Assembly: GCF_023715605.1 (NCBI RefSeq)
Contig: NZ_JAMBOL010000004.1
Span: forward strand, 124,001-188,000
Length of the DNA: 64,000 nucleotides
From: Halalkalibacter oceani
Lineage (GTDB): Bacteria > Bacillota > Bacilli > Bacillales > Bacillaceae_D
Direction: 5' to 3'
The position numbers were made by a program, and so were the translations under genes. The first letter of the stretch is position 1. Each line of letters begins with the position of its first letter. Below, in pieces: positions 1 through 64,000 of this stretch. Under the pieces are notes generated by a model. The model was not told the origin of the DNA and searched no databases. It saw only the letters and a program-made list of their open reading frames with translations.

Positions 1-45
1 TTTCTGCTCAACTTCGACTTCTGTCCCACCTTGCCGCGTTTTCGG

Positions 46-855
46 TTAGAATAGAATCTCCTCAAGGTCAGGAAGCGCATGGAAAACTTCTTCAACGGGA
101 ATCGCCAGTCCGTAGCGTTCTTCCCCACTCCACAGTCCCGGTACTGAACGGGCGTAGACGACGCCGACCACTTCCCCCTCTGCCGATAAAACAGGACTTC
201 CACTATGTCCGGGGAAAATGGAATTGGAAATTCTCATCGTCTGATAGGCGCTCTGATTCTCGATAATCTCCCCACGATTGACGATTTGCGTCTGTGTAAG
301 CGGATTGCCAATCACAAAAATCTCTTCCTCCGCAACGGCGGAATTCTCACGGAGAGGCAGGAAAGGCAATTGTTCGCCGTCCACCTTCAGCAAAGCGACA
401 TCGACCTCCTCCACCGCATCAACCACTTCAGCATGGTAAATCTCGCCATTCGGGAATGTCACCGCCAACGGCTGCCTGTTTTCAATGACATGATGATTCG
501 TCAGCAAATAGCCGTCGGGGGTAATCGCAAAGCCAGTTCCTCTGTTGCCCTGGCCTTGAATCGTCACGACCGCCTCCATATACGCTTCGACATCTTCTTC
601 CTGAATGACCTGCTCAGACGTCCGGGCCAGTTCGAGCGCATCGCGGGAAAAATAAGCGAATAAACTGCTCACTCCTTGCAGGAGCAGCAACCCTGCTATA
701 ATAAAGACGCCAAGGCGGATCAAACGTTTCTTTTTAACGCGCTGCGCCTGATCCTCTTCGCTCTCCTCTTCCTCTGCTAAAAAATCCTCAAGAGACGGCT
801 CCTCGTACTCTTCTTCTTGCTGCTCGTTCTCATTGTGTTCGTTATGTTCCTTCAT
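46..855 (-). CDS. Membrane-anchored trypsin-like (HtrA-type) serine protease without PDZ domain
   Basis: 269 aa. The first 40 residues are extremely acidic, followed by a basic KKKR stop and one membrane segment at about 45-64, so the protease domain should lie outside the cell. The catalytic triad of the S1C family is visible: His122 in TNHHVI, Asp152 in VDVALLK and Ser218 in GHSGSP. The protein ends soon after the protease fold, so the C-terminal PDZ domain of HtrA/DegP is absent. The start is supported by GGGGGAG a few bases upstream. It is divergent from yojF and appears to be a single gene. HtrA-like proteins act in envelope protein quality control; the substrate here is unknown. The reduced architecture also fits regulatory or bacteriocin-type S1C proteases. 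Confidence 0.85.
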   Translation of the reverse strand: MKEHNEHNENEQQEEEYEEPSLEDFLAEEEESEEDQAQRVKKKRLIRLGVFIIAGLLLLQGVSSLFAYFSRDALELARTSEQVIQEEDVEAYMEAVVTIQGQGNRGTGFAITPDGYLLTNHHVIENRQPLAVTFPNGEIYHAEVVDAVEEVDVALLKVDGEQLPFLPLRENSAVAEEEIFVIGNPLTQTQIVNRGEIIENQSAYQTMRISNSIFPGHSGSPVLSAEGEVVGVVYARSVPGLWSGEERYGLAIPVEEVFHALPDLEEILF

Positions 856-929
856 CGGCTCCCCCTTACGCTATTGCATTGTCTGATGATGACAACCTTT
901 GCTTTAGCAAACGAATATGAGTCAATTCA

Positions 930-959
930 TTGGTTGTTTCCTAAAGCTTGGATTATACT
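930..959 (+). promoter_or_regulatory. Likely sigma-A promoter of yojF-bshB2
   Basis: TTGGTT (930-935) and TATACT (954-959) are separated by 18 bp, about 35 bp upstream of the GGAGGAG ribosome binding site of yojF. This is the only convincing box pair between the divergent protease and yojF. Confidence 0.45.
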
Positions 960-1000
960 TATTATAAATCATCCAGCAGTGAGGATTAAAGGAGGAGCAC

Positions 1001-1348
1001 ATGGAACTGATTTCACTTGACGAGGTACAAGCCTACCTCAATCAATTTGCCCGGCGGGAGATTTACCTTCATTTAGAAACGACAAATGGAGCGTATGCCT
1101 CACATCATGATGAAAATTTCTTTTCAGCAAGCGCGTATATTCGCAATGCTCTAATTGAATATGAACATGGAAAAATTATTGGGACCGGTCCGTATCGCGT
1201 CGGTCTTAAGCTGAAGATCGGCTGGGTTTATGCAGAAGGGCTTACGCATTACGAGCTTGACGAAAAAGGAAGGCTGCTCTTGGCCGGCCATGGCTTTGAC
1301 GGCAAGCTTGCAGTTGCATTGGAACTTAGTGAACAGCCATTTGAATAA
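1001..1348 (+). CDS. yojF: YojF family protein (DUF1806)
   Basis: 115 aa, the normal length for the family. The segment YLHLETTNGAYASH followed by GPYRVGLKLK and GWVYAEGLTH is characteristic of Bacillus YojF. The start has a strong RBS (GGAGGAG) 4 nt away. It sits 15 bp upstream of bshB2, the same pairing as yojF-yojG in B. subtilis, so the two are probably co-transcribed and YojF is thought to assist the bacillithiol deacetylase. Its biochemical role is not established. Confidence 0.9.
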   Translation: MELISLDEVQAYLNQFARREIYLHLETTNGAYASHHDENFFSASAYIRNALIEYEHGKIIGTGPYRVGLKLKIGWVYAEGLTHYELDEKGRLLLAGHGFDGKLAVALELSEQPFE

Positions 1349-1363
1349 GAGGAGTGTCCGCTC

Positions 1364-2035
1364 ATGAAGAAAGAAAAACATGTTTTAGTTATATTCCCTC
1401 ATCCCGATGATGAAGCGTTCGGCGTTTCTGGAACGATTTCGATGCATAGGGCAAAGGGTACCCCGGTGACCTATGCCTGCCTAACGCTCGGTGAAATGGG
1501 GCGCAACCTTGGCAACCCGCCTTTTGCAACACGGGAATCTTTACCGGAAATTAGGCGTAAAGAGCTCGTAAAAGCCGCTGAAGCGATGGGCATCGAAGAT
1601 TTACGAATGATGGGCTTCAGGGATAAGACGATTGAATTTGAGGATGATGATAAGATGACCGCTTTAGTGTCTGACCTTCTGGAGGAAATCAAGCCATCCC
1701 TCGTCATTTCCTTTTATCCGGGCTACTCTGTCCATCCTGATCATGAAGCAACCGCCCGCGCTGTCGTCCGCGCGATGAGCAAGCTCAATAAGGAGGAAAG
1801 ACCGCCATTATACGCGATCGCATTTTCCAATCATCATGAAGAAGAAATCGGGCCGCCTGATGTGTTAATTGATGTCAGCGAATTTGCCGAACAGAAAAAA
1901 GCGGCGATGTACGCTCATCTTTCACAAACCGCGTGGATGCTTCCGGAAATGGAGCAAAAATGGGCCAACGGTGATGAGGATGCCTGGAAATGGCTGACGA
2001 TCGAGCGTTTCTGGACGTATCCATTTTCTGATTAA
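1364..2035 (+). CDS. bshB2: Bacillithiol biosynthesis deacetylase BshB2
   Basis: 223 aa, PIG-L/LmbE-type zinc deacetylase. The metal and catalytic motif HPDDEAFG lies at residues 13-20 and a second histidine motif HPDHEA near 120-125. BshB enzymes remove the acetyl group from GlcNAc-malate to give GlcN-malate, the second step of bacillithiol synthesis, in the cytoplasm; BshB2 is the YojG-type paralogue. It is preceded by AGAGGAG and directly follows yojF. ytxJ at 24.6 kb, a bacillithiol-linked redox protein, agrees with a bacillithiol-producing host. Confidence 0.9.
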   Translation: MKKEKHVLVIFPHPDDEAFGVSGTISMHRAKGTPVTYACLTLGEMGRNLGNPPFATRESLPEIRRKELVKAAEAMGIEDLRMMGFRDKTIEFEDDDKMTALVSDLLEEIKPSLVISFYPGYSVHPDHEATARAVVRAMSKLNKEERPPLYAIAFSNHHEEEIGPPDVLIDVSEFAEQKKAAMYAHLSQTAWMLPEMEQKWANGDEDAWKWLTIERFWTYPFSD

Positions 2036-2044
2036 CAATATCCT

Positions 2045-2150
2045 TACTTTGCGGGAGGAAAAGCAACGGTGAGACCGCACAGGGCGTAGCCCGAGGAGGC
2101 TCACCAGCTTCCCGCGGAAAGCGAAGTCTCTTTCAGGAGCGGTGGATATC
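2045..2150. repeat. Bacillaceae-type dispersed intergenic repeat
   Basis: A GC-rich segment containing GGTGAGACCGCACAGGGCG, GAGGAGGCTCACCAGC and CCGCGGAAAGCGAAGTC. From memory, very similar sequences (GTGAGACCCCGCAGG...GAGGAGGCTCACC...CCGCGGAAAGCGAAGTC) recur many times in intergenic regions of Bacillus, Halobacillus and Oceanobacillus genomes. The parts GGTGAGACC and GGCTCACC can pair. Only this copy was seen in the window. It follows bshB2 and has no coding capacity; its function is unknown. Confidence 0.55.
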
Positions 2151-2261
2151 CTCTCATGTAGGTGAAATACTTGATCTCCCCTTCATAAACTTCAAAACAT
2201 ACTAATCATAAGAACGGTGCTCAGACAAAGGTTGGTTTTTTTACCTTTTGCCCAGCCCCGG

Positions 2262-2290
2262 TTGCACATTTTCACTTCTCCCTTTATAAT
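2262..2290 (+). promoter_or_regulatory. Sigma-A promoter of the GNAT-like gene
   Basis: TTGCAC (2262-2267), a 17-bp spacer and a perfect TATAAT (2285-2290). Transcription should begin near 2297, which leaves no leader for a GTG at 2300 and supports translation from GTG 2324. Confidence 0.7.
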
Positions 2291-2323
2291 AGTGTACTTG
2301 TGAGCAAGGAGAGGAGTGATTCG

Positions 2324-2842
2324 GTGCTTTTAACGCAGTTTCGCGCGGAAGAAGAGCAAAAAACCGCTGAACAAATAGAACAGAACTTAGAAGAGCTGGA
2401 ATTTCAGCTTTTCCGAATGCAAGAGAACATGAAAGAAATCGCCAAAAGATGGAAAATCATCGGTATCGAACAAACAAATGAAGAAAAATGGGTGATTGTG
2501 TCAATGGTTGATGACGGCCACCTTTGCAAAATCATGCTCAATCAATGTGATGCGGCCGACCACGGCAGATGGGATTTCTCGATCCAGGCACAATATGAGG
2601 ATCGCCACACGATTCACATCGGCGACATTAAAGGGCAGGAAAACAGAGGATACGGCTCGATCTGTATGAAATACTTAAAGGACCACGCCAAAGCGCAAAA
2701 CGTCCAGTACATTAAAGGCGACCTCGCCAAGCGTGACTGGGACCATATTGATAGACTCATCCATTTTTACGAGAAGCATCATTTTGAGGTTGAGGTGGAT
2801 TACGATGAAAAAGCTGGATCGATTCGTTGGAATGCCGGCTAG
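2324..2842 (+). CDS. GNAT-like acetyltransferase domain protein
   Basis: About 172 aa. The start was moved to GTG 2324 because AAGGAGAGGAG sits 8 nt before it and the promoter ends too close to GTG 2300. The N-terminal 40 residues are glutamate-rich and helical. The C-terminal half reads like a GNAT fold: a DIKGQENRGYGSICMKYL helix in the acetyl-CoA site region (variant R-G-x-G-S), then YIKGDLAKRDWDHIDRLIHFYEKHHFEV, the usual GNAT beta5-alpha4 'FYEK.GF' arrangement. The substrate cannot be deduced. It is monocistronic, with its own promoter and a terminator. Confidence 0.6.
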   Translation: MLLTQFRAEEEQKTAEQIEQNLEELEFQLFRMQENMKEIAKRWKIIGIEQTNEEKWVIVSMVDDGHLCKIMLNQCDAADHGRWDFSIQAQYEDRHTIHIGDIKGQENRGYGSICMKYLKDHAKAQNVQYIKGDLAKRDWDHIDRLIHFYEKHHFEVEVDYDEKAGSIRWNAG

Positions 2843-2903
2843 TAAACTGGTCAAAAATAGCAGCGGGTCCGTCGATCACCTCAGCTTCGCACGCTGCTTT
2901 GGA

Positions 2904-2952
2904 GATCCCGCAAAAAGGTCTTTTCTATGACCTTTCACGGGATCTTTTTTTC
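2904..2952 (+). terminator. Intrinsic terminator
   Basis: Stem GATCCCG...CGGGATC (2904-2910 with 2938-2944), with an inner stem AAAGGTC/GACCTTT around TTTTCTAT, followed by a run of T. It ends the GNAT-like gene and may also serve the convergent SMP-30 gene. Confidence 0.8.
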
Positions 2953-3852
2953 TTATCTTCTAAGACTTTGTCCGCGCACTTTCGTTTCGACTGAATAGAA
3001 ATCGAATTCAGAGCCCATGAATAATGTCTTCATCTCTTTGCCGCCAAAGCAAAGATTTCCTGACGCTTCAGGGGTAAAGATTACACCAAGTGTTTCCCCT
3101 TCCGCGCTAAATACTTGAACTCCCCCTTCTGCTGTGCACCAAACATTTCCTTCACTATCTACTTTGATTCCATCGGGAAACCCATGGCCTCTTTTTAATG
3201 TTTTGGCGAACAATCGCTTATTGCCCAATGTCCCATCGTCGAGGACATCCATCACTGTAATTTGACTCAGACCGCTTTCCGCGAAATACATTTGTGACTC
3301 ATCCGGAGAAAAACAGAGTCCATTTGGGTTATCGACTTCATCTGTCACAAGCGTGACCTGAAATCCATCCGGGTGGATCATGTAGACGCCCTGACAAGGC
3401 TGCTGCTGTCGGCCAAACCGCCCATGACGAGTCGGCCTTCTGCCGAAAGTAGGATCGGTAAAATAAATCATCCCGTTAGAATGAACGACAACATCATTAG
3501 GGCTATTAAACGGCTTGCCATTGTATTCAGAAGCGATAACCTGATAGTCCGACATATCACGATTCATCCGCGCCATACGATAGCCTATTTGTTCGCAAAC
3601 GATAATTCTGCCTGCCGCGTCATAGGCCATGCCGTTGCCGATATTCGTGTTTTCTCGCAAAAGAGTACAACCTTCGCCTTCCTTCCAACGCCAAGTCTTT
3701 TCATTCGTCAAAGAGCTAAATGTTAAATCCTGCTCCTTTTCACTCCAAATCGGCCCCTCAAAAAATCCTTCGACGCTTCCTAAAAGCTTCATATCCTGTG
3801 AAACATCAATCAGATCATGAAATTTTTCAGCGACAGCTTCATATTTCAGCAT
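2953..3852 (-). CDS. SMP-30/gluconolactonase family lactonase
   Basis: 299 aa, a full-length six-bladed propeller of the SMP-30/gluconolactonase/LRE family. The metal-site residues of the family are visible: Glu32 in EGPIW, Asn177 in NPNG and Asp227 in FPDGIKVD; the segment FNSPNDVVVHSNG near 115-127 is also typical. Such enzymes open the ring of sugar- or acid-derived lactones using a divalent metal. It is the last gene of module A, behind a CoA-transferase, which suggests that a lactone form of the transported acid is hydrolysed before CoA activation. RBS GGAG is close to the start. The true substrate is unknown. Confidence 0.8.
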   Translation of the reverse strand: MLKYEAVAEKFHDLIDVSQDMKLLGSVEGFFEGPIWSEKEQDLTFSSLTNEKTWRWKEGEGCTLLRENTNIGNGMAYDAAGRIIVCEQIGYRMARMNRDMSDYQVIASEYNGKPFNSPNDVVVHSNGMIYFTDPTFGRRPTRHGRFGRQQQPCQGVYMIHPDGFQVTLVTDEVDNPNGLCFSPDESQMYFAESGLSQITVMDVLDDGTLGNKRLFAKTLKRGHGFPDGIKVDSEGNVWCTAEGGVQVFSAEGETLGVIFTPEASGNLCFGGKEMKTLFMGSEFDFYSVETKVRGQSLRR

Positions 3853-3919
3853 TGTGACTCCTCCAATTCATTTACGAAAAATAAATACTTGAGCGACTCT
3901 GTGCAAAATTGAGCACGAA

Positions 3920-5143
3920 TCAGATGATTTTCTCTTTCATCAACTGATTGTACTCCTCATCAGAAAGCCCTAAATCTCCTTTATAAACCTCTTCATTAAA
4001 GGCGCCGACCCCCTGACCCAGATGACGGATTTCACAATGGGTTTCCGAGAACTTCGGAAAGATATTCGGAATGTCCAGCATACCGAAGATGGGATGGTCG
4101 ACCTTCTTAATACTGTTGCGGGCGATAAAATGCGGATCCGAGAAAATATCGTCCATTTCGTTTACCGGCCCCGCCGGAACCCCGCCGTCATCAAGTAAGT
4201 TGACGAGCTCTTTCATCGAAAGCTTTGCCGTCCATTGGTCGATGATGCTAACCAGTTGATCATTGTGTTTAACTCTGTCCGGGTTTGTAATAAAACGCGG
4301 GTCCTTTAACAGCTCAGGCATTTCCATCACTTCCGTCAGCCGCTCCCACGTTTTTTGCGTGCTTGCGCCGATAATGACCCACTTGTTATCCTTTGTTTTA
4401 TGAATGTAGGACGGGCTCGCTACCGAGGTACTCATCGGCTCCCTTACCGGTTTTGTCTCGTTAATCGAATAATCTGCAATTTGTGATTCCAGCACCCTGA
4501 CGAGCGGCTCATACAAGGAAACATCGACCACCTGTCCTTTTGCTTGATCGCCGTTTATAATAGCCAAAACGGAGCTTACCCCACCCATCACAGCGAACAT
4601 CCCGGCCATCAGATCGGCGAGCGCGACCGGTGGACTGACAGGAGCGCGATCTTCGTATCCTTGAAGAGCCGTATAGCCGGAATAAGCCGTAGCAGGTGTA
4701 CCAAACCCCGCTTTCTCCCTGTACGGCCCATCCTGCCCGTAGCCGGAAATGCGCGCGAGAACAATTTTCGGGTTGACCGCCTTCATTACGTCAAAGCCAA
4801 TACCCCATTTTTCGATCGTTCCCGGACGGAAATTCTCGAGGACCAGATCAGCATCTTTGACAAGCTGCAAAAAAAGATCCTTCCCTTTTTCATTACGTAA
4901 ATCCAAAGTGACACAACGTTTGTTCCGTGCCATTGTGGCCCAGCGGAGACTTTCTCCATCTTTCTGCGGAAGAAATTGACGAAACGGATCGCCGACACCC
5001 GGCATTTCAATTTTAATTACATCAGCGCCGTAGTCTGCCAGTAAAGAACCTGCAAACGGTCCTGCTACAACATTGGCGATTTCGATTACCTTCAATGATT
5101 TCAGGGGTCCAGTTCGCTTGCTTTCTTTCGTTAAGTTAGCCAT
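3920..5143 (-). CDS. CaiB/BaiF (class III) CoA-transferase, module A, copy 2
   Basis: 407 aa from the chosen ATG at 5143 (MANLTKESK), which has GGAGG 7 nt upstream; longer in-frame extensions lack an RBS. Family features: LKVIEIANVVAGPFAG at the N terminus, DYGADVIKIE, LDLRNEKGKDLFLQLVKDADLVLENFRPG, and ALADLMAGMFA, whose Asp is the family's acyl-carrying catalytic residue. Class III enzymes move CoA between two carboxylic acids. The position between two SMP-30 proteins and downstream of a TRAP transporter suggests activation of an imported carboxylate. It is about one-half identical by eye to the copies at 10.0 and 13.7 kb. Confidence 0.85.
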   Translation of the reverse strand: MANLTKESKRTGPLKSLKVIEIANVVAGPFAGSLLADYGADVIKIEMPGVGDPFRQFLPQKDGESLRWATMARNKRCVTLDLRNEKGKDLFLQLVKDADLVLENFRPGTIEKWGIGFDVMKAVNPKIVLARISGYGQDGPYREKAGFGTPATAYSGYTALQGYEDRAPVSPPVALADLMAGMFAVMGGVSSVLAIINGDQAKGQVVDVSLYEPLVRVLESQIADYSINETKPVREPMSTSVASPSYIHKTKDNKWVIIGASTQKTWERLTEVMEMPELLKDPRFITNPDRVKHNDQLVSIIDQWTAKLSMKELVNLLDDGGVPAGPVNEMDDIFSDPHFIARNSIKKVDHPIFGMLDIPNIFPKFSETHCEIRHLGQGVGAFNEEVYKGDLGLSDEEYNQLMKEKII

Positions 5144-5175
5144 TCTCCATCCTCCATATCTCAATTTATCTCTCT

Positions 5176-5973
5176 TTACTTCACATTCATCCGATAGATT
5201 CCATCTTCTGTACCGATAAATAATGCTTTTTCGTTCGCTTCGCCAAAACATATCGTGACCGGCCGCTGATCAAGCAAGATCGTTCCGAGGCGCAAGCCTG
5301 ACGGATCAAAAATATGAACCCCCGTCGGCGCGGCGCAATAAATATTTCCACGTTCATCCACCTTAATATCAGTAGGTGGGCCATCCGCAAACTCGCTCGC
5401 ATAAGCCAGTGTGCGAACACGGGTCAGAGTCGCATCGAAAGCAATGTCAATCGTTAAGACGGAGCCTGTACCGCCATCTGTAAAGATGAGAGCGGCTTCC
5501 TCTCGTGCCAGACATACATTCAGTGGCTGGAGCGAGTCGTCGCGAGACGCCTGCACCGCTTGAAGATTCTCAGGTAAAACATAATAGATCCCGTCGTTCG
5601 TCGCCGTATACATAATCCCACTTGAATGGATCGCAAATGCGACTGCTTCCAGCTGATTTTCTTCCGCTTCAGCAAAAACGGTTCGCTCTCCGTCGTGATA
5701 ACGGACAATGGAACGCTCTACTCTATCGCAGCCGACGATTCGATTGTAGGCATCATAAGCCATCGCATGTAGCATCCCTAAAGAAGTCTCTGCCTTTTCC
5801 ACTCCCCCTGCAGTCCACGCATATGTCTCACCATTGCGGTCGACGACAGTCAGTTGACCGTCTTTTTTTGACCACGCCATCGCGGCTGGAACAAGTTGCG
5901 TCGTTTTTTTCAAATCCTGATCGATATCCAGCACGTTGTAAAAAATGGGATGATAAATATTTGCTTGTAACAT
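5176..5973 (-). CDS. SMP-30/gluconolactonase-like protein lacking the metal ligands
   Basis: 265 aa, shorter than its neighbour at 2953-3852 but alignable with it: GPPTDIKVDERGNIYC against GFPDGIKVDSEGNVWC, and MAYDAYNRIVGCDRV against MAYDAAGRIIVCEQI. At the three family metal-ligand positions the residues differ: Glu of EGP is replaced in PAAMAW, Asn of NPNG in QPLN, and Asp of PDG by Thr in PPTD. It is therefore probably not a lactonase; a binding or sensing role, or a divergent activity, is possible. A good RBS (GGAGG, 6 nt) argues against a pseudogene. It lies between dctM and the CoA-transferase in the same operon. Confidence 0.7.
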   Translation of the reverse strand: MLQANIYHPIFYNVLDIDQDLKKTTQLVPAAMAWSKKDGQLTVVDRNGETYAWTAGGVEKAETSLGMLHAMAYDAYNRIVGCDRVERSIVRYHDGERTVFAEAEENQLEAVAFAIHSSGIMYTATNDGIYYVLPENLQAVQASRDDSLQPLNVCLAREEAALIFTDGGTGSVLTIDIAFDATLTRVRTLAYASEFADGPPTDIKVDERGNIYCAAPTGVHIFDPSGLRLGTILLDQRPVTICFGEANEKALFIGTEDGIYRMNVK

Positions 5974-6031
5974 ACACTTCCTCCATCATTTAAAAGGTTA
6001 TAAACAGCTCCCTGCCCGTCAGTCAATCTTT

Positions 6032-7324
6032 CTATAAGCCTAAAAGGTTAGGAATCAATAGCGAAATTTGCGGGATGTACAGCAGCAACAGTCCGACAAT
6101 GATACCGGTTATTAAAAAACCGATAATCTGTTTGGAGATGGCGTGAAGTGAAACGCCGGCGATCTGCGCTGCCGGATAAATATTAGCAGCGACCGGAGGC
6201 GTGATCATCCCGATCGATACGGCAACGACTAAAATCACTCCAAACCATGTAATATCGTAGCCCATTTGCATAACAGCAGGCAGCAATAACGGGACGAACA
6301 AATAGGTGATTGAGATGCCGTCCAGGAAAAAACCGGCCATCACGAGAATAAAGAAGATCACCGTGATAATAATGTACTGGTTCGTTGAAATTCCCATTAA
6401 CAGCGTCGTTACAGCCGAGGCGATTCCGGTTGTTGTCACGAGCCAGGCCATTACGCCAGCACCGGCCGTGATGAGAAGAATCATCGCGGAATCCACTGCT
6501 GAGTCGACCATCACCGGCATAAAATTCTCCCGTTTTATTTGTCTGTAAGCAACAACACCAATAAACAAACTGTAAAAAGCAGCTACCGCCGCCGCCTCGG
6601 TCGGTGTGAAAATCCCACCGTAAATTCCGCCCAAAATAATAACCGGGGAAAGAAGCCCCAAAAAACTGGCCCAAAATGCGCGGAATATTTCTTTTCGGGA
6701 ACCCCGAACCTGCCCTTTATACCCGTGACGTACAGAGTAAAGAAAAACATAGACACAAAAGGCTAATCCCATCAGAATCCCGGGAAGAATGCCAGCGGCA
6801 AATAATTTCCCAACCGATGCGCCCTCGGCGACGACACCGTAGACGATAAAGGTTATACTCGGCGGAATCACGACGGCAATTCCACCTGCTGCCGCGATAA
6901 TCGAAGCGGCAAACGCTTTGTTATAGCCGGCATTGACCATTAATGGAATCAGGACAGGTCCTAGAGCAACAACAGTTGCCGGACCTGAACCTGAGATCGC
7001 CCCCCAAAAAGTGACAACGATAACCGAAACAATAGCCAGACCTCCGGGAATAGGCCCTATCAACAGTTCTACAAATCTTACAATTCTTTGCGAGATTCCT
7101 GAATGATTAATAATGTTACCGGCAATAATAAAGAATGGAATCGCCAGCAGCGCGGTTGAAGAAACTGAAGCTTCCATAATATCGGCGAACATCGCCGGTG
7201 CCATTCCCGTTGCCAGCAGCGTGATTATTGAAGCGAGACTGAGAGAGATCGCGATCGGAATGCGCAAAATCATCAACAGGAAGAAGATGCCTAGAAGCAG
7301 TATGCCAATGGTGCCAGCGCTCAT
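6032..7324 (-). CDS. TRAP transporter large permease (DctM type)
   Basis: 430 aa, almost entirely hydrophobic, the usual length of DctM. Typical segments are PFFIIAGNIINHSGIS near the N-terminal quarter, GAISGSGPATVVALGPVLIP, and GIFTPTEAAAVAAFYS. The DctM family forms the ion-coupled channel of tripartite ATP-independent periplasmic-type transporters. The start overlaps the dctQ stop by 4 nt (ATGA), showing translational coupling. With dctP it imports an organic acid for module A. Confidence 0.9.
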   Translation of the reverse strand: MSAGTIGILLLGIFFLLMILRIPIAISLSLASIITLLATGMAPAMFADIMEASVSSTALLAIPFFIIAGNIINHSGISQRIVRFVELLIGPIPGGLAIVSVIVVTFWGAISGSGPATVVALGPVLIPLMVNAGYNKAFAASIIAAAGGIAVVIPPSITFIVYGVVAEGASVGKLFAAGILPGILMGLAFCVYVFLYSVRHGYKGQVRGSRKEIFRAFWASFLGLLSPVIILGGIYGGIFTPTEAAAVAAFYSLFIGVVAYRQIKRENFMPVMVDSAVDSAMILLITAGAGVMAWLVTTTGIASAVTTLLMGISTNQYIIITVIFFILVMAGFFLDGISITYLFVPLLLPAVMQMGYDITWFGVILVVAVSIGMITPPVAANIYPAAQIAGVSLHAISKQIIGFLITGIIVGLLLLYIPQISLLIPNLLGL

Positions 7325-7827
7325 CGTTCATCCTCCTCAGCGCCTGATATCGTCCTTTCCTTGAAAGCGCTTACAGAAACTTGAATTGTTCTCCAAATAT
7401 AGAGCAGTGCACCAACCGGAATACATACAGAGAAAATCCATCTCGGCGCATTATTCAATGCGTTGATCGTCGTATTGTATTGATAATAATCCAACGTTTT
7501 CATCGTGCCGTAATACAGCAAAAAAGAAAACAAAATAACACTCGCGATCGTTGTCAGCAGCTCAACATATTTCTGATGCTTTCGAGGAAGCATATCGCTA
7601 AAAAGAGTAAAAGCCGGGTTTCTCTTTCTCATGCAGACAATCGGCGCCCCCAAAAACGTTACCATCGGAAATAACGCGCCTAACAAAGCATCTGTAAAAA
7701 GCAGCGGCAGATGAAGAATGTACCTCGACAACACATTGGCAAAGCAAAGTATCAGCATGAGCGTCATCACAATCGCCACGATATATTCTTCAGGAGAATA
7801 CTTCGTTTTTGTTTTACCCTTTGGCAT
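7321..7827 (-). CDS. TRAP transporter small permease (DctQ type)
   Basis: 168 aa with four predicted membrane segments, a charged N terminus and the DctQ-like stretch around NVLSRYILHLPLLFTDALLGALFPMVTFLG. DctQ joins DctM to form the membrane part of the TRAP transporter. It overlaps dctM by 4 nt and follows dctP by about 47 nt. A near-perfect cre-like sequence (7362-7375) lies within its 3' coding region, just before dctM. Confidence 0.85.
   Translation of the reverse strand: MPKGKTKTKYSPEEYIVAIVMTLMLILCFANVLSRYILHLPLLFTDALLGALFPMVTFLGAPIVCMRKRNPAFTLFSDMLPRKHQKYVELLTTIASVILFSFLLYYGTMKTLDYYQYNTTINALNNAPRWIFSVCIPVGALLYIWRTIQVSVSAFKERTISGAEEDER
7362..7375. promoter_or_regulatory. cre-like site inside dctQ
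   Basis: TGAAAGCGCTTACA fits the CcpA operator consensus TGWAANCGNTNWCA at every position. It lies in coding sequence about 40 bp before dctM, where a roadblock type of repression is conceivable. Related sequences precede the first CoA-transferase (11254-11267) and the CitE-like gene (19063-19076). It could instead be recognised by the local LacI-family regulator. Confidence 0.45.
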
Positions 7828-7874
7828 TTCTTTTCACATCCTGTCACACAATGAATTCTCCTACCCTCTTTTGA

Positions 7875-8951
7875 TCAATGTGTTGCATCAATAAGCATCT
7901 TGACAAAATCCTGATCGTACGTATCCAACACTTTTTGAACATCAGGCGCTTCAGGGCCCATAACCGCTTTCCATTGTTCTCTTTCTTCTGGCGTCATCAC
8001 ATGGACGATCATCCCTTCGCTCTTGACGAATTCTAGGTTTTCTTCCATGCTCTCACGATTCTGCTGAATCTGCATCGGAGCATATTTTTCAAATAAAGTT
8101 GTCAGGATAGCCTGGTCATCGGCTGGAATTTCATCCCAGAGCTTTTTATTCATCACAACAGCAAACGGACTGTAAGAATATTGCGTATATGTCATATACT
8201 TTTGCACTTCATACAGCTTGTTCGCCGTAATCGCTCCCGACACCCCATTTTCCTGGCCATCGGCCACTCCTTGCTGCAATGCGGTATAGAGCTCATTCAA
8301 ACTCATATCCACGACATTTGCCCCGGCAGCTTGAAAACCGGCTATAACAATGTCACCAGCAGCGACTCTCATTTTCAGCCCTTGCATATCCTCCGGCAAA
8401 ATCAGCTCTTTTTTATTATTCGTAATTTCATTCCAGCTGTTTTCCATCCAACCCATAAAGTAATAGCCGCTTTCCCCAGACTTTTCTCTGTAAAAATTCA
8501 TGACTGCCTCATCGTTCAATGCTTTATCTGCTGTTTCAAAATCATCAAAAAGAAACGCTGTCGTCGGAACACGGAACTCAGGTACGTACCCGCCTAATAA
8601 TGGGGAGCCAAAGACACCAATATCAATCGTTCCTTTCTGCACCATATCCACAGTCGTATTCATATTCCCTCCACCGAGCTGAGAATTAGAAAAAACTTTA
8701 CCCGTCAGCCGGCCATCTGTCTTTTCTTCCAGCTCCGCGAAAAGATCCGTCCAAATTTGTACAGCTGTATGACTGTCGCCAAGCGGGGTCGTCAATTGAA
8801 ATTCATGGGTGAAAGAAGATCCCTCTGTAGCCGAAGGGGATGAAGAATCTGGCTGTGAATCTGTATTGGCAGAGCCGCAGCCCGCTAATAAAATGGATAG
8901 GGCGATCCCGATAAACAAGCCAAATGTGATCCGACTTTTTCTAGTATTCAT
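7875..8951 (-). CDS. TRAP transporter solute-binding lipoprotein (DctP type)
   Basis: 358 aa from ATG 8951 (MNTRKSRITFG), which has AGGAG 5 nt upstream. The signal peptide ends in a lipobox LLAGC, so the protein is a lipoprotein tethered outside the membrane. DctP family features include LTTPLGDSHTAVQIWTDLFAELEEKTDGRL, LRVPTTAFLFDD-like text and MQGLKMRVAAGDIVIAGFQAAGANVVDMSLNELYTALQQGVADGQEN, which contains the arginine normally contacting the ligand carboxylate. The ligand is therefore probably a carboxylate. It is the first transporter gene in the order dctP-dctQ-dctM. Confidence 0.9.
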   Translation of the reverse strand: MNTRKSRITFGLFIGIALSILLAGCGSANTDSQPDSSSPSATEGSSFTHEFQLTTPLGDSHTAVQIWTDLFAELEEKTDGRLTGKVFSNSQLGGGNMNTTVDMVQKGTIDIGVFGSPLLGGYVPEFRVPTTAFLFDDFETADKALNDEAVMNFYREKSGESGYYFMGWMENSWNEITNNKKELILPEDMQGLKMRVAAGDIVIAGFQAAGANVVDMSLNELYTALQQGVADGQENGVSGAITANKLYEVQKYMTYTQYSYSPFAVVMNKKLWDEIPADDQAILTTLFEKYAPMQIQQNRESMEENLEFVKSEGMIVHVMTPEEREQWKAVMGPEAPDVQKVLDTYDQDFVKMLIDATH

Positions 8952-9083
8952 GATTCTCCTCTTTTCTTTTCGTTTTTTCGTTTTGTTTTCAAAAGCGGCT
9001 GTTGAACGGCAGATGTTATCATTAAAGTGAAAGGCTTCCCACCTCCCTCCGGCCCGGACGGGTTGATCCATTTTTCTGCTGCT

Positions 9084-10034
9084 TTAGTCGGCTTGCTTCA
9101 CTTGTTTTTTCGGTGCATCGTGTAATTTGTTAGAATGACCCGCTTTATAAACTGCGCTTTCCAGCGGATGGCCTACCAATTGCTCCGCAAAGGAAGCGTT
9201 TTCAATTAACTGATCAAATGTCAATCCGGTCTCAATTCCCATCAGTTCAAGCATATGGACGACATCCTCAGTCGCGACATTGCCTGTCGCGTTAGGAACA
9301 TAAGGGCAGCCGCCAAGTCCACCAATCGCCGTATCAAACGATGTCACTCCGGCCTGCAGCGCTGCATAAATATTGGCTAAGGCCATCCCTCGCGTGTTGT
9401 GCAAATGAAGATTATATTTCATATCCGGGAATTTTTCCTGAACTTGAACCATCGTTTCGTACACATGTTTCGGATCAGCGACACCGATCGTATCGGCAAC
9501 CGTAATGTAGCGAATTCCCATACTCTCGTAAGCCTCTATGACATAAAACAGTTTGTCAATCGGCATCCTTCCTTCAAAAGGGCAGCCGAGTGCGGTTGCC
9601 ATTCCACCTCTGGCGATAACCCCATTCTCCTGGGCGAGCCGGGCAACCTTCTCGTGTTCTTTTAAGGCTTCTTTTGTCGTCTTATTAGCATTTGATATAC
9701 TATGGGAATCCGAGACAGACAGCATTAATTCCCACTCGTCGGCGTTCATGTTCACCGCTCTCTCCGCTCCACGGTAATTCGGAACGAGAACATTATAAAC
9801 AGTGCCCGGCCGACGCTTTATTTTTGCCATTACTTCCTCAGCATCTGCTAATTGCGGAACAGCCTTCGGATGAGCAACCGATGTCACTTGAATCGCTTTA
9901 AAGCCACAATCTGATAAATCATCAGTCATTTTAATTTTTTCTTCTGTCGGAATAAATCTCGATTCGATTTGTAATCCGTCACGTGGGCCAACTTCGACAA
10001 TTTCAACCTCTTTCGGTAAATGGAAACGATTCAT
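9084..10034 (-). CDS. Hydroxymethylglutaryl-CoA lyase-like enzyme
   Basis: 316 aa, DRE-TIM metallolyase of the HMG-CoA lyase group. VEVGPRDGLQ at 14-22 carries the catalytic Arg/Asp; HLHNTRGMALANIYAAL carries the metal-binding histidines; the flexible-loop signature GGLGGCPYVPNATGNVATED has the family cysteine. Such enzymes cleave HMG-CoA to acetyl-CoA and acetoacetate, and relatives cleave other 3-hydroxy-3-methylacyl-CoAs. The start overlaps the stop of the upstream CoA-transferase by one base (TAATG), so the two are translationally coupled and probably act in sequence: CoA activation, then C-C cleavage. Confidence 0.85.
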   Translation of the reverse strand: MNRFHLPKEVEIVEVGPRDGLQIESRFIPTEEKIKMTDDLSDCGFKAIQVTSVAHPKAVPQLADAEEVMAKIKRRPGTVYNVLVPNYRGAERAVNMNADEWELMLSVSDSHSISNANKTTKEALKEHEKVARLAQENGVIARGGMATALGCPFEGRMPIDKLFYVIEAYESMGIRYITVADTIGVADPKHVYETMVQVQEKFPDMKYNLHLHNTRGMALANIYAALQAGVTSFDTAIGGLGGCPYVPNATGNVATEDVVHMLELMGIETGLTFDQLIENASFAEQLVGHPLESAVYKAGHSNKLHDAPKKQVKQAD

Positions 10035-11236
10035 TAAATAACACCCTCCTCGATATATCTTTCCAGTTCTGCTTGAGTAATGCCTAACTGTTGATACACT
10101 TCTTCATTGTGTTCTCCTAATTGCGGCCCGACACTTTGCACCGTTCCCGGCGTTTTTGAAAACTTTGGTACGACACCAGGAATCGAAACTTTGCCCAATT
10201 TAGGATGATCCATCTCAATAATGGCCTCTCTCGCCTTATATTGCGGGTCTTTAAAAATCGAAGCAATATCATAGACAGGACAGACAGGAATCCCATTGTC
10301 ATCGCAAATTTGTTGGATTTCTTCTGCTGTGTGCTGCTTAAACCATTTATCTATCATCTGATGAAGCTCATCTTTGCGAAGAAGGCGCGCCTCGTTCGTT
10401 GAATAATCCGGATCCGTTTTCATTTCCGGCCGCCCCAGAACTTCTGCCAGCCGATAAAACGTCGGGTTTGTACTCGTAGTTAGCGCCAGCCACTCTCCAT
10501 CTTTTGCTTGAAAGGTGCCTACTGGTGCAGCATTCGTTTGCTCGTTTCCAGTACGTTCTTTAATGGCCCCGGTATATCCGTGTTCGATCACAACTGTCTC
10601 TAATATCCGAAACAGGGATTCGAATAAAGCAATATCGACATCCTGGCCAGGCCCATTTCGTGTATCGCGGTGATAGAGGGCTACCATCGCCCCAAGTGCC
10701 GCGAAAATTCCTGTTACATAGTCGGCCAGCGGAACCGGCGGCGAAAGAGGTGGCCGATCAGGATAGCCGCATAAATAGGTGTAGCCGCTGAACGCCGTTG
10801 CCGACGTGCCGAAGCCGGCTTTATGCCTGGCGGGACCGGTGTGACCATATCCGCTCACATGAATGATGATAAGATCGGGGTTTGCTTCGCGAATGCGCTC
10901 GATCGGCAATCCCCACTTGTCTAACGTTCCCGGCCTGAAATTTTCAAATAAAAGATCAGTATGTTTAACAAGGCGTAAAAACAGTTCCTGTCCTTTCTCT
11001 TTTTTCAAATTTAAGGTGATCGCTTTTTTATTTCGGGTTACTGCCACCCATGGCAATGATTCCGCTTGTTCCGTCGGCTGCATGCCCCGCAGCGTGTCTC
11101 CTCTCCCTGGCATCTCAACTTTGATGACATCGGCGCCATAGTCACCTAGCAGAGAGGCGGCAAAGGGGGCAGCAAATACTGTTGAAATATCCAAAATTCG
11201 CACATTCTCCAGCGGCCCTCGCTTTTTGTCGAGCAT
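10034..11236 (-). CDS. CaiB/BaiF (class III) CoA-transferase, module A, copy 1
   Basis: 400 aa. LENVRILDISTVFAAPFAASLLGDYGADVIKVEMPGRGD at the N terminus and PLADYVTGIFAALGAM with the catalytic Asp identify the family. It is the first gene of the long minus-strand run of module A and is coupled to the HMG-CoA-lyase-like gene. Together they suggest activation of a 3-hydroxy-3-methyl-type acid followed by cleavage. The RBS is GGAGGG. A palindromic cre-like sequence (11254-11267) lies just upstream of the start, where a repressor would block transcription or initiation. Confidence 0.87.
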   Translation of the reverse strand: MLDKKRGPLENVRILDISTVFAAPFAASLLGDYGADVIKVEMPGRGDTLRGMQPTEQAESLPWVAVTRNKKAITLNLKKEKGQELFLRLVKHTDLLFENFRPGTLDKWGLPIERIREANPDLIIIHVSGYGHTGPARHKAGFGTSATAFSGYTYLCGYPDRPPLSPPVPLADYVTGIFAALGAMVALYHRDTRNGPGQDVDIALFESLFRILETVVIEHGYTGAIKERTGNEQTNAAPVGTFQAKDGEWLALTTSTNPTFYRLAEVLGRPEMKTDPDYSTNEARLLRKDELHQMIDKWFKQHTAEEIQQICDDNGIPVCPVYDIASIFKDPQYKAREAIIEMDHPKLGKVSIPGVVPKFSKTPGTVQSVGPQLGEHNEEVYQQLGITQAELERYIEEGVI

Positions 11237-11253
11237 AGAAACCCTCCTCCGTT

Positions 11254-11267
11254 ATTAAGCGCTTTCA
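11254..11267. promoter_or_regulatory. cre/LacI-type operator upstream of module A
   Basis: On the minus strand TGAAAGCGCTTAAT, with the 8-bp palindrome AAGCGCTT. It lies 18 bp before the start codon of the first CoA-transferase. It resembles CcpA sites and the sites at 7362 and 19063. Confidence 0.4.
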
Positions 11268-11411
11268 TTTCAGTAAACAGCTTGAATCCTGCTCCCGATT
11301 ATGGAGCATGGATCCAATGACATGCGGTAAACGACATCGCTTCCATACGCTGACGATGATATGTCTGCTTCACCACCGGCCCTCCTTTTGTCCGCTACAA
11401 AGAGCTATAAT

Positions 11412-12062
11412 TTAATCTCTGGCCCATTTTATAAAGTACTCTGCATCGTTCATATAGTGCTCACGCGTTACAGCTTCAGCCAAATCTTCATTTCTGCTTT
11501 TTACCGCTTCAAAAATCGCGGTATGCTCATCAAGAAAGTTTGGTCGAAACCCGACGTTACTATGGAAAATCCGGTAACGGAGAATCTGTGACCGCAATTG
11601 ATCCATCATGCTGATTAAAGGCTCATTATGACTCGCAACAATAATCGTGTCATGAAATTCCGTGTTTTTGCTAATGACTTTAGCCGGTTTGTTTTGCTCG
11701 AGAAACTGCTGACATAGAATCAGGTTTTCTTCAAGCAGTTCAAGCTGCTCTGTTGTGATCATCTTCGCCGCCTTCCGTGCCGCTAATCCCTCCAGCACTG
11801 ACCGGCATTCGTAAATGCTGATAATCTCTTCTTTCGTAAGCTCCGTAACTACACAGCCTTGACCCGAGGTAAACTCAACCAGCCCCTCACGCTCCAGCTT
11901 GCGAATCGCCTCCCGTATCGGAGTTCGGCTCGCATTGTACCGTTCGGCAATTCTTGCTTCGATCAGCTTTTCTCCTGGAGCATATTCACCATTGATAATC
12001 GCGGTTTTTAACGATTCATAGACTATCTCGTACAAGCTTTCTTTTTTTAAGCTTTTTCTCAC
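11412..12062 (-). CDS. GntR family regulator, FadR/FCD subfamily
   Basis: 216 aa. N-terminal winged helix typical of GntR: EKLIEARIAERYNASRTPIREAIRKLEREGLVEF at about 30-65. The C-terminal FCD ligand domain is present, with EFHDTIIVASHN and the HTAIFEAVKSRNEDLAEAVTREH helix carrying metal- or ligand-binding histidines. The start is GTG. FCD regulators usually respond to small carboxylates or CoA-pathway intermediates. Its place at the head of module A makes it the likely specific regulator, with the module's acid or an intermediate as inducer. A TTGTATACAA palindrome upstream suggests autoregulation. Confidence 0.85.
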   Translation of the reverse strand: MRKSLKKESLYEIVYESLKTAIINGEYAPGEKLIEARIAERYNASRTPIREAIRKLEREGLVEFTSGQGCVVTELTKEEIISIYECRSVLEGLAARKAAKMITTEQLELLEENLILCQQFLEQNKPAKVISKNTEFHDTIIVASHNEPLISMMDQLRSQILRYRIFHSNVGFRPNFLDEHTAIFEAVKSRNEDLAEAVTREHYMNDAEYFIKWARD

Positions 12063-12116
12063 ATCACTCCACCCACCTGTGAATACAATATTTATGATTT
12101 AATACAATTATATTTT

Positions 12117-12126
12117 TTGTATACAA
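12117..12126. promoter_or_regulatory. Probable operator of the GntR regulator
   Basis: Perfect palindrome TTGTATACAA about 55 bp upstream of the GTG start, with related half sites AATACAAT nearby (near 12083 and 12101). FCD-type GntR proteins commonly bind TNGTATACNA-like palindromes, so autoregulation is likely. Confidence 0.55.
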
Positions 12127-12174
12127 TTATGTCAATTCATTTTTTTTGAAAATTTTTATTTTAGTGATAAATAA

Positions 12175-12208
12175 AAACACCTCATGCGATTTATAGCATG
12201 AGGTGTTT
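12175..12208. terminator. Bidirectional hairpin terminator
   Basis: Perfect 13-bp stem AAACACCTCATGC/GCATGAGGTGTTT around an 8-nt loop, with A and T tracts on the two sides. It lies between the GntR gene and module B. Confidence 0.6.
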
Positions 12209-12535
12209 AGGCTGTAGAAAAGCGAGGGTGGGTCAAAAGTATTTTAACCTATATGACTAACCGAACAAATGAAAAGAAGGGGATCCGCCGCTCCTAATCA
12301 TATTCTATAAAAAAGCCCGTTGACCGTCTCTTTTTACGAGACTTTGCCGACAGACTGAACCACATTATGCGTTTTATCGCATGAAGTGGTTCATCAGATA
12401 CTTGCTTGAATAAGTTTTTCAGGGGGACCGGAAATCTATTTCAAGAAAAAAGCAAATGGCGTCTGTACCCCGTTTCTTTTAGCTCATTTTGTGCAGCCTG
12501 CTTTCAACCTTTCTCGCTAAGGGAGCAATCAGCTT
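12209..12535. other. Non-coding gap with hairpins at the end of module B
   Basis: No credible gene. It holds a hairpin GTCTC/GAGAC near 12328-12345 next to an A/T tract, and a second hairpin GAACCAC...GTGGTTC at 12357-12392 whose core ATTATGC/GCATGA resembles the terminator at 12175. These probably end transcription of the dehydrogenase gene, which reads towards them. Confidence 0.45.
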
Positions 12536-13645
12536 CTATTGCAGCTCACCGAGAGGAATCTTTTCCATCTCTTTCACAATCGCATCTCCCAGTTCGACAG
12601 TCGAGCTTTCACCGCCGATGTCGCGCGTTTTCACCCCGGAAGCGACGGCGCGGGCAACCGCTTTTTCGATCAGCGAAGCGGCTTGCCGCGCCGCTTCATT
12701 CTGGTGCTTATCAGCAAGCCAGTCGAGCATCATCGAACCTGATAAAATTGTAGCGATTGGATTGGCGATCCCTTTCCCGGCGATCGTCGGAGCAGAGCCG
12801 TGCGCCGGCTGAAACATGGCGTGATCGTAGCCAATGTCGCCTGAAGGCGCCATTCCCATTCCGCCTACTAACGCAGCGACCAAATCTGAAAGAATATCGC
12901 CAAACATATTTTCCGAGACGATGACGTCATAGTTTTGCGGATTTTGGATTAACCATAAAGATAGAGCATCGATGTACGCATAGTCGGTGGCGACTTCGCC
13001 TTTATATTGGTCGGCCACTTCCGTATAAACCTTTCTGAAAAAGGCAAGTGACTTAAAGACATTGCTCTTATCGCAGCATGTCACAATTTTTTGGCCATCG
13101 CTGACCCGGCCATTTCTTTTTTGTGCCAGCTTGAACGCATAATCGCAAATTTTCTCCGTCCCTGTTCTTGAAATCATCATCGTGTCGGCGACGACCTGAT
13201 TGACGATCTGGCTCCCTCCCTTAAAGGACGTAAACAGCCCTTCCGTATTTTCACGGACAATAACCAAATCGATGTTTTCTTTGTTTTCCAATGGAGTTTT
13301 GACGCCCTCAAATAGTTTCACCGGTCTCACTCCGGCAAAGAGGTCAAGCTCAAAGCGCAGCGTTAAGATGACCTTCCCTTGTACCTCTGTACCATCTTCC
13401 CAGACGACTTCGGGGATTCCCATACTGCCTAAAAAAATCGCATCGCTTTCTTTACACTCCTCATATGTGGAATCCGGAAACACATCACCCGTTTTGACAT
13501 AGTGGCCAGCACCGGCATCGTACTTCTGAAAATCAAGGGAAAACCCGCTGACAATTTTCTCCGCGGCCTGAAGCACTTTGATTCCCTCCGAGATAATTTC
13601 CGGGCCGACGCCATCTCCTGGTAATGTGGCAATGTTAAATTTCAT
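12536..13645 (-). CDS. Isocitrate/isopropylmalate dehydrogenase family enzyme (substrate unassigned)
   Basis: 369 aa, full length for the beta-decarboxylating dehydrogenase family. Visible motifs are LPGDGVGPEI at the N terminus, LRFELDLFAGVRPV in the substrate-recognition region, NIDLVIVRENTEGLF, and the C-terminal FQPAHGSAPTIAGKGIANPIA that binds NAD(P). The recognition helix does not match classic LeuB or Icd exactly, so malate, tartrate, 3-methylmalate or isopropylmalate-like substrates are all possible. It is the last gene of module B, 18 bp behind a CoA-transferase, so it probably oxidises and decarboxylates a hydroxyacid made by or feeding that pathway. Confidence 0.8.
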   Translation of the reverse strand: MKFNIATLPGDGVGPEIISEGIKVLQAAEKIVSGFSLDFQKYDAGAGHYVKTGDVFPDSTYEECKESDAIFLGSMGIPEVVWEDGTEVQGKVILTLRFELDLFAGVRPVKLFEGVKTPLENKENIDLVIVRENTEGLFTSFKGGSQIVNQVVADTMMISRTGTEKICDYAFKLAQKRNGRVSDGQKIVTCCDKSNVFKSLAFFRKVYTEVADQYKGEVATDYAYIDALSLWLIQNPQNYDVIVSENMFGDILSDLVAALVGGMGMAPSGDIGYDHAMFQPAHGSAPTIAGKGIANPIATILSGSMMLDWLADKHQNEAARQAASLIEKAVARAVASGVKTRDIGGESSTVELGDAIVKEMEKIPLGELQ

Positions 13646-13663
13646 CCTGTCCGCTCCCCTCGC

Positions 13664-14866
13664 TTAAATAATATTGTTTTTCTTGAATTCTTCTATTTCT
13701 TCGGCGCTTAAGCCCAACTCCTGATAAACCTCCTCATTGCAGCTTCCTTTTTCCAACCCTGTATTTCTGATTTTCCCCGGCGTGCGGGAAAACTTCGGAA
13801 TGACATTAAGCATTTTCACCGAACCGAAATCATCGTCCGGCACATCAATAAAGTTTTCGCGAAAATTAAAATGAGGATCCTGCAACATTTCCGCTGTATC
13901 ATAAACGGGAGCAATCGTTGCTTCATATTCCATGAATCGTTTCAGAATTTCTTCCTGCGTGTGGAGAATCATCCAATCGGCCATGATTTGTTCCAGTTCT
14001 TCGGCATGTTGTAATCTCGCCTGGTTATCTTTAAATTTCGGATCATGAATGAGCTCCTCCCGCCCGATCGCTTTAAAAATCCGCTCAACAATTGATTGCG
14101 CGCTGCCGGATACAGCAACCCATTTTTTATCCTTCGTTTGGTAGAGGTTTCTTGGAACGGACCACTCCGAACGATTTCCCATCCGTTTCGGCAGAACACC
14201 GAGCTGATCATATTCCATCACCTGATTTCCTAAAATACCCATTAACGCTTCATATATTGGCAAATCAATATACTGGCCCTTTCCGTCCGGAGAGTGCTCG
14301 CGCTCATAGATCGCCGTCATCGTCGCGAATGCCCCGAGCAACGCAGTAGCTTGATCGGCGAGCGCAAAGTTTGGCAGGAGGGGACCGCTGTCAGGAAAAC
14401 CGTTTATATTGGCAAAGCCGCCCATTGCTTCTGCCAATGTGCCAAATCCCGGCCGGCTGCTGTAAGGCCCGTTCTCGCCAAACCCTGACACCTTGACCAT
14501 AATTAATTTTTCATTTACCGCCGACAAGTTCTCATAATCAATATTCCATTTTTTCAGCGTGTTAGGACGGAAATTGGTTATCACTACATCCGCTGTCTTC
14601 GATAACCGGTAAAACAGCTCCTGCCCTTTCTCCGTCCCCAAATTTAAGGTGATCGGCTTCTTGTTCCGCGACATCAGCTTCCATTCCAATGACTTGCCTT
14701 CCTTAATCTTTCCGGCGAACCTTAAAGCGTCTCCTTTTGGAGGCTCCACTTTGATCACATCGGCTCCGAAGTCGCCAAGATATGACGCCAGCTTCGGGCC
14801 TGCAATGATTGATGATGCGTCAATCACTCGTAAGCCGGCTAACGGTAACTTGTTCTCATTTGTCAT
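13664..14866 (-). CDS. CaiB/BaiF (class III) CoA-transferase, module B
   Basis: 400 aa from ATG 14866 (MTNENKLPLAG), with AAGGTGG 5 nt upstream; an in-frame GTG three codons earlier is less likely. LAGLRVIDASSIIAGPKLASYLGDFGADVIKVEPPKGD and ALADQATALLGAF with the catalytic Asp assign the family. It lies between tctA and the dehydrogenase. By analogy with citramalate or mesaconate pathways it could charge the TctABC substrate with CoA for cleavage by the CitE-like lyase; this is inference. Confidence 0.86.
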   Translation of the reverse strand: MTNENKLPLAGLRVIDASSIIAGPKLASYLGDFGADVIKVEPPKGDALRFAGKIKEGKSLEWKLMSRNKKPITLNLGTEKGQELFYRLSKTADVVITNFRPNTLKKWNIDYENLSAVNEKLIMVKVSGFGENGPYSSRPGFGTLAEAMGGFANINGFPDSGPLLPNFALADQATALLGAFATMTAIYEREHSPDGKGQYIDLPIYEALMGILGNQVMEYDQLGVLPKRMGNRSEWSVPRNLYQTKDKKWVAVSGSAQSIVERIFKAIGREELIHDPKFKDNQARLQHAEELEQIMADWMILHTQEEILKRFMEYEATIAPVYDTAEMLQDPHFNFRENFIDVPDDDFGSVKMLNVIPKFSRTPGKIRNTGLEKGSCNEEVYQELGLSAEEIEEFKKNNII

Positions 14867-14881
14867 ATATACCACCTTCAG

Positions 14882-16396
14882 TTATCCTTTATTGTCAACA
14901 CCGATATCTTTGTTGCTGCCTTTGATCCGCTTGATGAGCGATTTGATAAGCGGGAAGAAAATAGCGAGTAACGCCAAAGCCAAAATCGTTCCACTAATCG
15001 GTCGAGTAAACAGGACACTAATCTCCCCGCCGCCTATTTGAACAGCACGTCTTAAATGAGATTCAGCCAGCGACCCAAGTACAATTCCAATGACAATCGG
15101 ACCAATCGGGAACTTGATTTTTTCTAAAAAGAAACCGAGCACGCCGAACACTAACATAATCCACAAATCGAACACATTGTTTCTCAACGCAAAGGTTCCA
15201 ACGACGCAGAATAAAAAAATGAATGCGCCTAAATAGCTGTAAGACACTCGCAAAATACTTTTAAACAGGTAGATAAACGGCCTCGCTAAAACTAAGATCA
15301 GCACCATCGACAAGAGCAGCGCAATAAAAATGGTATAAACGAGCTCCGACTGGTTCGTTAAAACCATTGGTCCGGGCTGAATGCCGTGAAGAATAAATGC
15401 TCCTAAAAGGACGGCCGTCGTCGCCCCACCGGGAATCCCAAGGGCGATTAGCGGAATAAAGGAACCCATTGCCGCCGCATTGTTTCCTGATTCCGGCGCC
15501 GCAATCCCCTCTGGTATTCCTGTTCCAAACTTCTCCGGCTCCTTCGACCAGCGGACCGCTTCACTGTAACTGACCATCGCCGCAGTAGTGGCCCCGGCCC
15601 CCGGTAAAATTCCGATCCACGTGCCGATGAAAGAGGAGCGCACGATCGTCGTCGAGATTTTCTTGATGATGCTTCTGTCAGGCAGTCTCGTCGTCGACTC
15701 CCGCACGGCCTTTTTCAATGTATGGTCTTCCTGAGCTTTCCGGAAGATTTCAGAAATGGCGAAAAGTCCAATTAAAACAGGAACGAACGGAATTCCGGCA
15801 TAGAGCTGCTCATACTCAAATGTGTAGCGATGCGCGCCCGAGCTCGGGTCAATCCCGACAGTCGCAATGAACAATCCGAAAAGAACACCAATTAAACCAA
15901 GAATCACCTTTTTATTTGATAAGGAAGCGACAACGGTTAAACCGAGAAACGCAATCGCAAAATATTCCGCTGAAGAAAAGCGAAGCGCCAAACTGGCTAA
16001 GAAGGGAGTTAAAAAGATTAAAAACAACACTCCGACCAAGCCGCCGATCGCCGAACTGAAAATGGAAATTCCGAGCGCTTTTCCCGGCTCCCCCTTTTTG
16101 GCCATCGTATACCCGTCAAACACCGTCGCCAAAGCTTCCGGGGTACCGGGCGTCCGGAATAATATCGCACTAATGGACGCTGAAAAGACCGAAGTCACAT
16201 AAATCGTAGTCATGATAATAAAAGCAGCGATCGTATCCATCCCGTATGTGATCGGGACTAAAATGATAACGAGCATCGTTCCACTAATGCCAGGAGTCGC
16301 CCCGCCGAGAAAGCCGACGATGACGCCTAAGACCAAGGCCAATAAATAAATAGGATCCAAAATATTCATTAAGCCTAAAAACAGTGCTTCTCCCAT
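14882..16396 (-). CDS. tctA: Tripartite tricarboxylate transporter large permease TctA
   Basis: 504 aa, about 11-12 hydrophobic segments. Family signatures: LGGATPGISGTMLVIILVP near the N terminus, FRTPGTPEALATVFDGY, GILPGAGATTAAMVSYSEA and IPEGIAAPESGNNAAAMGSFIPLIALGIPGG. TctA is the main channel of the tripartite transporters driven by ion gradients. It stands about 50 bp after tctB and 15 bp before the CoA-transferase. The RBS is AAAGGAAG. Confidence 0.92.
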   Translation of the reverse strand: MGEALFLGLMNILDPIYLLALVLGVIVGFLGGATPGISGTMLVIILVPITYGMDTIAAFIIMTTIYVTSVFSASISAILFRTPGTPEALATVFDGYTMAKKGEPGKALGISIFSSAIGGLVGVLFLIFLTPFLASLALRFSSAEYFAIAFLGLTVVASLSNKKVILGLIGVLFGLFIATVGIDPSSGAHRYTFEYEQLYAGIPFVPVLIGLFAISEIFRKAQEDHTLKKAVRESTTRLPDRSIIKKISTTIVRSSFIGTWIGILPGAGATTAAMVSYSEAVRWSKEPEKFGTGIPEGIAAPESGNNAAAMGSFIPLIALGIPGGATTAVLLGAFILHGIQPGPMVLTNQSELVYTIFIALLLSMVLILVLARPFIYLFKSILRVSYSYLGAFIFLFCVVGTFALRNNVFDLWIMLVFGVLGFFLEKIKFPIGPIVIGIVLGSLAESHLRRAVQIGGGEISVLFTRPISGTILALALLAIFFPLIKSLIKRIKGSNKDIGVDNKG

Positions 16397-16448
16397 TGGT
16401 ATCTTCCTTTCTCATATCAGGATCTGTTCACCGTCGAAAAGCCTGATA

Positions 16449-16979
16449 TTAATAGATAAGCAAACTTAAATCGCGAAAAATTCCTACACCCCGCGGAAGC
16501 GGAACACGAAGAAGATTGATAAATAGAAACGTAAGAAAAGCGGTGCCCAATACTGATGTTAAGACAAGGGATGACCACTTTTTCACACCCATTAATAACG
16601 TAATGGCGACTAAAATAACGAGTGAGGAAAGAATAAAGCCAACCAAAGGCAAAAGAATGACGTACGCAAAAGAGATCGCAATCATCAGCCATAATCGATT
16701 CGGAAATGCAGGCGCTTCGTCGACAAAGTCAGAATCATCCAATTGAGCTTCAACGCCTTCTTGCTCCTCTGCCGCATCCGCTCTGTTCGTTTTCCGTTGA
16801 ATGATTGTTTTTACTAGCAAGATGATTCCAAGAACCAGCATCGAGCTTAAAAGAAAGGTCGGCCAAAACGTCGAACTTAAAGTTGCATCTGTTTCTCTCT
16901 CGACAATCTGTCCTGTCTGAATGAGGAAAAAAGCGCTGAACAAAATTGTGATAATCGAAACAACAATATTTGTTCTCAT
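16449..16979 (-). CDS. tctB: Tripartite tricarboxylate transporter small permease TctB
   Basis: 176 aa with four membrane segments, grouped as one N-terminal helix plus one and then a closely spaced C-terminal pair around SLVILVAITLLMGVKKWSSLVLTSVLGTAFLTFLFINLLRVPLPRG; the final LLRVPLPRG is typical for TctB. An acidic cytoplasmic or outer loop lies at 65-90. The start has AGGAGG. It lies between tctC and tctA. Confidence 0.85.
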   Translation of the reverse strand: MRTNIVVSIITILFSAFFLIQTGQIVERETDATLSSTFWPTFLLSSMLVLGIILLVKTIIQRKTNRADAAEEQEGVEAQLDDSDFVDEAPAFPNRLWLMIAISFAYVILLPLVGFILSSLVILVAITLLMGVKKWSSLVLTSVLGTAFLTFLFINLLRVPLPRGVGIFRDLSLLIY

Positions 16980-17010
16980 GAAAATCCTCCTATCATCATT
17001 TTTGCTGAAG

Positions 17011-17047
17011 GGGTTGTGCCAAAAGCCTTATTCTTTTGACACAACCC
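17011..17047 (-). terminator. Intercistronic hairpin between tctC and tctB
   Basis: GGGTTGTG.CAAAAG...CTTTTG.CACAACCC forms a long stem with a 7-nt loop. It lacks a strong T run on the minus strand, so partial termination or mRNA protection is likely. That would yield more binding protein (TctC) than permease. Confidence 0.55.
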
Positions 17048-17066
17048 GTTTCTGCATGTTCTTTTC

Positions 17067-18095
17067 TTACTGCCCGCCATTTAAAATTTCATCATACAAT
17101 TCAATCGTGCTTTGGATGCTCTCTGTATAATCCTCTGAATTCAGCCAGCCATCTCTCAAATGTAAAAAGGAATCTCTTTCATATTGCTTGTATCTTTCCG
17201 TATCTTTCGCCTCTTCGAGAGCGCTTTCTAAAATTTCCACGATTTCAGGAGGCGTGTCACCGTTGACAACAATTCCTCTCATGCCGCCGATTGTTAAATT
17301 CTCTGAGCCTAGCTCACCACCCGCAGGAACGTCCGGGTATTCTTCAATCCGCTCATCCGCAAAAGCAAGAATCGGAATCATATCTCCCGCCTGAATATAT
17401 TCGTTTACTGGACCGAACTCCTCCAGCAGCAAATTAATATGACCACCTAATAAGTCAGCCTGCATCTCACCGGCACTATCAAAGGAAACATAATTTAACT
17501 CAATATCAAATTCTCTCTCCAGTACTGTCGCCGCGATCTCGTCAAATGTTCCGACTCCTGTTCCACCGATCGTCAATTGACCCGGGTTCTCCTGAGCGTA
17601 TTCAATCATTCCTTCGATCGTATCGAACGGACTGGCGTCGGTTACATGAAGACCCAACGTATCGTATTGAATGCGTGCAACAGGCGCGTATGCTTCTAAC
17701 GGATTCGTGTTCACTCCGGTTAAATACGTAGCCGGATAATTGGCCATCGCCCAAAGCGTGTAGCCATCCGGTTCTGCCTGATTTAAAATATAGCTTCCGG
17801 CAATCGCTCCCCCTGATCCTTCCATATTAACGACATTCACATTTACCCCCAAAATATCTTCCAGCTCGAGCGCGATCGCCCGTCCGAAACTATCAGAGCC
17901 TCCTCCGGCTCCCCATCCAACGATTAACTCAATATCCCGTGTCGGATAATCAACAGCTTCCCCTGAGCCTGCTTCGCCTCCACCGTCACCTTCCGTTGCT
18001 GAACCGTCTCCATTGGCATCATCTGTTCCACCACATGCAGCAAGTAAACACATGAATGAAATAATAAGGACGACAAAAAACTTTTTGCTTTGCAT
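17067..18095 (-). CDS. tctC: Tripartite tricarboxylate transporter substrate-binding lipoprotein TctC
   Basis: 342 aa. The signal peptide ends in LLAACGGTDD (lipobox), followed by a glycine/acid-rich linker and YPTRDIELIVGWGAGGGSDSFGRAIA, the canonical Bug/TctC N terminus. Further family text: VNMEGSGGAIAGSYILNQAEPDGYTLW and IGGTGVGTFDEIAATVLERE. Bug-type proteins bind carboxylates through two water molecules, so specificity is hard to read. It precedes tctB and tctA, with a hairpin between tctC and tctB. RBS GGAGGGG. Confidence 0.92.
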   Translation of the reverse strand: MQSKKFFVVLIISFMCLLAACGGTDDANGDGSATEGDGGGEAGSGEAVDYPTRDIELIVGWGAGGGSDSFGRAIALELEDILGVNVNVVNMEGSGGAIAGSYILNQAEPDGYTLWAMANYPATYLTGVNTNPLEAYAPVARIQYDTLGLHVTDASPFDTIEGMIEYAQENPGQLTIGGTGVGTFDEIAATVLEREFDIELNYVSFDSAGEMQADLLGGHINLLLEEFGPVNEYIQAGDMIPILAFADERIEEYPDVPAGGELGSENLTIGGMRGIVVNGDTPPEIVEILESALEEAKDTERYKQYERDSFLHLRDGWLNSEDYTESIQSTIELYDEILNGGQ

Positions 18096-18176
18096 CTTAC
18101 AACCCCTCCATATTTTGTTAATTTATAGAAAATAAACGTAATAAACAATTTTCTGAATTTACCATCTACATATGTG

Positions 18177-19022
18177 CTACTTTTGATAAGCAAGCATCTG
18201 TTTCGCTTTTTTATAAACTGGATAATCAATCATTTTTCCATCAAGCTTAATCGAAGCCAGCCCATTCTTCTCAGCTTCTTCAAATGCTTCGACCACCGCC
18301 GTGGCGTAGTCCACTTCCTCTTTTGTCGGTGAAAACACTTCGTTGATAATGCTGAGCTGTCTTGGATGGATAGCCCCTTTCCCTTGAAAGCCGAGCGATT
18401 TGGCTTTAAATGAATCCCGTTGTAAGCCATGATCATCCTGGAAATCAGGATAGACACTGTCAATTGGTGGAGCGATTCCCGCTGCCCGTGAAGCAATCAC
18501 AACATGCGATTTCGCATAGAGAAATTCTTCCCCTCCCTCGGTCCGAATCGCATTAATATCAAGCTCAAAGTCGACAGCGCCGAAAGAAAGGGCGCAAATC
18601 TTGTCAGAGGCAGTGGCAATTTCATACGCATTCATAATCCCCTTCGCCGTTTCAAGAATTGGGCTTATTCTTCTTTCCGCCCCATCAGCCGCTCCTTTCC
18701 GCAACATTTCTACTGCTTTTTCAATATCTTCCTTTTGCTCGACTTTCGGAATAATAACGCTGACATCTTTCAATGTCGCGACCGCGAGTAAATCGTCTTC
18801 AAAAAAAGCAGTCTGGCGATCATTGATTCTGATAAAAATTCTTGGAGAAAGCTCCACATCTTCCAATGTGGCAATCAACTGCTGTCTCGCCTGCTTTTTT
18901 TGCTCAATCGCGACGGCATCCTCTAAATCGAGAACGACCGCATCGGCTTCAGAAGCAATTGCTTTCATGACCATTTTCTCGTTATTTGCGGGACAAAATA
19001 AAAGGGAACGAATTGGTTTCAC
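18177..19022 (-). CDS. CitE-like (HpcH/HpaI family) CoA-ester lyase
   Basis: 281 aa from GTG 19022 (read as MKPIRSLLFCPANNEK), chosen because GGAGGT lies 6 nt upstream and CitE family proteins begin at this point; the longer GTG start at 19058 has no RBS. LDLEDAV supplies the Asp/Glu metal site, RINDRQT carries the active-site Arg, and GAIHPRQLSIINEVFSP is the conserved C-terminal segment. The relatives are citrate lyase beta, malyl-CoA lyase and citramalyl-CoA lyase. Without CitD and CitF nearby, it likely acts on free CoA esters such as malyl- or citramalyl-CoA made by the module B CoA-transferase. Confidence 0.82.
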   Translation of the reverse strand: MKPIRSLLFCPANNEKMVMKAIASEADAVVLDLEDAVAIEQKKQARQQLIATLEDVELSPRIFIRINDRQTAFFEDDLLAVATLKDVSVIIPKVEQKEDIEKAVEMLRKGAADGAERRISPILETAKGIMNAYEIATASDKICALSFGAVDFELDINAIRTEGGEEFLYAKSHVVIASRAAGIAPPIDSVYPDFQDDHGLQRDSFKAKSLGFQGKGAIHPRQLSIINEVFSPTKEEVDYATAVVEAFEEAEKNGLASIKLDGKMIDYPVYKKAKQMLAYQK

Positions 19023-19062
19023 TGTAGCACCTCCGGGTTGTTTTAAAGTTTCACTCACATGA

Positions 19063-19076
19063 TTAAAGCGCTTTCA
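19063..19076. promoter_or_regulatory. cre/LacI-type operator upstream of module B
   Basis: TTAAAGCGCTTTCA contains the 10-bp palindrome AAAGCGCTTT. It lies about 40 bp upstream of the citE-like start, the first structural gene of module B. Candidate binders are CcpA or the LacI-family regulator encoded next to it. Confidence 0.5.
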
Positions 19077-19270
19077 TATATTGACTTTTAAAAAAGCTAA
19101 GGGAACTTAGCAAAACCCATCATCGACACTCCTTCTCTTTGCATTTTTTCTGCGGTAACGCCTCTTGCTCCATTACCTTCATATAGAAGGCTGAGGAATA
19201 AACGTTCAAGCAAACTCGAAAGCCTCTACCCCTCAACCATGTCTATTCGCTTCTTTTTTCACAGTCGTTT

Positions 19271-20311
19271 TCAAGCCCGATTCAACAAATTGTTGCCGCA
19301 GGAACTTCTTACAATTAACTCAGGCTGCAGCAGCGTAGTCGTCGGGACGAACGCTTCTTTATGTTTAATAAAATCAATCATGTGCTCTGCCGCTAATTCT
19401 CCCATTTCAAAACTCGGCTGACTGATCGTCGTCAATGGTGAGGCCAAATGCTGCGACCAGACCGACTCGTCGAAGCCGACGTGGCTGACATCATTTGGAA
19501 TGGAAAGCCCCAGTTCATTGGCAGCCTCGATCACCTCTGAGATCATTGAAACATGAGAAGATAAAATCGCATCAGGACGATCCGGCGCCATAAGCAGCTG
19601 TTTCACCGCTTCTTTTGCGGTTCCCGGCTTTTCTTCCACTTCCCGGATCATCATTTCATCGACAGCGACTCCATTGCTCTCCATCGCCCTGCGGTATCCT
19701 TCAATTCGATCCTCTCTCGGACTGATCCCTTGCGAAGTATAGGCGATTAGCGCAATCGATTTCCTGCCTAAATCCCTCAAATGATTAACGGCCAGCATTG
19801 AAGAGCGCACATTGTCGATAATCACCGTATCCAAAGCCATCCCGTCTATCCTGCGGTTGATCAGAACCAACGGATACTTCTCGTCGATCAGCTCCTGAAA
19901 CAGCGGCTTGTTTTCAATCATTGGATTAATAATGATGCCGTCTACCTGCTTCATTTTCAGATTTTCAATATGCTCTCTTTCAAGCTGGGGATCATTATTA
20001 GAATTGCAAATCATTAAGCTGTAGCCGTTAGCATGGCATCTTTTCTCGACTCCCTCGATCACGAGCGACCAAAAAGTCGTTTTCATATTGGCGAGAATAA
20101 GGCCGATGACATTTGACTTCATTTGCTTTAAACTTCTCGCCAACGAATTCGGCTTATAATTCAGTTCCTTAATGATTCGTAATACTTTCTCCTTTGTTGC
20201 CTCATTGACGTATTCAAAATTGCCATTGATAATTCGTGAAACCGTTGTTTTTGAAACGCCGGCTTTTTTCGCGATTGTATCCATATTTACTTTATTGGCT
20301 TTATTGTTCAT
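19271..20311 (-). CDS. LacI family transcriptional regulator
   Basis: About 346 aa from ATG 20311 (MNNKANKVNMDTIAKKAGV), with AGGGTGG 6 nt upstream. The LacI helix-turn-helix and hinge are textbook: MDTIAKKAGVSKTTVSRIINGNFEYVNEATKEKV and YKPNSLARSLKQMKSNVIGLI. The rest is a periplasmic-binding-protein-like sensor domain. A GAAACCGGTTTC palindrome upstream indicates autoregulation. It reads towards module B and is its probable specific regulator; the effector is unknown. Confidence 0.9.
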   Translation of the reverse strand: MNNKANKVNMDTIAKKAGVSKTTVSRIINGNFEYVNEATKEKVLRIIKELNYKPNSLARSLKQMKSNVIGLILANMKTTFWSLVIEGVEKRCHANGYSLMICNSNNDPQLEREHIENLKMKQVDGIIINPMIENKPLFQELIDEKYPLVLINRRIDGMALDTVIIDNVRSSMLAVNHLRDLGRKSIALIAYTSQGISPREDRIEGYRRAMESNGVAVDEMMIREVEEKPGTAKEAVKQLLMAPDRPDAILSSHVSMISEVIEAANELGLSIPNDVSHVGFDESVWSQHLASPLTTISQPSFEMGELAAEHMIDFIKHKEAFVPTTTLLQPELIVRSSCGNNLLNRA

Positions 20312-20350
20312 CGGCATCCACCCTACTCGCAATTTCTGAAACCGATTAAT

Positions 20351-20362
20351 GAAACCGGTTTC
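20351..20362. promoter_or_regulatory. LacI-type autoregulatory operator
   Basis: Perfect 12-bp palindrome GAAACCGGTTTC with the central CG typical for LacI-family operators, 40 bp upstream of the regulator's start codon. Confidence 0.65.
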
Positions 20363-20477
20363 GTTGATCGGTTAACTAGATCGTAGCACAGTGCAAAAAT
20401 ATCCGTCAAGAACATTTTAAATTTTTTGTTTATTGTAAATTCAGGAAAGTTGTACTTCCCGCCTGTTCAATCAACAG

Positions 20478-20520
20478 CAAAAAAACCTCGGCAAAAGGCT
20501 GCTTTCCCTTACTGCCGAGG
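20478..20520 (-). terminator. Intrinsic terminator of the 20.5-kb lipoprotein gene
   Basis: On the minus strand an 8-bp stem TGCCTCGG/CCGAGGCA-type pair (CCTCGGCA at 20486-20493 with TGCCGAGG at 20513-20520) is followed by a run of seven T. Confidence 0.8.
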
Positions 20521-20553
20521 CATCGTCACCACTATGACAGGTTTCCCTTCCAC

Positions 20554-21033
20554 TCACTCTCCGTATTTTTCCCGCCATTGTTCCTGCCACTTCGAATAGT
20601 CTCCTTGAACTTCTTCCGCGGTTTTTCCGTCTAAAGAGCTTGGCGCTCCGGCCACATCATTCTTTTTTGATACGGGAAACGACCAGCCACCGATCACTTC
20701 TCCGTTTTGCAGCCATACGGTTACGGACGTTTTTCCCATATTGAATTGCTCATCCAAAGGATGATTTTTAACCGTGAAAGAGACCGTTTCAATTTGCTTA
20801 TTTAAATATTCATCCGGTTCTGTATATTGAACCGCCCACACTTGCTCGTTAGAAAGCTCCAATAAATCAGACTTTGCAAACGTTCGCCGGCCTTCTCCTT
20901 CGTATGAAACGACCTCGTATCCTTCATGGCGCAGAAAGTCCTGTGCCATGACCACATGATTACTTATTGATTCATCGCCAGTACAGCCGACAAAGACAAG
21001 CATTATAAAGACCAAAACGATGTATCTCAGCAA
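20554..21033 (-). CDS. Hypothetical lipoprotein
   Basis: 159 aa. The signal peptide with lipobox VFVGC predicts an exported lipoprotein. The remainder begins AQDFLRHEGYEVVSYEGEGRRTF and contains no catalytic motif that I recognise; the C terminus has a Trp/Lys-rich helix (SKWQEQWREKYGE). It has its own terminator and is separated from the next lipoprotein by a hairpin repeat. Function unknown. Confidence 0.7.
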   Translation of the reverse strand: MLRYIVLVFIMLVFVGCTGDESISNHVVMAQDFLRHEGYEVVSYEGEGRRTFAKSDLLELSNEQVWAVQYTEPDEYLNKQIETVSFTVKNHPLDEQFNMGKTSVTVWLQNGEVIGGWSFPVSKKNDVAGAPSSLDGKTAEEVQGDYSKWQEQWREKYGE

Positions 21034-21077
21034 AGAATTTCCTCCCCTTTTTCGTAATGGCTACACTCATTACGAAA

Positions 21078-21117
21078 AAGCTGCTGAAAAGTGAAAATCG
21101 TCCTTTTTCAGCAGCTT
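21078..21117. repeat. Hairpin repeat, copy 1 (terminator-like)
   Basis: AAGCTGCTGAAAA and TTTTTCAGCAGCTT frame GTGAAAATCGTCC. The same hairpin occurs at 29893-29930 and 30953-30986. It lies downstream of the lipoprotein gene at 21151 and probably ends its transcript. Its left flank CTACACTCATTACGAA also resembles the flank of copy 3. Confidence 0.7.
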
Positions 21118-21150
21118 CCTCACACCGGGCTTAAACAGATTACGCAGGAA

Positions 21151-21798
21151 TTACCATTCAATGGTATCAAGCATCGCCCACATAGCCGGGGAAATGCCTT
21201 CTGCCGCTTCCTTCTGCGGAAGAAACAGCGTAAAACCAATCAATTGTCCATTGTATTCTTTGGCCGTATGGACGATCATGGTCACGCCATCCTCATTTGT
21301 AATTTCTTCTTTAACCGTATATTCAATATCCGCTAACGGGACGTCTTCTCCCTCGACGATTTCTCCCTCGGCATGCTCTGTGATCATCTGCTTGATCTCC
21401 TGTGCATCCGCTCCGCTTCCATGATTGATCACCCTTGTGAAAAACGAATCATCATAATTAGACAGGATCACATCGCGGTTCGGCTCCTCGCTCTCAAGCA
21501 TAAAATCCTGAAGAATGTAAATGCTGTAGCCGATGGCGCTGCGGTGAAACTGCGCTTCTCTCATTTCCGTTTCGCCTTCAACTGTTACCGGAATTTCCTT
21601 AATCTCAGCAGCATCACTGGAGCCTATCGGACTCTCCAGCTCATTGCCAGTTTCAGTTTCCTCCTCGTCAGCTGGAGGGACTTCGCTTTGTTCGTCCGCT
21701 GTTGCCGGATTGTTCGGCTCATCATTTTCATTGGCGCTACATGCGGCAAGCATAGCAACGGTTACGACTACACATCCGATCACAAAAAGTCGTTTCAT
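21151..21798 (-). CDS. Hypothetical acidic lipoprotein
   Basis: 215 aa. Signal peptide and lipobox (MLAACSAN), then a low-complexity acidic linker rich in Glu, Asp and Pro (to about residue 60), then a compact domain with IPVTVEGETEMREAQFHRSAIGYSIYILQDFML and a second half VKEEITNEDGVTMIVHTAKEYNGQLIGFTLFLPQ. The acidic linker suits an alkaline or saline exterior. No family assigned. The RBS is GGGGGA. Transcription probably ends at hairpin copy 1. Confidence 0.7.
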   Translation of the reverse strand: MKRLFVIGCVVVTVAMLAACSANENDEPNNPATADEQSEVPPADEEETETGNELESPIGSSDAAEIKEIPVTVEGETEMREAQFHRSAIGYSIYILQDFMLESEEPNRDVILSNYDDSFFTRVINHGSGADAQEIKQMITEHAEGEIVEGEDVPLADIEYTVKEEITNEDGVTMIVHTAKEYNGQLIGFTLFLPQKEAAEGISPAMWAMLDTIEW

Positions 21799-21873
21799 AC
21801 GATTCCCCCTTTTTTTCTCTTATGAAACGACAGGTGCTTCGGATAAGTTTCACCAGCTCAGTTCATTTCCGTT

Positions 21874-23328
21874 TTAGTTATCTGGAGAAAATGAAACAGA
21901 AAGGCTGTCGGTAAAATGTTGGGTGTACGTGACATTTTCAATTTGAACAACGAGCTCATCCGCTTCGAGCTGACGAATGCCTGATAATTCAACGGAGATA
22001 TGCTGCCCCAGGTCATCGATATTCCCGTTCATGCCAATCGTATGGAGATCATTGACAGGCTGGTCCCCTGTCTTATACGTTAAGTAAAGCGGCGGACGTC
22101 CAGATTCAAATCCTGTCCTTTCGTAAAAGGATGCTTCCGTAAAATAAGGAATCGCCAAGGATCGAGTGGCGTTTTCGTTCGCTTTCACGAGCAAGGTCCA
22201 TTCCAATGTATTCTGGCTATAAGTTGCTTCCTGAAAAACAAGCTCCGCGCCAAACCATGTTCCAATGCTTTCTTCATAGATTTCCTGCTGGCTGCGGTCA
22301 ATGCTGAGCAAAAGCGAGTCTCTAATAAGCGGAATCGCAAAAGATACATCTTGATCACTCACATATGTAGCGCGCTGGACCTTTAGCTCAAACTCAGTCG
22401 GCAGCTCGTCGACCGGCTCGAATTGAATAAATTTTTCTTCATTTTCCCGAAACATTCCCTGGTAGAAAAAGCCGATAGTCGTCTCGTCTTTGCTGACTAA
22501 ATCAACGGCCAGATCAAGCAATGGATCCCCATCCTCTGACTCATCGCGGAAGAATAGTTCCATCCCAAATGGAGTAATGCGCAGCTCCTCCATGTAAATG
22601 CTGTTTCCGTCTGCGCTGAATGCTTGCTCAATCGGAATGCTAACCGTCTCCACCTGATCGAAATCCAGCTCCATCGGGATCGAAACTTCATTCAGCTCAT
22701 AGCTTTTCCCGCCCTTGTGAAGCGTTAAATCAAATAAATGCAGCTCGCTGATTTGCCGGATCACTTCTCCATTTTCATTGCGAACCGGATCAAAAATTAA
22801 CCGATCATGATAGCGGCCCTCGACCATCCGCGCTTCATCCGTCATCCATTGATTTGAGTAGGAGCCATTTGATTCCAGCTCTCCCTCTCCACCAATTCGC
22901 AACCTTCCGCTCAGGACAGGCAAATTGTAGTATTCATGAATTTCTTCGGACAGGTCAACGCTGTAAAACACGTGAACCTGATCCGGCGTATACCAGATCT
23001 CCTCAATGATCAAGCTCTCCTGGCCACCTTCTTTAAATGGAATTTCGATTTCAGGAGTAATCGTATTCTCCAGCTCTCTCGCCCGCGTTAATCCTCTTGT
23101 ACGGCTGAGCTTAAGCTGATCCCATTCTTCACGCGTCGCCTCCGGGATTTGAACGCTCAGAGGATTAAAAAATTCCTCCGCCTCAGACTCAGTCTCCGAC
23201 GGCTCCTCCTCCTGTTGACTTTCTTCCTCCTGAGGTGCCACTGTTTGTTCCGCCTGCTCATTCCAGAGCGTATAGCCCGTTAACCCCATAAGCAGGATAA
23301 TCACGATAATCCATTTTTGCTTTGTCAT
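21874..23328 (-). CDS. Hypothetical single-pass exported protein
   Basis: 484 aa. One N-terminal membrane segment (about 6-22, IIVIILLMGLTGYTLW) without a lipobox, then a Glu/Ser-rich linker to residue 55, then a long beta-rich ectodomain. Two blocks, VSIPMELDFDQVETVSIPIEQAFSADG and EELRITPFGMELFFRD, recall the repeated beta-sandwich modules of Bacillus DUF4179/DUF5643-like extracellular proteins; this is a weak impression only. It is 15 bp after the coiled-coil gene at 23344 and probably co-transcribed. Function unknown. Confidence 0.65.
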   Translation of the reverse strand: MTKQKWIIVIILLMGLTGYTLWNEQAEQTVAPQEEESQQEEEPSETESEAEEFFNPLSVQIPEATREEWDQLKLSRTRGLTRARELENTITPEIEIPFKEGGQESLIIEEIWYTPDQVHVFYSVDLSEEIHEYYNLPVLSGRLRIGGEGELESNGSYSNQWMTDEARMVEGRYHDRLIFDPVRNENGEVIRQISELHLFDLTLHKGGKSYELNEVSIPMELDFDQVETVSIPIEQAFSADGNSIYMEELRITPFGMELFFRDESEDGDPLLDLAVDLVSKDETTIGFFYQGMFRENEEKFIQFEPVDELPTEFELKVQRATYVSDQDVSFAIPLIRDSLLLSIDRSQQEIYEESIGTWFGAELVFQEATYSQNTLEWTLLVKANENATRSLAIPYFTEASFYERTGFESGRPPLYLTYKTGDQPVNDLHTIGMNGNIDDLGQHISVELSGIRQLEADELVVQIENVTYTQHFTDSLSVSFSPDN

Positions 23329-23343
23329 GAAAACATTAGCTCC

Positions 23344-24282
23344 TTAAGCGAGCTCAACCAGCTCAGTTCTCTGCTGCTTTAACGCTGCAATAGTACTTGT
23401 CAGCGCTCGATCCTCCCGTTCAAGTTCACCAACAATCCGCTCAACATGATAGGACATTTCGGTTGCTTGAGTTAAGGAATCCTGAATTTTGCCGTGTACC
23501 ATCCAATCCACGATAAATCCATCGAAAAAATAATCAGCGAAGGTCAGGAAGCCATCTATTTCTATCGTGCAATCCGTATAAGCATTCACATCTTTAAGCT
23601 CTTCTTCAAAATGGCGCAAGGCGCGCTGAGCATGGTGAATTTCAGACCGCGCTTCATCAATATGACCATGCTTCATCGCTGTTGAAATCATTCCCCCGCC
23701 AAACATATCCCAGGTCGACCAGCCACTGGCACTTTCGAGTGACGAAATCGCCTTTTCAAGCGAAGCTCTTGCTTTTATCCCTGCCGCTATCGCCTCTTGA
23801 TACTCTTTTAGCTGGGCTTTTTTCTCTTCTTCCTCATCGATTAACGAGGAAAGCCGCTCATTCAAAACAGAATCCGTCGCTATCAGATAGGCTTTCTTTT
23901 CTTTAATCAACTGCTCATATTCCTTCACCGGTTCAGACAGGGAGTGCAATAACAGCTGTATTTCCTTCAGCTCTTCTTCCAGATCTTCAATTGTTTGCAG
24001 CGCTTCTTCATATTTCAGCTGCGCCTGCAGCACTTCCTGCTGTTCCTTCTCCATTTTCTCCAAGCGCCGGCCGACAACCGTATAAAATAAATTTGTAAAA
24101 CTAAGCTTCTTTAATTGCTCGACATCGGCTCTTTCACGCTCCAGCTGCTGTCTGAGCTGTTCCGCTTTTTGATGTCCCTCTGTTAAATGAGTGATAGCCC
24201 GCTCCTTATGAGCGCTCCACTTTACATATAGCCGCTTTCGCTCCTTCACTTCCGTTAACCGTTTCTGGTATTCTGCTAACAT
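23344..24282 (-). CDS. Hypothetical coiled-coil protein
   Basis: 312 aa from ATG 24282 (MLAEYQKRL), with AGAGGTG 6 nt upstream; an in-frame GTG three codons earlier is less likely. Residues 1-180 form long charged heptad-like helices. The middle SGWSTWDMFGGGMISTAMKHGHIDEAR is a glycine-rich break, followed by further helices and a hydrophobic stretch ITIEIDGFLTFADYFFDGFIVDWMVH-like. No signal peptide and no clear enzyme motif, so it is probably cytoplasmic or peripheral. It heads a two-gene unit with the exported protein at 21874. Confidence 0.65.
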   Translation of the reverse strand: MLAEYQKRLTEVKERKRLYVKWSAHKERAITHLTEGHQKAEQLRQQLERERADVEQLKKLSFTNLFYTVVGRRLEKMEKEQQEVLQAQLKYEEALQTIEDLEEELKEIQLLLHSLSEPVKEYEQLIKEKKAYLIATDSVLNERLSSLIDEEEEKKAQLKEYQEAIAAGIKARASLEKAISSLESASGWSTWDMFGGGMISTAMKHGHIDEARSEIHHAQRALRHFEEELKDVNAYTDCTIEIDGFLTFADYFFDGFIVDWMVHGKIQDSLTQATEMSYHVERIVGELEREDRALTSTIAALKQQRTELVELA

Positions 24283-24587
24283 CCCGATCACCTCTATTTG
24301 ATTTACGATAGATTGATGGAAAAGGTTTCATCCCTTCTAATCTGGCAGGCTACTATACATCCAGGTGAAACTGCTCTATTCCGGCGCCACACTGCTCCTA
24401 CGGCTTAGATCAAAGAGAGGGTGTGGCAAAAGGGTTGGTTTCCTTTTGGCACACCCCCGAAACGGTAAAGTAGAGTTTGCCCGCCATTTTTACGGCGAGC
24501 AGGATGAATAAAGCCGTCTCTTTTTTTGAATTTCTGCCCGGTTTCCCAAATCAACCTCGAACGTTGACCGGCCTGAGGCATTTTTTA
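24283..24587. other. Non-coding gap with a terminator-type hairpin
   Basis: No gene seen. The main feature is GGGTGTGGCAAAAGG...CCTTTTGGCACACCC (24419-24456), which resembles the tctC-tctB hairpin (GTG.CAAAAG/CTTTTG.CAC core) and probably terminates ytxJ transcripts on the minus strand. A second weak hairpin with T tract (GCCTCAGG region near 24570) precedes the ytxJ stop. Confidence 0.5.
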
Positions 24588-24926
24588 TTACAACGCTGCA
24601 AGCTGCTCTTCAAGCTGATCTGTTGTAATTCTCCAATGTGAATCATGCCAGATGACATGTTTGTTTTTGACGATAAACAGCTGAGGTGATTCATGCTTGA
24701 TTTGCAATTCTTCTGCTATCGCGTTGGAAACAGGCCGCTGTTCAATCACTTTCACCAGCGCAAATTGCAAGTCCGGTTTTTGCTGCGCTTCGATAAAATC
24801 CTGAAACACTTGAAACGCTTCGGCGCTGATCGGGCATGATGTACTATGCTTAAGCAAAAAGACCGTCCTTGAAGCAGATTCTTCCCAAAGGTCGTGCCAT
24901 TGTTCAATCGACTGTAATTCCTGCAT
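24588..24926 (-). CDS. ytxJ: Bacillithiol-system redox protein YtxJ (monothiol bacilliredoxin)
   Basis: 112 aa from ATG 24926 (MQELQSIEQW), spaced 8 nt from AAAGGA. Thioredoxin-like fold with the single conserved cysteine in LLKHSTSCPISAEAF, the YtxJ/DUF2847 signature. YtxJ is thought to remove bacillithiol from bacillithiolated proteins. Two helix-strand units follow, ending VIWHDSHWRITTDQLEEQL. It lies downstream of recQ and is likely transcribed separately or with it (77 bp gap). Confidence 0.88.
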   Translation of the reverse strand: MQELQSIEQWHDLWEESASRTVFLLKHSTSCPISAEAFQVFQDFIEAQQKPDLQFALVKVIEQRPVSNAIAEELQIKHESPQLFIVKNKHVIWHDSHWRITTDQLEEQLAAL

Positions 24927-25012
24927 CTCAATCATCCTTTCATTGCTGCAGCTCGCATGTAGCCTGTTTTTCTACTCTAATCATAGCACACATTCCATAT
25001 AAATGTTCCCAC

Positions 25013-27133
25013 CTATTTCCATGCGCTGATGACAAAATGAATATCCTCATAGGAAATTGAATCAGGTAACGCCTCTTTTAATGGCTTCAACCGCTCCCAA
25101 CCAAGCTCCTTCATTTTCTCTTCAATTAGCTGCCTTTTTTGTGGCTCGACTCTTTCCGCCAGCCCAAGCTCCATCCCGGCTTCCTCGGCTTTGATCAGAT
25201 GCCTGATAATCGTCTGCTCGGTGAACCCGAATTCCGTTGCTAGTTCCTGAACGGTAGCACCATTTAAAAACGCTTCCGCTGTCTGCTTAAATTGGCCGCT
25301 TCTTGCTTTTTGTTCTTTGCGGCGCACGGCCGTCCCCTGACCTGATGCCGGCTTCCGCTCCGCAAAAGGGGCAAGAATCGCCAGGAACAGCTCGCCGTAT
25401 TTCTCCAGCTTTTGCTCGCCGACTCCGGAAATCGATTGTAACTCTTCTTTCGTCAACGGTACTTTTCCGCTCATTTCCTTTAACGTCCGATCGGAAAAAA
25501 TCATGTACGGCGGAACCCCCTGCTCTTCGGCCAGCCGCTTTCTCTCCTGCCGCAGCGCTTCGAAAATATCATCCTGTTCTTCCACCGCTTCCGGGATCGT
25601 TGTCTCTGACAAGAGCACCTTCGCCTCACCCGTTAAAACAGGAACCGCTTTTTCCGTGAGCTGCAGCGTTGGAAAAGAAGAATCAGTCGGCTGTAAATAC
25701 CCTTCCGCGGTCAGAACATCAATCATATCAGCAACCGCCCGCTGCGTCCATTCCTTCATCAAGCCGTATGTCGACACATCGGCCAAGCCGAACTGTTTTA
25801 TTTTCTGGTTTTCGGAACCGACGAGCACTTGAGCGACAATCGTTTTGCCGAAACGTTCACGCAGCCGCTTCACACATGAGAAGATAATCTGCGCCTCCCG
25901 GGTCCGGTCTATTTTTTCACCGCTGTCGACGCAGTTCGAACATTTGCCGCAGCTCTCTCCGTCCTCGTCTCCGAAATAGTCGAGAATGTAGTGCTGCAGG
26001 CAGCGCTCTGTATGACAATAGCTTGTCATCTGCTGCAGCTTCTTATATTCCATCGCCTGCCGCTCGTCGATCCGATCCGACTGCTCGATCAAAAACGTAT
26101 GCGTGCGAATATCCTGAGCCGCAAACAGCAAAATACAGTCACTTTCCTCCCCGTCACGTCCCGCGCGCCCCGCTTCCTGATAATAGGCTTCAAGCGAGCG
26201 CGGCAGGCTGTAATGCAAAACAAAACGGACATTCGACTTATCGATTCCCATACCGAACGCATTCGTCGCGACAATCACTTTCTTTTTATCATAAATAAAC
26301 GCTTCCTGACTGTCCGACCGCTCTTCTTCCCTCATCCCGCCATGATAGCGGGCTACTTCAAAACCGGCGGCTGACAGCTCTTCAAACAGCTGGTCGACTT
26401 CCTTGCGCGTCGTCGCGTAAATAATGCCTGATTCCTGCTTGCGCATCGTCAAGTAAGAACGAATAAACTCCTTCTTATTCACTCCTTTTTTCACTTCAAA
26501 GCGCAAGTTCGGCCGGGCAAATCCCATTGTAACCGTGCTCTGCTCGCGAATATGTAAATACTGCTGTAAGTCAGCGCGAACCTGCTTGGTCGCGGTAGCC
26601 GTTAAGGCGAGAACGGTCGGCTGATCGTTCAGCTGCTCCAGCCATTCGGGAATCCGCAAATAGCTTGGGCGGAAATCATGCCCCCATTGCGACATACAGT
26701 GGGCTTCATCAATCGCCACAAGCGAAAGGGAAACCGCTTGAAGCAGCTGTTGAAAATGGGGATGCTCCAGCCGCTCCGGTGCGACATAGACGAGCTTATA
26801 GGCGCCCGCTTTAATTTGGGCATGACGCTTTTGCTCCTCCGCCGCAGTTAAGGTGCTATTTAAAAAGGTTGCTCCAACCCCGTATTCCTGAAGGGCATCC
26901 ACCTGATCTTTCATCAAAGAAATAAGCGGAGTAATGACAACGGTCACTCCCGGGAGGAGCAGGGCCGGAATTTGATAGCATAATGACTTCCCGCCTCCAG
27001 TCGGCATAATCCCAAGCGTATCGTGACCGGCAAGCACCTGCTCAATAATCGCCTGCTGTCCCTGGCGAAAATGCTCGTAGCCGAAAATCGTTTGCAGCTT
27101 TTCCTGCGCTTGTTCCATTTGTAGCGTTTGCAT
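25013..27133 (-). CDS. recQ: ATP-dependent DNA helicase RecQ
   Basis: 706 aa from ATG 27133 ([10 protein letters not shown]), preceded by AAGGAGAGG. Domains in order: helicase core with [12 protein letters not shown] (Walker A), [17 protein letters not shown] (DEAH box and aromatic loop) and motif [13 protein letters not shown]; zinc-binding cysteines CHTERC...CGKCSNC; RQC wing; an HRDC domain ([32 protein letters not shown]...[16 protein letters not shown]); and a C-terminal helix-turn-helix [25 protein letters not shown]. RecQ unwinds forked and recombination intermediates. It is divergent from the ABC-F gene. Confidence 0.95.
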
Positions 27134-27264
27134 CGTCCTCTCCTTTCCATGTGTTCTCACACTTTTTTTACTTACCTGCTATTATAGCAAATTCCTGCTC
27201 CTCTTTAACATGATAGAAAGAGGCAAAAATATTGTTAGAACCCTATCCCTTTGTCTACAATGAA

Positions 27265-28898
<1,634 letters not shown>

Positions 28899-28922
28899 AA
28901 CAACATACAGCATGCCACACAA

Positions 28923-28967
28923 GGTGCGAACCCCAAGCGAACATAAAATTCCCGGGAGGTTCGCACC
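28923..28967. repeat. Gene/leader boundary hairpin, copy A
   Basis: 10-bp perfect stem GGTGCGAACC/GGTTCGCACC around CCAAGCGAACATAAAATT-type text. It lies 25 bp after the ABC-F stop codon and at the outer end of the leader of CRISPR array 1. The reverse complement is nearly the same as copies B (50934) and C (60823). A T/A-rich flank suggests that it terminates incoming transcription. Confidence 0.8.
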
Positions 28968-29093
28968 AAAAAACAACCGAAATATGAATCACCATGTAAA
29001 ACTATGTAAGAAAACAGCCAAAAAGCCAGCCCATAAAAGCGAAGCCTTACCACTCTGCGACCAAACACCACCGAAAACCAAGGTATTTTCGCT
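28968..29093 (+). promoter_or_regulatory. Leader of CRISPR array 1
   Basis: AT-rich, no ORF. The 16 bp next to the first repeat (CCAAGGTATTTTCGCT) and several further blocks (ACATAGTTTTACATG/ACATAATATCACATG, AGCCAGCCCATAAAAGCGAAG/AACCAGCCCATCAAAGCGACG) correspond to the leader of array 2 read on the minus strand. New spacers should enter at 29094. Confidence 0.75.
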
Positions 29094-29789
29094 ATCGCAC
29101 TCTATGGGAGTGCGTGGATTGAAATCTCCCTTTTGCCCGACGAGTGTTTGAGCAGGATCATCGCACTCTATGGGAGTGCGTGGATTGAAATATCCCGAGA
29201 CGCTGGATATTCAAGCGGTGTCACGATCGCACTCTATGGGAGTGCGTGGATTGAAATAAAGAGCGTTATGATGTATAGTTCGTGTTTTGGTATCGCACTC
29301 TATGGGAGTGCGTGGATTGAAATAATATTACTAGACTCATTATTATTAAGGGCGTGGTATCGCACTCTATGGGAGTGCGTGGATTGAAATCGGACGGTTG
29401 CGGCGTACCTCGCTGATCGATTTCATCGCACTCTATGGGAGTGCGTGGATTGAAATATCCCAAGGATCGGCTTTTCCATTACCATTAGCATCATCGCACT
29501 CTATGGGAGTGCGTGGATTGAAATACTTAGTGTCAATCCCCTTTCAATTCCAAAATTTCATCGCACTCTATGGGAGTGCGTGGATTGAAATATACATTGA
29601 CTGTTCGACGACCACCTTCAACACTTATCGCACTCTATGGGAGTGCGTGGATTGAAATAACTGTTTCTGTAAGCACATTCTTATCAATAACATCGCACTC
29701 TATGGGAGTACGATGAGGAAATTTTTGTACACTCGATCCGCACTTCTTGGGTGCTCGTCGCAACTCTATGGGAGCACATAGAAGGACTG
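29094..29789 (+). CRISPR. CRISPR array 1, type I-C repeat, plus orientation
   Basis: Nine identical 32-nt repeats (starts 29094, 29160, 29226, 29292, 29359, 29425, 29493, 29560, 29627) and a tenth at 29692 that is intact up to ...GGGAGT but altered in the 3' handle. Spacers are 33-36 nt. The repeat begins ATCGCACTCTATGGGAGTGC and ends GTGGATTGAAAT, so GCACTC/GAGTGC form the stem. Two more corrupted repeat relics (about 29735-29756 and 29757-29789) lie at the distal end. This matches the cas5-processed type I-C repeat class, so the array probably uses the cas operon 27 kb away. Confidence 0.97.
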
Positions 29790-30011
29790 TAACAGGTGCT
29801 GATTCCGTTATTTACGTTGTAGTCACCATTTTTCGTTCGAAAAAGATTCCGCTCTACATTATAATTGAATCTGGCATGCTAGTATGAAGGAGGCTGCTGA
29901 AAAAGTGAAAATCGTCCTTTTTCAGCAGCTTCTTATAGGTTCCTTAAGTGTGGGCTCTCTTCTTTAAATTTGTTTTTAATACGGTACATGAAATTATTTT
30001 GAGGGGATGAA
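29790..30011. other. Gap between array 1 and the EamA gene
   Basis: No ORF of interest. A TATAAT at 29860-29865 may be a -10 box for the EamA gene, although its -35 is weak. The hairpin repeat at 29893-29930 follows within the possible leader. Confidence 0.35.
29893..29930. repeat. Hairpin repeat, copy 2
   Basis: GCTGCTGAAAAAG, then TGAAAATCGTCC, then TTTTTCAGCAGC; nearly the same as copies at 21078 and 30953. Here it stands upstream of the EamA gene and after a possible promoter, where it could attenuate. Confidence 0.7.
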
Positions 30012-30920
30012 ATGAAGATGTCAGTTAAGCTTGCCTACTCCCTGGCGATTATTGGTGCTGCTTTATGGGGGTTAGTCGGGTTGTTCGTACAAAATCTTTA
30101 CGCTCACGGGCTGACAGCTTGGCAGGTTGTCGCGATCCGCTCGTTTTTTTCAATGCTTCTTTTGCTCAGTTATCTGCTCGTTTGGAAACGGCAGGCGCTA
30201 CGGATAAAATGGCGCCATCTTCCTTATTTTATGGGGACTGGGGTTATCAGCTTTGTCTTTTTTAATTGGTGCTTTTTTAAAGTGATCGAGCAGACGAATT
30301 TATCTCTTGCGGTCATGCTATTGTATACGGGTCCCTTATTTGTTACGATCATTTCCCGTTTTCTCTTTAAGGAATGGCTGACAGCAAGAAAAATGGCGGC
30401 GATTGTCGTGACATTACTAGGATGCAGCTTTGTCGTCGGCTTCCTTCCCCAGGGAAGCATCGTGCTGACAGCCTCTACCTTGCTAATAGGCATCGGCTCC
30501 GGTTTTTTCTATGCGCTGTACAGCATTTTCGCCAAGCTGAGCAGCCGCTATTATCAGCCTTTGACGATTACAGTATACTCCTTTATTTGCTCGACTGTCT
30601 TTTTGCTTTTTTCCAGCAATCTCGTGCATACACTGCCACTTCTTCTGCAATGGGATGTAATGCTCAACAGCCTTGGCTTAGCTTTTTTCTCGACGACGCT
30701 TGCTTATATTCTTTACACAAAAGGACTGAGCCAGATTGAATCAAGTCGGGCGGCGATTTTGTCGACGATTGAGCCGGTCATCGCGATTTGCGTCGGTTTT
30801 TTCTTTTTTCACGATGAGCTGACGTTCTGGCAGTGGAGCGGGATTCTTCTCGTCTTTATCTCGATGTTCCTGGTAGCTGAATCCTCTTCCTCTAAAGAAG
30901 CCCGAAAACGGCTGACCTAA
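30012..30920 (+). CDS. EamA/DMT family transporter
   Basis: 302 aa with ten hydrophobic segments arranged as two EamA repeats of five; each half contains the Pro/Gly pattern of the drug/metabolite transporter superfamily, for instance AIRSFFSMLLLLSYLL in the first half and SRAAILSTIEPVIAICVGFFFFHDELTFWQWSGILLVFISM in the second. Such proteins export or import amino acids and other metabolites; the substrate is not predictable. RBS GAGGGG at a normal distance. It stands alone between two copies of the hairpin repeat. Confidence 0.85.
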   Translation: MKMSVKLAYSLAIIGAALWGLVGLFVQNLYAHGLTAWQVVAIRSFFSMLLLLSYLLVWKRQALRIKWRHLPYFMGTGVISFVFFNWCFFKVIEQTNLSLAVMLLYTGPLFVTIISRFLFKEWLTARKMAAIVVTLLGCSFVVGFLPQGSIVLTASTLLIGIGSGFFYALYSIFAKLSSRYYQPLTITVYSFICSTVFLLFSSNLVHTLPLLLQWDVMLNSLGLAFFSTTLAYILYTKGLSQIESSRAAILSTIEPVIAICVGFFFFHDELTFWQWSGILLVFISMFLVAESSSSKEARKRLT

Positions 30921-30952
30921 AAAAACAAATAAGGCTCTACGCTCATCACGAA

Positions 30953-30986
30953 GAAGCTGCTGAAAATCGTCCTTTTTCAGCAGCTT
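30953..30986. repeat. Hairpin repeat, copy 3, convergent terminator
   Basis: GAAGCTGCTGAAAA and TTTTCAGCAGCTTC around ATCGTCCT; shorter than copies 1 and 2 because GTGAAAA is missing on one side. It lies between the convergent EamA and DedA genes. The flank CTACGCTCATCACGAAG matches that of copy 1. Confidence 0.7.
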
Positions 30987-31001
30987 CTTTCGACACACCT
31001 T

Positions 31002-31610
31002 TTAATGATCATAGCCACGGTTGCGCTGTCGTCTTTTTTTGATAAAGTGATAAAGCAATACGAGGCAGCCGAGAATCGCAAGCGCATAAATCATATGTTC
31101 GACAAACGACGACCAGTCGGTAATCGTTCTTCCATAATAGAAGCCGACCAAAAAGTAAAACGTAAGCCAGACGAAGGCAGAGCTAAATCCGACTAACGCA
31201 AATAAGCGATAGGAGATGTTAGACAAACCGATACTAAACGGTACCGCATGGCGAATGAAAGGGAAAAAATAACTGAAGCTGGCCGCTTTCAAGCCGTATT
31301 TCTCCAACAGCTCCTTGCCCTTTTCCGCCCGCTCATGCCAAATCGATTTTTTTCGTTTCACCGGTAAGTGGGCGCGCTTTGAAACAACATGGCCGCTGAC
31401 ATAAAGAATCGTCCCATGACACATCACACTTGCGTATAAAATAAAGAAAGTCGGGAGCGGCTCTAAATAATAAGTAGTCGCCAGCAGACCACCCGTCATT
31501 AAAAGAACTTCATTGGGAACTGGAAAGAAAAACAGACCAACCGCCATGATTAAAAAAAGTGAAATATAGCCGTGCTGCCTGATAATATCAATCAGAAACA
31601 TCCAGTCCAC
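31002..31610 (-). CDS. DedA family membrane protein
   Basis: 202 aa from GTG 31610 (V-D-W-M), which has AGAGGGGAG directly upstream. Features: FFFPVPNEVLLMTGG (DedA F/P-x-P-E motif), SYFFPFIRHAVPFSIGLSNISYRLF (family R-x-x-x-P/GxxxM-like segment) and five to six membrane helices with a basic C terminus. DedA proteins are polytopic proteins linked to envelope integrity, pH and drug tolerance, some acting as undecaprenyl-phosphate or phospholipid flippases. The longer ATG-initiated reading would add an unhelpful hydrophilic stretch. Convergent with EamA. Confidence 0.8.
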   Translation of the reverse strand: MDWMFLIDIIRQHGYISLFLIMAVGLFFFPVPNEVLLMTGGLLATTYYLEPLPTFFILYASVMCHGTILYVSGHVVSKRAHLPVKRKKSIWHERAEKGKELLEKYGLKAASFSYFFPFIRHAVPFSIGLSNISYRLFALVGFSSAFVWLTFYFLVGFYYGRTITDWSSFVEHMIYALAILGCLVLLYHFIKKRRQRNRGYDH

Positions 31611-31681
31611 TACGCTCCCCCTCTTCCCTGCATCGCCATAGAAGCGGAAACGAGGCACCTCTCCCATGTCCGCTTTTGCTG

Positions 31682-31882
31682 TTATCCCTTAAAGTACTCT
31701 TTATAATAGCCACCTATTTTTCCGGTATTGTCGATCACAAAATAAAATTCTTCCGTTTCATTTTTGAGCTCATATGTTTTTCCAGCAGTCAGTGCCCGGT
31801 TCACCATGTATTTTTTTGCATTTGTATGTACGCATTCTACGGTGCGAATGGTCGGGCGCGTTTGCCACGTGTTGTGAATCAT
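31682..31882 (-). CDS. Small conserved protein, DUF6501-like
   Basis: 66 aa. VECVHTNAKKYMVNRALTAGKTYELKNETEEFYFVIDNTGKIGGYYKEYF is strongly reminiscent of a short Bacillus protein family annotated DUF6501. One cysteine, no membrane helix, predicted small beta fold. It is a single gene with A-rich AGGAAA before the ATG. Function unknown. Confidence 0.7.
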   Translation of the reverse strand: MIHNTWQTRPTIRTVECVHTNAKKYMVNRALTAGKTYELKNETEEFYFVIDNTGKIGGYYKEYFKG

Positions 31883-31965
31883 TTTCCTATCCCACTCCTT
31901 TTCCTTCTATCTTACTATTATAAGGTCCGCTTGCTTAATTGCAAACTGTTTCGCTTTCCTTAGCT

Positions 31966-32025
31966 GCCGCGAAAAAAACAGGGGATGGCTCACTAGATCA
32001 AAAGTCCGACCTGGTGAGCCATCCC
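31966..32025 (-). terminator. Terminator of odhAB
   Basis: 12-bp stem GGGATGGCTCAC/GTGAGCCATCCC with inner pairing of CTAG/CCTGG-type, followed on the minus strand by CTGTTTTTTT. It lies 27 bp after the odhB stop. Confidence 0.85.
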
Positions 32026-32051
32026 GCTAAAGAGATAGAACCATTATTGAC

Positions 32052-33308
32052 TTAGCCTTCCAGTAACAAAGATTCTGGATCCTCTAAAAGCTGCTTTACT
32101 TTTACAAGGAAGCTAACGGCTTCTTTCCCATCGACAATCCGGTGATCATAAGACAATGCAATATACATCATTGGACGGTTTTCAAAGTTCTCCTGGTCAA
32201 TTGCCACTGGCCGCCATTGAACCTTATGCATCCCTAAAATTCCGACTTGAGGTGCATTTAAAATTGGCGTAGACCATAAGGAACCGAATACTCCTCCGTT
32301 CGTAATCGTAAACGTTCCACCTTGGAGATCAGAAATTGCCAGCTTATTATCGCGTGCTTTTTTCCCAAGCTCACCAATTTCACGCTCGATTCCAGCAAAG
32401 CCTAAGCGGTCTGCATCACGGACAACTGGCACAACAAGCCCTTCATCCGTTGAAACGGCTACACCGATATCATAGTACTTCTTAACTAAAATCTCGTCGC
32501 CCTGAATTTCCGCATTTAATAACGGGAACTCTTTCAAAGCACCGATAACGGCTTTTGTAAAGAAAGACATAAATCCGAGCTTCACGCCATTCTTTTCAAG
32601 GAAAGCATCTTTACGACGCTTGCGCAAATCCATAACAGCCGTCATGTCGACTTCATTGAACGTTGTTAACATCGCTGCTGTTTGCTGGGATTCAACAAGG
32701 CGCTTGGCGATTGTTTGACGACGACGGGACATTTTGATCCGTTCTACCGGCTTAGCAGAATCACTGGAGGCTGCCGGTGCTTTAGCCTGCTGTGGCGCTG
32801 CTGGCTGCTTTTGCGGTGCAGCTGGTGCTGTTTGATGCGTTTCAACATCCTGCTTGCGAACACGGCCAAGCGGATCAGCTGTTGCTACGGCGCTTAAATC
32901 AATACCGCGCTCACGGGCAAGCTTTCTAGCTGCCGGTGAAGCGAGCGGTCTGTCCTGACCAGTTGCCGGAGCCGGCTCAGCTTCTTTAGCCGGTTCTGCT
33001 TTTTCTGCGCTTGCTGCCGGCGCTGGTGCTGCTTCCTCTTTCGGAGCAGCAGGCGCTGCGCTTGCCGCACTTCCGCTTTCATCGATCACAGCAATCACTT
33101 CGCCAACCTCAACCGTATCGCCTGGTTCCTTTTTGAATTCAGTAATCACGCCGGAATGTTCAGCTGTAATTTCAACGTTTACTTTATCCGTCTCCAGTTC
33201 AGCGATATATTCCCCCTGGTTTACCTGTTCGCCCACCTGCTTTAGCCATTGGGCAATTGTTCCTTCAGTAATCGACTCTGCTAGTTCTGGTACTTTGATT
33301 TCAATCAC
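32052..33308 (-). CDS. odhB: Dihydrolipoyllysine-residue succinyltransferase (2-oxoglutarate dehydrogenase E2)
   Basis: 418 aa. Lipoyl domain at 1-77 with the lipoylated lysine in [10 protein letters not shown]; an Ala/Pro/Glu-rich linker (80-120 and 160-185); a peripheral-subunit binding domain [28 protein letters not shown]; and a catalytic domain with [10 protein letters not shown] and the C-terminal active-site motif [14 protein letters not shown] (His and Asp). It transfers succinyl groups to CoA in the TCA cycle complex. It is 16 bp after odhA and shares a terminator with it. Confidence 0.97.
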
Positions 33309-33324
33309 GGGAAAAGGCCTCCTC

Positions 33325-36174
33325 TTATTGTTTGCGTGTCAATGATTCTGTCACAATGCGTTCTTGTTCTTTTTTATGTGCGGTCGGGTCACCTTCAGCC
33401 GGACTCGAACGGTGCGTTCTTCCAATGTAGCTGACCGTCGCTCCCTCTGGTGTAATTTCCCGGATACGAGACTCCATAAACGGCCACGCACCCATATTTT
33501 TAGGTTCTTCCTGAACCCAGACAATTTCCTTTAAATTGCTGTAGCGGGCAAAGATGCTGCGAATCGGCCGTTTCGGGAACGGATAAAGCTCCTCGACGCG
33601 GGCGATATGGAGCCAGCTCCAGTCCTGATCTTTGCTTTTCTGCATTTTATCGGCAATATCAATCGCGACTTTCCCACTACAAAGGATGATCCGTTCGACC
33701 TTATCTGTATCCTGCCCCAACCCTTCCTGCTCAAGGACAGGCTGGAATTCTCCCTCGGTGAAAGCATCGTGAGTAGATGCAACCATCTGATTCCGAAGCA
33801 AGCTCTTCGGCGTCATGATAATGAGCGGACGTACCGCATCCTTTTCCAAAATCTTCGCTTGGCGGCGTAAAATATGGAAATATTGAGCCGCTGACGTACA
33901 ATTGGCAATTGTCCAGTTGTTCTCGGCAGCGAGCACAAGGAAACGCTCAACCCTGCCGCTGGAATGCTCCGGTCCTTGACCTTCGTAGCCGTGCGGCAGC
34001 AAAACGACAAGGCCTGACTTTTGTCCCCATTTTGCTCTTCCTGCTGAAATCCACTGGTCAAACATAACCTGGGCACCGTTGGCAAAATCCCCGAACTGCG
34101 CTTCCCATAATACTAATGTTTCCGGAGCTTGAACATTGTAGCCATATTCAAACCCGACAACAGCCATCTCCGATAACGGACTGTTATGGACCGCGAAGGA
34201 AGCATTGGCTTTTTCAAAGCTTTGCAGCGGTGTGAAAATCGAGTCATTTGTCCGGTCATGCAGCACAAGATGACGATGAGCAAACGTACCGCGCTCCGAA
34301 TCCTGACCTGTTAAACGGATCGGCGTGCCATCATGCAGAATCGTCGCAAATGCCAGCGTTTCCGCAAGACCCCAATCGACCTTGTTGTTCTCTTCAAAGG
34401 CGCTTAGACGACGCTTTAAGATCTTTTCGAGCTTTTCATTCGCTGAGAAATCCTCCGGCCAATCCAACAGCTGTTGATTGATTTCCTTCAGCGTCTCAAG
34501 CGGAACACTCGTCTTGACCTTTGGCAGACCGTTCACGACAAAGTCCGGCGGAACGAGCTCCAGCACTTTATTCGATTTGTTGGCCGCCACTTCATCATAT
34601 TGCGACTGCAAATATTCCTGTGTTTCGCGGTCGAGTTGATCTCCGTACGTTTCTTCGACAACGCCTCCGGTCGAAAGCTGCTTGGCATAGATTTCGCGCA
34701 CGGTCGGATGCTTGCGGATGATGTCATAAAGACCAGGCTGCGTAACGGCCGGCTCATCCATTTCGTTATGACCAAAGCGGCGATAACCGACTAAGTCAAT
34801 TAAGAAATCCTTCTTAAACCGTTTCCGGTATTGAATTGCTAAGTGAATGGCAGCCATACAGGCTTCAGGATCATCAGCGTTGACATGGAGAATCGGAATT
34901 TCAAATCCCTTTGCCGGATCACTCGCATATGTAGTAGAGCGAGAATCATGCGTTTCCGTCGTGAAACCGATATTGTTATTTGCGATGATATGAAGAGACC
35001 CGCCAGTCTGATAACCCCTTAAACGGCTAAGGTTAAGCGTTTCTGTCACCACTCCCTGACCCGGGAATGCCGCATCACCATGAATTAAAATCGAGTAAGC
35101 CTTCGACACATCCTGCTGCGGGAAGCCTTTCGCTGTGCGATCTTCCTGCGCTGCGCGCGCGTATCCTTCGACAATTGGACTGACAAATTCCAGGTGACTC
35201 GGATTGTTCGCCAACGTCACGGTCGCTTCAGCGGTATTTTCTTCCCGAATCTGTCTGTCTGCTCCAAGATGATATTTCACATCCCCCGTCCATCCTTCAT
35301 TAATTCCAGTGGAACCTTCAGAAGGGACAAGGTCTTTATTTGGCGCATGTAAAAATTCAGAGAATACTTTCTTGTATGGTTTGCCAAGTGTATGAGTAAG
35401 CACGCTCAACCGTCCGCGGTGGGCCATTCCAATCAAAACATGCTCTGTTCCTTCATGGACGACTCCTCTGACAGCTTCATCAAGCATCGGCACAAGCACA
35501 TCAAGTCCTTCAATTGAAAAGCGCTTCTGTCCAACAAAGGTGCGGTGAATGAACTTTTCAAAGCCTTCCACTTGTGTTAATCTTTTTAACAAATTAACTT
35601 GCTGCTGTTTTGTCAGATTTGGCAAATACATGCCTGACTCCACCATTTTAATGAGCCATTGGCGCTCATCCATATCTTGAACATGGTTAAATTCAAAGGC
35701 AATCGTTTTTGTATAAACTTCGCGCAAATATTGGATTGCGGCCAATCCGTCCTTCACATGCGCAGGAGCATCAGAGCAGAGTAGATCGACCGGCACCTCT
35801 TTCAAATCCTCTTCCGTTAAATCGTAGCGACTCAACTCAAGCAACTGGCTGTTTTTCCTGTCTTTGATGATTGGATTTACATCTGATGCTAGATGTCCTT
35901 TTCTGCGAATCATATCTGCTAGTTTAACGGCGTTAACACATTTTCTGATCATATCCGGCGAAGCAGCAGAAAAAACCGGCGAAGCCGCTCGCTTACTCCC
36001 CTGCTCATCTACAGAGGCCGGAGGCGGTCCCCAGACATCAAATAGTTCCCGTAAGTCTTCATCGACTGCTTCTGGATTGCTTGAATACTCTTCGTAAAGC
36101 TCGATTGCAACGCCAAGGTTGGGACCATGAAATCCTTGCCATGGTTCGTCCACTTTGTGCTCCTTGCTTGACAT
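33325..36174 (-). CDS. odhA: 2-oxoglutarate dehydrogenase E1 component
   Basis: 949 aa, typical for Bacillus OdhA. Thiamine diphosphate enzyme: [57 protein letters not shown] (ThDP-binding GDG-like region), [17 protein letters not shown], and the C-terminal transketolase-like half with [19 protein letters not shown]. It decarboxylates 2-oxoglutarate and succinylates OdhB. The start at 36174 is preceded by an AGGGGG motif. A cre-like sequence lies about 55 bp upstream. Confidence 0.97.
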
Positions 36175-36480
36175 TTGATAAAAACCCCCTAGTTTAACTT
36201 CAATGGCAAATCTATGAATGTTAACAATTACAACGCTTTCAAGTCATTTTAACATAATTGTCACATTTATTAAAGGAAATCCAAGCGCATTCATAGATTT
36301 ATTTTGATCGATTTTCTAACGAATGGAACCAGCGAATTTTCTGCTCTTCCTTCGCCAGAAGAATTTCGCTTTCAATTAGAAAGTGTAGTACTTTTCATAT
36401 AGAAAATCCAGTTCTTTTCTAAAGATTTTTTTATTTTTTTTCGCCTGATTTTTTCCTTCATAAAAGCATGAAAAACGAAT
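36175..36480. other. odhA upstream region
   Basis: AT-rich, no gene. On the minus strand TGAAAGCGTTGTAA (36228-36241) is cre-like, with the last CA changed to AA, and would fit catabolite control of the TCA cycle. The segment near 36420-36480 holds T-rich tracts after the 96-aa gene and no strong hairpin. Confidence 0.4.
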
Positions 36481-36771
36481 TTATTTTTTGCGTGAAATCT
36501 CCTCGTCAAACCAGGCTGTAATTTGCTTTTTTTCCGTTTCTGTAAATTGGAACATCGGCGAGTCACAGCCTTCTTCCCGGAGGACGATCTGTAAAACTTC
36601 TCCAGTATCGTTCGCGATGATTAAAGCTTCCGGCTCCAGCAATTGCTCAGGAAGGTCCGCTCCGGAAAACCGGGCAACATAATGAGTCCATTGCTGAACC
36701 GGATAGGAGTCGACGAGATTGAATCCGTCAAGCTTGCACTCCCGGTACTGTTCAAATTGTAAATCAATCAT
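36481..36771 (-). CDS. Hypothetical protein
   Basis: 96 aa, acidic, no signal or membrane segment: it contains FSGADLPEQLLEPEALIIANDTGEVLQIVLREEGCDSPMFQF, suggesting a small alpha/beta fold. RBS weak (GCGAAGAA). No family recognised. It lies between odhA and the nitroreductase; the codon pattern resembles its neighbours, so it is likely real. Confidence 0.55.
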   Translation of the reverse strand: MIDLQFEQYRECKLDGFNLVDSYPVQQWTHYVARFSGADLPEQLLEPEALIIANDTGEVLQIVLREEGCDSPMFQFTETEKKQITAWFDEEISRKK

Positions 36772-36857
36772 TTCTTCGCCTGCTTTCTATAAAGTCATTC
36801 ATCCAGTCATTTATTATCGCAAACCTGCTCTTTCCCTGCAATCGGCAATTGCCAAAT

Positions 36858-36892
36858 AAAAAAACTTGCCCCGAACTTTTCTTCGGAACAAG
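36858..36892 (-). terminator. Terminator of the nitroreductase gene
   Basis: Imperfect stem CTTGTTCCGAA/TTCGGGGCAAG on the minus strand with a short AGAAAA loop, followed by seven T. Confidence 0.75.
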
Positions 36893-36940
36893 TGTTTCGC
36901 AAAGGGCAACGGAGATACAGCACCATCAATCTCTCAAGTC

Positions 36941-37588
36941 TTAGGTAAGAGAATTATACGATATTACATCCTCCAGCGGCCGGCGCGCAGAACGGTGGGC
37001 AGGCTGAGCCGCCTTGCCGATCGCCAGCAGCATAACAGGCGCATAACGTGAAGGGATATCAAATGTTTCGATCAATGCTTCGCGGCTGAAGCCGCCCATT
37101 GGACATGTATCATAGCCGCGCGCTTTAGCGGCAAGCATAAGCTGCATCGCAGCAAGTGACGTACTTAAAAACGCTTCATCGCGTGGGAAAGGGGAATTCC
37201 CTTCGTACGCTTTGTTGATTTGGCCGACTAAAGTTTCCTTTACTTCCTTCGGCATAAAGCCATTATCGACCGCAGTCTGATAGATTGCCTCCGCCTCTTT
37301 ATTCGCCTCCAAATCACCAAGCAAAATAATCACCGCCGCACTTTCAACAACCTGCTTCTGGTTGTAGGCAATCGGCAACAGCTCTTCTTTTCTTTTTGGA
37401 TCATCGACGACGATAAAGCGCCAAGGCTGAATGTTCCATGAAGACGGGGCCTTTGTCGCGACTGTGAGCAGCTCTTCCAGCTCCTCGCGTTCAATCCTTG
37501 CTTCCGGATCAAATTTCCGGACAGAATGGCGTTCTTCAATCGTTTGAAAGACGCCAAGCTCACCTTGCTGGGCAGTACGTTGCATCAT
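36941..37588 (-). CDS. Nitroreductase family protein (YodC/MhqN-like)
   Basis: 215 aa. FMN-binding nitroreductase fold: IEERHSVRKFDPEA at 17-30 (phosphate-binding Arg-x-S-V-R), APSSWNIQPWRFIVV at 47-61, and GYDTCPMGGFSREALIETFDIPSRYAPVMLLAIGKA near the C terminus. Such enzymes reduce quinones or nitro compounds with NAD(P)H. Two adjacent ATG codons; AAGGAGAGG serves either. It is single with its own terminator. Confidence 0.88.
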   Translation of the reverse strand: MMQRTAQQGELGVFQTIEERHSVRKFDPEARIEREELEELLTVATKAPSSWNIQPWRFIVVDDPKRKEELLPIAYNQKQVVESAAVIILLGDLEANKEAEAIYQTAVDNGFMPKEVKETLVGQINKAYEGNSPFPRDEAFLSTSLAAMQLMLAAKARGYDTCPMGGFSREALIETFDIPSRYAPVMLLAIGKAAQPAHRSARRPLEDVISYNSLT

Positions 37589-37726
37589 GATTCCTCTCCT
37601 TTGTCTCTATTTTCCTTCTATCGTAAATGATAATTCCACCATCTGTAAACTGTTTTCCATAATAGGAGCAACCGCCACGACTGTCTACACTAAAGGATGC
37701 CCAAATGGAGACGGGCTGATTCCAAG

Positions 37727-38710
37727 CTACTTTTTTTTGAAAACAAGCAAATACCAGCCGCCTTCCCTAATAATGGGTGTCATTTTTTTCAAGCGAAACT
37801 TCGCTTTCCTGCCGTATTCGGTCAATTCCCGGGCCGAGGGGACGGGATACATCTTTTCATGCGCGGACATAAAGCTATTAAAAGCCGACGCGAACGCCTG
37901 ACCGTGCTTTGAATGAACGAGCGGGGAAATGATCAGCAAGGTGCCTTTTGGCTCAAGAAGCCGATTTGCTTTGATAAACAGCTTCTGACGCTCTTCTTGT
38001 GAAAAATAATACAAAAGATTGTTCATCATCACCATCTGAAACGTTTTTGCCGTCTCATACTGATCAATATCACCGGCGATAATCTCAATGCCGCTGTCTG
38101 TCAGTTCTTCCCAGGCTTTGGCAGCGACCGTTTCATCCACTTCGATTCCACATAGCTCAAGCTCTTGGTTCGTTTCCTTCAGCCGGCGCAAATAGCCACC
38201 ATAGCCAGTACCGATATCAAAAACCGATGTCACTTTTTCTTTTTTGACCGAGGAAGCGACCTTCGGAAAGGCAATCGTCTCCAGCAGAGCTGACGTACGG
38301 GCGACGGTATCGCTATAATTCTCCTCAAAGAAGGTAACCTCTTTCCCCTGGATTAAATCACGATAGGAGAGCATCGTCGGGATATGAAGCTCCATCATTT
38401 CTTTAATAAGAATACCGACTGAATTAGGACTTTCCTTGGAAACATATTTAACGAGCTGTCGCTTCGGCTTGATTTTGCCATTGCGCTTCATTTTCAAATG
38501 ACCAAGGACAATGCCGACGTCCACCCAGCGTTGCAGAAGATCCTGATTCCAATTGTTGCGGGCCGCTACCTCCTCCACAGAGGCACCCTTGGAAAAATGG
38601 TGGAACAAATCGAGGCTGTAGCCAAGATGAGCATGCCAGGTCGGCAAAAAAGGCTCATTTTGCTTCATCCATTTTCGCGCGTTCCATAAGCGCAAATATT
38701 CAGTTATCAT
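37727..38710 (-). CDS. Class I SAM-dependent methyltransferase
   Basis: 327 aa. N-terminal 150 residues form a winged-helix-like dimerisation domain (EEVAARNNWNQDLLQRWVDVGIVLGHLKMK), as in O-methyltransferases. The SAM domain has VFDIGTGYGG (motif I), the acidic end of beta2 in CGIEVDE, AGDIDQYE and LLYYFSQEERQKLFIKANRLLEPKGTLLIISP. The first codons overlap the end of the FAD monooxygenase gene by 11 nt, so the two act together, probably hydroxylating and then methylating a small aromatic or polyketide-like compound. The substrate is unknown. Confidence 0.8.
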   Translation of the reverse strand: MITEYLRLWNARKWMKQNEPFLPTWHAHLGYSLDLFHHFSKGASVEEVAARNNWNQDLLQRWVDVGIVLGHLKMKRNGKIKPKRQLVKYVSKESPNSVGILIKEMMELHIPTMLSYRDLIQGKEVTFFEENYSDTVARTSALLETIAFPKVASSVKKEKVTSVFDIGTGYGGYLRRLKETNQELELCGIEVDETVAAKAWEELTDSGIEIIAGDIDQYETAKTFQMVMMNNLLYYFSQEERQKLFIKANRLLEPKGTLLIISPLVHSKHGQAFASAFNSFMSAHEKMYPVPSARELTEYGRKAKFRLKKMTPIIREGGWYLLVFKKK

Positions 38711-40004
38711 CGTTGTTCACCCCACCTGTTGCTAGCCAAGGATAATCATCCTTCTTTGTGAAAACATGCTGCTGCAATATCGTTCTCTTCCCCCGGAAGA
38801 AGAGATGCAAACCGTCTTTCACCTGGAAGGGAATAAGGCCAAGGCCGGAAATATTCATCATTTGCTGATCATGCAGCCTCTCGTTTTGTACTAAGGCGCG
38901 GATCGCGCTCAGCCGCAGCCTCTGCCATGCTCTTCCCGTTGGGCTGTACATTCTCGCAAACAAGTGGCTAAGCCAGGAGACATACTCCACCCGCCGCTTT
39001 CTGACATCCTCGAACCAATGAAACAGGGCATAGTCCGTCGATTTACCCGTTTGATACATCCAGCCGATCAGTTCACCTAAAATGTCAGCATCCTGAATAG
39101 CGAGGTTCATCCCTTCTCCGGCCATCGGATGAACGCTGTGTGCCGCATCACCGATCACAATCAAATTAGACCGGTAATAGCGGGAAACCGTCTGCCGGAC
39201 AGGAAACATCAGTTGTATCTCCTTCCAGTCGGTCACCGTCTGAACATAGCCGTCAAGCCGCGGTTCAAGCCGGGCATAATGCTCATGGACCGCCTGGGGG
39301 CCAGCCTGCTTCAGCTGTTTATATTCGCCGGGTCTGATCTGGAGCACGCTCCGTACGCGCTTATCAGGTAAGGGAAACAGCCCGAGAAAGCGCTGTTCAT
39401 CGGCAATCATTTCTCCTTCCGTCAGCTCCGGCGGACAGGCGAAGGAAAAGGTAAGAAAATCATGATTATACGATTGCCTCTTGAACGTCAGTCCGGCTAT
39501 TTTGCGGATTTTCGAGCCCCGCCCTTCCGCTCCGACGATCATATTGGCTGTTATGCTGTGAATCTCATTTTGATATTTAATCCGTGCTGTATAGCTCGTC
39601 TGCAGGTTGAGAAAAACAGCCGGACGGACTATTTGAACAGTTTCGTAAGTGAGCGCCTCTTTCAACAACAGCTCGCGCAAACGATCATGTGGAATCATCG
39701 CCGCCATCGCATGCTCCGGCAGAACCGAATAATCCATTAAGACGTGAAGCAATTCCTCACGTCCCCGGCCGACTTCCCTCGTATGGATCGCCTCAAGCGG
39801 GTACATCTCTGCCTTCACCCGCTCCAGCATGCCTAAGCGCTTGAAAATTTGCAGCGTTTTTGGCTGAAGCAATTCACCTTTATAAAGATGCCCGGCTCCT
39901 TCCTCCCGCTCCACGACAACCACCGGAATTCTTTGCCGCGCCAATGTCAGCGCAAGGCTTAAACCAGCGACTCCTCCGCCGATAATCAGCACCTCTGTCT
40001 TCAT
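38700..40004 (-). CDS. FAD-dependent monooxygenase (UbiH/PHBH type)
   Basis: About 434 aa from ATG 40004 (MKTEVLIIGGG), with AGGTGG 8 nt upstream. Motifs of group A flavin monooxygenases: GGGVAGLSLALTLARQRIPVVVVERE (Rossmann GxGxxG), the DG-like motif VGAEGRGSKIRKIAG and LIVIGDAAHSVHPMAGEGMNLAIQDA (GD motif). It hydroxylates aromatic or polyprenyl substrates with NAD(P)H and oxygen. It is coupled to the methyltransferase. In some Bacillaceae such pairs accompany type III polyketide synthases, but no such gene is present here. Confidence 0.85.
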   Translation of the reverse strand: MKTEVLIIGGGVAGLSLALTLARQRIPVVVVEREEGAGHLYKGELLQPKTLQIFKRLGMLERVKAEMYPLEAIHTREVGRGREELLHVLMDYSVLPEHAMAAMIPHDRLRELLLKEALTYETVQIVRPAVFLNLQTSYTARIKYQNEIHSITANMIVGAEGRGSKIRKIAGLTFKRQSYNHDFLTFSFACPPELTEGEMIADEQRFLGLFPLPDKRVRSVLQIRPGEYKQLKQAGPQAVHEHYARLEPRLDGYVQTVTDWKEIQLMFPVRQTVSRYYRSNLIVIGDAAHSVHPMAGEGMNLAIQDADILGELIGWMYQTGKSTDYALFHWFEDVRKRRVEYVSWLSHLFARMYSPTGRAWQRLRLSAIRALVQNERLHDQQMMNISGLGLIPFQVKDGLHLFFRGKRTILQQHVFTKKDDYPWLATGGVNNDDN

Positions 40005-40144
40005 CCTTTTCACCACCTATCGCCACATTTCCCTCAAGGTCGCGCTCTGAAACTAGCAGATCGAACAATGGTAAAATACCTATTTTGTTATGAAGCACTT
40101 CGGTTTATAATGAGATCATGCTTACCGTTAAAGGATGGAAACAC

Positions 40145-40759
40145 GTGAAAAAATTTATGACGATTGTTTTTTTCGTTTTACTAGGACTCTTTTTCCTTGT
40201 TTTATATACATTTTTAGATCATGATCAAGTACGGCAAATCACCTATAAAACATTAATCGCTGAACATCACATTCCGAAGGATTACGTGCCGATTTACAAA
40301 GAAGCGGCTGAACAATATGACATCCCGTGGGAGCTGCTTGCTTCTGTACATAGAGTAGAAACGATTTTTTCAACGATGGACCCGTTAATAAGTCCGGTTG
40401 GGGCGCTCGGACATTTTCAATTCATGCCGAGAACGTGGATCGGCTGGTCGTACCCCGGGGGGCAATTAGGTGAGATTGAGGATGAGATCGATTTGACCGA
40501 TCTCGAGTTAATCACAGAGCACAATGGATACGGAGTCGATGGCAGTGGAAATGGCAAAGCAGACCCGTTTGACTTGCGTGATGCCGCTTATGCGGCGGCC
40601 TACTACCTCGCTGACCACGGGGCGGCTAATGGAGAGATTGAAGAGGCGCTGTTTGCTTATAACCAGAGCGACGATTATGTCCGGGAAGTGATGGGCTACT
40701 ATGAATCCTATTTGGATTATTATGAGCTTGTTTCCTTCCCAACAGCAAAATATAAATAG
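40145..40759 (+). CDS. Membrane-anchored lytic transglycosylase (SLT-like)
   Basis: 204 aa from GTG 40145 (read as MKKFMTIVFFV), with AAGGATGG at normal distance. One N-terminal membrane segment, then a goose-lysozyme-like domain: WELLASVHRVET (catalytic Glu region), GALGHFQFMPRTWIGW (the family's G-x-x-Q-F-x-P-x-T-W signature), and DPFDLRDAAYAAAYYLADHGA...FAYNQSDDYVREVMGY. It should cleave peptidoglycan glycan strands outside the membrane. The shape is like the phage or conjugative 'CwlT-N' and YabC-type proteins. It is followed by the MntP-like gene on the same strand. Confidence 0.8.
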   Translation: MKKFMTIVFFVLLGLFFLVLYTFLDHDQVRQITYKTLIAEHHIPKDYVPIYKEAAEQYDIPWELLASVHRVETIFSTMDPLISPVGALGHFQFMPRTWIGWSYPGGQLGEIEDEIDLTDLELITEHNGYGVDGSGNGKADPFDLRDAAYAAAYYLADHGAANGEIEEALFAYNQSDDYVREVMGYYESYLDYYELVSFPTAKYK

Positions 40760-40815
40760 CATGACCGACTACAAAGCGGATGACGAGCATAGACTAAAAA
40801 GCAAGAGGTGGCGCT

Positions 40816-41334
40816 ATGCTGAACATCCTGGTTACGTTTTTACTTTCGCTGTTAGTCAGTCTTGACGGCTATGTCATCGGCTTTTCATTCGGGTTAAAAA
40901 GGATCCGGATTCCCTTGTCGATCGTGATGATGATTGCCGGCTTTTCCTCTGTCGTGATCCTTATTTCGATGGGGGTCGGTCATCTCATTGGTGAGCTTGT
41001 CCCGACAAAGAACATTCAAGTATTTGCCGGGCTGCTGTTAATCGGCGCCGGTCTTTATCACTTTTTACAGGACCCTCCCTTGTATCGCCGATCTTATTTT
41101 TTAATGATCGCCCTCTTTATGAACATCGATAATATCGGCTACGGCATTCAAGCCGGCCTGGCACAACGGCCGTTATCCTTTGCGCCATTAGCCGGGCTGC
41201 TCTTATGCGTTTCAATGGTTGTCGGCGTCATTCACGGTCAGGAAACAAAGAACCGCTTCCTACTCCGTTATGTCTCAATTGCCCCGGCCCTGCTTTTTAT
41301 CCTTCTCGGTTTAAGCAAGGTTTTGCTTAGCTGA
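40816..41334 (+). CDS. MntP/YtaF-like membrane protein
   Basis: 172 aa with six membrane segments. SLLVSLDGYVIGFSFGLKRIRIP at the N terminus and LFMNIDNIGYGIQAGL in the second half form the internally duplicated Asp/Asn motif (S-x-D...N-I-D-N) of the MntP/LysE-type family, including sporulation membrane protein YtaF. A manganese exporter or sporulation role is possible; the ion has not been shown. RBS AAGAGGTGG. It follows the transglycosylase by 56 bp. Confidence 0.7.
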   Translation: MLNILVTFLLSLLVSLDGYVIGFSFGLKRIRIPLSIVMMIAGFSSVVILISMGVGHLIGELVPTKNIQVFAGLLLIGAGLYHFLQDPPLYRRSYFLMIALFMNIDNIGYGIQAGLAQRPLSFAPLAGLLLCVSMVVGVIHGQETKNRFLLRYVSIAPALLFILLGLSKVLLS

Positions 41335-41342
41335 CTTCGCCT

Positions 41343-42398
41343 TTACCCTTCTTCCTTTATTGCGGAAGGCACGCTGACTGTGATCTCTGTCAGTTCACCC
41401 GTCGTAAGGTCGTAGCGGTGAAGATGATAGTCAGGGGCCCGGCTCGGAAAAGCGCGATCTTCGGTGAAATACAAATACTTTTCTCTGAACACGGGTTCCA
41501 TCACATATGTTTTTAAGTTGGTGACCTGCTCGACTTCTTTTGTCGCGAGATCGAGAAGCAACAATTCATATTGGAATGTTCCGCCTTCATCCGCATTCGT
41601 AATCGTGGTGAGGGCCAGCTTTTGTCCGTCCGGGGAAACGGCGAGTCCGTACAACTCCTCGTCCCAATAACGCGGCTCGATCTTTGTCAGCTCGCCCGGC
41701 GCTTCAAGCGGCATCATAAACAAGCTTTGTTTCACCTCAAACATCTCTTCCGCTGTTTCCGCCTCCTGCTCATCGGCGAACATTGTCACATACAATGCCT
41801 CATCGGTGCCGGAAACAGCTATGTCAGACATATCATATTCCAGCCGTTCTGTTAGTTGTTTCATTTCCGAGCCATCTAGCGGAATCGCAAAAATGTCAAA
41901 TTCATGCGGTCGCTCCTGGGCAATCGGTGAATAATTTTCAAAGGTCGCCGCTTTCAAGGCATAGACTGTACTGTCATCACCGCCAAAGCTTAGCCTCGTA
42001 ATCAACTCCCCGCTTTCATAAACTGTTTCCCGCTCTCCGCTGACCGTGTCAAGCTTCACGACTGAGCTGTTCCAGCCGGTCTCCTGCTGAATGGTGGAGA
42101 CATAGACCACATCCGTTCCATTCGGTGAAAAAACCGGGGAAGAAATGCGCTCATTTTCGCTTTCTGTAAGCAGCTGTTCTCCAACGCCGTTTTGTTCCGC
42201 CAGATAAAGGCCGACTTGACCATTGACCGCATAGCGATAGAGAAGCCGCGTTTCATCATATGAGACGTCGAAGCCATCGATCAATCCAGTGAATTCATTC
42301 GCTCCGGCCGGCCGATGAGACTCCCCGATAGACCAGAGAACTACAATGCCGAGCAGCACAGCGATGGACAAGCTTAATGCTATTGTTTTTTTCTTCAC
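41343..42398 (-). CDS. TolB-like beta-propeller protein with signal anchor
   Basis: About 351 aa from GTG 42398 (read MKKKTIALSLSI), preceded by GAGGAAG. N-terminal membrane segment, then repeated WD40/TolB-like blades: SSPVFSPNGTDVVYVS, LAVSPDGQKLALTT, VMEPVFREKYLYFTEDRA. No catalytic domain follows. It is 14 bp after the permease-prefix protein and third in a PadR operon, so it may be part of a PadR-controlled envelope stress or efflux response. Function unknown. Confidence 0.7.
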   Translation of the reverse strand: MKKKTIALSLSIAVLLGIVVLWSIGESHRPAGANEFTGLIDGFDVSYDETRLLYRYAVNGQVGLYLAEQNGVGEQLLTESENERISSPVFSPNGTDVVYVSTIQQETGWNSSVVKLDTVSGERETVYESGELITRLSFGGDDSTVYALKAATFENYSPIAQERPHEFDIFAIPLDGSEMKQLTERLEYDMSDIAVSGTDEALYVTMFADEQEAETAEEMFEVKQSLFMMPLEAPGELTKIEPRYWDEELYGLAVSPDGQKLALTTITNADEGGTFQYELLLLDLATKEVEQVTNLKTYVMEPVFREKYLYFTEDRAFPSRAPDYHLHRYDLTTGELTEITVSVPSAIKEEG

Positions 42399-42412
42399 GC
42401 TTATCTTCCTCT

Positions 42413-43270
42413 CTATCTCATATACACGACGACAAACATGATCATCATACACACCGTTAAGCCGGCACCGACCCACATCCACGGGCTGTTCTTTTTAGCC
42501 GCTTCATATTGCCACCAGTAGGAAAGCGCCCAAAAGACAATCAGTCCAAGCGGAAACAGCATATAAACGGTCAAGCCGGCAAAGATCAGCAACCCTGCCA
42601 AAAAGAAACCGGCAAAGCCGACAATGACAATGCCTGCCAATAAATTAAAGAGATGCACTCCTTTCCGCTTTTGCTCCTTCTTCTTGGACAGCTTCTTTTC
42701 CACCGGCGTTTTCAGCGCTGTCAGCACAACCAGCGTCAACGTGAGCAAAATCAGCCCGCCTCCAAAAAGCTGAAGCGGCATGATGTAAGCTTGCGTGCCT
42801 GTATCAATAATAAGCAGCCCCAAAAAATAAAAAGGGATTTGCCCCGCTAAATAAAGATTCATTAGCAGCTTGCGATTTCCCATATAGGCTGGAAAAAGGG
42901 CGAGCAAGAGAAAGCCGAGCCCCGAGAGGATGACAATTGTCATCCAGAGAGAATGCGGCTCTGCAAGCTGAACCGCTCCGTGTAAATAAGCAAGAGCGGC
43001 GAATAGGATCGAGCCGCCTCCTAGTAAAACGAGCAGTTCTTTGCGATATGGAAACAGTGAGCGCTGTAATTGCTCCCCCACCTCCTGATCACCGCCAAAA
43101 TCGGCGATCGCCAGCGCGATCGCCTGCTCTTCCGTTTCACCCTTCAGCTGATAGTGTTCCTTAGCCTGCAGCAGATGACTTCGCATTTCCTCCGCCAGTT
43201 CATCGCGGTCTGCCTGGTCACATTCGACATGCCGGAGGATCTCGTTAATATACTCGTCGATCGTCTTCAT
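42413..43270 (-). CDS. Permease-prefix-domain (HAAS) membrane protein
   Basis: 285 aa from ATG 43270 (MKTIDEYINEILRHVECDQADRDELAEEMRSHL), whose start overlaps the padR stop (ATGA). The N-terminal 80 residues are the 'HAAS/permease prefix domain 1' (helical, ending AIADFGGDQEVGEQL), which normally sits next to PadR regulators. It is followed by seven or so membrane helices with a basic cytoplasmic loop (KKKEQKRKG). Such proteins are partners of PadR in sensing or transport. Gene pairing fits this. Confidence 0.8.
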   Translation of the reverse strand: MKTIDEYINEILRHVECDQADRDELAEEMRSHLLQAKEHYQLKGETEEQAIALAIADFGGDQEVGEQLQRSLFPYRKELLVLLGGGSILFAALAYLHGAVQLAEPHSLWMTIVILSGLGFLLLALFPAYMGNRKLLMNLYLAGQIPFYFLGLLIIDTGTQAYIMPLQLFGGGLILLTLTLVVLTALKTPVEKKLSKKKEQKRKGVHLFNLLAGIVIVGFAGFFLAGLLIFAGLTVYMLFPLGLIVFWALSYWWQYEAAKKNSPWMWVGAGLTVCMMIMFVVVYMR

Positions 43271-43593
43271 ACCTCGCCCTCCACGCATTTATAAATAAGC
43301 TGATGAATCGTGTTCCAGTCATTCAGCTTCGCCTGAAGCCCCTTTCGCCCTTCATCGGTAATCGCGTAATATTTGCGGCGGCTCCCGCCCTCACTTTCCC
43401 TCCAGTACGACGTGAGCCGTCCTTTTTTCTCTAAACGCTTCAATGCCGGATAAAGGGTCCCTTCGCTCATATTATAAAGCTGATCGCTCGTTTCCTTTAA
43501 AGAGCGCACGATTTCATAGCCATACATATCCCGCTGCGAAATAAGGGACAGCAGCAAAATATCAATGCTTCCTTTCATTAATTCTTTATCCAT
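43267..43593 (-). CDS. PadR family transcriptional regulator
   Basis: 108 aa, PadR winged helix: MKGSIDILLLSLISQRDMYGYEIVRSLKETSDQLYNMSEGTLYPALKRLEKKGRLTSYWRESEGGSRRKYYAITDEGRKGL. It is the first gene of a three-gene operon. The upstream 28-bp palindrome covers the promoter, so autorepression relieved by a hydrophobic ligand is likely, as in other PadR systems. Confidence 0.92.
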   Translation of the reverse strand: MDKELMKGSIDILLLSLISQRDMYGYEIVRSLKETSDQLYNMSEGTLYPALKRLEKKGRLTSYWRESEGGSRRKYYAITDEGRKGLQAKLNDWNTIHQLIYKCVEGEV

Positions 43594-43626
43594 CTCACAC
43601 CACCCTTACATTGCTTGTTTTTTACA

Positions 43627-43654
43627 TTGTAATACGACGCACATCGTATTACAA
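43627..43654 (-). promoter_or_regulatory. PadR operator overlapping the operon promoter
   Basis: 11-bp perfect inverted repeat TTGTAATACGA/TCGTATTACAA with a 6-bp centre. On the minus strand its outer ends are TTGTAA and TACAAT with 17 bp between them, so the operator covers both -35 and -10 boxes; a bound dimer would exclude RNA polymerase. Confidence 0.75.
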
Positions 43655-43735
43655 GGGTAGATAACATAAGAAACCCTCCAGAGGCGCCTTGTCCTTGCAG
43701 CGCTCCTTCTCAATTTTCTCCCGCTGAATATAGAT

Positions 43736-43782
43736 GAAAAAGCTGCCGCGCAAGGTCCAGGAGGAATGCCTTGCACGGCAGC
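43736..43782 (-). terminator. Terminator of the TAXI operon
   Basis: GCTGCCG.GCAAGG/CCTTGC.CGGCAGC stem with a 13-nt loop, followed by TTTTT on the minus strand. Confidence 0.85.
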
Positions 43783-43809
43783 TGCCGGTTTTATCTAGTT
43801 AGTCAACGG

Positions 43810-44856
43810 TTATTCTGGCTTGATTTGATCAGGAATTTCAATTTCCAATTCTTCATAATAGCGTAACGCTCCCGGATGTAGAGGCGCTCTCAGCTCTACA
43901 ACATCTTCCGGATCGAGCGTGACGGCAGAAACGCCATCCTGGAACGTACTTTTGTTATCATAAATAATTTTTGTTAATTCATAGATAACATCATCAGATA
44001 CACTCTTCGGTGCAACAAACAGCGACCAGACTGATACGGTTAACGTATCATCCGGTGTTCCTTCATACACGCCCCCCGGAATCGTAATCTGTCCAAGGTA
44101 CGGATTGGCCTCGATTACTTGCTCCACTTCATCCTGAGCCAATGGAATCAGACGCAACGGCGTTGTGACATCGACTTCTGAGAAGGCAGAGGTCGGGAAT
44201 GAAGAAACGAGCAGCATCGCGTCTACGCGGCCATCTCTAAACATTGAATTAATATCATCGTTACCAGCATTAATAATTTGATTTGGCTCAATCCCGAGCG
44301 TTTCTAAAATCGCTCGTCCGGCGATATCATGCGTTGTATTGGCGCGTGATAAAGCGATGTTTGCTCCTTCCAGGTCGCCCCAGCTTTCAATCGAAGAGTC
44401 CGCATTGACAACGAGCTGCAAACCTTGGTTAAAAATCGGCGCAACAGTTCCAAATCCATCCATCCCTTGCTCATAATAAAAATCATATGCTTCAAAGTTT
44501 GCTGTCAGGCCAAGCGTCAACTCCCCTTGATGGGCCAGCTGGACGTTCGCCACGCCACCGCCGGTATCTTCCACAGAGGCAGGAATACCAAGCTCCTGAT
44601 CAATTAACGTTCCCATAACCCCGCCCAATGTATAAAAGGAACCACCAGGGGCGGATGCACCTACGACCATTCTGTCAGGAAATACCGTTTCGCCTTCTCC
44701 AGCTTCTTCACCCGATTCATCAGAAGCCTCATTTTCAGCAGCAGGTGCTTCTGCTTCATTTTCATTTGCAGCCTGATCATTTCCGCATGCGGTCATGACG
44801 AGCAACATTGCCATCACAAGTAACGTCACAAACAAATACAGTTTACTTTTTTTCAT
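43810..44856 (-). CDS. TAXI family TRAP transporter solute-binding lipoprotein
   Basis: 348 aa. Signal peptide with lipobox MTACGND, an acidic linker to residue 55, then MVVGASAPGGSFYTLGGVMGTLIDQELG, the TAXI family start. DGRVDAMLLVSSFPTSAFSEV and IPGGVYEGTPDDTLTVSVWSLFVAP also match. TAXI proteins bind mostly carboxylates or amino acids such as glutamate for TRAP permeases. The gene follows its fused permease by 29 bp. The ligand is unknown. Confidence 0.9.
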   Translation of the reverse strand: MKKSKLYLFVTLLVMAMLLVMTACGNDQAANENEAEAPAAENEASDESGEEAGEGETVFPDRMVVGASAPGGSFYTLGGVMGTLIDQELGIPASVEDTGGGVANVQLAHQGELTLGLTANFEAYDFYYEQGMDGFGTVAPIFNQGLQLVVNADSSIESWGDLEGANIALSRANTTHDIAGRAILETLGIEPNQIINAGNDDINSMFRDGRVDAMLLVSSFPTSAFSEVDVTTPLRLIPLAQDEVEQVIEANPYLGQITIPGGVYEGTPDDTLTVSVWSLFVAPKSVSDDVIYELTKIIYDNKSTFQDGVSAVTLDPEDVVELRAPLHPGALRYYEELEIEIPDQIKPE

Positions 44857-44885
44857 GTTTACTTTACCCCTTTTGCTATGTGTAA

Positions 44886-46790
44886 TTAGGAAACTCTCGG
44901 ATTAGCAGCTTCCTTGTTGGAACCGGATTTCTGAACAAGCATGTAAATATTTAACCCTGATAGTAAAATCAAACTTAAGCCAATGAAATCAAAGATGTAT
45001 GACTGATTAATTAATAATAGAGAGCCGGCCAAAAGCAGCAGTCGATTCCAAAGTGGCAAGTAAACTTTGAACCAGCCTTTTAACGCTGCTCCGAATGCCA
45101 ACACACCGATCACCGCCGTCAGCACACTGACAATAATTTGCGAGACCTCTCCATCCAGCAATAGCGCGGGATTGTAGACAAACATAAACGGGATGATAAA
45201 GCCGACCAGTCCTAATTTGAACGCCTGCGTAGCAACAACCATCGGCGAACCTCCCGAAATTCCCGCCGCCGCATGAGCTGCCAACGCAACCGGAGGTGTA
45301 ATATTTGAAATATTGGCAAAATAAAGCAAGAACAGATGGACTGCCAGCACATCGACTCCCAATGGAAGTAACGCCGTTGGCAAAATCGATGCTGTTACGA
45401 TATAAGCCCCCGTCGTCGGCATTCCGATTCCCAATACTAAGGCGACAACCGCCGTTAGAATGAGAGAAAGGAACAATACCCCCTGCCCTAGTCCAAGAAT
45501 AATGGAGGCAAATTGGTGGCCCATGCCCGTCATGCCCAAAATACCGACAATAATTCCCGCAGCCGCTGTCGCTGTCGCAACAGACGCGGTGTTTTTCGCG
45601 CCCATTTCCAAGGCAAACACCATATCTTTGATCGACATTCGCGTTTCTTTCTTAATCGCCGGAATGACGATCGCACAGACAATCCCAAGTAACGCCGAAC
45701 GCAACGGAGAGAGATTAAAACCGATCAACGCCACAATCAGGACGATTAACGGTAGGAGCAAATATCCCTGCTTCCTGAGCAAGGTGCCCAGTTTTGGAAT
45801 CTCGCTTTTCGGCATTCCTTTTAAATTCGTTCTTCCCGCCTCTAAATCAATCACCCAAAAGACAGAAATATAATACAGCAGCGCCGGAATCAAAGCCGCA
45901 AAGACAATCGAGGTATAGCTTACCCCAATCAATTCAACCATGATAAACGCCGAGGCGCCCATCACCGGCGGCAGCAACTGCCCTCCCGTCGAAGCAACGG
46001 ACTCAACCGCTCCGGCGAAACTCGATTTGTAGCCGCCCCGCTTCATCATCGGGATCGTCATCACGCCGGTACTGACGACATTCGCCACCGGACTTCCGTT
46101 GATCGAACCAAACATCGCGCTTGATAACGTCGCGATCTTCGCCGGACCTCCTCTGAACCTGCCGGCAATCGCCAGAGACAATTGCATAATGTAACGGCCT
46201 GTCCCGTTGATCTCAAGAAAGGCCCCAAAAATGACGAAAGGCAGCACATACATGATCCCTACCGAAATCGGTATGCCAAAAATACCACTCGTGCTGAAAA
46301 TAATACTAACCGTCTTTTCATAGGAAAAACCGCTATGCCCGTATGCTCCCGGCAACAGATCGCCGAACAGGGCATATAAAATCGCCAGCACCGCCAAAAC
46401 AGGAAGTCCATATCCTAATGTTCGTTTTGCCACAACCAGTGTAGCAATAAGCACAATGCTCCCACAGACAATATCCCAGAAAGTAGGCGCGATCCCAATG
46501 CGATAAATCATTTCACGGTATTGAAAAAAGACATAAATGCTGGAAGCAATCGTTCCTAGCGTTAATATAATCTCATACAGATTACTTGCTTTTTTCCTAG
46601 AGGGCCAATAAAGAAAGGTTAGCACGACCGTTCCTGCCAGGAATGTGCTCCGTAACACGAGCGGATCCACTGTTAAAAGCTGGAGCGCGATAATATGATA
46701 GAGCGCAAAAATAACTGCCAGTATCGTGCGAAACTCAACCTTGCGGGTTGCAGGTTTTTCATCAGCTGTTACTTCATTTTCATATGACAT
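44886..46790 (-). CDS. Fused TRAP transporter permease (DctQ-DctM fusion, TAXI type)
   Basis: 634 aa from ATG 46790 (MSYENEVTADEK), spaced 8 nt from GGAGGGG. N-terminal part with about four membrane helices (small-permease equivalent), then the large-permease domain starting at SFSYEKTVSIIFSTSGIFGIPISV with GSVNGSPVANVVSTG-like text (GSINGSPVANVVSTGVMTIPMM), PPVMGASAFIMVELIG and MPTTGAYIVTASILPTALLP. Fused permeases are usual for TAXI systems. It lies 34 bp after the aldolase gene, suggesting that the transported compound feeds the aldolase. Confidence 0.9.
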   Translation of the reverse strand: MSYENEVTADEKPATRKVEFRTILAVIFALYHIIALQLLTVDPLVLRSTFLAGTVVLTFLYWPSRKKASNLYEIILTLGTIASSIYVFFQYREMIYRIGIAPTFWDIVCGSIVLIATLVVAKRTLGYGLPVLAVLAILYALFGDLLPGAYGHSGFSYEKTVSIIFSTSGIFGIPISVGIMYVLPFVIFGAFLEINGTGRYIMQLSLAIAGRFRGGPAKIATLSSAMFGSINGSPVANVVSTGVMTIPMMKRGGYKSSFAGAVESVASTGGQLLPPVMGASAFIMVELIGVSYTSIVFAALIPALLYYISVFWVIDLEAGRTNLKGMPKSEIPKLGTLLRKQGYLLLPLIVLIVALIGFNLSPLRSALLGIVCAIVIPAIKKETRMSIKDMVFALEMGAKNTASVATATAAAGIIVGILGMTGMGHQFASIILGLGQGVLFLSLILTAVVALVLGIGMPTTGAYIVTASILPTALLPLGVDVLAVHLFLLYFANISNITPPVALAAHAAAGISGGSPMVVATQAFKLGLVGFIIPFMFVYNPALLLDGEVSQIIVSVLTAVIGVLAFGAALKGWFKVYLPLWNRLLLLAGSLLLINQSYIFDFIGLSLILLSGLNIYMLVQKSGSNKEAANPRVS

Positions 46791-46824
46791 CTTTCTCACC
46801 CCTCCCCCTGTTCTTTCCCGATCA

Positions 46825-47559
46825 TTAAAGCTTCAATAAATGGTTCTGATACTTACGGGAGTAGAAATCCCACGCTGTATCGTAATATTCACGTTCCTTT
46901 GTCCCTTCACTAAAAATGCCATCCGTCTCTTCAACAGGAATAGGGCGAGGTGTTCCGACCTGGTGGGCGATTAATTGCATTTTTGCTGTGTGTTCCAATG
47001 CCAATGTGTTCAAGGCCGCTTTTTCGACCGAGCTGCCAACAATGGTCGCCCCATGTGATCGCAAAACAACCGCCATCCGGTTCCCAAGCGTTTCCGCCAT
47101 GGCCGCAGCCTTTTCCGCTGTATCCACTTGCCCGGAATAATCATGGATTGGAACTTCCGGTGCGAAAATCGTTCCTAAATTATTTACAGGCATAATCGGC
47201 ACGCCCGAAATACTGAAGCTCGTTGATAAAATCGGATGACAATGGACAATCGCTTCCACTTCCGGACGCCTTTTGTACACCTCCGTATGGATGAAACGTT
47301 CTCCGGGGGCTTCTACTTCGCCCGGCAATGTCTCGCCTTCAATGTCCATTGTGACAATATCTTCCTCCGTAACATCAAATAAATTCTTGTTGCTTTCATG
47401 CAAATGACCTAAGATCAAGAATTTATCGCTGTTTGGAATTCTGCAGCTAATATGGCCATAAGTCAGTTCAAATACGCCTTCCTCATTTAAAATTTTGATA
47501 CAGTTCACAATTCTTTTTTTCAAATCTTCGACCGAATCGCGATTCACAAATTGTTCCAT
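46825..47559 (-). CDS. Class II aldolase/adducin family protein
   Basis: 244 aa. Zn-binding histidines of the fuculose-phosphate aldolase fold are visible in VEAIVHCHPILST and a third in VVLRSHGATIVGSSVEKAALNTLALEHTA. The N terminus NEEGVFELTYGHISCRIP is the typical substrate loop. Members cleave phosphorylated sugars or decarboxylate/dehydrate other carbonyl compounds, so the reaction is open. First gene of the operon with the TRAP-TAXI transporter. Confidence 0.85.
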   Translation of the reverse strand: MEQFVNRDSVEDLKKRIVNCIKILNEEGVFELTYGHISCRIPNSDKFLILGHLHESNKNLFDVTEEDIVTMDIEGETLPGEVEAPGERFIHTEVYKRRPEVEAIVHCHPILSTSFSISGVPIMPVNNLGTIFAPEVPIHDYSGQVDTAEKAAAMAETLGNRMAVVLRSHGATIVGSSVEKAALNTLALEHTAKMQLIAHQVGTPRPIPVEETDGIFSEGTKEREYYDTAWDFYSRKYQNHLLKL

Positions 47560-48238
47560 TCGACACCCTCCAAATAAATGTATGTGTAGTAGACTGAAAA
47601 GAAAAAGACTTCAGATAGCCTTTACCACATTGGACCTTGAGCTCTGCCAGTTTTTCGCTGAGCGGCGGCCCTGTGGACGATCCGTCCGGCTAAGCAACCA
47701 CCAGCTCACTCCCCTTTACTGTCAACTCCAAAATCCGCTTCTAAAGCGCCACCACCGAAACCCTAAAAGTTTTTCAATAAAATGTTTCAAGGATTTCTTA
47801 CATGTAGTTTAATATATTCGCCCCCTCCGTTATATGTCTGAATAGACAGAAACACCACGATCATTCTGTAGTATCAAACAACTTCTCCCGCTCAAAAAAC
47901 AAGCAATTTTTTCACCATAACACACATACCCCTATACAAAATTACTATTGTTAGATAATATAACAATCTTTTATCATTTTCCCTCACCGCCCCCCAAAAT
48001 CATCCAAGGAAAGGCACCAACCATCATCAATTTCCATTTTGTTAGAAGGAACAAAAAGCGCCTTAATGAAAAAAGAAAAATGCAGTGCTGCCAGAGCAGC
48101 ACTGCTTTCTTTTGAATTATACATCTCATCGAGTATCAAGAAGCCAGTAGAACATAATAGAACTTGATCGAAATAGTCGCAGCACCTTCGTTCTAGTGAT
48201 TCCTAGGAAGAACGCCAGAGAGGCTGTCAAGACGACTT
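47560..48238. other. Long non-coding gap before array 2
   Basis: About 680 bp with no convincing gene. It holds the promoter region of the aldolase operon (47560-47950, with TTGTTAGATAATATAACAA near 47949 as a small palindrome), and a terminator-like hairpin at 48082. The final 120 bp adjoin the degenerate distal end of array 2. Confidence 0.5.
48082..48113. terminator. Bidirectional terminator between the aldolase operon and array 2
   Basis: 9-bp stem GCAGTGCTG/CAGCACTGC with loop CCAGAG, flanked by A-rich and TTTCTTTT tracts. It would stop transcripts coming out of array 2 towards the left. Confidence 0.75.
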
Positions 48239-50798
48239 ATTTCGATCTCTGCACTTATAAAGAGTGCAACTTGAGCATTGTTATGTAACGCAATATAATC
48301 TTCAAATTTCAATCCACGCACTCACAAAGAGTGCGATTAACCATCAGGCAAAACGTATTCTTCCGCATCATATTTCAATCCACGCACTCACAAAGAGTGC
48401 GATTCTTCAAAAAGCATTAGCATCCTCCTTTCTATTCATTTCAATCCACGCACTCACAAAGAGTGCGATCTGAAGCTCCTGGGCATTCGATTTCATTTCC
48501 TCCAATTTCAATCCACGCACTCACAAAGAGTGCGATCCCTATTGGGGTCTGCGTGACTACGGGGTTGATATTTCAATCCACGCACTCACAAAGAGTGCGA
48601 TTGGTAATTGACCAAGTATTAGTACTACTAACAGATATTTCAATCCACGCACTCACAAAGAGTGCGATAAGAGGTAGAATTGTACACGCTCGAAATCAAG
48701 TTATTTCAATCCACGCACTCACAAAGAGTGCGATAACTACTCCTGTGCATCTGCCATTTTTGTGATAAATTTCAATCCACGCACTCACAAAGAGTGCGAT
48801 GATCGATATGTTTTTAAAGTTACATCATAATTAGTAATTTCAATCCACGCACTCACAAAGAGTGCGATCATATAGAAAAAGATGGAGAAGTGATTGCAAA
48901 AGGATTTCAATCCACGCACTCACAAAGAGTGCGATAATTAATAAAACTGAATACAGAATTATTAATGAATTTCAATCCACGCACTCACAAAGAGTGCGAT
49001 ATCGTTAAACGGCAGCAGCGCAAGCAGCCAAAGAATTTCAATCCACGCACTCACAAAGAGTGCGATCACCATGAGCGCGAATACAAGAGGGAGCAAAGCC
49101 GATTTCAATCCACGCACTCACAAAGAGTGCGATTCCATTCACTTCACCACCATTTTATAAGGTCTTTATTTCAATCCACGCACTCACAAAGAGTGCGATA
49201 CTATGTGCATGTTGAATAGTTCTCTAATTAGAATTTCAATCCACGCACTCACAAAGAGTGCGATTTCCATTGTTGCCCTCTTAAACTTAATTTTTCTTTC
49301 AATTTCAATCCACGCACTCACAAAGAGTGCGATTTATCAATAGTTACATAATATACAATCTCGTTCGATTTCAATCCACGCACTCACAAAGAGTGCGATG
49401 CCAGCGCCTCATCAATCGCCAGCATGTCATCGATCAATTTCAATCCACGCACTCACAAAGAGTGCGATACGAGAACACCTACAACAAAGTGAAGCTGATC
49501 CGGATTTCAATCCACGCACTCACAAAGAGTGCGATTCTCGAATGTCGTGTTTCCCCCTTATCTCGCGAAATTTCAATCCACGCACTCACAAAGAGTGCGA
49601 TGTATTGCTCGCTATGGGGGTCCCATTTCTTGAGATATTTCAATCCACGCACTCACAAAGAGTGCGATGGGAGGTGCATTTGCATGATGGACAAGCCGAA
49701 CGATTTCAATCCACGCACTCACAAAGAGTGCGATTATGTTGTGTTGGTCGATACGTTCTTTCTCACCCTTATTTCAATCCACGCACTCACAAAGAGTGCG
49801 ATAAAAAGCTACGGCATTCGGGCTGACCCCTCACAGATTTCAATCCACGCACTCACAAAGAGTGCGATTTATGGGCCTTCTTTTCCGCGTCGATCTTGAC
49901 CTATTTCAATCCACGCACTCACAAAGAGTGCGATTATTGGCTAGTGTATAGCGTAAATGAAGAAAGAGATTTCAATCCACGCACTCACAAAGAGTGCGAT
50001 GAAATTCGGCGGTAAGGTCAAGGAGTATTTTGCGATTTCAATCCACGCACTCACAAAGAGTGCGATAGTAGACATTTCTTACGCTTTTTGCGTATCATAA
50101 ATTTCAATCCACGCACTCACAAAGAGTGCGATCATTTGACGAATGGTCTCATCTGATACTGCATTTATTTCAATCCACGCACTCACAAAGAGTGCGATTT
50201 GCTTTATATCGGTTATGGTATATAATTATAAGTAAATTTCAATCCACGCACTCACAAAGAGTGCGATTTTGACGAGCTGGAACGGATACACAATGAAGCT
50301 CGATTTCAATCCACGCACTCACAAAGAGTGCGATGGGACGAGGGAGCAGGGCTAGCGGTGACAAGGGAATTTCAATCCACGCACTCACAAAGAGTGCGAT
50401 CAAAACTCTAAGAGATTTCGTTTTTAATTTTAAGATTTCAATCCACGCACTCACAAAGAGTGCGATTTTTTAGACAGGTCCTAGCAGTAACGGGAGATAT
50501 ATTTCAATCCACGCACTCACAAAGAGTGCGATAAAAGCTAGTTTGGAAGAAGATTAGAGAGCGAAACATTTCAATCCACGCACTCACAAAGAGTGCGATA
50601 TATGATCAATAGTTTTCAAAAAGAACTTACACTATTTCAATCCACGCACTCACAAAGAGTGCGATGCAAAGAGCGCAATATGTCAGTATGATCGCAGGAT
50701 TTCAATCCACGCACTCACAAAGAGTGCGATTTCGGAGGTGAAGTAACAATGGCAAATCCAATTCCAATTTCAATCCACGCACTCACAAAGAGTGCGAT
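48239..50798 (-). CRISPR. CRISPR array 2, type I-C, minus orientation, 38 intact repeats
   Basis: 38 identical 32-nt repeats from 48306 to 50798 with 37 spacers of 33-36 nt, plus a degenerate terminal repeat at 48239-48270 in exact register. Read on the minus strand the repeat is ATCGCACTCTTTGTGAGTGC followed by GTGGATTGAAAT; GCACTC/GAGTGC form the stem and TTTGT the loop. The leader is at the right (50799-50977), directly after cas2, and the degenerate repeat at the left end agrees with growth at the right. All intact repeats are uniform, so the array looks active. Confidence 0.98.
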
Positions 50799-50933
50799 AG
50801 CGAAAATACCTTGATTTCCGGCGCGGTTTCGCCGCAGAACATTAAGACGTCGCTTTGATGGGCTGGTTTTCGTCATTTCCGCGCCGTTTTTTTACATAAT
50901 ATCACATGTTAATTCATATTGTCGTTGATTTTT
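50799..50933 (-). promoter_or_regulatory. Leader of CRISPR array 2
   Basis: On the plus strand it begins AGCGAAAATACCTTG next to the last repeat; the same 15 bp, reversed, precede array 1. Further matches include GATGGGCTGGTTTTCG and TTACATAATATCACATG. It contains a GC-rich hairpin (GGCGCGGTTTCGCCGC region) and T-rich tracts. It should carry the array promoter and the integration site. Confidence 0.75.
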
Positions 50934-50977
50934 GGTGCGAACCTCCCAGGGATTTTATGTGTGCTTGGGGTTCGCAC
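50934..50977. repeat. Gene/leader boundary hairpin, copy B
   Basis: GGTGCGAACC pairs with GGTTCGCAC. It begins 2 bp beyond the cas2 stop codon and forms the outer end of the array 2 leader. Same element as copies A and C; it likely terminates the cas operon. Confidence 0.8.
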
Positions 50978-50979
50978 TG

Positions 50980-51270
50980 TTAGAAAATAAGCGGATCTTC
51001 TAAATGTAAAGATGGCTTGGCTCCAATGTGTTCGACTTTTGTTTTATAGTTGTTTCCAAGTCGGTAAATGCGCAGGCTGTCTTTTTCTTCATCAATTAAG
51101 CTAGTAAGCTCTAATTTCAATGTCGTTAGTTGAGCAGCGTCAATGATGCACTCAAAAACAGAGTTCTGCACACGTTGACCATAGTTTTGGCAGGCTTTGG
51201 CTACTTTTCGCAGTCTTTTTGTTCCTCCTGCACTCGATGTTTGGACATCATAGGTAATTAACACGAGCAT
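50980..51270 (-). CDS. cas2: CRISPR-associated endonuclease Cas2, type I-C
   Basis: 96 aa from ATG 51270 (MLVLITYDVQTSSAGG), with AGGTG 6 nt upstream; the longer reading overlaps cas1 and has no RBS. Ferredoxin-like fold with the catalytic-type Asp8 in LITYDV, GQRVQNSVFECIID and a C-terminal LRIYRLG. Cas2 dimers bridge two Cas1 dimers in the integrase. It follows cas1 by 8 bp. Confidence 0.96.
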   Translation of the reverse strand: MLVLITYDVQTSSAGGTKRLRKVAKACQNYGQRVQNSVFECIIDAAQLTTLKLELTSLIDEEKDSLRIYRLGNNYKTKVEHIGAKPSLHLEDPLIF

Positions 51271-51278
51271 GTTTTCAC

Positions 51279-52310
51279 CTACTTCCACATGAATGGGGGA
51301 TATTCGTCCAAGTCTCCACGAAGGAAACGCGCTAATAGCAATGCTTGTGCATAAGGAACAAGCCCCCATGATAATTTTTCTCCTAGATAAGGATGTGTAA
51401 TCTTATCCTGCTTTTTCGTCTGCCATGCTTTGATAAACGATCGCCTTGCTTCATCGGTCATCAAAACTGCTCCGTTTTCTTTTTGATAAAAGTCTTCTGC
51501 GGTCACTTCTTTGCGGTTAATAAGCGCCAAAACAAACCGGTCAGCATAAACCCCTCTCAGTTCCTCCATCAGGTCTAAAGCGAGTGACGCCCGGCCGGGC
51601 CGATCTTGATGCATAAAGCCGACATAAGCATCAAGTCCCACCGTTTCAAGAGCAGCTGCTGAATCGTTTGCAAGCAATGTATAAGCAAAAGACAGCATCG
51701 CATTCACGTTGTCTTTCGGCGGCCTTCTTGAGCGTCCACGAAAGGCAAAGCTTTCTTTTTGCTGGAGAATCATCTGATCAAACACTTTATTGTAGTGAAT
51801 TGCCGCTTGTCCTTCCCATCCTCGCAAGCTTTCGAGACTGTCACAGCTGCGGACTTCCTGCAACATAGCAGTCAACAGCTGCGATACAGCTTTAAATTGA
51901 TCAATATCTACACGAAGCGGGTGGTCTCTCGTCATCCGTTCAAGCATCCATTTATGGTTGTAAATTTTGCCGATGATAAAATTCCGGGCAATTTTTGTTG
52001 ATTCCTGCTCACTTTCAGAAAGGCGATATTGTGTCTTTCTGAGGACGACATTACCGCGGCTCTCTCCGACCACCCTAGCTAAAAAACGACCACTTTTCGT
52101 GAGAAACGTAATCGAAATGTTTCGTTCCGCGCAGTACCCCATTAATGCCGGACTCGCTCCGGTATAGCCGAAGCTGACAATCGCCTCAAAATTGTGGAGG
52201 GGAAGCCTGCCGAGCTTTTCCTGCTCTCTGATTAACACAATATTATCTCCATCAAGAGATAAATATGTATCCGGCTGCGTGACATATAACGTATTCAACA
52301 GCTTCTTCAC
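51279..52310 (-). CDS. cas1: CRISPR-associated endonuclease Cas1, type I-C
   Basis: 343 aa, GTG start behind AGGGGAGG that overlaps the cas4 stop by 4 nt. N-terminal beta domain, then the metal-binding residues Glu166 (RGWEGQAA), His234 (GFMHQDRPGR) and the acidic cluster near 246-250 (LDLMEE). Length and sequence style match Cas1c. It integrates new spacers at the leader end of the arrays. Confidence 0.97.
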   Translation of the reverse strand: MKKLLNTLYVTQPDTYLSLDGDNIVLIREQEKLGRLPLHNFEAIVSFGYTGASPALMGYCAERNISITFLTKSGRFLARVVGESRGNVVLRKTQYRLSESEQESTKIARNFIIGKIYNHKWMLERMTRDHPLRVDIDQFKAVSQLLTAMLQEVRSCDSLESLRGWEGQAAIHYNKVFDQMILQQKESFAFRGRSRRPPKDNVNAMLSFAYTLLANDSAAALETVGLDAYVGFMHQDRPGRASLALDLMEELRGVYADRFVLALINRKEVTAEDFYQKENGAVLMTDEARRSFIKAWQTKKQDKITHPYLGEKLSWGLVPYAQALLLARFLRGDLDEYPPFMWK

Positions 52311-52963
52311 TCGTCGAGCCTCCCCTCGATATAGCTTTTCACAGAGCGTTTATTCATCATCTTTGGCAAACAAATATGCTGTAAGGAGCAGCTTTTGCAA
52401 TGGGGGCCTGTTTTCACTTTAGGCGTATGGCGCTTGTCATAATAATGACGCATTTCTTCGGCCATCTTCGCTACTTTTTCTCTTAAACTGTCGGTAATCG
52501 GCACTTCCATGCGATGCTTGATTTCATTATAAAATAAGTATCCCTTTTCAATGTGGCAAACAAGCATTTCCTCCAAACAGATCGCCTGTGCAGTCAATTG
52601 AACAATATCTTCGTCACCTTTTTTCGGTTTGCCTCGTTTGTATTCGACAGGGACTGCCTGATAGGTTCCGCTTATGCCTGACAACTCTACACCATCAGGG
52701 CTCTCAATAAATTCAACGACATCACAAATACCGCTTATTTGCAGTTTCCTCGATTGAATTGGCATCGCCCGAACGGTCAGCTTAGTTCCACGCTTTTCTT
52801 TTATGAACGGTTGATCCGCTTTCCGATGCAAATGCTGGCCCTCAATCGTTCGGACGTTTTCTTCCCACTGCTGTTCGATGTGAATCAGGGCCCACTGCCG
52901 CTTACAAAATTGGAAATGCTGCAGCCCCGACAACATCAAATAGTCTTCTTCCTTACTGGCCAT
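52307..52963 (-). CDS. cas4: CRISPR-associated exonuclease Cas4
   Basis: 218 aa from ATG 52963, overlapping cas7 by 11 nt. RecB-like nuclease: LSGLQHFQFCKRQWALIH gives the first Fe-S cysteine, DVVEFIE and VPVEYKRGKPK the nuclease motifs, and CKSCSLQHICLP the remaining cysteines. In type I-C Cas4 trims prespacers and ensures PAM-directed integration with Cas1-Cas2. Confidence 0.96.
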   Translation of the reverse strand: MASKEEDYLMLSGLQHFQFCKRQWALIHIEQQWEENVRTIEGQHLHRKADQPFIKEKRGTKLTVRAMPIQSRKLQISGICDVVEFIESPDGVELSGISGTYQAVPVEYKRGKPKKGDEDIVQLTAQAICLEEMLVCHIEKGYLFYNEIKHRMEVPITDSLREKVAKMAEEMRHYYDKRHTPKVKTGPHCKSCSLQHICLPKMMNKRSVKSYIEGRLDE

Positions 52964-53804
52964 CAAGAATCTCTACTTCTAGTCCGTCTAATGGGTAAAG
53001 TTCAACAGCATAATCCTCAAAGCTTTTTGGTTCATCTGTTTTTGCTTTCACCTCTAAGGCCCGGTGCACTTTGGCAGATGAATATTGTCCGAGCTTGGAC
53101 GAGTGCTCCCACCAGTACACTTTATGCACTTCCATGCTTCCGTCCGGCCGAGCGGAGGAGCTGTCATTTTCAAAAAGCGTGATTAACGCCTGCTTGATTT
53201 TTTCTGCATCCTCATTGGTAAAACCGGTTTTCTCCGCTAATTGGGTGTTAATACTACCTTTGAAAAGATAGACACCGAAATCAACCCGGTGTTTCATCCC
53301 CATCGTGTCGGAGCTTCGTTTATCATTTGTGACAGAATTCACACTTTTTGTAATCTGAGTACTAACAATATCAATTGGGTCAATACTCGTCGCGGTATGA
53401 ATCGATACAGGCCCGCGGACACCGACAGATAAGTTCGAGCCTTTGAATGCGAATACTTGTCCAAAACTGCGGACATCCATCCATTCTTGACAAGCAATGG
53501 CAGCAAATTCATCAGCGGAAGCATTTTTCGCTTTCAGCATCTTCTCCAATTCCGGATGAGCATCTGCTCGCTCCCGTAGACTTTTATATGCATCTATTTT
53601 TTTATCATCGGATTGAACAAAAATAGATTCACCCATGTCTAACAAACGATTGCGAATTTTTCGTTTGAGGGCAACGTCAGAAATTTCCCCATATCCGTCA
53701 TAGTTTTGTCGTGGTCGATTTCCGTTAAGTGGATCCCCATTTGGATTCGCCTTTGAAACAGACAGGATAACAGCAAAGTCAATTTTATGGTCTAATGTAG
53801 TCAT
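52953..53804 (-). CDS. cas7: Cascade backbone protein Cas7 (Csd2), type I-C
   Basis: 283 aa. DFAVILSVSKANPNGDPLNGNRPRQNYDGYGEISDVALKRKIRNRL is the Csd2 N terminus; KGSNLSVGVRGPVSIHTATSIDPIDIVSTQITKSVN and MGMKHRVDFGVYLFKG follow. Copies of this RAMP protein line the crRNA. RBS GGAGG lies within the end of cas8c; the two genes overlap by 4 nt (ATGA). Confidence 0.97.
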   Translation of the reverse strand: MTTLDHKIDFAVILSVSKANPNGDPLNGNRPRQNYDGYGEISDVALKRKIRNRLLDMGESIFVQSDDKKIDAYKSLRERADAHPELEKMLKAKNASADEFAAIACQEWMDVRSFGQVFAFKGSNLSVGVRGPVSIHTATSIDPIDIVSTQITKSVNSVTNDKRSSDTMGMKHRVDFGVYLFKGSINTQLAEKTGFTNEDAEKIKQALITLFENDSSSARPDGSMEVHKVYWWEHSSKLGQYSSAKVHRALEVKAKTDEPKSFEDYAVELYPLDGLEVEILDGQ

Positions 53805-55684
53805 TCGTTTGTTACCTCCTCTTTTTTCTTATAAAGCTCACGACGCTGACTGTAAAAGCCGAGCAAATATTTTTCTGTCAATGGGGCATTATTAAAATCT
53901 TCTATCTGGAATTGATCACTAATTTCATCAATTAATTTTGATAAATACGTTGCTTTTGTCCCAAGCCTTGCTTGATATGGCTGCAGACTTTCCTGAATCG
54001 TTTTCCATGTCCGCGCCGGATTTTTGGCATAAGAGTTCATATAACGGATCGCATTTGTAGCTCTCGTTTCGTCCTTTCCCAGAGCCCCTCTTTCCAACAC
54101 ATCGGCTACCGCTAATAAACGCCCAAATAAATAACTGCGGTCTGTTGAGCTTTGATCAAGTGACACATCGCATTCCTCCTTCTTATCAACAAGCATTTTT
54201 CTAATTAAGGCACATGTAATGCTTACTGTTTTTTCCCATTCCCAGCGCTCCATTGACACTGGATTCGAGGCCCGCTGAAACGCACTTCTTACTATATCTT
54301 TAGGAATTTGGCGCTTATCAACAATGCAGGGAAGCATTCGTTCCATCAATCCCTTTACGACCTTTTCACTGGCCCGAGGTCCATAAGCAGCAAAAGCGAT
54401 ATCCTTCGTCGCCGGCGCGCCGTAAAAGGAAACAAATTCGTTTTCTTCCCTTCGATATCGATGCTCCCACGCACACGATTCATGCCACTCTTCCAAACGA
54501 TGTAAATAGAGCTCTTTATTCATATTGCGATAGTAAAGAACAGCCATTCTTCCAGTCGTGGCTGAATCAAGCACAAGAATGTTCACTTCCGGCTGATAGT
54601 GTAAATCATTTTTATAACCACTGATGGCTTTTTTTACTTCTCCTGCAAAAATTTGTCCGGTGTCTGGCTCTCTCTCGAATTCCCTGTTAGCATGCTTCAT
54701 AATGTCAAACCCATCTTCATTCGGATTGGGGACCGGGCTGTCATCATGACTCCAAACAAGAAAGACACGATCATCAATCGTTTTACCTTGGCGATGAATC
54801 AACCATTTTAAAGCGTTATGAGCCTTTTGCGAAACCTCATAGCTGATTCCGACCGCTTCCTGACTTGTTTTAAAGCGCCCACGGAAAGTAAATCCTGTGC
54901 TATCATTAGCTGAGATTAATTTCGCTTTGTCTGCCGCATGGCGAATTTTATTCGCATGACGCTCTGTGCCCGGACGTCTCTCTCCTGTCACATAACAAAT
55001 ATCATCCTGACCTAGCTTGTCATTGTAAAAAGCGATAAATGATTTGTACATTTCTTGATCTTTCCAGACGTCATCAAATGATTCAGGATGAAAAACATTG
55101 AATCGTACAAACGCACTAAATTGATCAGTAGTCCCACTGGAGAAAATAGTTGGCTTTTCGCCTAGCGTCTCTTCATATTTTTTGTCCCACTTCTCAATCA
55201 ATTGTTCGTTCTCATCAAGCCAAAGCACTCCTTCACTTACCAGGTCTTCTATCAACCGTCCTTTTTTCAAGTAGGTATAGATGCACTTCACCTTTTCTGT
55301 CGCATACGGCGACTCTGCCCATTCCTTTAAATTTTTTATATACGTGTCAAAAGGGACTTCGTCTTGGTTTTTGATCTTCCCTCCATATTTCACATAATCA
55401 CCAGCGACATAACTCAATTTGTCATGTAACGGATACGGAGCCACTTTCGAGCCTGACCGACTGGCGGCTTCCTCTGTACATGGGATTAACGTACTTTGTT
55501 TCTTTAACGGCCTCGCGCTTGAAAAATCACCATCTTCATCAATCGTCACTTCAATATGGGCATTTTGCGTCGTATGCGAAATCGGCAACAGCGTATATTC
55601 CCGATCCTCGCCCTTTATCACCGTTTTTCCTACTTGCTCAAGATTTTCTTCGTACGTTTTATACAACTGCAACAACCAGCTCAT
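53801..55684 (-). CDS. cas8c: Cascade large subunit Cas8c (Csd1), type I-C
   Basis: 627 aa from ATG 55684 (MSWLLQLYKTYEENLEQVGK), with AGGGGG 8 nt upstream; a GTG three codons earlier would overlap cas5. The Csd1 signatures are CYVTGERRPGTERHANKIRHAADKAKLISANDSTGFTFRGRF and HRQGKTIDDRVFLVWSHD. Cas8c recognises the PAM. Type I-C cas8c genes often contain an internal start for the small subunit Cas11c; the C-terminal 120 residues are helical and would suit it, but no start was assigned. Confidence 0.97.
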   Translation of the reverse strand: MSWLLQLYKTYEENLEQVGKTVIKGEDREYTLLPISHTTQNAHIEVTIDEDGDFSSARPLKKQSTLIPCTEEAASRSGSKVAPYPLHDKLSYVAGDYVKYGGKIKNQDEVPFDTYIKNLKEWAESPYATEKVKCIYTYLKKGRLIEDLVSEGVLWLDENEQLIEKWDKKYEETLGEKPTIFSSGTTDQFSAFVRFNVFHPESFDDVWKDQEMYKSFIAFYNDKLGQDDICYVTGERRPGTERHANKIRHAADKAKLISANDSTGFTFRGRFKTSQEAVGISYEVSQKAHNALKWLIHRQGKTIDDRVFLVWSHDDSPVPNPNEDGFDIMKHANREFEREPDTGQIFAGEVKKAISGYKNDLHYQPEVNILVLDSATTGRMAVLYYRNMNKELYLHRLEEWHESCAWEHRYRREENEFVSFYGAPATKDIAFAAYGPRASEKVVKGLMERMLPCIVDKRQIPKDIVRSAFQRASNPVSMERWEWEKTVSITCALIRKMLVDKKEECDVSLDQSSTDRSYLFGRLLAVADVLERGALGKDETRATNAIRYMNSYAKNPARTWKTIQESLQPYQARLGTKATYLSKLIDEISDQFQIEDFNNAPLTEKYLLGFYSQRRELYKKKEEVTNE

Positions 55685-55685
55685 C

Positions 55686-56402
55686 TCATTCACCCCCTAA
55701 ATCATTCAGCAGTTGTTCAGCCGTTTGAATACTGTCTGGATTAAATTCCTTTGGTTCCATCTCTTTAATCGGGCGAACCATCGTGCATTCTTCCGGTCTC
55801 GGGAAACGAAGATAACCATTCTCCATCACTGCAGACCACAATCGTACATCAAGCTGATTCTGTCCCGTCTCGTCGGGGTAATTGAATCCATGAACCATCG
55901 TTCCTAAATGATACTGCCCTTGCTTATCATAAAAGCCTTCTCCACTGCCAAACTCGCACGGAGCGACATACCCTTGGCATTCTCTCGCTCCAAGGAAAAT
56001 ATCTCTGCGCCCTCCAGCCTCTAAAGAACGCTTAAGAATGCTGTAATGCTTTCCTTCATTCCGGTCGAACTCCAAGTCGGGGCGGTTCAGGTTGAATTCG
56101 AAATGGGCCCGTATTTGGTAGTGTACATCCTTCAAGTACGTATAATGGGCAAGTGTATTTCCTCCGCCGTATTCAATCGGCCGCACTCCTTTTGACTCCA
56201 TTTGAATCGGTTTCATCACCCGAAGCTCATCAATAACAAACATGATTGTTGGCTTCCAGTAAACACTTTCGACTATTCCTTTAAGCGCTTGGTAGGTAGG
56301 CACACTATAAGAGAGCTTCTCACCGCCAATTTTCGTCAGCGGATCGGTGAACAGCGCATAATCACCAAACAGCTCAAATTCGATTTCATTTTTGTATTTC
56401 AT
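55686..56402 (-). CDS. cas5: CRISPR endoribonuclease Cas5c (Cas5d), type I-C
   Basis: 238 aa. In type I-C, Cas5 replaces Cas6 and cuts the repeat. The catalytic residues known from the Bacillus halodurans protein (Tyr46, Lys116, His117) correspond to Tyr48, Lys118 and His119 here (VYWKPT and EGKHYS). N terminus with [22 protein letters not shown] terminus [20 protein letters not shown]. The strong SD AAAGGAGGTGA is partly folded into a small hairpin (56412-56429). It is the first gene of the cas5-cas2 operon, about 210 nt after a near-consensus promoter. Confidence 0.96.
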
Positions 56403-56411
56403 AGATTGGAT

Positions 56412-56429
56412 TCACCTCCTTTCAGGTGA
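56412..56429 (-). promoter_or_regulatory. Hairpin occluding the cas5 ribosome binding site
   Basis: TCACCT/AGGTGA stem of 6 bp with loop GAAAGG on the minus strand. The SD sequence AAAGGAGGTGA is divided between loop and stem. Weak but well placed; it could moderate cas5 translation. Confidence 0.35.
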
Positions 56430-56459
56430 TCAATGGATTTATAAAAATTCTTATTGATC

Positions 56460-56576
56460 TTAAGACTTATTTTTTAAAATCCAAACATCTTGCCTTAATT
56501 GGCTAACTTCCTCTTGAAGCTTTTTTAGTTCTTGTTCAAGCATTTTTATCTTTCTCTTAAGATGAGAAATAACCAA
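56460..56576 (-). CDS. Candidate small coiled-coil peptide in the cas5 leader
   Basis: 38 codons if TTG 56576 starts it (MVISHLKRKIKMLEQELK...). The frame remains open further upstream to an ATG at 56663, but that ATG lies above the promoter and cannot be translated from it. AAGGAGG precedes the reading frame, though it is only 2-4 nt from the TTG and 8 nt from an ATT codon. The sequence KIKMLEQELKKLQEEVSQL shows leucine-zipper heptads. It resembles no cas protein. It could be a leader peptide, a small regulator or a CreT-like toxin kept silent by Cascade. Confidence 0.3.
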   Translation of the reverse strand: MVISHLKRKIKMLEQELKKLQEEVSQLRQDVWILKNKS

Positions 56577-56619
56577 TCCCTCCTTATAAGAAAAGTCAGA
56601 AATTTTTAAACTTTTTAAA

Positions 56620-56648
56620 ATCATAGCTAATTTATAAAGTATTGTCAA
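56620..56648 (-). promoter_or_regulatory. Near-consensus sigma-A promoter of cas5-cas8c-cas7-cas4-cas1-cas2
   Basis: On the minus strand TTGACA (56648-56643), 17 bp, TATGAT (56625-56620). It is one of the best promoters in the window. Its -35 lies inside the protospacer that the crRNA-like RNA encoded 100 bp away would recognise. No terminator was seen between it and cas5. Confidence 0.85.
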
Positions 56649-56650
56649 TC

Positions 56651-56698
56651 CTTCAATCATCAAAATGGATGAAGATTCATCTATTTTGATGATTGAAG
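56651..56698. promoter_or_regulatory. Inverted Cascade target pair between divergent promoters
   Basis: Two 23-bp arms, CTTCAATCATCAAAATGGAT... and its reverse complement with one mismatch, separated by GA. Each arm reads outward as TTC followed by ATCCATTTTGA (minus strand, 11/11 match to the crRNA-like RNA) or ATCTATTTTGA (plus strand, 10/11). TTC is a known type I-C PAM. The left target covers the cas5 promoter -35 and the right one extends to the promoter of the RNA. A conventional dimeric regulator could also bind such a palindrome. Confidence 0.7.
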
Positions 56699-56708
56699 TT
56701 ATGAGTAG

Positions 56709-56737
56709 CTGACTTTAGAAATTAAAAATGATATACT
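56709..56737 (+). promoter_or_regulatory. Promoter of the crRNA-like RNA
   Basis: CTGACT (56709-56714), 17 bp, and the extended -10 TGATATACT (56729-56737). The predicted start is near 56744-56745, the first base of the repeat-like sequence. Confidence 0.8.
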
Positions 56738-56744
56738 TAGTTTC

Positions 56745-56820
56745 ATCGCTTATTTAAAGCGCGGATTGAAATATCCATTTTGAGGGTTGGAAACCTATCT
56801 AGTGACGTAGATAGGTTTTT
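56745..56820 (+). ncRNA. crRNA-like regulatory RNA (Cor/CreA type candidate)
   Basis: Predicted 76-nt transcript antisense in direction to the cas genes. 56745-56772 mimics the array repeat: ATCGC at the left, a hairpin CGCTT-ATTTA-AAGCG, and the 3' handle CGGATTGAAAT, which differs from the real 11-nt handle TGGATTGAAAT in one base. 56773 onwards is a spacer-like segment starting ATCCATTTTGAGGGTTGG, which targets the cas5 promoter beside a TTC PAM. The transcript ends at the 11-bp hairpin with T run at 56791-56820. It should be cut by Cas5c and loaded into Cascade. With only partial pairing (16 of the first 19 positions), the complex should bind without Cas3 cleavage and so repress. Confidence 0.8.
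56791..56820 (+). terminator. Terminator of the crRNA-like RNA, also behind cas3
   Basis: AAACCTATCTA/TAGATAGGTTT, a perfect 11-bp stem with loop GTGACG, followed by TT after a T-rich 3' arm. It lies 3 bp from the cas3 stop and would also end cas3 transcripts, separating cas3 from the cas5 operon. Confidence 0.85.
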
Positions 56821-56823
56821 AAT

Positions 56824-59235
56824 TCAAAACGACGCAAACTCCATTTCTCCTTCTCCTTGCAAGTCAACGCCATAGTCCTTGCTATACCAGCCTTCCTTCA
56901 ATTCGTAAATCATTCCATCGAAATGGGCAACGATAGCTTTCTCGTTCTGTAACTGATTAAATTCGTTCGAATAAAGATTGACGGTATACTGCTGGGCCTT
57001 CTTCAATAATCCCGTACTATCGTCAATCCAGTCATCGCTGTTTAATTGCGCGATAACCTCTCTTCCTTCTCCAAAAGGAACAATCACTGAAATCGTATTT
57101 TGTTCAATCACCCGAAAATATTCTGCAGCCGTTTTGTTACTTCCATTTAGACATAGAGGGAAGATGGTCCCTTGTTTCTTTTGATAATACGTGACGTAGC
57201 TATTTTCTCGATGCAATGCCATCAACAGCTTTGTCATTTCTTTATCCACTTCTTTTACGTAATAATTTAAGTTCGCATCCATCACCCGGTAATAGTTAAG
57301 AAAATATGCACGCATCGCTTCTTGCGAAAGTAAATTTCCTTCATATTCATCTGGTTTCTTTTTAAACCGTGCGAGAATATTGGTGGTAATCCCTTTACCA
57401 ACCTCTATCTCCTTCAACTTCGATAAGTTCTCCTCCGCATGATCAATAACGTAGACATTACCTAGTGGATCTTTCCCGTGTCGGTTGCACCTGCCTGCGG
57501 CTTGAGCGATGGAGTCAAGACCGGCGAGAGAGCGAATAACACGTTTAAAGCTGATGTCCACACCGGCTTCAATTAATTGAGTCGTAACACAAATGAATGG
57601 AATTTCCTTCTCAAGCATGCCTTTAATTTTATCAAGCTGCTCTTTCCGGTGTGCCGCGCACATTGAGGTACTTAAATGAAAGACGGGTACCGTACTGTCT
57701 TTAAGTAACTGAAAAAGTCTTTTTACAGCCGATTTTGTGTTCAAAATAACAAGGACATTTCTCCATTCCTCAATCTCTTCGTTTATCCAACCGGCCAACT
57801 CTTCGGATCCAATCGGCTTTGCACTTTTATCAACGATGTCAACCCGTTTGAACGCCGCTGTTACCTCGCCAAGATTTCGCACGATCTCGCCATCACGCTC
57901 TTTCAAAAGGCTGTGCTTTACCTTTTCAAGCGTTGGCTGTGTTGCCGTACATAAGAGGATACTGCAATGTGCAAAATTCTTAAGAAAATTAAGCGCTTCG
58001 TTAAAAAGAGAGACACACTTTGTCGGCACCTTCTGGACTTCATCAAAAATAATGACCGAATGGCTTACGTTATGGAGACGCCTTGTGTTGCGATTCCCCT
58101 TTGCATAAAACACATTTAGGAATTGGACAAGGGTCGTAAAAATAAGAGGACGATCCCAATTGTCACGGGCAAGCTTCAGCTTTTCTTTTTTTGTAAGGAA
58201 ACCGTCATCTGGTTCATCGCCGAGCTCCTCTTCTTTTACTTCCTCCTCGATGACATTTGAATGATGTTCTAAAACACGGTCATCATCTTCTAAAATATCG
58301 CGAACCTCTTGTGCATTCTGCTCAATAATCGTTGTAAAGGGAACGATATAAATAATGCGCTGCTTGTCAAATTGTTGGGCATGTTTTAACGCGTAGCGCA
58401 GACTGGCAAGCGTCTTCCCCCCTCCAGTCGGAATTGATAATGTATAGATGCCGGATGGCTTCTCCGCAAATTGTTCACACTGTTCAGACATCTCAGAGCG
58501 TAATACATTAATTGGTTTATCGCCATCCTCTTTTTTTAAGCTGGCTAGATGGTGTAGTAATTTTTTATGATAAGCTTCGAATAATTGCTTGTATTTAATC
58601 GGCTCCTCTTCCTTAGCTTCAGTCTCAAAGAGTCGCGTGTTCGTCCGGTCCGCATCAATTAAACAACTGAAAATAAATTTTGTCAGGAAAAAGCTTTGGG
58701 TAGGGTCCATGATCATAAATTGCTTTAATTCATCAAGCGCAATAGCGACATATTGTTTGAAGTCTGTTTCTGTGATCATGTCTGTAAAAAAACGTTCAAC
58801 CGCCAACTCGTATTCGGGCAGGTTTTTTTCTTTTATTCGCTTTAAAAAGTCTGATTCGATTTTTGGAGAAATATAATCTTGGAGGTTTGCATGATGTGAA
58901 ATAATGGCATTACCGACAATTTCAGCAAGCAATTTCTCGTGTGGTGTATTCCTTTCATTATGATAAAACTCAAACAGCAACCGGCCACCTGCCGTAGCAT
59001 GATCAACCTCCCCGCGCTTGAACTCAGCTTTATCGGGCTCCCAAACAGCCTGATAAAGGTATCGTTGAAACCGATCACTATATTTCCCTAAATCATGAAG
59101 CATTCCAGCAAGGCCGGCTACATGCGCTAACCCAAGCTTCGCGCCGAAGCTCTCGCACAACTTCCTAACACCAAGTAAATGATCCCGTAGCAACTGCTCT
59201 GCTTTGTCCCTCTCCCGAACATGCGCAATATACAT
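56824..59235 (-). CDS. cas3: CRISPR-associated helicase-nuclease Cas3, type I-C
   Basis: 803 aa. N-terminal HD nuclease: His47-Asp48 in MLHDLGKYSD, His79 in VDHATAG and His114-His115 in ISHHANL. The SF2 helicase follows, with Walker A IPTGGGKTLAS near 268-278, DEVQ box in VIIFDEVQKVP near 405, and motif VI-like AQAAGRCNRHG. A C-terminal domain completes it. Cas3 degrades DNA recruited by target-bound Cascade. RBS AGGAGG. A terminator behind it and a new promoter for cas5 uncouple its expression from the effector genes. Confidence 0.97.
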   Translation of the reverse strand: MYIAHVRERDKAEQLLRDHLLGVRKLCESFGAKLGLAHVAGLAGMLHDLGKYSDRFQRYLYQAVWEPDKAEFKRGEVDHATAGGRLLFEFYHNERNTPHEKLLAEIVGNAIISHHANLQDYISPKIESDFLKRIKEKNLPEYELAVERFFTDMITETDFKQYVAIALDELKQFMIMDPTQSFFLTKFIFSCLIDADRTNTRLFETEAKEEEPIKYKQLFEAYHKKLLHHLASLKKEDGDKPINVLRSEMSEQCEQFAEKPSGIYTLSIPTGGGKTLASLRYALKHAQQFDKQRIIYIVPFTTIIEQNAQEVRDILEDDDRVLEHHSNVIEEEVKEEELGDEPDDGFLTKKEKLKLARDNWDRPLIFTTLVQFLNVFYAKGNRNTRRLHNVSHSVIIFDEVQKVPTKCVSLFNEALNFLKNFAHCSILLCTATQPTLEKVKHSLLKERDGEIVRNLGEVTAAFKRVDIVDKSAKPIGSEELAGWINEEIEEWRNVLVILNTKSAVKRLFQLLKDSTVPVFHLSTSMCAAHRKEQLDKIKGMLEKEIPFICVTTQLIEAGVDISFKRVIRSLAGLDSIAQAAGRCNRHGKDPLGNVYVIDHAEENLSKLKEIEVGKGITTNILARFKKKPDEYEGNLLSQEAMRAYFLNYYRVMDANLNYYVKEVDKEMTKLLMALHRENSYVTYYQKKQGTIFPLCLNGSNKTAAEYFRVIEQNTISVIVPFGEGREVIAQLNSDDWIDDSTGLLKKAQQYTVNLYSNEFNQLQNEKAIVAHFDGMIYELKEGWYSKDYGVDLQGEGEMEFASF

Positions 59236-59545
59236 GACAGCCTCCTACTCCTATTACTTATTAAGAATATTTTACCATATATTTTTTCCTAAGACATCAA
59301 AAATTAGATAATATTCTATCTTTTTCTATTCTTTTCCCCATATCAAAAGACCTGTCTTTCACTAAAACCTCTACCATCAAGGAAAGTGATAGAAAACAAA
59401 ATCGCTAAAATCCCTTATTTCAAGGTAAAAACAGCATACCGAGCGCAATGAATAAATTAGGTTGACAAATAAGATTACAAATGTAATATTTAATGGCGTA
59501 CCTGCTTTTCAGAGCTACAAACCATTCGAAAAAGGAGAGCTGAAA
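59236..59545. other. Divergent upstream region of cas3 and the beta-lactamase
   Basis: AT-rich, no gene. It carries the beta-lactamase promoter and operator (59462-59489). For cas3 a weak TAAAAT lies about 35 bp before the ATG, without a good -35. No copy of the Cascade target ATCCATTTTGA was found here. Confidence 0.5.
59462..59489 (+). promoter_or_regulatory. Beta-lactamase promoter with BlaI-like dyad
   Basis: TTGACA (59462-59467) and TAATAT (59484-59489) with 16 bp. Between them ATTACA-AA-TGTAAT (59474-59487) resembles BlaI/MecI operators (TACA-N2-TGTA). No blaI or blaR1 gene lies in the window. Confidence 0.5.
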
Positions 59546-60454
59546 ATGAAAATGACAAAAATAGCAACGGTGATCGGGATAGGAGCTTTATGCTTGTTTG
59601 GATGTTCGCAGAACAATGAGCAAGCAGCTCCGAGCCAGCCGAAGCCTGAGAAATCCGAAAGTTCGATGGAAGATATTTTTACTCAGTTCGAAGAAGAGTA
59701 TGAGGCCCGCCTTGGCATCTATGCATTAGATACGGCTACAGGAGAGACCGTGGCCTATCGGTCGGAGGAACGTTTTATTTACGCTTCTGCCCATAAACCG
59801 CTTGCAGTCGGCGTCCTCCTCCAGCAAAAATCGATTGAGGAATTGGATGAACTGATTACATACTCACCTGATGATTTAGTAAACTACAATCCAATTACTG
59901 AAGATCATGTCGAGTCCGGGATGACCTTAAAAGAGCTGAGCGATGCTTCCATTCGCTACAGTGATAACACCGCCGCCAATTTAATTTTTCATGAAATCGG
60001 CGGACCAGAAGGCTTTAAGGAAGGACTTCGCGCGGTCGGGGATCATGTAACCGAGCCGGAAAATATTGAGCCAGAACTAAATCATGTAGAACCAGGTGAA
60101 ACACGAGATACAAGCACACCAGAAGCATTAGCGACAAGCTTACAGGAATTCGCCCTCGGCGATGCCCTCCCCGCCGAGAAACAAGATCTGCTCATCGACT
60201 GGCTCAAGCGAAACACAACCGGCGATGCCCTCATCCGCGCAGGCGTGCCAGAGGGCTGGGAAATCGGCGACAAAACCGGAGCCGGCGCTTACGGCACCCG
60301 AAATGACATCGCCATCATCTGGCCACCCGACCAAGAGCCAATCATCCTTGCGATACTTTCCAGTAAAGACGAACAAGACGCGGCATACGATGACGAGTTA
60401 ATCGCCAGAGCGACTGAGGAAGTGATGAAACTACTTATTAAGACGGATTATTAG
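59546..60454 (+). CDS. Class A beta-lactamase, lipoprotein form
   Basis: 302 aa from ATG 59546, with AAGGAGAG 7 nt upstream. Signal peptide with lipobox LFGC (Cys20). Class A motifs in order: S81-A-H-K84 (Ser70-x-x-Lys), S139-D-N141, E175-P-E-L-N179 (Glu166 loop) and K243-T-G245 with GDKTGAGAYG. All catalytic residues are present, so penicillinase activity is likely; the SAHK variant of the usual STFK is unusual and the pattern looks intrinsic to the chromosome and not recently acquired. It stands alone, divergent from cas3. Confidence 0.9.
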   Translation: MKMTKIATVIGIGALCLFGCSQNNEQAAPSQPKPEKSESSMEDIFTQFEEEYEARLGIYALDTATGETVAYRSEERFIYASAHKPLAVGVLLQQKSIEELDELITYSPDDLVNYNPITEDHVESGMTLKELSDASIRYSDNTAANLIFHEIGGPEGFKEGLRAVGDHVTEPENIEPELNHVEPGETRDTSTPEALATSLQEFALGDALPAEKQDLLIDWLKRNTTGDALIRAGVPEGWEIGDKTGAGAYGTRNDIAIIWPPDQEPIILAILSSKDEQDAAYDDELIARATEEVMKLLIKTDY

Positions 60455-60599
60455 TACTCAAGGGAAAAGCGATCTCATAAATGAGAGAAAAGTCATGTAT
60501 GACTATGAATCTTGCATGACTTTTTCTTAATCTTGGATAGCTAAACTAGAAAGGCCTTGATGATGCACCTTACCTCTATCCTGTTCTTACATTCTAAAG

Positions 60600-60703
60600 T
60601 ATTGCAAATCGACGCACTCACTTGGAGTGCGACGCTTCTTTTAATTTCTCCTGCGCAATTTCCTCTACATTATTTCAATCCACGCACTCACTTGGAGAGC
60701 GGG
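60600..60703 (-). CRISPR. Decayed CRISPR array 3
   Basis: Two recognisable repeats: 60600-60632 (GACGCACTCACTTGGAGTGC core, altered ends) and 60672-60703 (ATTTCAATCCACGCACTCAC, then TTGGAGAGCGGG). They are separated by about 39 nt. Orientation equals array 2. The loop sequence differs from arrays 1, 2 and 4. The stem of the second is broken, so the array is probably inactive. Confidence 0.75.
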
Positions 60704-60822
60704 CAATTTGAGCTTATATATATCAGGGCTTGATAAGCTTAAAAGTGCGAACCTACCTATTTCTAGATCACCATATTTAGTTAATTATTTCACCATTTTT
60801 GAAGAATCCATGTGTAGCAAGG

Positions 60823-60867
60823 GGTGCGAACCTACCAGAAATTTTATGTGAGCTTGGGGTTCGCACC
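60823..60867. repeat. Gene/leader boundary hairpin, copy C
   Basis: GGTGCGAACC/GGTTCGCACC, 10-bp stem around TACCAGAAATTTTATGTGAG-type text. It lies 12 bp after the stop codon of the MBL/beta-CASP gene, on the leader side of array 3. A fragment GTGCGAACCTACC also occurs at 60747. Confidence 0.8.
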
Positions 60868-60879
60868 GTACCCTTATTT

Positions 60880-63603
60880 TTATTTTATCTCTAGCGAATA
60901 GCCCGTTTCATCCAGTAGTCCTTTATTTATTTGCTCAACTTCTTCAGGGTCTGGTGTATAGCCAACTTTTACTCCAAGACAGGCACGGTCCACATGTATG
61001 GAAGGTGTCTTTTTTAGTAACCATGATTCCGGGATCAGTTTCAAGGCTCGATGTAAAATCTCATTTTGCTTGGGCGCCTTAGCGTATGTCACAGGGAATC
61101 CCGTTCGATAAGACAGCTCCTCTAAATCTACCTCATGCCTAGCAGCAACCTCTGGTGAAATAAAATGCACTTCTAGTATTGTCTCTGGGCCTTGACCCTT
61201 AAAGCTAATTTTATACACTTTGATTCCTCTTTGCTCAGCCCAGCGCTTGGTTTCCTCAATCGCTTGGTTGTTCTCCATTCGTTTCGATGGAGTATTTGGG
61301 AGGAAAACAGCAGTTGACGTACTCAAGCTGGCTTTATTACGCCCTTTTTCCTCTAAAGTAAAACCTGTTCTACGGAAAAATTCCTCTTGTATGCGCTCTA
61401 TCTCCACATCGATAGAAAAAGTAACGATAAACTTTTTCTCCTGTAAAAGGATAGAAGTTTGACTAATATCCGCTCCAACAGTTAGCTCTGAAACCACTTG
61501 AGGCAAAAGATCCTGCCTTACTGAGTCAGATATAACGATGCTCCAGCCAGTTTTGGATTCGAATTCTTCACATAGCTTCTTTTGTTCAAGTTGGGATATA
61601 GCGTCGGGAAAAGCAAAATAAAGCGTAAGGCGTTCCTCCTCTGTCCCAAGGTCATCCATACCACAACGGATAAAGCCTTTATGCTCACGTAATTCAGCCT
61701 TGATCAGTTCCAGCGCTTTTGTTCCGTTCATTTTTCTTCCCTGAACAGGTAACTCTCCCTTTGCTGCTGCATGGATAAAATCATCGACTATTCTGTATTG
61801 AATCACGCCGTCTGTCCCAACTCGCTTGTGTTGTTCGTCTATTGTCTGCAAGCACAAAGTTAAAGCAAGCCGCTCCTCCATAGAATCCTCTTGTTGTACA
61901 CGGTTGTAAAGCCCCTCAAACGTATACGTTCCTTCCTCTACTTTTTCCCATCGTAACGCTGTGATTATTGGGAGACTAAACTCCAGTACTTTGTTCAAAC
62001 GCAAGCTAATTTCTTCCATCATTCTTGTTGTTTTGCCTAAGGCCTGAATCACTTGACTTGTGTATAGTCTTATCGTTTTCCCCTTTAAGGTTTGTCCAAA
62101 AATAATGCCTGATTTGACGTTAACTCCTGTACATAAAGCTACTTTACTTTTCTCGTCATCCTCCTGCTTGTAGACTAAAAACTGACCTTGCCACTGACAT
62201 ATTTTTTCCTGCTCTCTATTGATGACCGATCGCTTTTTTTTCTCTTTTCTTTTTTCTCTTTTTATATCAAAGGTATAGGTTTGTCCATTTTCTACGGTTA
62301 TCGGGTTGTACCGATCATTCAACATGCTTTGAAGCGTTAAGCGAGCATCATCATCGCCGTGGACAAGGAGAGTATGAGCAGGGGCCAGCTTTTGAATAAA
62401 CATAGTCATTTCATGGGCGTCAGCGTGAGCCGACAGGCCATATTTTCCGATCTGTGCTTTTACCTGATACACACTGCCATTAATCGTCAGCTCATTCTTT
62501 AGTCCTTCAGCTACATGAAGCAACGCCTGCCCTGGACTTTCTTCATCCTGGTAGCCCGTTAGCAGAATTGCATTTTTTTCGCTGCTGACTAGCCTTTCTG
62601 CGTACCAACTGCTTGCCCCGCCTGTTAACATCCCGGAGGAAGCCACGATACAGGCTGGTTTGCCCTGTATAATCCGTTCTCTGTCCTTGGCTTGGACCGC
62701 ATGACAACGTCCTTCCTTTAAAAACACGTCTCCCTCGCGATTGATTCTATGAGCTAAGACTCCCTTTAGGTACTGTGGGTACTGCTTGTACACACCACTG
62801 ATTGGGGTAACTAATCCGTCAACGTAAATAGGAAACTCTGGAATAAGCCCTCTATCCATATAATCTTGCAGAATAAGGAGTACTTCTTGGGCACGTCCCA
62901 AAGCGAAAGCAGGCACCAAAGCAAACCCACCATTACCAATGACTTCTGCGACATGATCGACCAGGCGTTTCTCTTCTGTATGACGATCAACATGAGTCCG
63001 ATTCCCATACGTTGACTCCATCACAACAACATCCGGTTGAAGGGTGTGAGTAACTTTGGCGCCAGTAATCGTTCTCCCATCCTTAAAGCTTATATCTCCC
63101 GTAATTAAAAGCTCAGCCTGCCTGCTCTGGAACAGAAACATCACTGCACCCAAGATATGCCCTGCCTGAAAGACTTGGATATCAAGCTCCCCAATTCGTA
63201 AACAATCACTTGCTGGAATCGTTAGCATGGCATCAAGCAATCTCTCCACTTGTTCAAAGCTGTATGGGGGTACGCTGGATTCGGCCTGGCTTTTTTGCTC
63301 TATGATTTTCAGAGAATCCTTCATCATGATTCTCATTAATGCTATGGTCGGAGCCGTGGCATAGACGGGAACTTCGGGAAAAAGGGCATGGACTAGCGGG
63401 AGAGCGCCTATATGATCCGCATGAGCGTGGGTGACCAAAATAGCTTTTGGTCGTGACAGTTCTTCGAGCAGCCCTAAGGCTGGAAGCAAATGCTCTCCAT
63501 GTATTCTCATTCCCGCATCAATTAGAACGGCCGTCCCCTCGATTTCTACATGTAAGCAAGATGCTCCAATCTCATTTCCGCCTCCGAGGACAGTAATTCG
63601 CAT
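60880..63603 (-). CDS. Metallo-beta-lactamase/beta-CASP ribonuclease-like protein with long C-terminal extension
   Basis: 907 aa. Residues 1-455 are a complete MBL plus beta-CASP nuclease: H59-A-H61-A-D63-H64, His149, Asp170, motif A Glu196 in ESTYG, GRAQE, ASSGMLTGG, SAHAD (His393) and LVHGD (His415). This group covers CPSF-like and RNase J-like enzymes that cut RNA. The C-terminal 450 residues are unlike RNase J. They contain four short echoes of a 'L/F-x-x-x-TG-aromatic' motif (KTGW, RTGF, RTGF, ETGY), reminiscent of the KH-type domains that archaeal aCPSF1 carries at its N terminus. It lies between decayed CRISPR array 3 and array 4. Function unknown. Confidence 0.8.
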   Translation of the reverse strand: MRITVLGGGNEIGASCLHVEIEGTAVLIDAGMRIHGEHLLPALGLLEELSRPKAILVTHAHADHIGALPLVHALFPEVPVYATAPTIALMRIMMKDSLKIIEQKSQAESSVPPYSFEQVERLLDAMLTIPASDCLRIGELDIQVFQAGHILGAVMFLFQSRQAELLITGDISFKDGRTITGAKVTHTLQPDVVVMESTYGNRTHVDRHTEEKRLVDHVAEVIGNGGFALVPAFALGRAQEVLLILQDYMDRGLIPEFPIYVDGLVTPISGVYKQYPQYLKGVLAHRINREGDVFLKEGRCHAVQAKDRERIIQGKPACIVASSGMLTGGASSWYAERLVSSEKNAILLTGYQDEESPGQALLHVAEGLKNELTINGSVYQVKAQIGKYGLSAHADAHEMTMFIQKLAPAHTLLVHGDDDARLTLQSMLNDRYNPITVENGQTYTFDIKREKRKEKKKRSVINREQEKICQWQGQFLVYKQEDDEKSKVALCTGVNVKSGIIFGQTLKGKTIRLYTSQVIQALGKTTRMMEEISLRLNKVLEFSLPIITALRWEKVEEGTYTFEGLYNRVQQEDSMEERLALTLCLQTIDEQHKRVGTDGVIQYRIVDDFIHAAAKGELPVQGRKMNGTKALELIKAELREHKGFIRCGMDDLGTEEERLTLYFAFPDAISQLEQKKLCEEFESKTGWSIVISDSVRQDLLPQVVSELTVGADISQTSILLQEKKFIVTFSIDVEIERIQEEFFRRTGFTLEEKGRNKASLSTSTAVFLPNTPSKRMENNQAIEETKRWAEQRGIKVYKISFKGQGPETILEVHFISPEVAARHEVDLEELSYRTGFPVTYAKAPKQNEILHRALKLIPESWLLKKTPSIHVDRACLGVKVGYTPDPEEVEQINKGLLDETGYSLEIK

Positions 63604-63802
63604 ATTTCTTCACCCAAATCTATTAAAAATGATTATAACGATCATACTACATTTTCGTTTATTCGTAATCTTTGTTGACAACCCATACGATTTCTCGCTT
63701 GCAGCAATTAATAGGTCCTAGCCAGTTTACTATAACATTTTTTTGGGGAGCGCGGGTGTGATAGTGCACCGATCCACCCACTGAAAGAAATGTACCTTTA
63801 AA
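63604..63802. other. Upstream region of the MBL/beta-CASP gene
   Basis: About 200 bp, AT-rich, without ORF of interest. It should hold the promoter of the MBL gene; no clear box pair was identified. Confidence 0.35.
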
Positions 63803-64000
63803 ATTTCAATTTACCCCTTACGTGGAGTCCGACTTGATCCGAAACAGCTCACGCCGATCATGAGCCGCATTTCAAATCCACGCACTCATATAGAGTGCGA
63901 TTTTTATATACCATTATTACACAGGATAGTCAGAATTTCAATCCACGCATTCATATAGAATGCGATCTCGCGAAACTACAAGGCTTCGGCACTCTTACCG
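63803..64000 (-). CRISPR. Distal end of CRISPR array 4, cut by the window edge
   Basis: Three repeats in array 2 orientation: a degenerate one at 63803-63833, one at 63869-63901 (one extra A), and one at 63935-63966. Spacers of 35 and 33 nt; 34 nt of possible spacer run to the edge. The loop is TATAT. In the third repeat the stem changes from GCACTC/GAGTGC to GCATTC/GAATGC, which keeps pairing. The degenerate repeat at the left indicates that the leader lies to the right, outside the window. Confidence 0.85.

Follow-up and report, generated by a model that had tools for sequence, protein, structure and literature searches.

The type I-C cas locus and its surroundings

The window, by which we mean the whole stretch of 64,000 nucleotides that was analysed, carries a type I-C cas locus on its minus strand. 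A gap of 421 nt separates cas3 (56824..59235; NCBIfam TIGR01587/TIGR01596) from cas5 (55686..56402; NCBIfam TIGR01876), which encodes Cas5c and is the first cas gene of an operon that is putatively repressed. The remainder of this operon spans 50980..55693 on the same strand and comprises, according to NCBIfam models, cas8c (53801-55693), cas7 (52953-53804), cas4 (52307-52966), cas1 (51279-52310) and cas2 (50980-51369). Beyond cas2, a CRISPR array runs from about 50800 down past 50027. Cas5c is described in the available text of PMC10651486 as the crRNA-processing nuclease of type I-C. Other repeat-related sequences were also seen in the window, namely degenerate repeats at 60594-60703, the beginning of a further array, whose repeat differs slightly, at 63862-63966, and two leader-like copies of 47 nt at 50934 and 60823 that are 89% alike. 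Upstream of cas3 there is a gene at 59462-60454, which we take to resemble a class A beta-lactamase lipoprotein.

A crRNA-like element in the cas3-cas5 gap

On the plus strand of the gap, antisense to the minus-strand cas operon, lies a predicted crRNA-like RNA. An earlier note on this DNA had described a plus-strand promoter with an extended -10 at this place, and the promoter-like sequence is indeed present at 56709..56737 (pattern scan, 9/12), where CTGACT (56709-56714) is followed after 17 nt by TATACT (56732-56737), with TG before the -10. It leads into a type I-C repeat mimic (56747..56772, plus strand), recognised from its sequence, its fold and its relatives, in which the hairpin arms CGCTT (56747-56751) and AAGCG (56757-56761) precede an 11-nt handle, CGGATTGAAAT, at 56762-56772. 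Comparison with the array repeats upheld the note's claim that this handle is one base away from the handle of the array, TGGATTGAAAT; GCGYGGATTGAAAT has 111 matches in the genome, and among the matches listed the C variant occurs in the mimic alone. The mimic is followed by the 18-nt guide ATCCATTTTGAGGGTTGG (56773..56790, plus strand), which matches its target at 15/18 positions. A terminator-like hairpin, AACCTATCTA/TAGATAGGTT followed by T's (56792..56820, plus strand), found by folding and with a stem spanning 56792-56817, replaces a second repeat. Folding of the RNA from 56744 to 56824 gave -26.7 kcal/mol (z -4.9), and the pattern scanner for terminators listed none at the hairpin of 56792-56820. 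A canonical CRISPR array has at least two repeats and a full-length spacer; here there is one mimic, and the hairpin begins after 18 nt. An Rfam scan of the window gave no match. As in CreR RNAs, a repeat-like sequence lies outside the array and is linked to the cas genes.

The guide target, its mirror site and the two predicted promoters

The target of the guide was found on the minus strand at 56670-56654, preceded by TTC (56673-56671, read as GAA at 56671-56673 on the plus strand), so that the whole feature covers 56654..56673. The guide matches it at positions 1-11, 13, 15-17 and 19 and is mismatched at 12, 14 and 18, which reproduces exactly what the earlier note had reported. Two controls were applied to this match. 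First, none of 3000 dinucleotide shuffles of the window gap produced a TTC site with at least 13/14 core matches. Second, the genome was scanned with the guide pattern, leaving positions 6, 12 and 14 free and allowing at most two mismatches; the only exact site was the target, the only site with one mismatch was a mirror copy of it, and the single site with two mismatches lacked TTC. The guide thus has no further good site in the whole genome beyond the target and the mirror copy.

The target lies upstream of the -35 of a promoter-like sequence facing cas5 (56620..56648, minus strand), which agrees with the consensus at 11/12 positions; TTGACA (56648-56643) is followed after 17 nt by TATGAT (56625-56620), as the note had stated. 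The claim that the target overlaps this -35 stands for the footprint of a full-length Cascade alone. The -35 begins at target position 23, 22 nt after position 1, and the 17-nt match itself stops 5 nt short of the hexamer. The -35 of the RNA lies 44 nt away in the opposite direction. Taken by themselves, the promoter matches are at chance level (2 found, 1.8 expected). The guide shows partial complementarity to a cas promoter site with a PAM, the promoters being pattern calls.

The mirror copy (TTC plus 17 nt; 56676..56695, plus strand) exists because the target is one arm of a 23-nt inverted repeat (96%) with 2 nt between its arms. It occupies 56679-56695 behind TTC at 56676-56678, flanks the RNA's own promoter and matches the guide at 14/18 positions, with a mismatch at seed position 4. 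The inverted similarity extends over 113 nt and covers both promoters (74% identity, E 3e-13), and therefore each of the divergent promoters has a guide site beside it. Through the mirror site, the guide RNA could possibly control its own promoter.

The RNA cannot pair with the cas mRNA in the window, because it runs in the same direction as that mRNA. Antisense pairing with the cas mRNA, which was considered as a candidate mechanism, is accordingly excluded for the window site, where only the template strand of the DNA is complementary to the guide.

Distribution of the mimic among relatives

A DNA search with 56600-56840 in 13 genomes of the genus, our own included, returned the window only. 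We therefore give here the relatives gathered through a search with Cas5c, in which matches were found in 48/397 genomes of the order, 6/41 of the family, 39/398 of the class and 20/40 of the genus that includes the Paenibacillus oralis contig; a search of GTDB genome contigs gave 34 loci. Altogether 138 loci with both cas3 and cas5, three of which are the window's own region, were reduced to 122 distinct gaps by counting gaps that share their last 150 nt and their length once, as the two genome collections overlap. Four loci were dropped before counting, two without cas3 (L061, L085), one without cas3 upstream (L118) and one without cas5 in the stretch (L121).

With handle patterns that were set after the first hits had been seen, an antisense mimic was identified in 58 of the 70 distinct gaps that reach 120 nt, which leaves 12/70 long gaps without a mimic; the 52 gaps below this length have none. 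Named species with the mimic are, among others, Halalkalibacterium halodurans, Amphibacillus sediminis, Evansella caseinilytica, Paenibacillus oralis, Oceanobacillus jeddahense, Metabacillus iocasae and Heyndrickxia ginsengihumi. At least five base pairs next to the handle were found in 40/58 mimics, compared with 1136/5800 random places in the same gaps, and five of the 58 had no stem pairs according to the script. Among 29 pairs of mimic arms, some show double changes (CGTTA/TAACG, CACTT/AAGTG) and some are doubtful and rich in G-T pairs. Of 52 elements examined, 40 had a hairpin after the handle, which begins 16-19 nt downstream in 26 of them; in many elements the hairpin therefore limits the guide to about three six-base units.

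A solitary repeat mimic, in many cases downstream of a predicted promoter, is also what would be expected of an RNA anti-CRISPR (Racr) or another decoy that titrates Cas5c and Cas7, and RacrIC1 acts on type I-C according to the part of PMC10651486 available to us. However, the elements lie inside the cas operons of many lineages, and the pairing between guide and target that is kept after the handle would be needless for a decoy. Searches of a plasmid collection with 56400-56900 and of a phage collection with 56600-56840 gave no match, so that neither mark of a Racr, carriage on a phage or plasmid and lack of guide function, was found in these data. We consider this explanation highly improbable.

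The guide-target pairing is conserved and spares positions 6 and 12

For each of the 58 mimics, the best match of the 17 guide bases was sought elsewhere in the gap, on either strand and with no PAM required. The best site was preceded by TTC in 53/58 cases, compared with 26/1740 shuffled gaps, and it combined TTC with at least 13/17 matches in 52/58, compared with 8/1740. Regardless of the flank, at least 13/17 matches were reached in 54/58 (52 with TTC, L130 with TTT and L115 with TAA), a figure that is by itself weaker than it appears, given that 309/1740 shuffled gaps reach the same score without a PAM. The AT-rich, TAA-flanked best site of L115 is probably a chance match; when TTC is required, this locus has a site with 12/14 core matches. 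No convincing guide site was found in the gap for four of the 58 mimics (L008, L011, L079, L112). The conservation of the handle and of the seed-target pairing, on which the earlier note had made its reading depend, is thereby borne out, and the pairing is conserved across species, as it is in CreR.

The matches are distributed very unevenly along the guide. Among the 54 loci whose best site reaches 13 matches or more, positions 1-5 are matched in all 54, position 6 in 9, positions 7-8 in 54, and positions 9, 10 and 11 in 51, 52 and 53; position 12 is matched in 20, positions 13, 14 and 15 in 53, 51 and 53, position 16 in 46 and position 17 in 29. Positions 18-24, counted in the first 35 loci, are matched in 12, 16, 13, 10, 6, 5 and 14. 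The guides themselves differ between loci, and 16 are clearly distinct (at least 6 pairwise differences over 17 positions), each of which fits its own target. With one representative per distinct guide, position 6 is matched in 2/16 and position 12 in 3/16, whereas every other position from 1 to 16 is matched in 14-16/16. When guides were swapped between loci that are at most 9/17 alike, 0/730 combinations reached 12/14 core positions. At least 12/14 core matches were found in 35 of the 38 real loci available at that stage and in 19/7600 shuffled gaps.

In type I systems, every sixth base of the guide is flipped out and the target is not read there. We know of no other mechanism that would spare exactly positions 6 and 12, and we read the pile-up of mismatches at these two positions as the mark of a Cascade R-loop. 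The window taken alone does not display the full kink pattern, because its guide pairs with the target at position 6 and fails to do so at position 14; of the mismatches listed in the earlier note, 12 and 18 fit the kink rule and 14 does not.

Two further explanations are affected by this pattern. One is a protein-repressor operator, in which the inverted repeat centred between the window promoters would bind a dimer and the likeness to an RNA would be a coincidence or the result of a past duplication. Such an operator would need to change together with the guide in 16 versions and yet spare positions 6 and 12, which makes it a very improbable alternative. The other is a relic, that is, a single repeat-spacer unit that has decayed and no longer has a function. 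Judged by eye, all that is left in some long gaps is a terminator (L050, L076) or, in L065 and L087, a degraded copy, as this explanation would predict. Nevertheless, positions 1-5, 7 and 8 are matched in 54/54 loci while positions 6 and 12 drift, a contrast that requires selection, and we regard a relic as extremely improbable.

The target lies on the cas-sense strand in 49/54 loci, including the window, so in all of these the RNA likewise has the wrong sense to pair with the cas mRNA. For the remaining five loci (L115, L116, L120, L122, L145), the opposite strand holds the best site, which in three of them lies 9-11 nt before cas5. In 23 of the 45 loci scored, the best cas5-facing -35 has its start 14-23 nt downstream of target position 1; in 28 of these 45, the start of the best -35 of the RNA is 4-14 nt upstream of that position. 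Both are consensus calls of limited worth that are near the chance level.

Putative mini-genes between the target and cas5

The distance from target to cas5 divides the 49 cas-sense loci. It is below 110 nt in 28 of them and below 190 nt in two more, and these loci, with room for little but the operon, look like plain CreR. The leader is longer in the other 19, the window among them. A Shine-Dalgarno sequence with an ORF of at least 20 codons downstream of the target was present in 11 of the 19 long leaders and in 72/950 mononucleotide shuffles; the 11 include the 140-aa gene of L018 and an ORF in L092 that lies behind an inserted gene, presumably transposase-like. Two further loci (L009, L086) have a mini-ORF with a weaker start signal, and in L068 the spacing is wider. 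The peptides of L004, L007, L086, L091 and L130 share the pattern ILKxIV[ED][IV][IL][KE], and a stem-loop with z below -2.6 follows the mini-ORF in 9 of the 12 loci folded. Tandem rare codons follow the start in two archaeal CreTs; within the first six codons of 11 loci, two consecutive AGA or ATA codons were not found.

The mini-ORF of the window (56460..56576, minus strand), which lies between the putatively repressed promoter and cas5, has 38 codons and a TTG start. AAGGAGGG stands just upstream of it at a short, poor spacing, the stem-loop that follows is not significant (z -0.77), and an NCBIfam scan of the longer frame 56460-56663 gave no hit. With its unusual start and no significant stem-loop, it is a poor example of the mini-gene class.

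These observations bear on a rival reading, according to which the guide of the long gaps is a CreA-type antitoxin that mainly restrains a toxic mini-gene before cas5, with repression of the cas genes as a by-product. The excess of mini-ORFs over the shuffles, the stem-loops behind them and the related peptides of five loci all speak for it, and the layout equals that of the I-F CreTA as given in the portion of PMC10097628 at hand. On the other hand, 30 of the 49 targets on the cas-sense strand are less than 190 nt away from cas5, most of these too near for a mini-gene, the window's own mini-ORF fits poorly, and toxicity is putative. In addition, the codon differences over 21 aligned codons of the mini-ORFs (synonymous to nonsynonymous 4/3, 6/2 and 3/3) are a weak sign of selection. 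We consider this reading a serious possibility, somewhat short of an even chance.

Guide sites and possible cargo outside the cas5 leader

The region upstream of cas3 was scanned in 23 of the loci without a gap mimic, 19 of which offered 1500 nt; the flanks were shorter in L089 and L090 (one genome; about 590 and 815 nt) and in L032 and L077 (about 320 and 180 nt). A mimic and a TTC site with 14/14 and 13/14 core matches were found in L029 and L119, respectively. In L026 and L036, a handle resembling that of the mimic is present in antisense but has no TTC site, and no site of at least 11 was found in the remaining loci of the 23. In L029, an Oscillospiraceae (Clostridia) contig, the mimic lies about 860-915 nt upstream of cas3; its TTC site is mismatched at 6, 12 and 17, a tRNA-like stretch was noticed nearby by eye, and no evident gene lies downstream of the guide site. 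A separate observation is the isolated full repeat of L151 (genome G000, contig C48:39004-39017), which lies outside every array among the matches listed.

L119 belongs to another genus, in which a mimic lies before cas3 in 5/22 genomes (L119, L146-L150). The guide there matches 15-16/17 positions at a site before a gene for a hydrophobic protein of 50-56 aa, apart from cas3, and the gene is followed by a terminator-like hairpin. Three of these sites have TTC as their PAM and two have CTC; three lie on the gene-sense strand and two on the opposite one, and position 6 is mismatched in 4/5. Read by eye, the protein appears to span the membrane; a Pfam scan of one member gave nothing above the cut-off. 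Pairs of these ORFs have pS of 0.33-0.42 and pN of 0.17-0.21 in three cases, and the pair L149/L150 shows 0 synonymous and 5 nonsynonymous differences, so that these values, like those of the mini-ORFs, weakly support selection on the small ORFs. The gene is a candidate for a toxin repressed by type I-C Cascade, and CreTA-like modules are likely in this genus; the guides that face it in five genomes also favour the reading of the RNA as a CreA-type antitoxin. A loss of the antitoxin paired with a loss of the toxin in two genomes was considered and rejected, since both ORFs are open for 50 aa and their targets are CTC-flanked. About 700-800 nt upstream of cas3 in L119, some hundred bases from the mimic, there is a short ORF that we take to be like Fst-type type I toxins.

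Larger genes were seen near guide sites in two gaps. In L018, the 140-aa gene (675-1095 in sense coordinates), which has a weak match to nucleoside deoxyribosyltransferases, follows two TTC guide sites. In L116, an ORF with DUF4062 runs from 251, and the best TTC site, at 154-171, lies 80 nt before it on the other strand (sense coordinates). A wider reading of these data is that type I-C Cascade runs an RNA-guided regulon, in which a guide of three six-base units, capped by the terminator, would give a short, non-cutting Cascade. Bound between the divergent promoters, this complex would repress the cas operon together with the guide RNA and a rapidly changing slot for a cargo of small toxins; the cargo would comprise the 24-39-aa peptides before cas5, the 50-56-aa membrane protein, the deoxyribosyltransferase-like gene of L018 and perhaps the DUF4062 gene of L116. 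We offer this wider reading, as a whole, tentatively, with roughly one chance in three in mind. If it is true, loss or inhibition of Cascade would raise the Cas proteins and a toxin together, with CreR and CreTA joined in one promoter.

A probable type I-C CreR and its proposed mechanism

Taken together, the element is very probably a type I-C CreR, that is, a crRNA-like RNA with one repeat and a terminator end that autorepresses the cas5 operon through Cascade, and a CreTA-like offshoot is likely in the long-gap loci. In the long-gap class to which the window belongs, the output may be the mini-gene as well as the cas genes.

The course of events that we propose, from the sequences and by analogy with other subtypes, is as follows. 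The RNA would be transcribed divergently from the cas5 operon and would stop at its own terminator. Cas5c would cut it at the mimic hairpin and leave the 11-nt handle; the handle is conserved, and in most mimics the arms can pair into a stem. Cascade loaded with this RNA would form an R-loop with the 16-17-nt guide at the TTC site between the divergent promoters, a step that is strongly supported by the conserved pairing, the PAM and the mismatches at positions 6 and 12. The bound complex would stop RNA polymerase at the promoter of cas5-cas8c-cas7-cas4-cas1-cas2 and, via the mirror site, might block the RNA's own promoter as well; cas3, upstream of the element, lies outside the repressed promoter. 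Pairing would end at about 17 nt, where the guide meets the terminator hairpin, and because it ends there no full R-loop that licenses Cas3 would form and the chromosome would remain uncut. Short guides yield smaller Cascades in other subtypes, and binding of a short Cascade without Cas3 is suggested here by analogy with them. When Cascade is scarce, occupied by other crRNAs or blocked by an anti-CRISPR (Acr) protein, repression would drop and new Cascade would be made, as the CreRs of other subtypes lead one to expect.

To our knowledge, type I-C is a common subtype and little is known about the control of its cas genes. If the proposed mechanism is true, many Bacilli use the type I-C Cas complex to repress its own production, and this would account for a low cas expression that is raised when an anti-CRISPR blocks Cascade. 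The same arrangement with differing guides in dozens of related bacteria looks like a thermostat combined with a sensor of phage counter-attack. Furthermore, the natural guides would serve as an evolutionary map of the positions that are read by type I-C Cascade during binding without cleavage (1-5, 7-11 and 13-16 but neither 6 nor 12). With this map, R-loop length and Cas3 licensing become testable, and a native tool for non-cutting repression suggests itself. Such tests are within reach, since a copy of the element is carried by Halalkalibacterium halodurans, a species of type I-C biochemistry (e.g., PMC6519985).

Comparison with known systems

A computational survey of standalone repeats reportedly found that many of them match cas promoters in type I systems. 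A literature search by title and start of abstract returned no type I-C case of CreR, CreTA, a crRNA-like RNA or autorepression, and an earlier mention is possible. In the accessible text of PMC13131331, CreR is reported for I-B, I-E and V-A. PMC12737573 reports it, in its available part, in 'Type I and Type V-A' with I-C unnamed, and the whole word I-C is absent from the text of this review that we searched. As far as these sources and PMC12948488 describe it, CreR resembles the present element in being a crRNA-like RNA beside the cas genes with a partial match to a cas promoter; the Cascade-dependent autorepression and the relief by Acr described there are expected here by analogy. Unlike the CreRs of I-B, I-E and V-A in these descriptions, the window element belongs to type I-C with predicted processing by Cas5c, it has a single repeat, its guide is capped at about 17-18 nt by a terminator hairpin, it lies antisense in the cas3-cas5 gap, and in the window it has a mirror target beside the RNA's own promoter.

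RacrIC1, too, mimics a type I-C repeat and has a transcript of its own, as is predicted for our element. In the portion of PMC10651486 available, however, it is prophage-borne beside an anti-CRISPR gene and inhibits type I-C targeting, and that portion does not mention guide-target pairing. The one-repeat CreA of the Haloarcula hispanica I-B system, as presented in the available text of PMC8501985, shares with our element the single repeat, the spacer-like bases, the transcription terminator and partial pairing at a promoter, and TTC is also the PAM of that system; it differs in being archaeal and in repressing a rare-codon RNA toxin, not the cas operon. The same text gives a Shine-Dalgarno sequence, a mini-ORF and a stem-loop as the parts of archaeal CreTs. 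The I-F CreTA of Acinetobacter, in the part of PMC10097628 at hand, has a gap of about 400 bp after cas3, a divergent guide RNA, a PAM-flanked partial target and, downstream of the target, a Shine-Dalgarno sequence with a mini-ORF. The long-gap loci have the gap, the predicted divergent RNA and the partial target in common with it, and 11 of the 19 long leaders have such a sequence and ORF as well. The I-F CreTA has two repeats and a 33-bp ORF, whereas the I-C loci have one repeat, and their mini-ORFs, which would encode putative toxins, comprise 24-39 codons, vary between lineages and stand before cas5.
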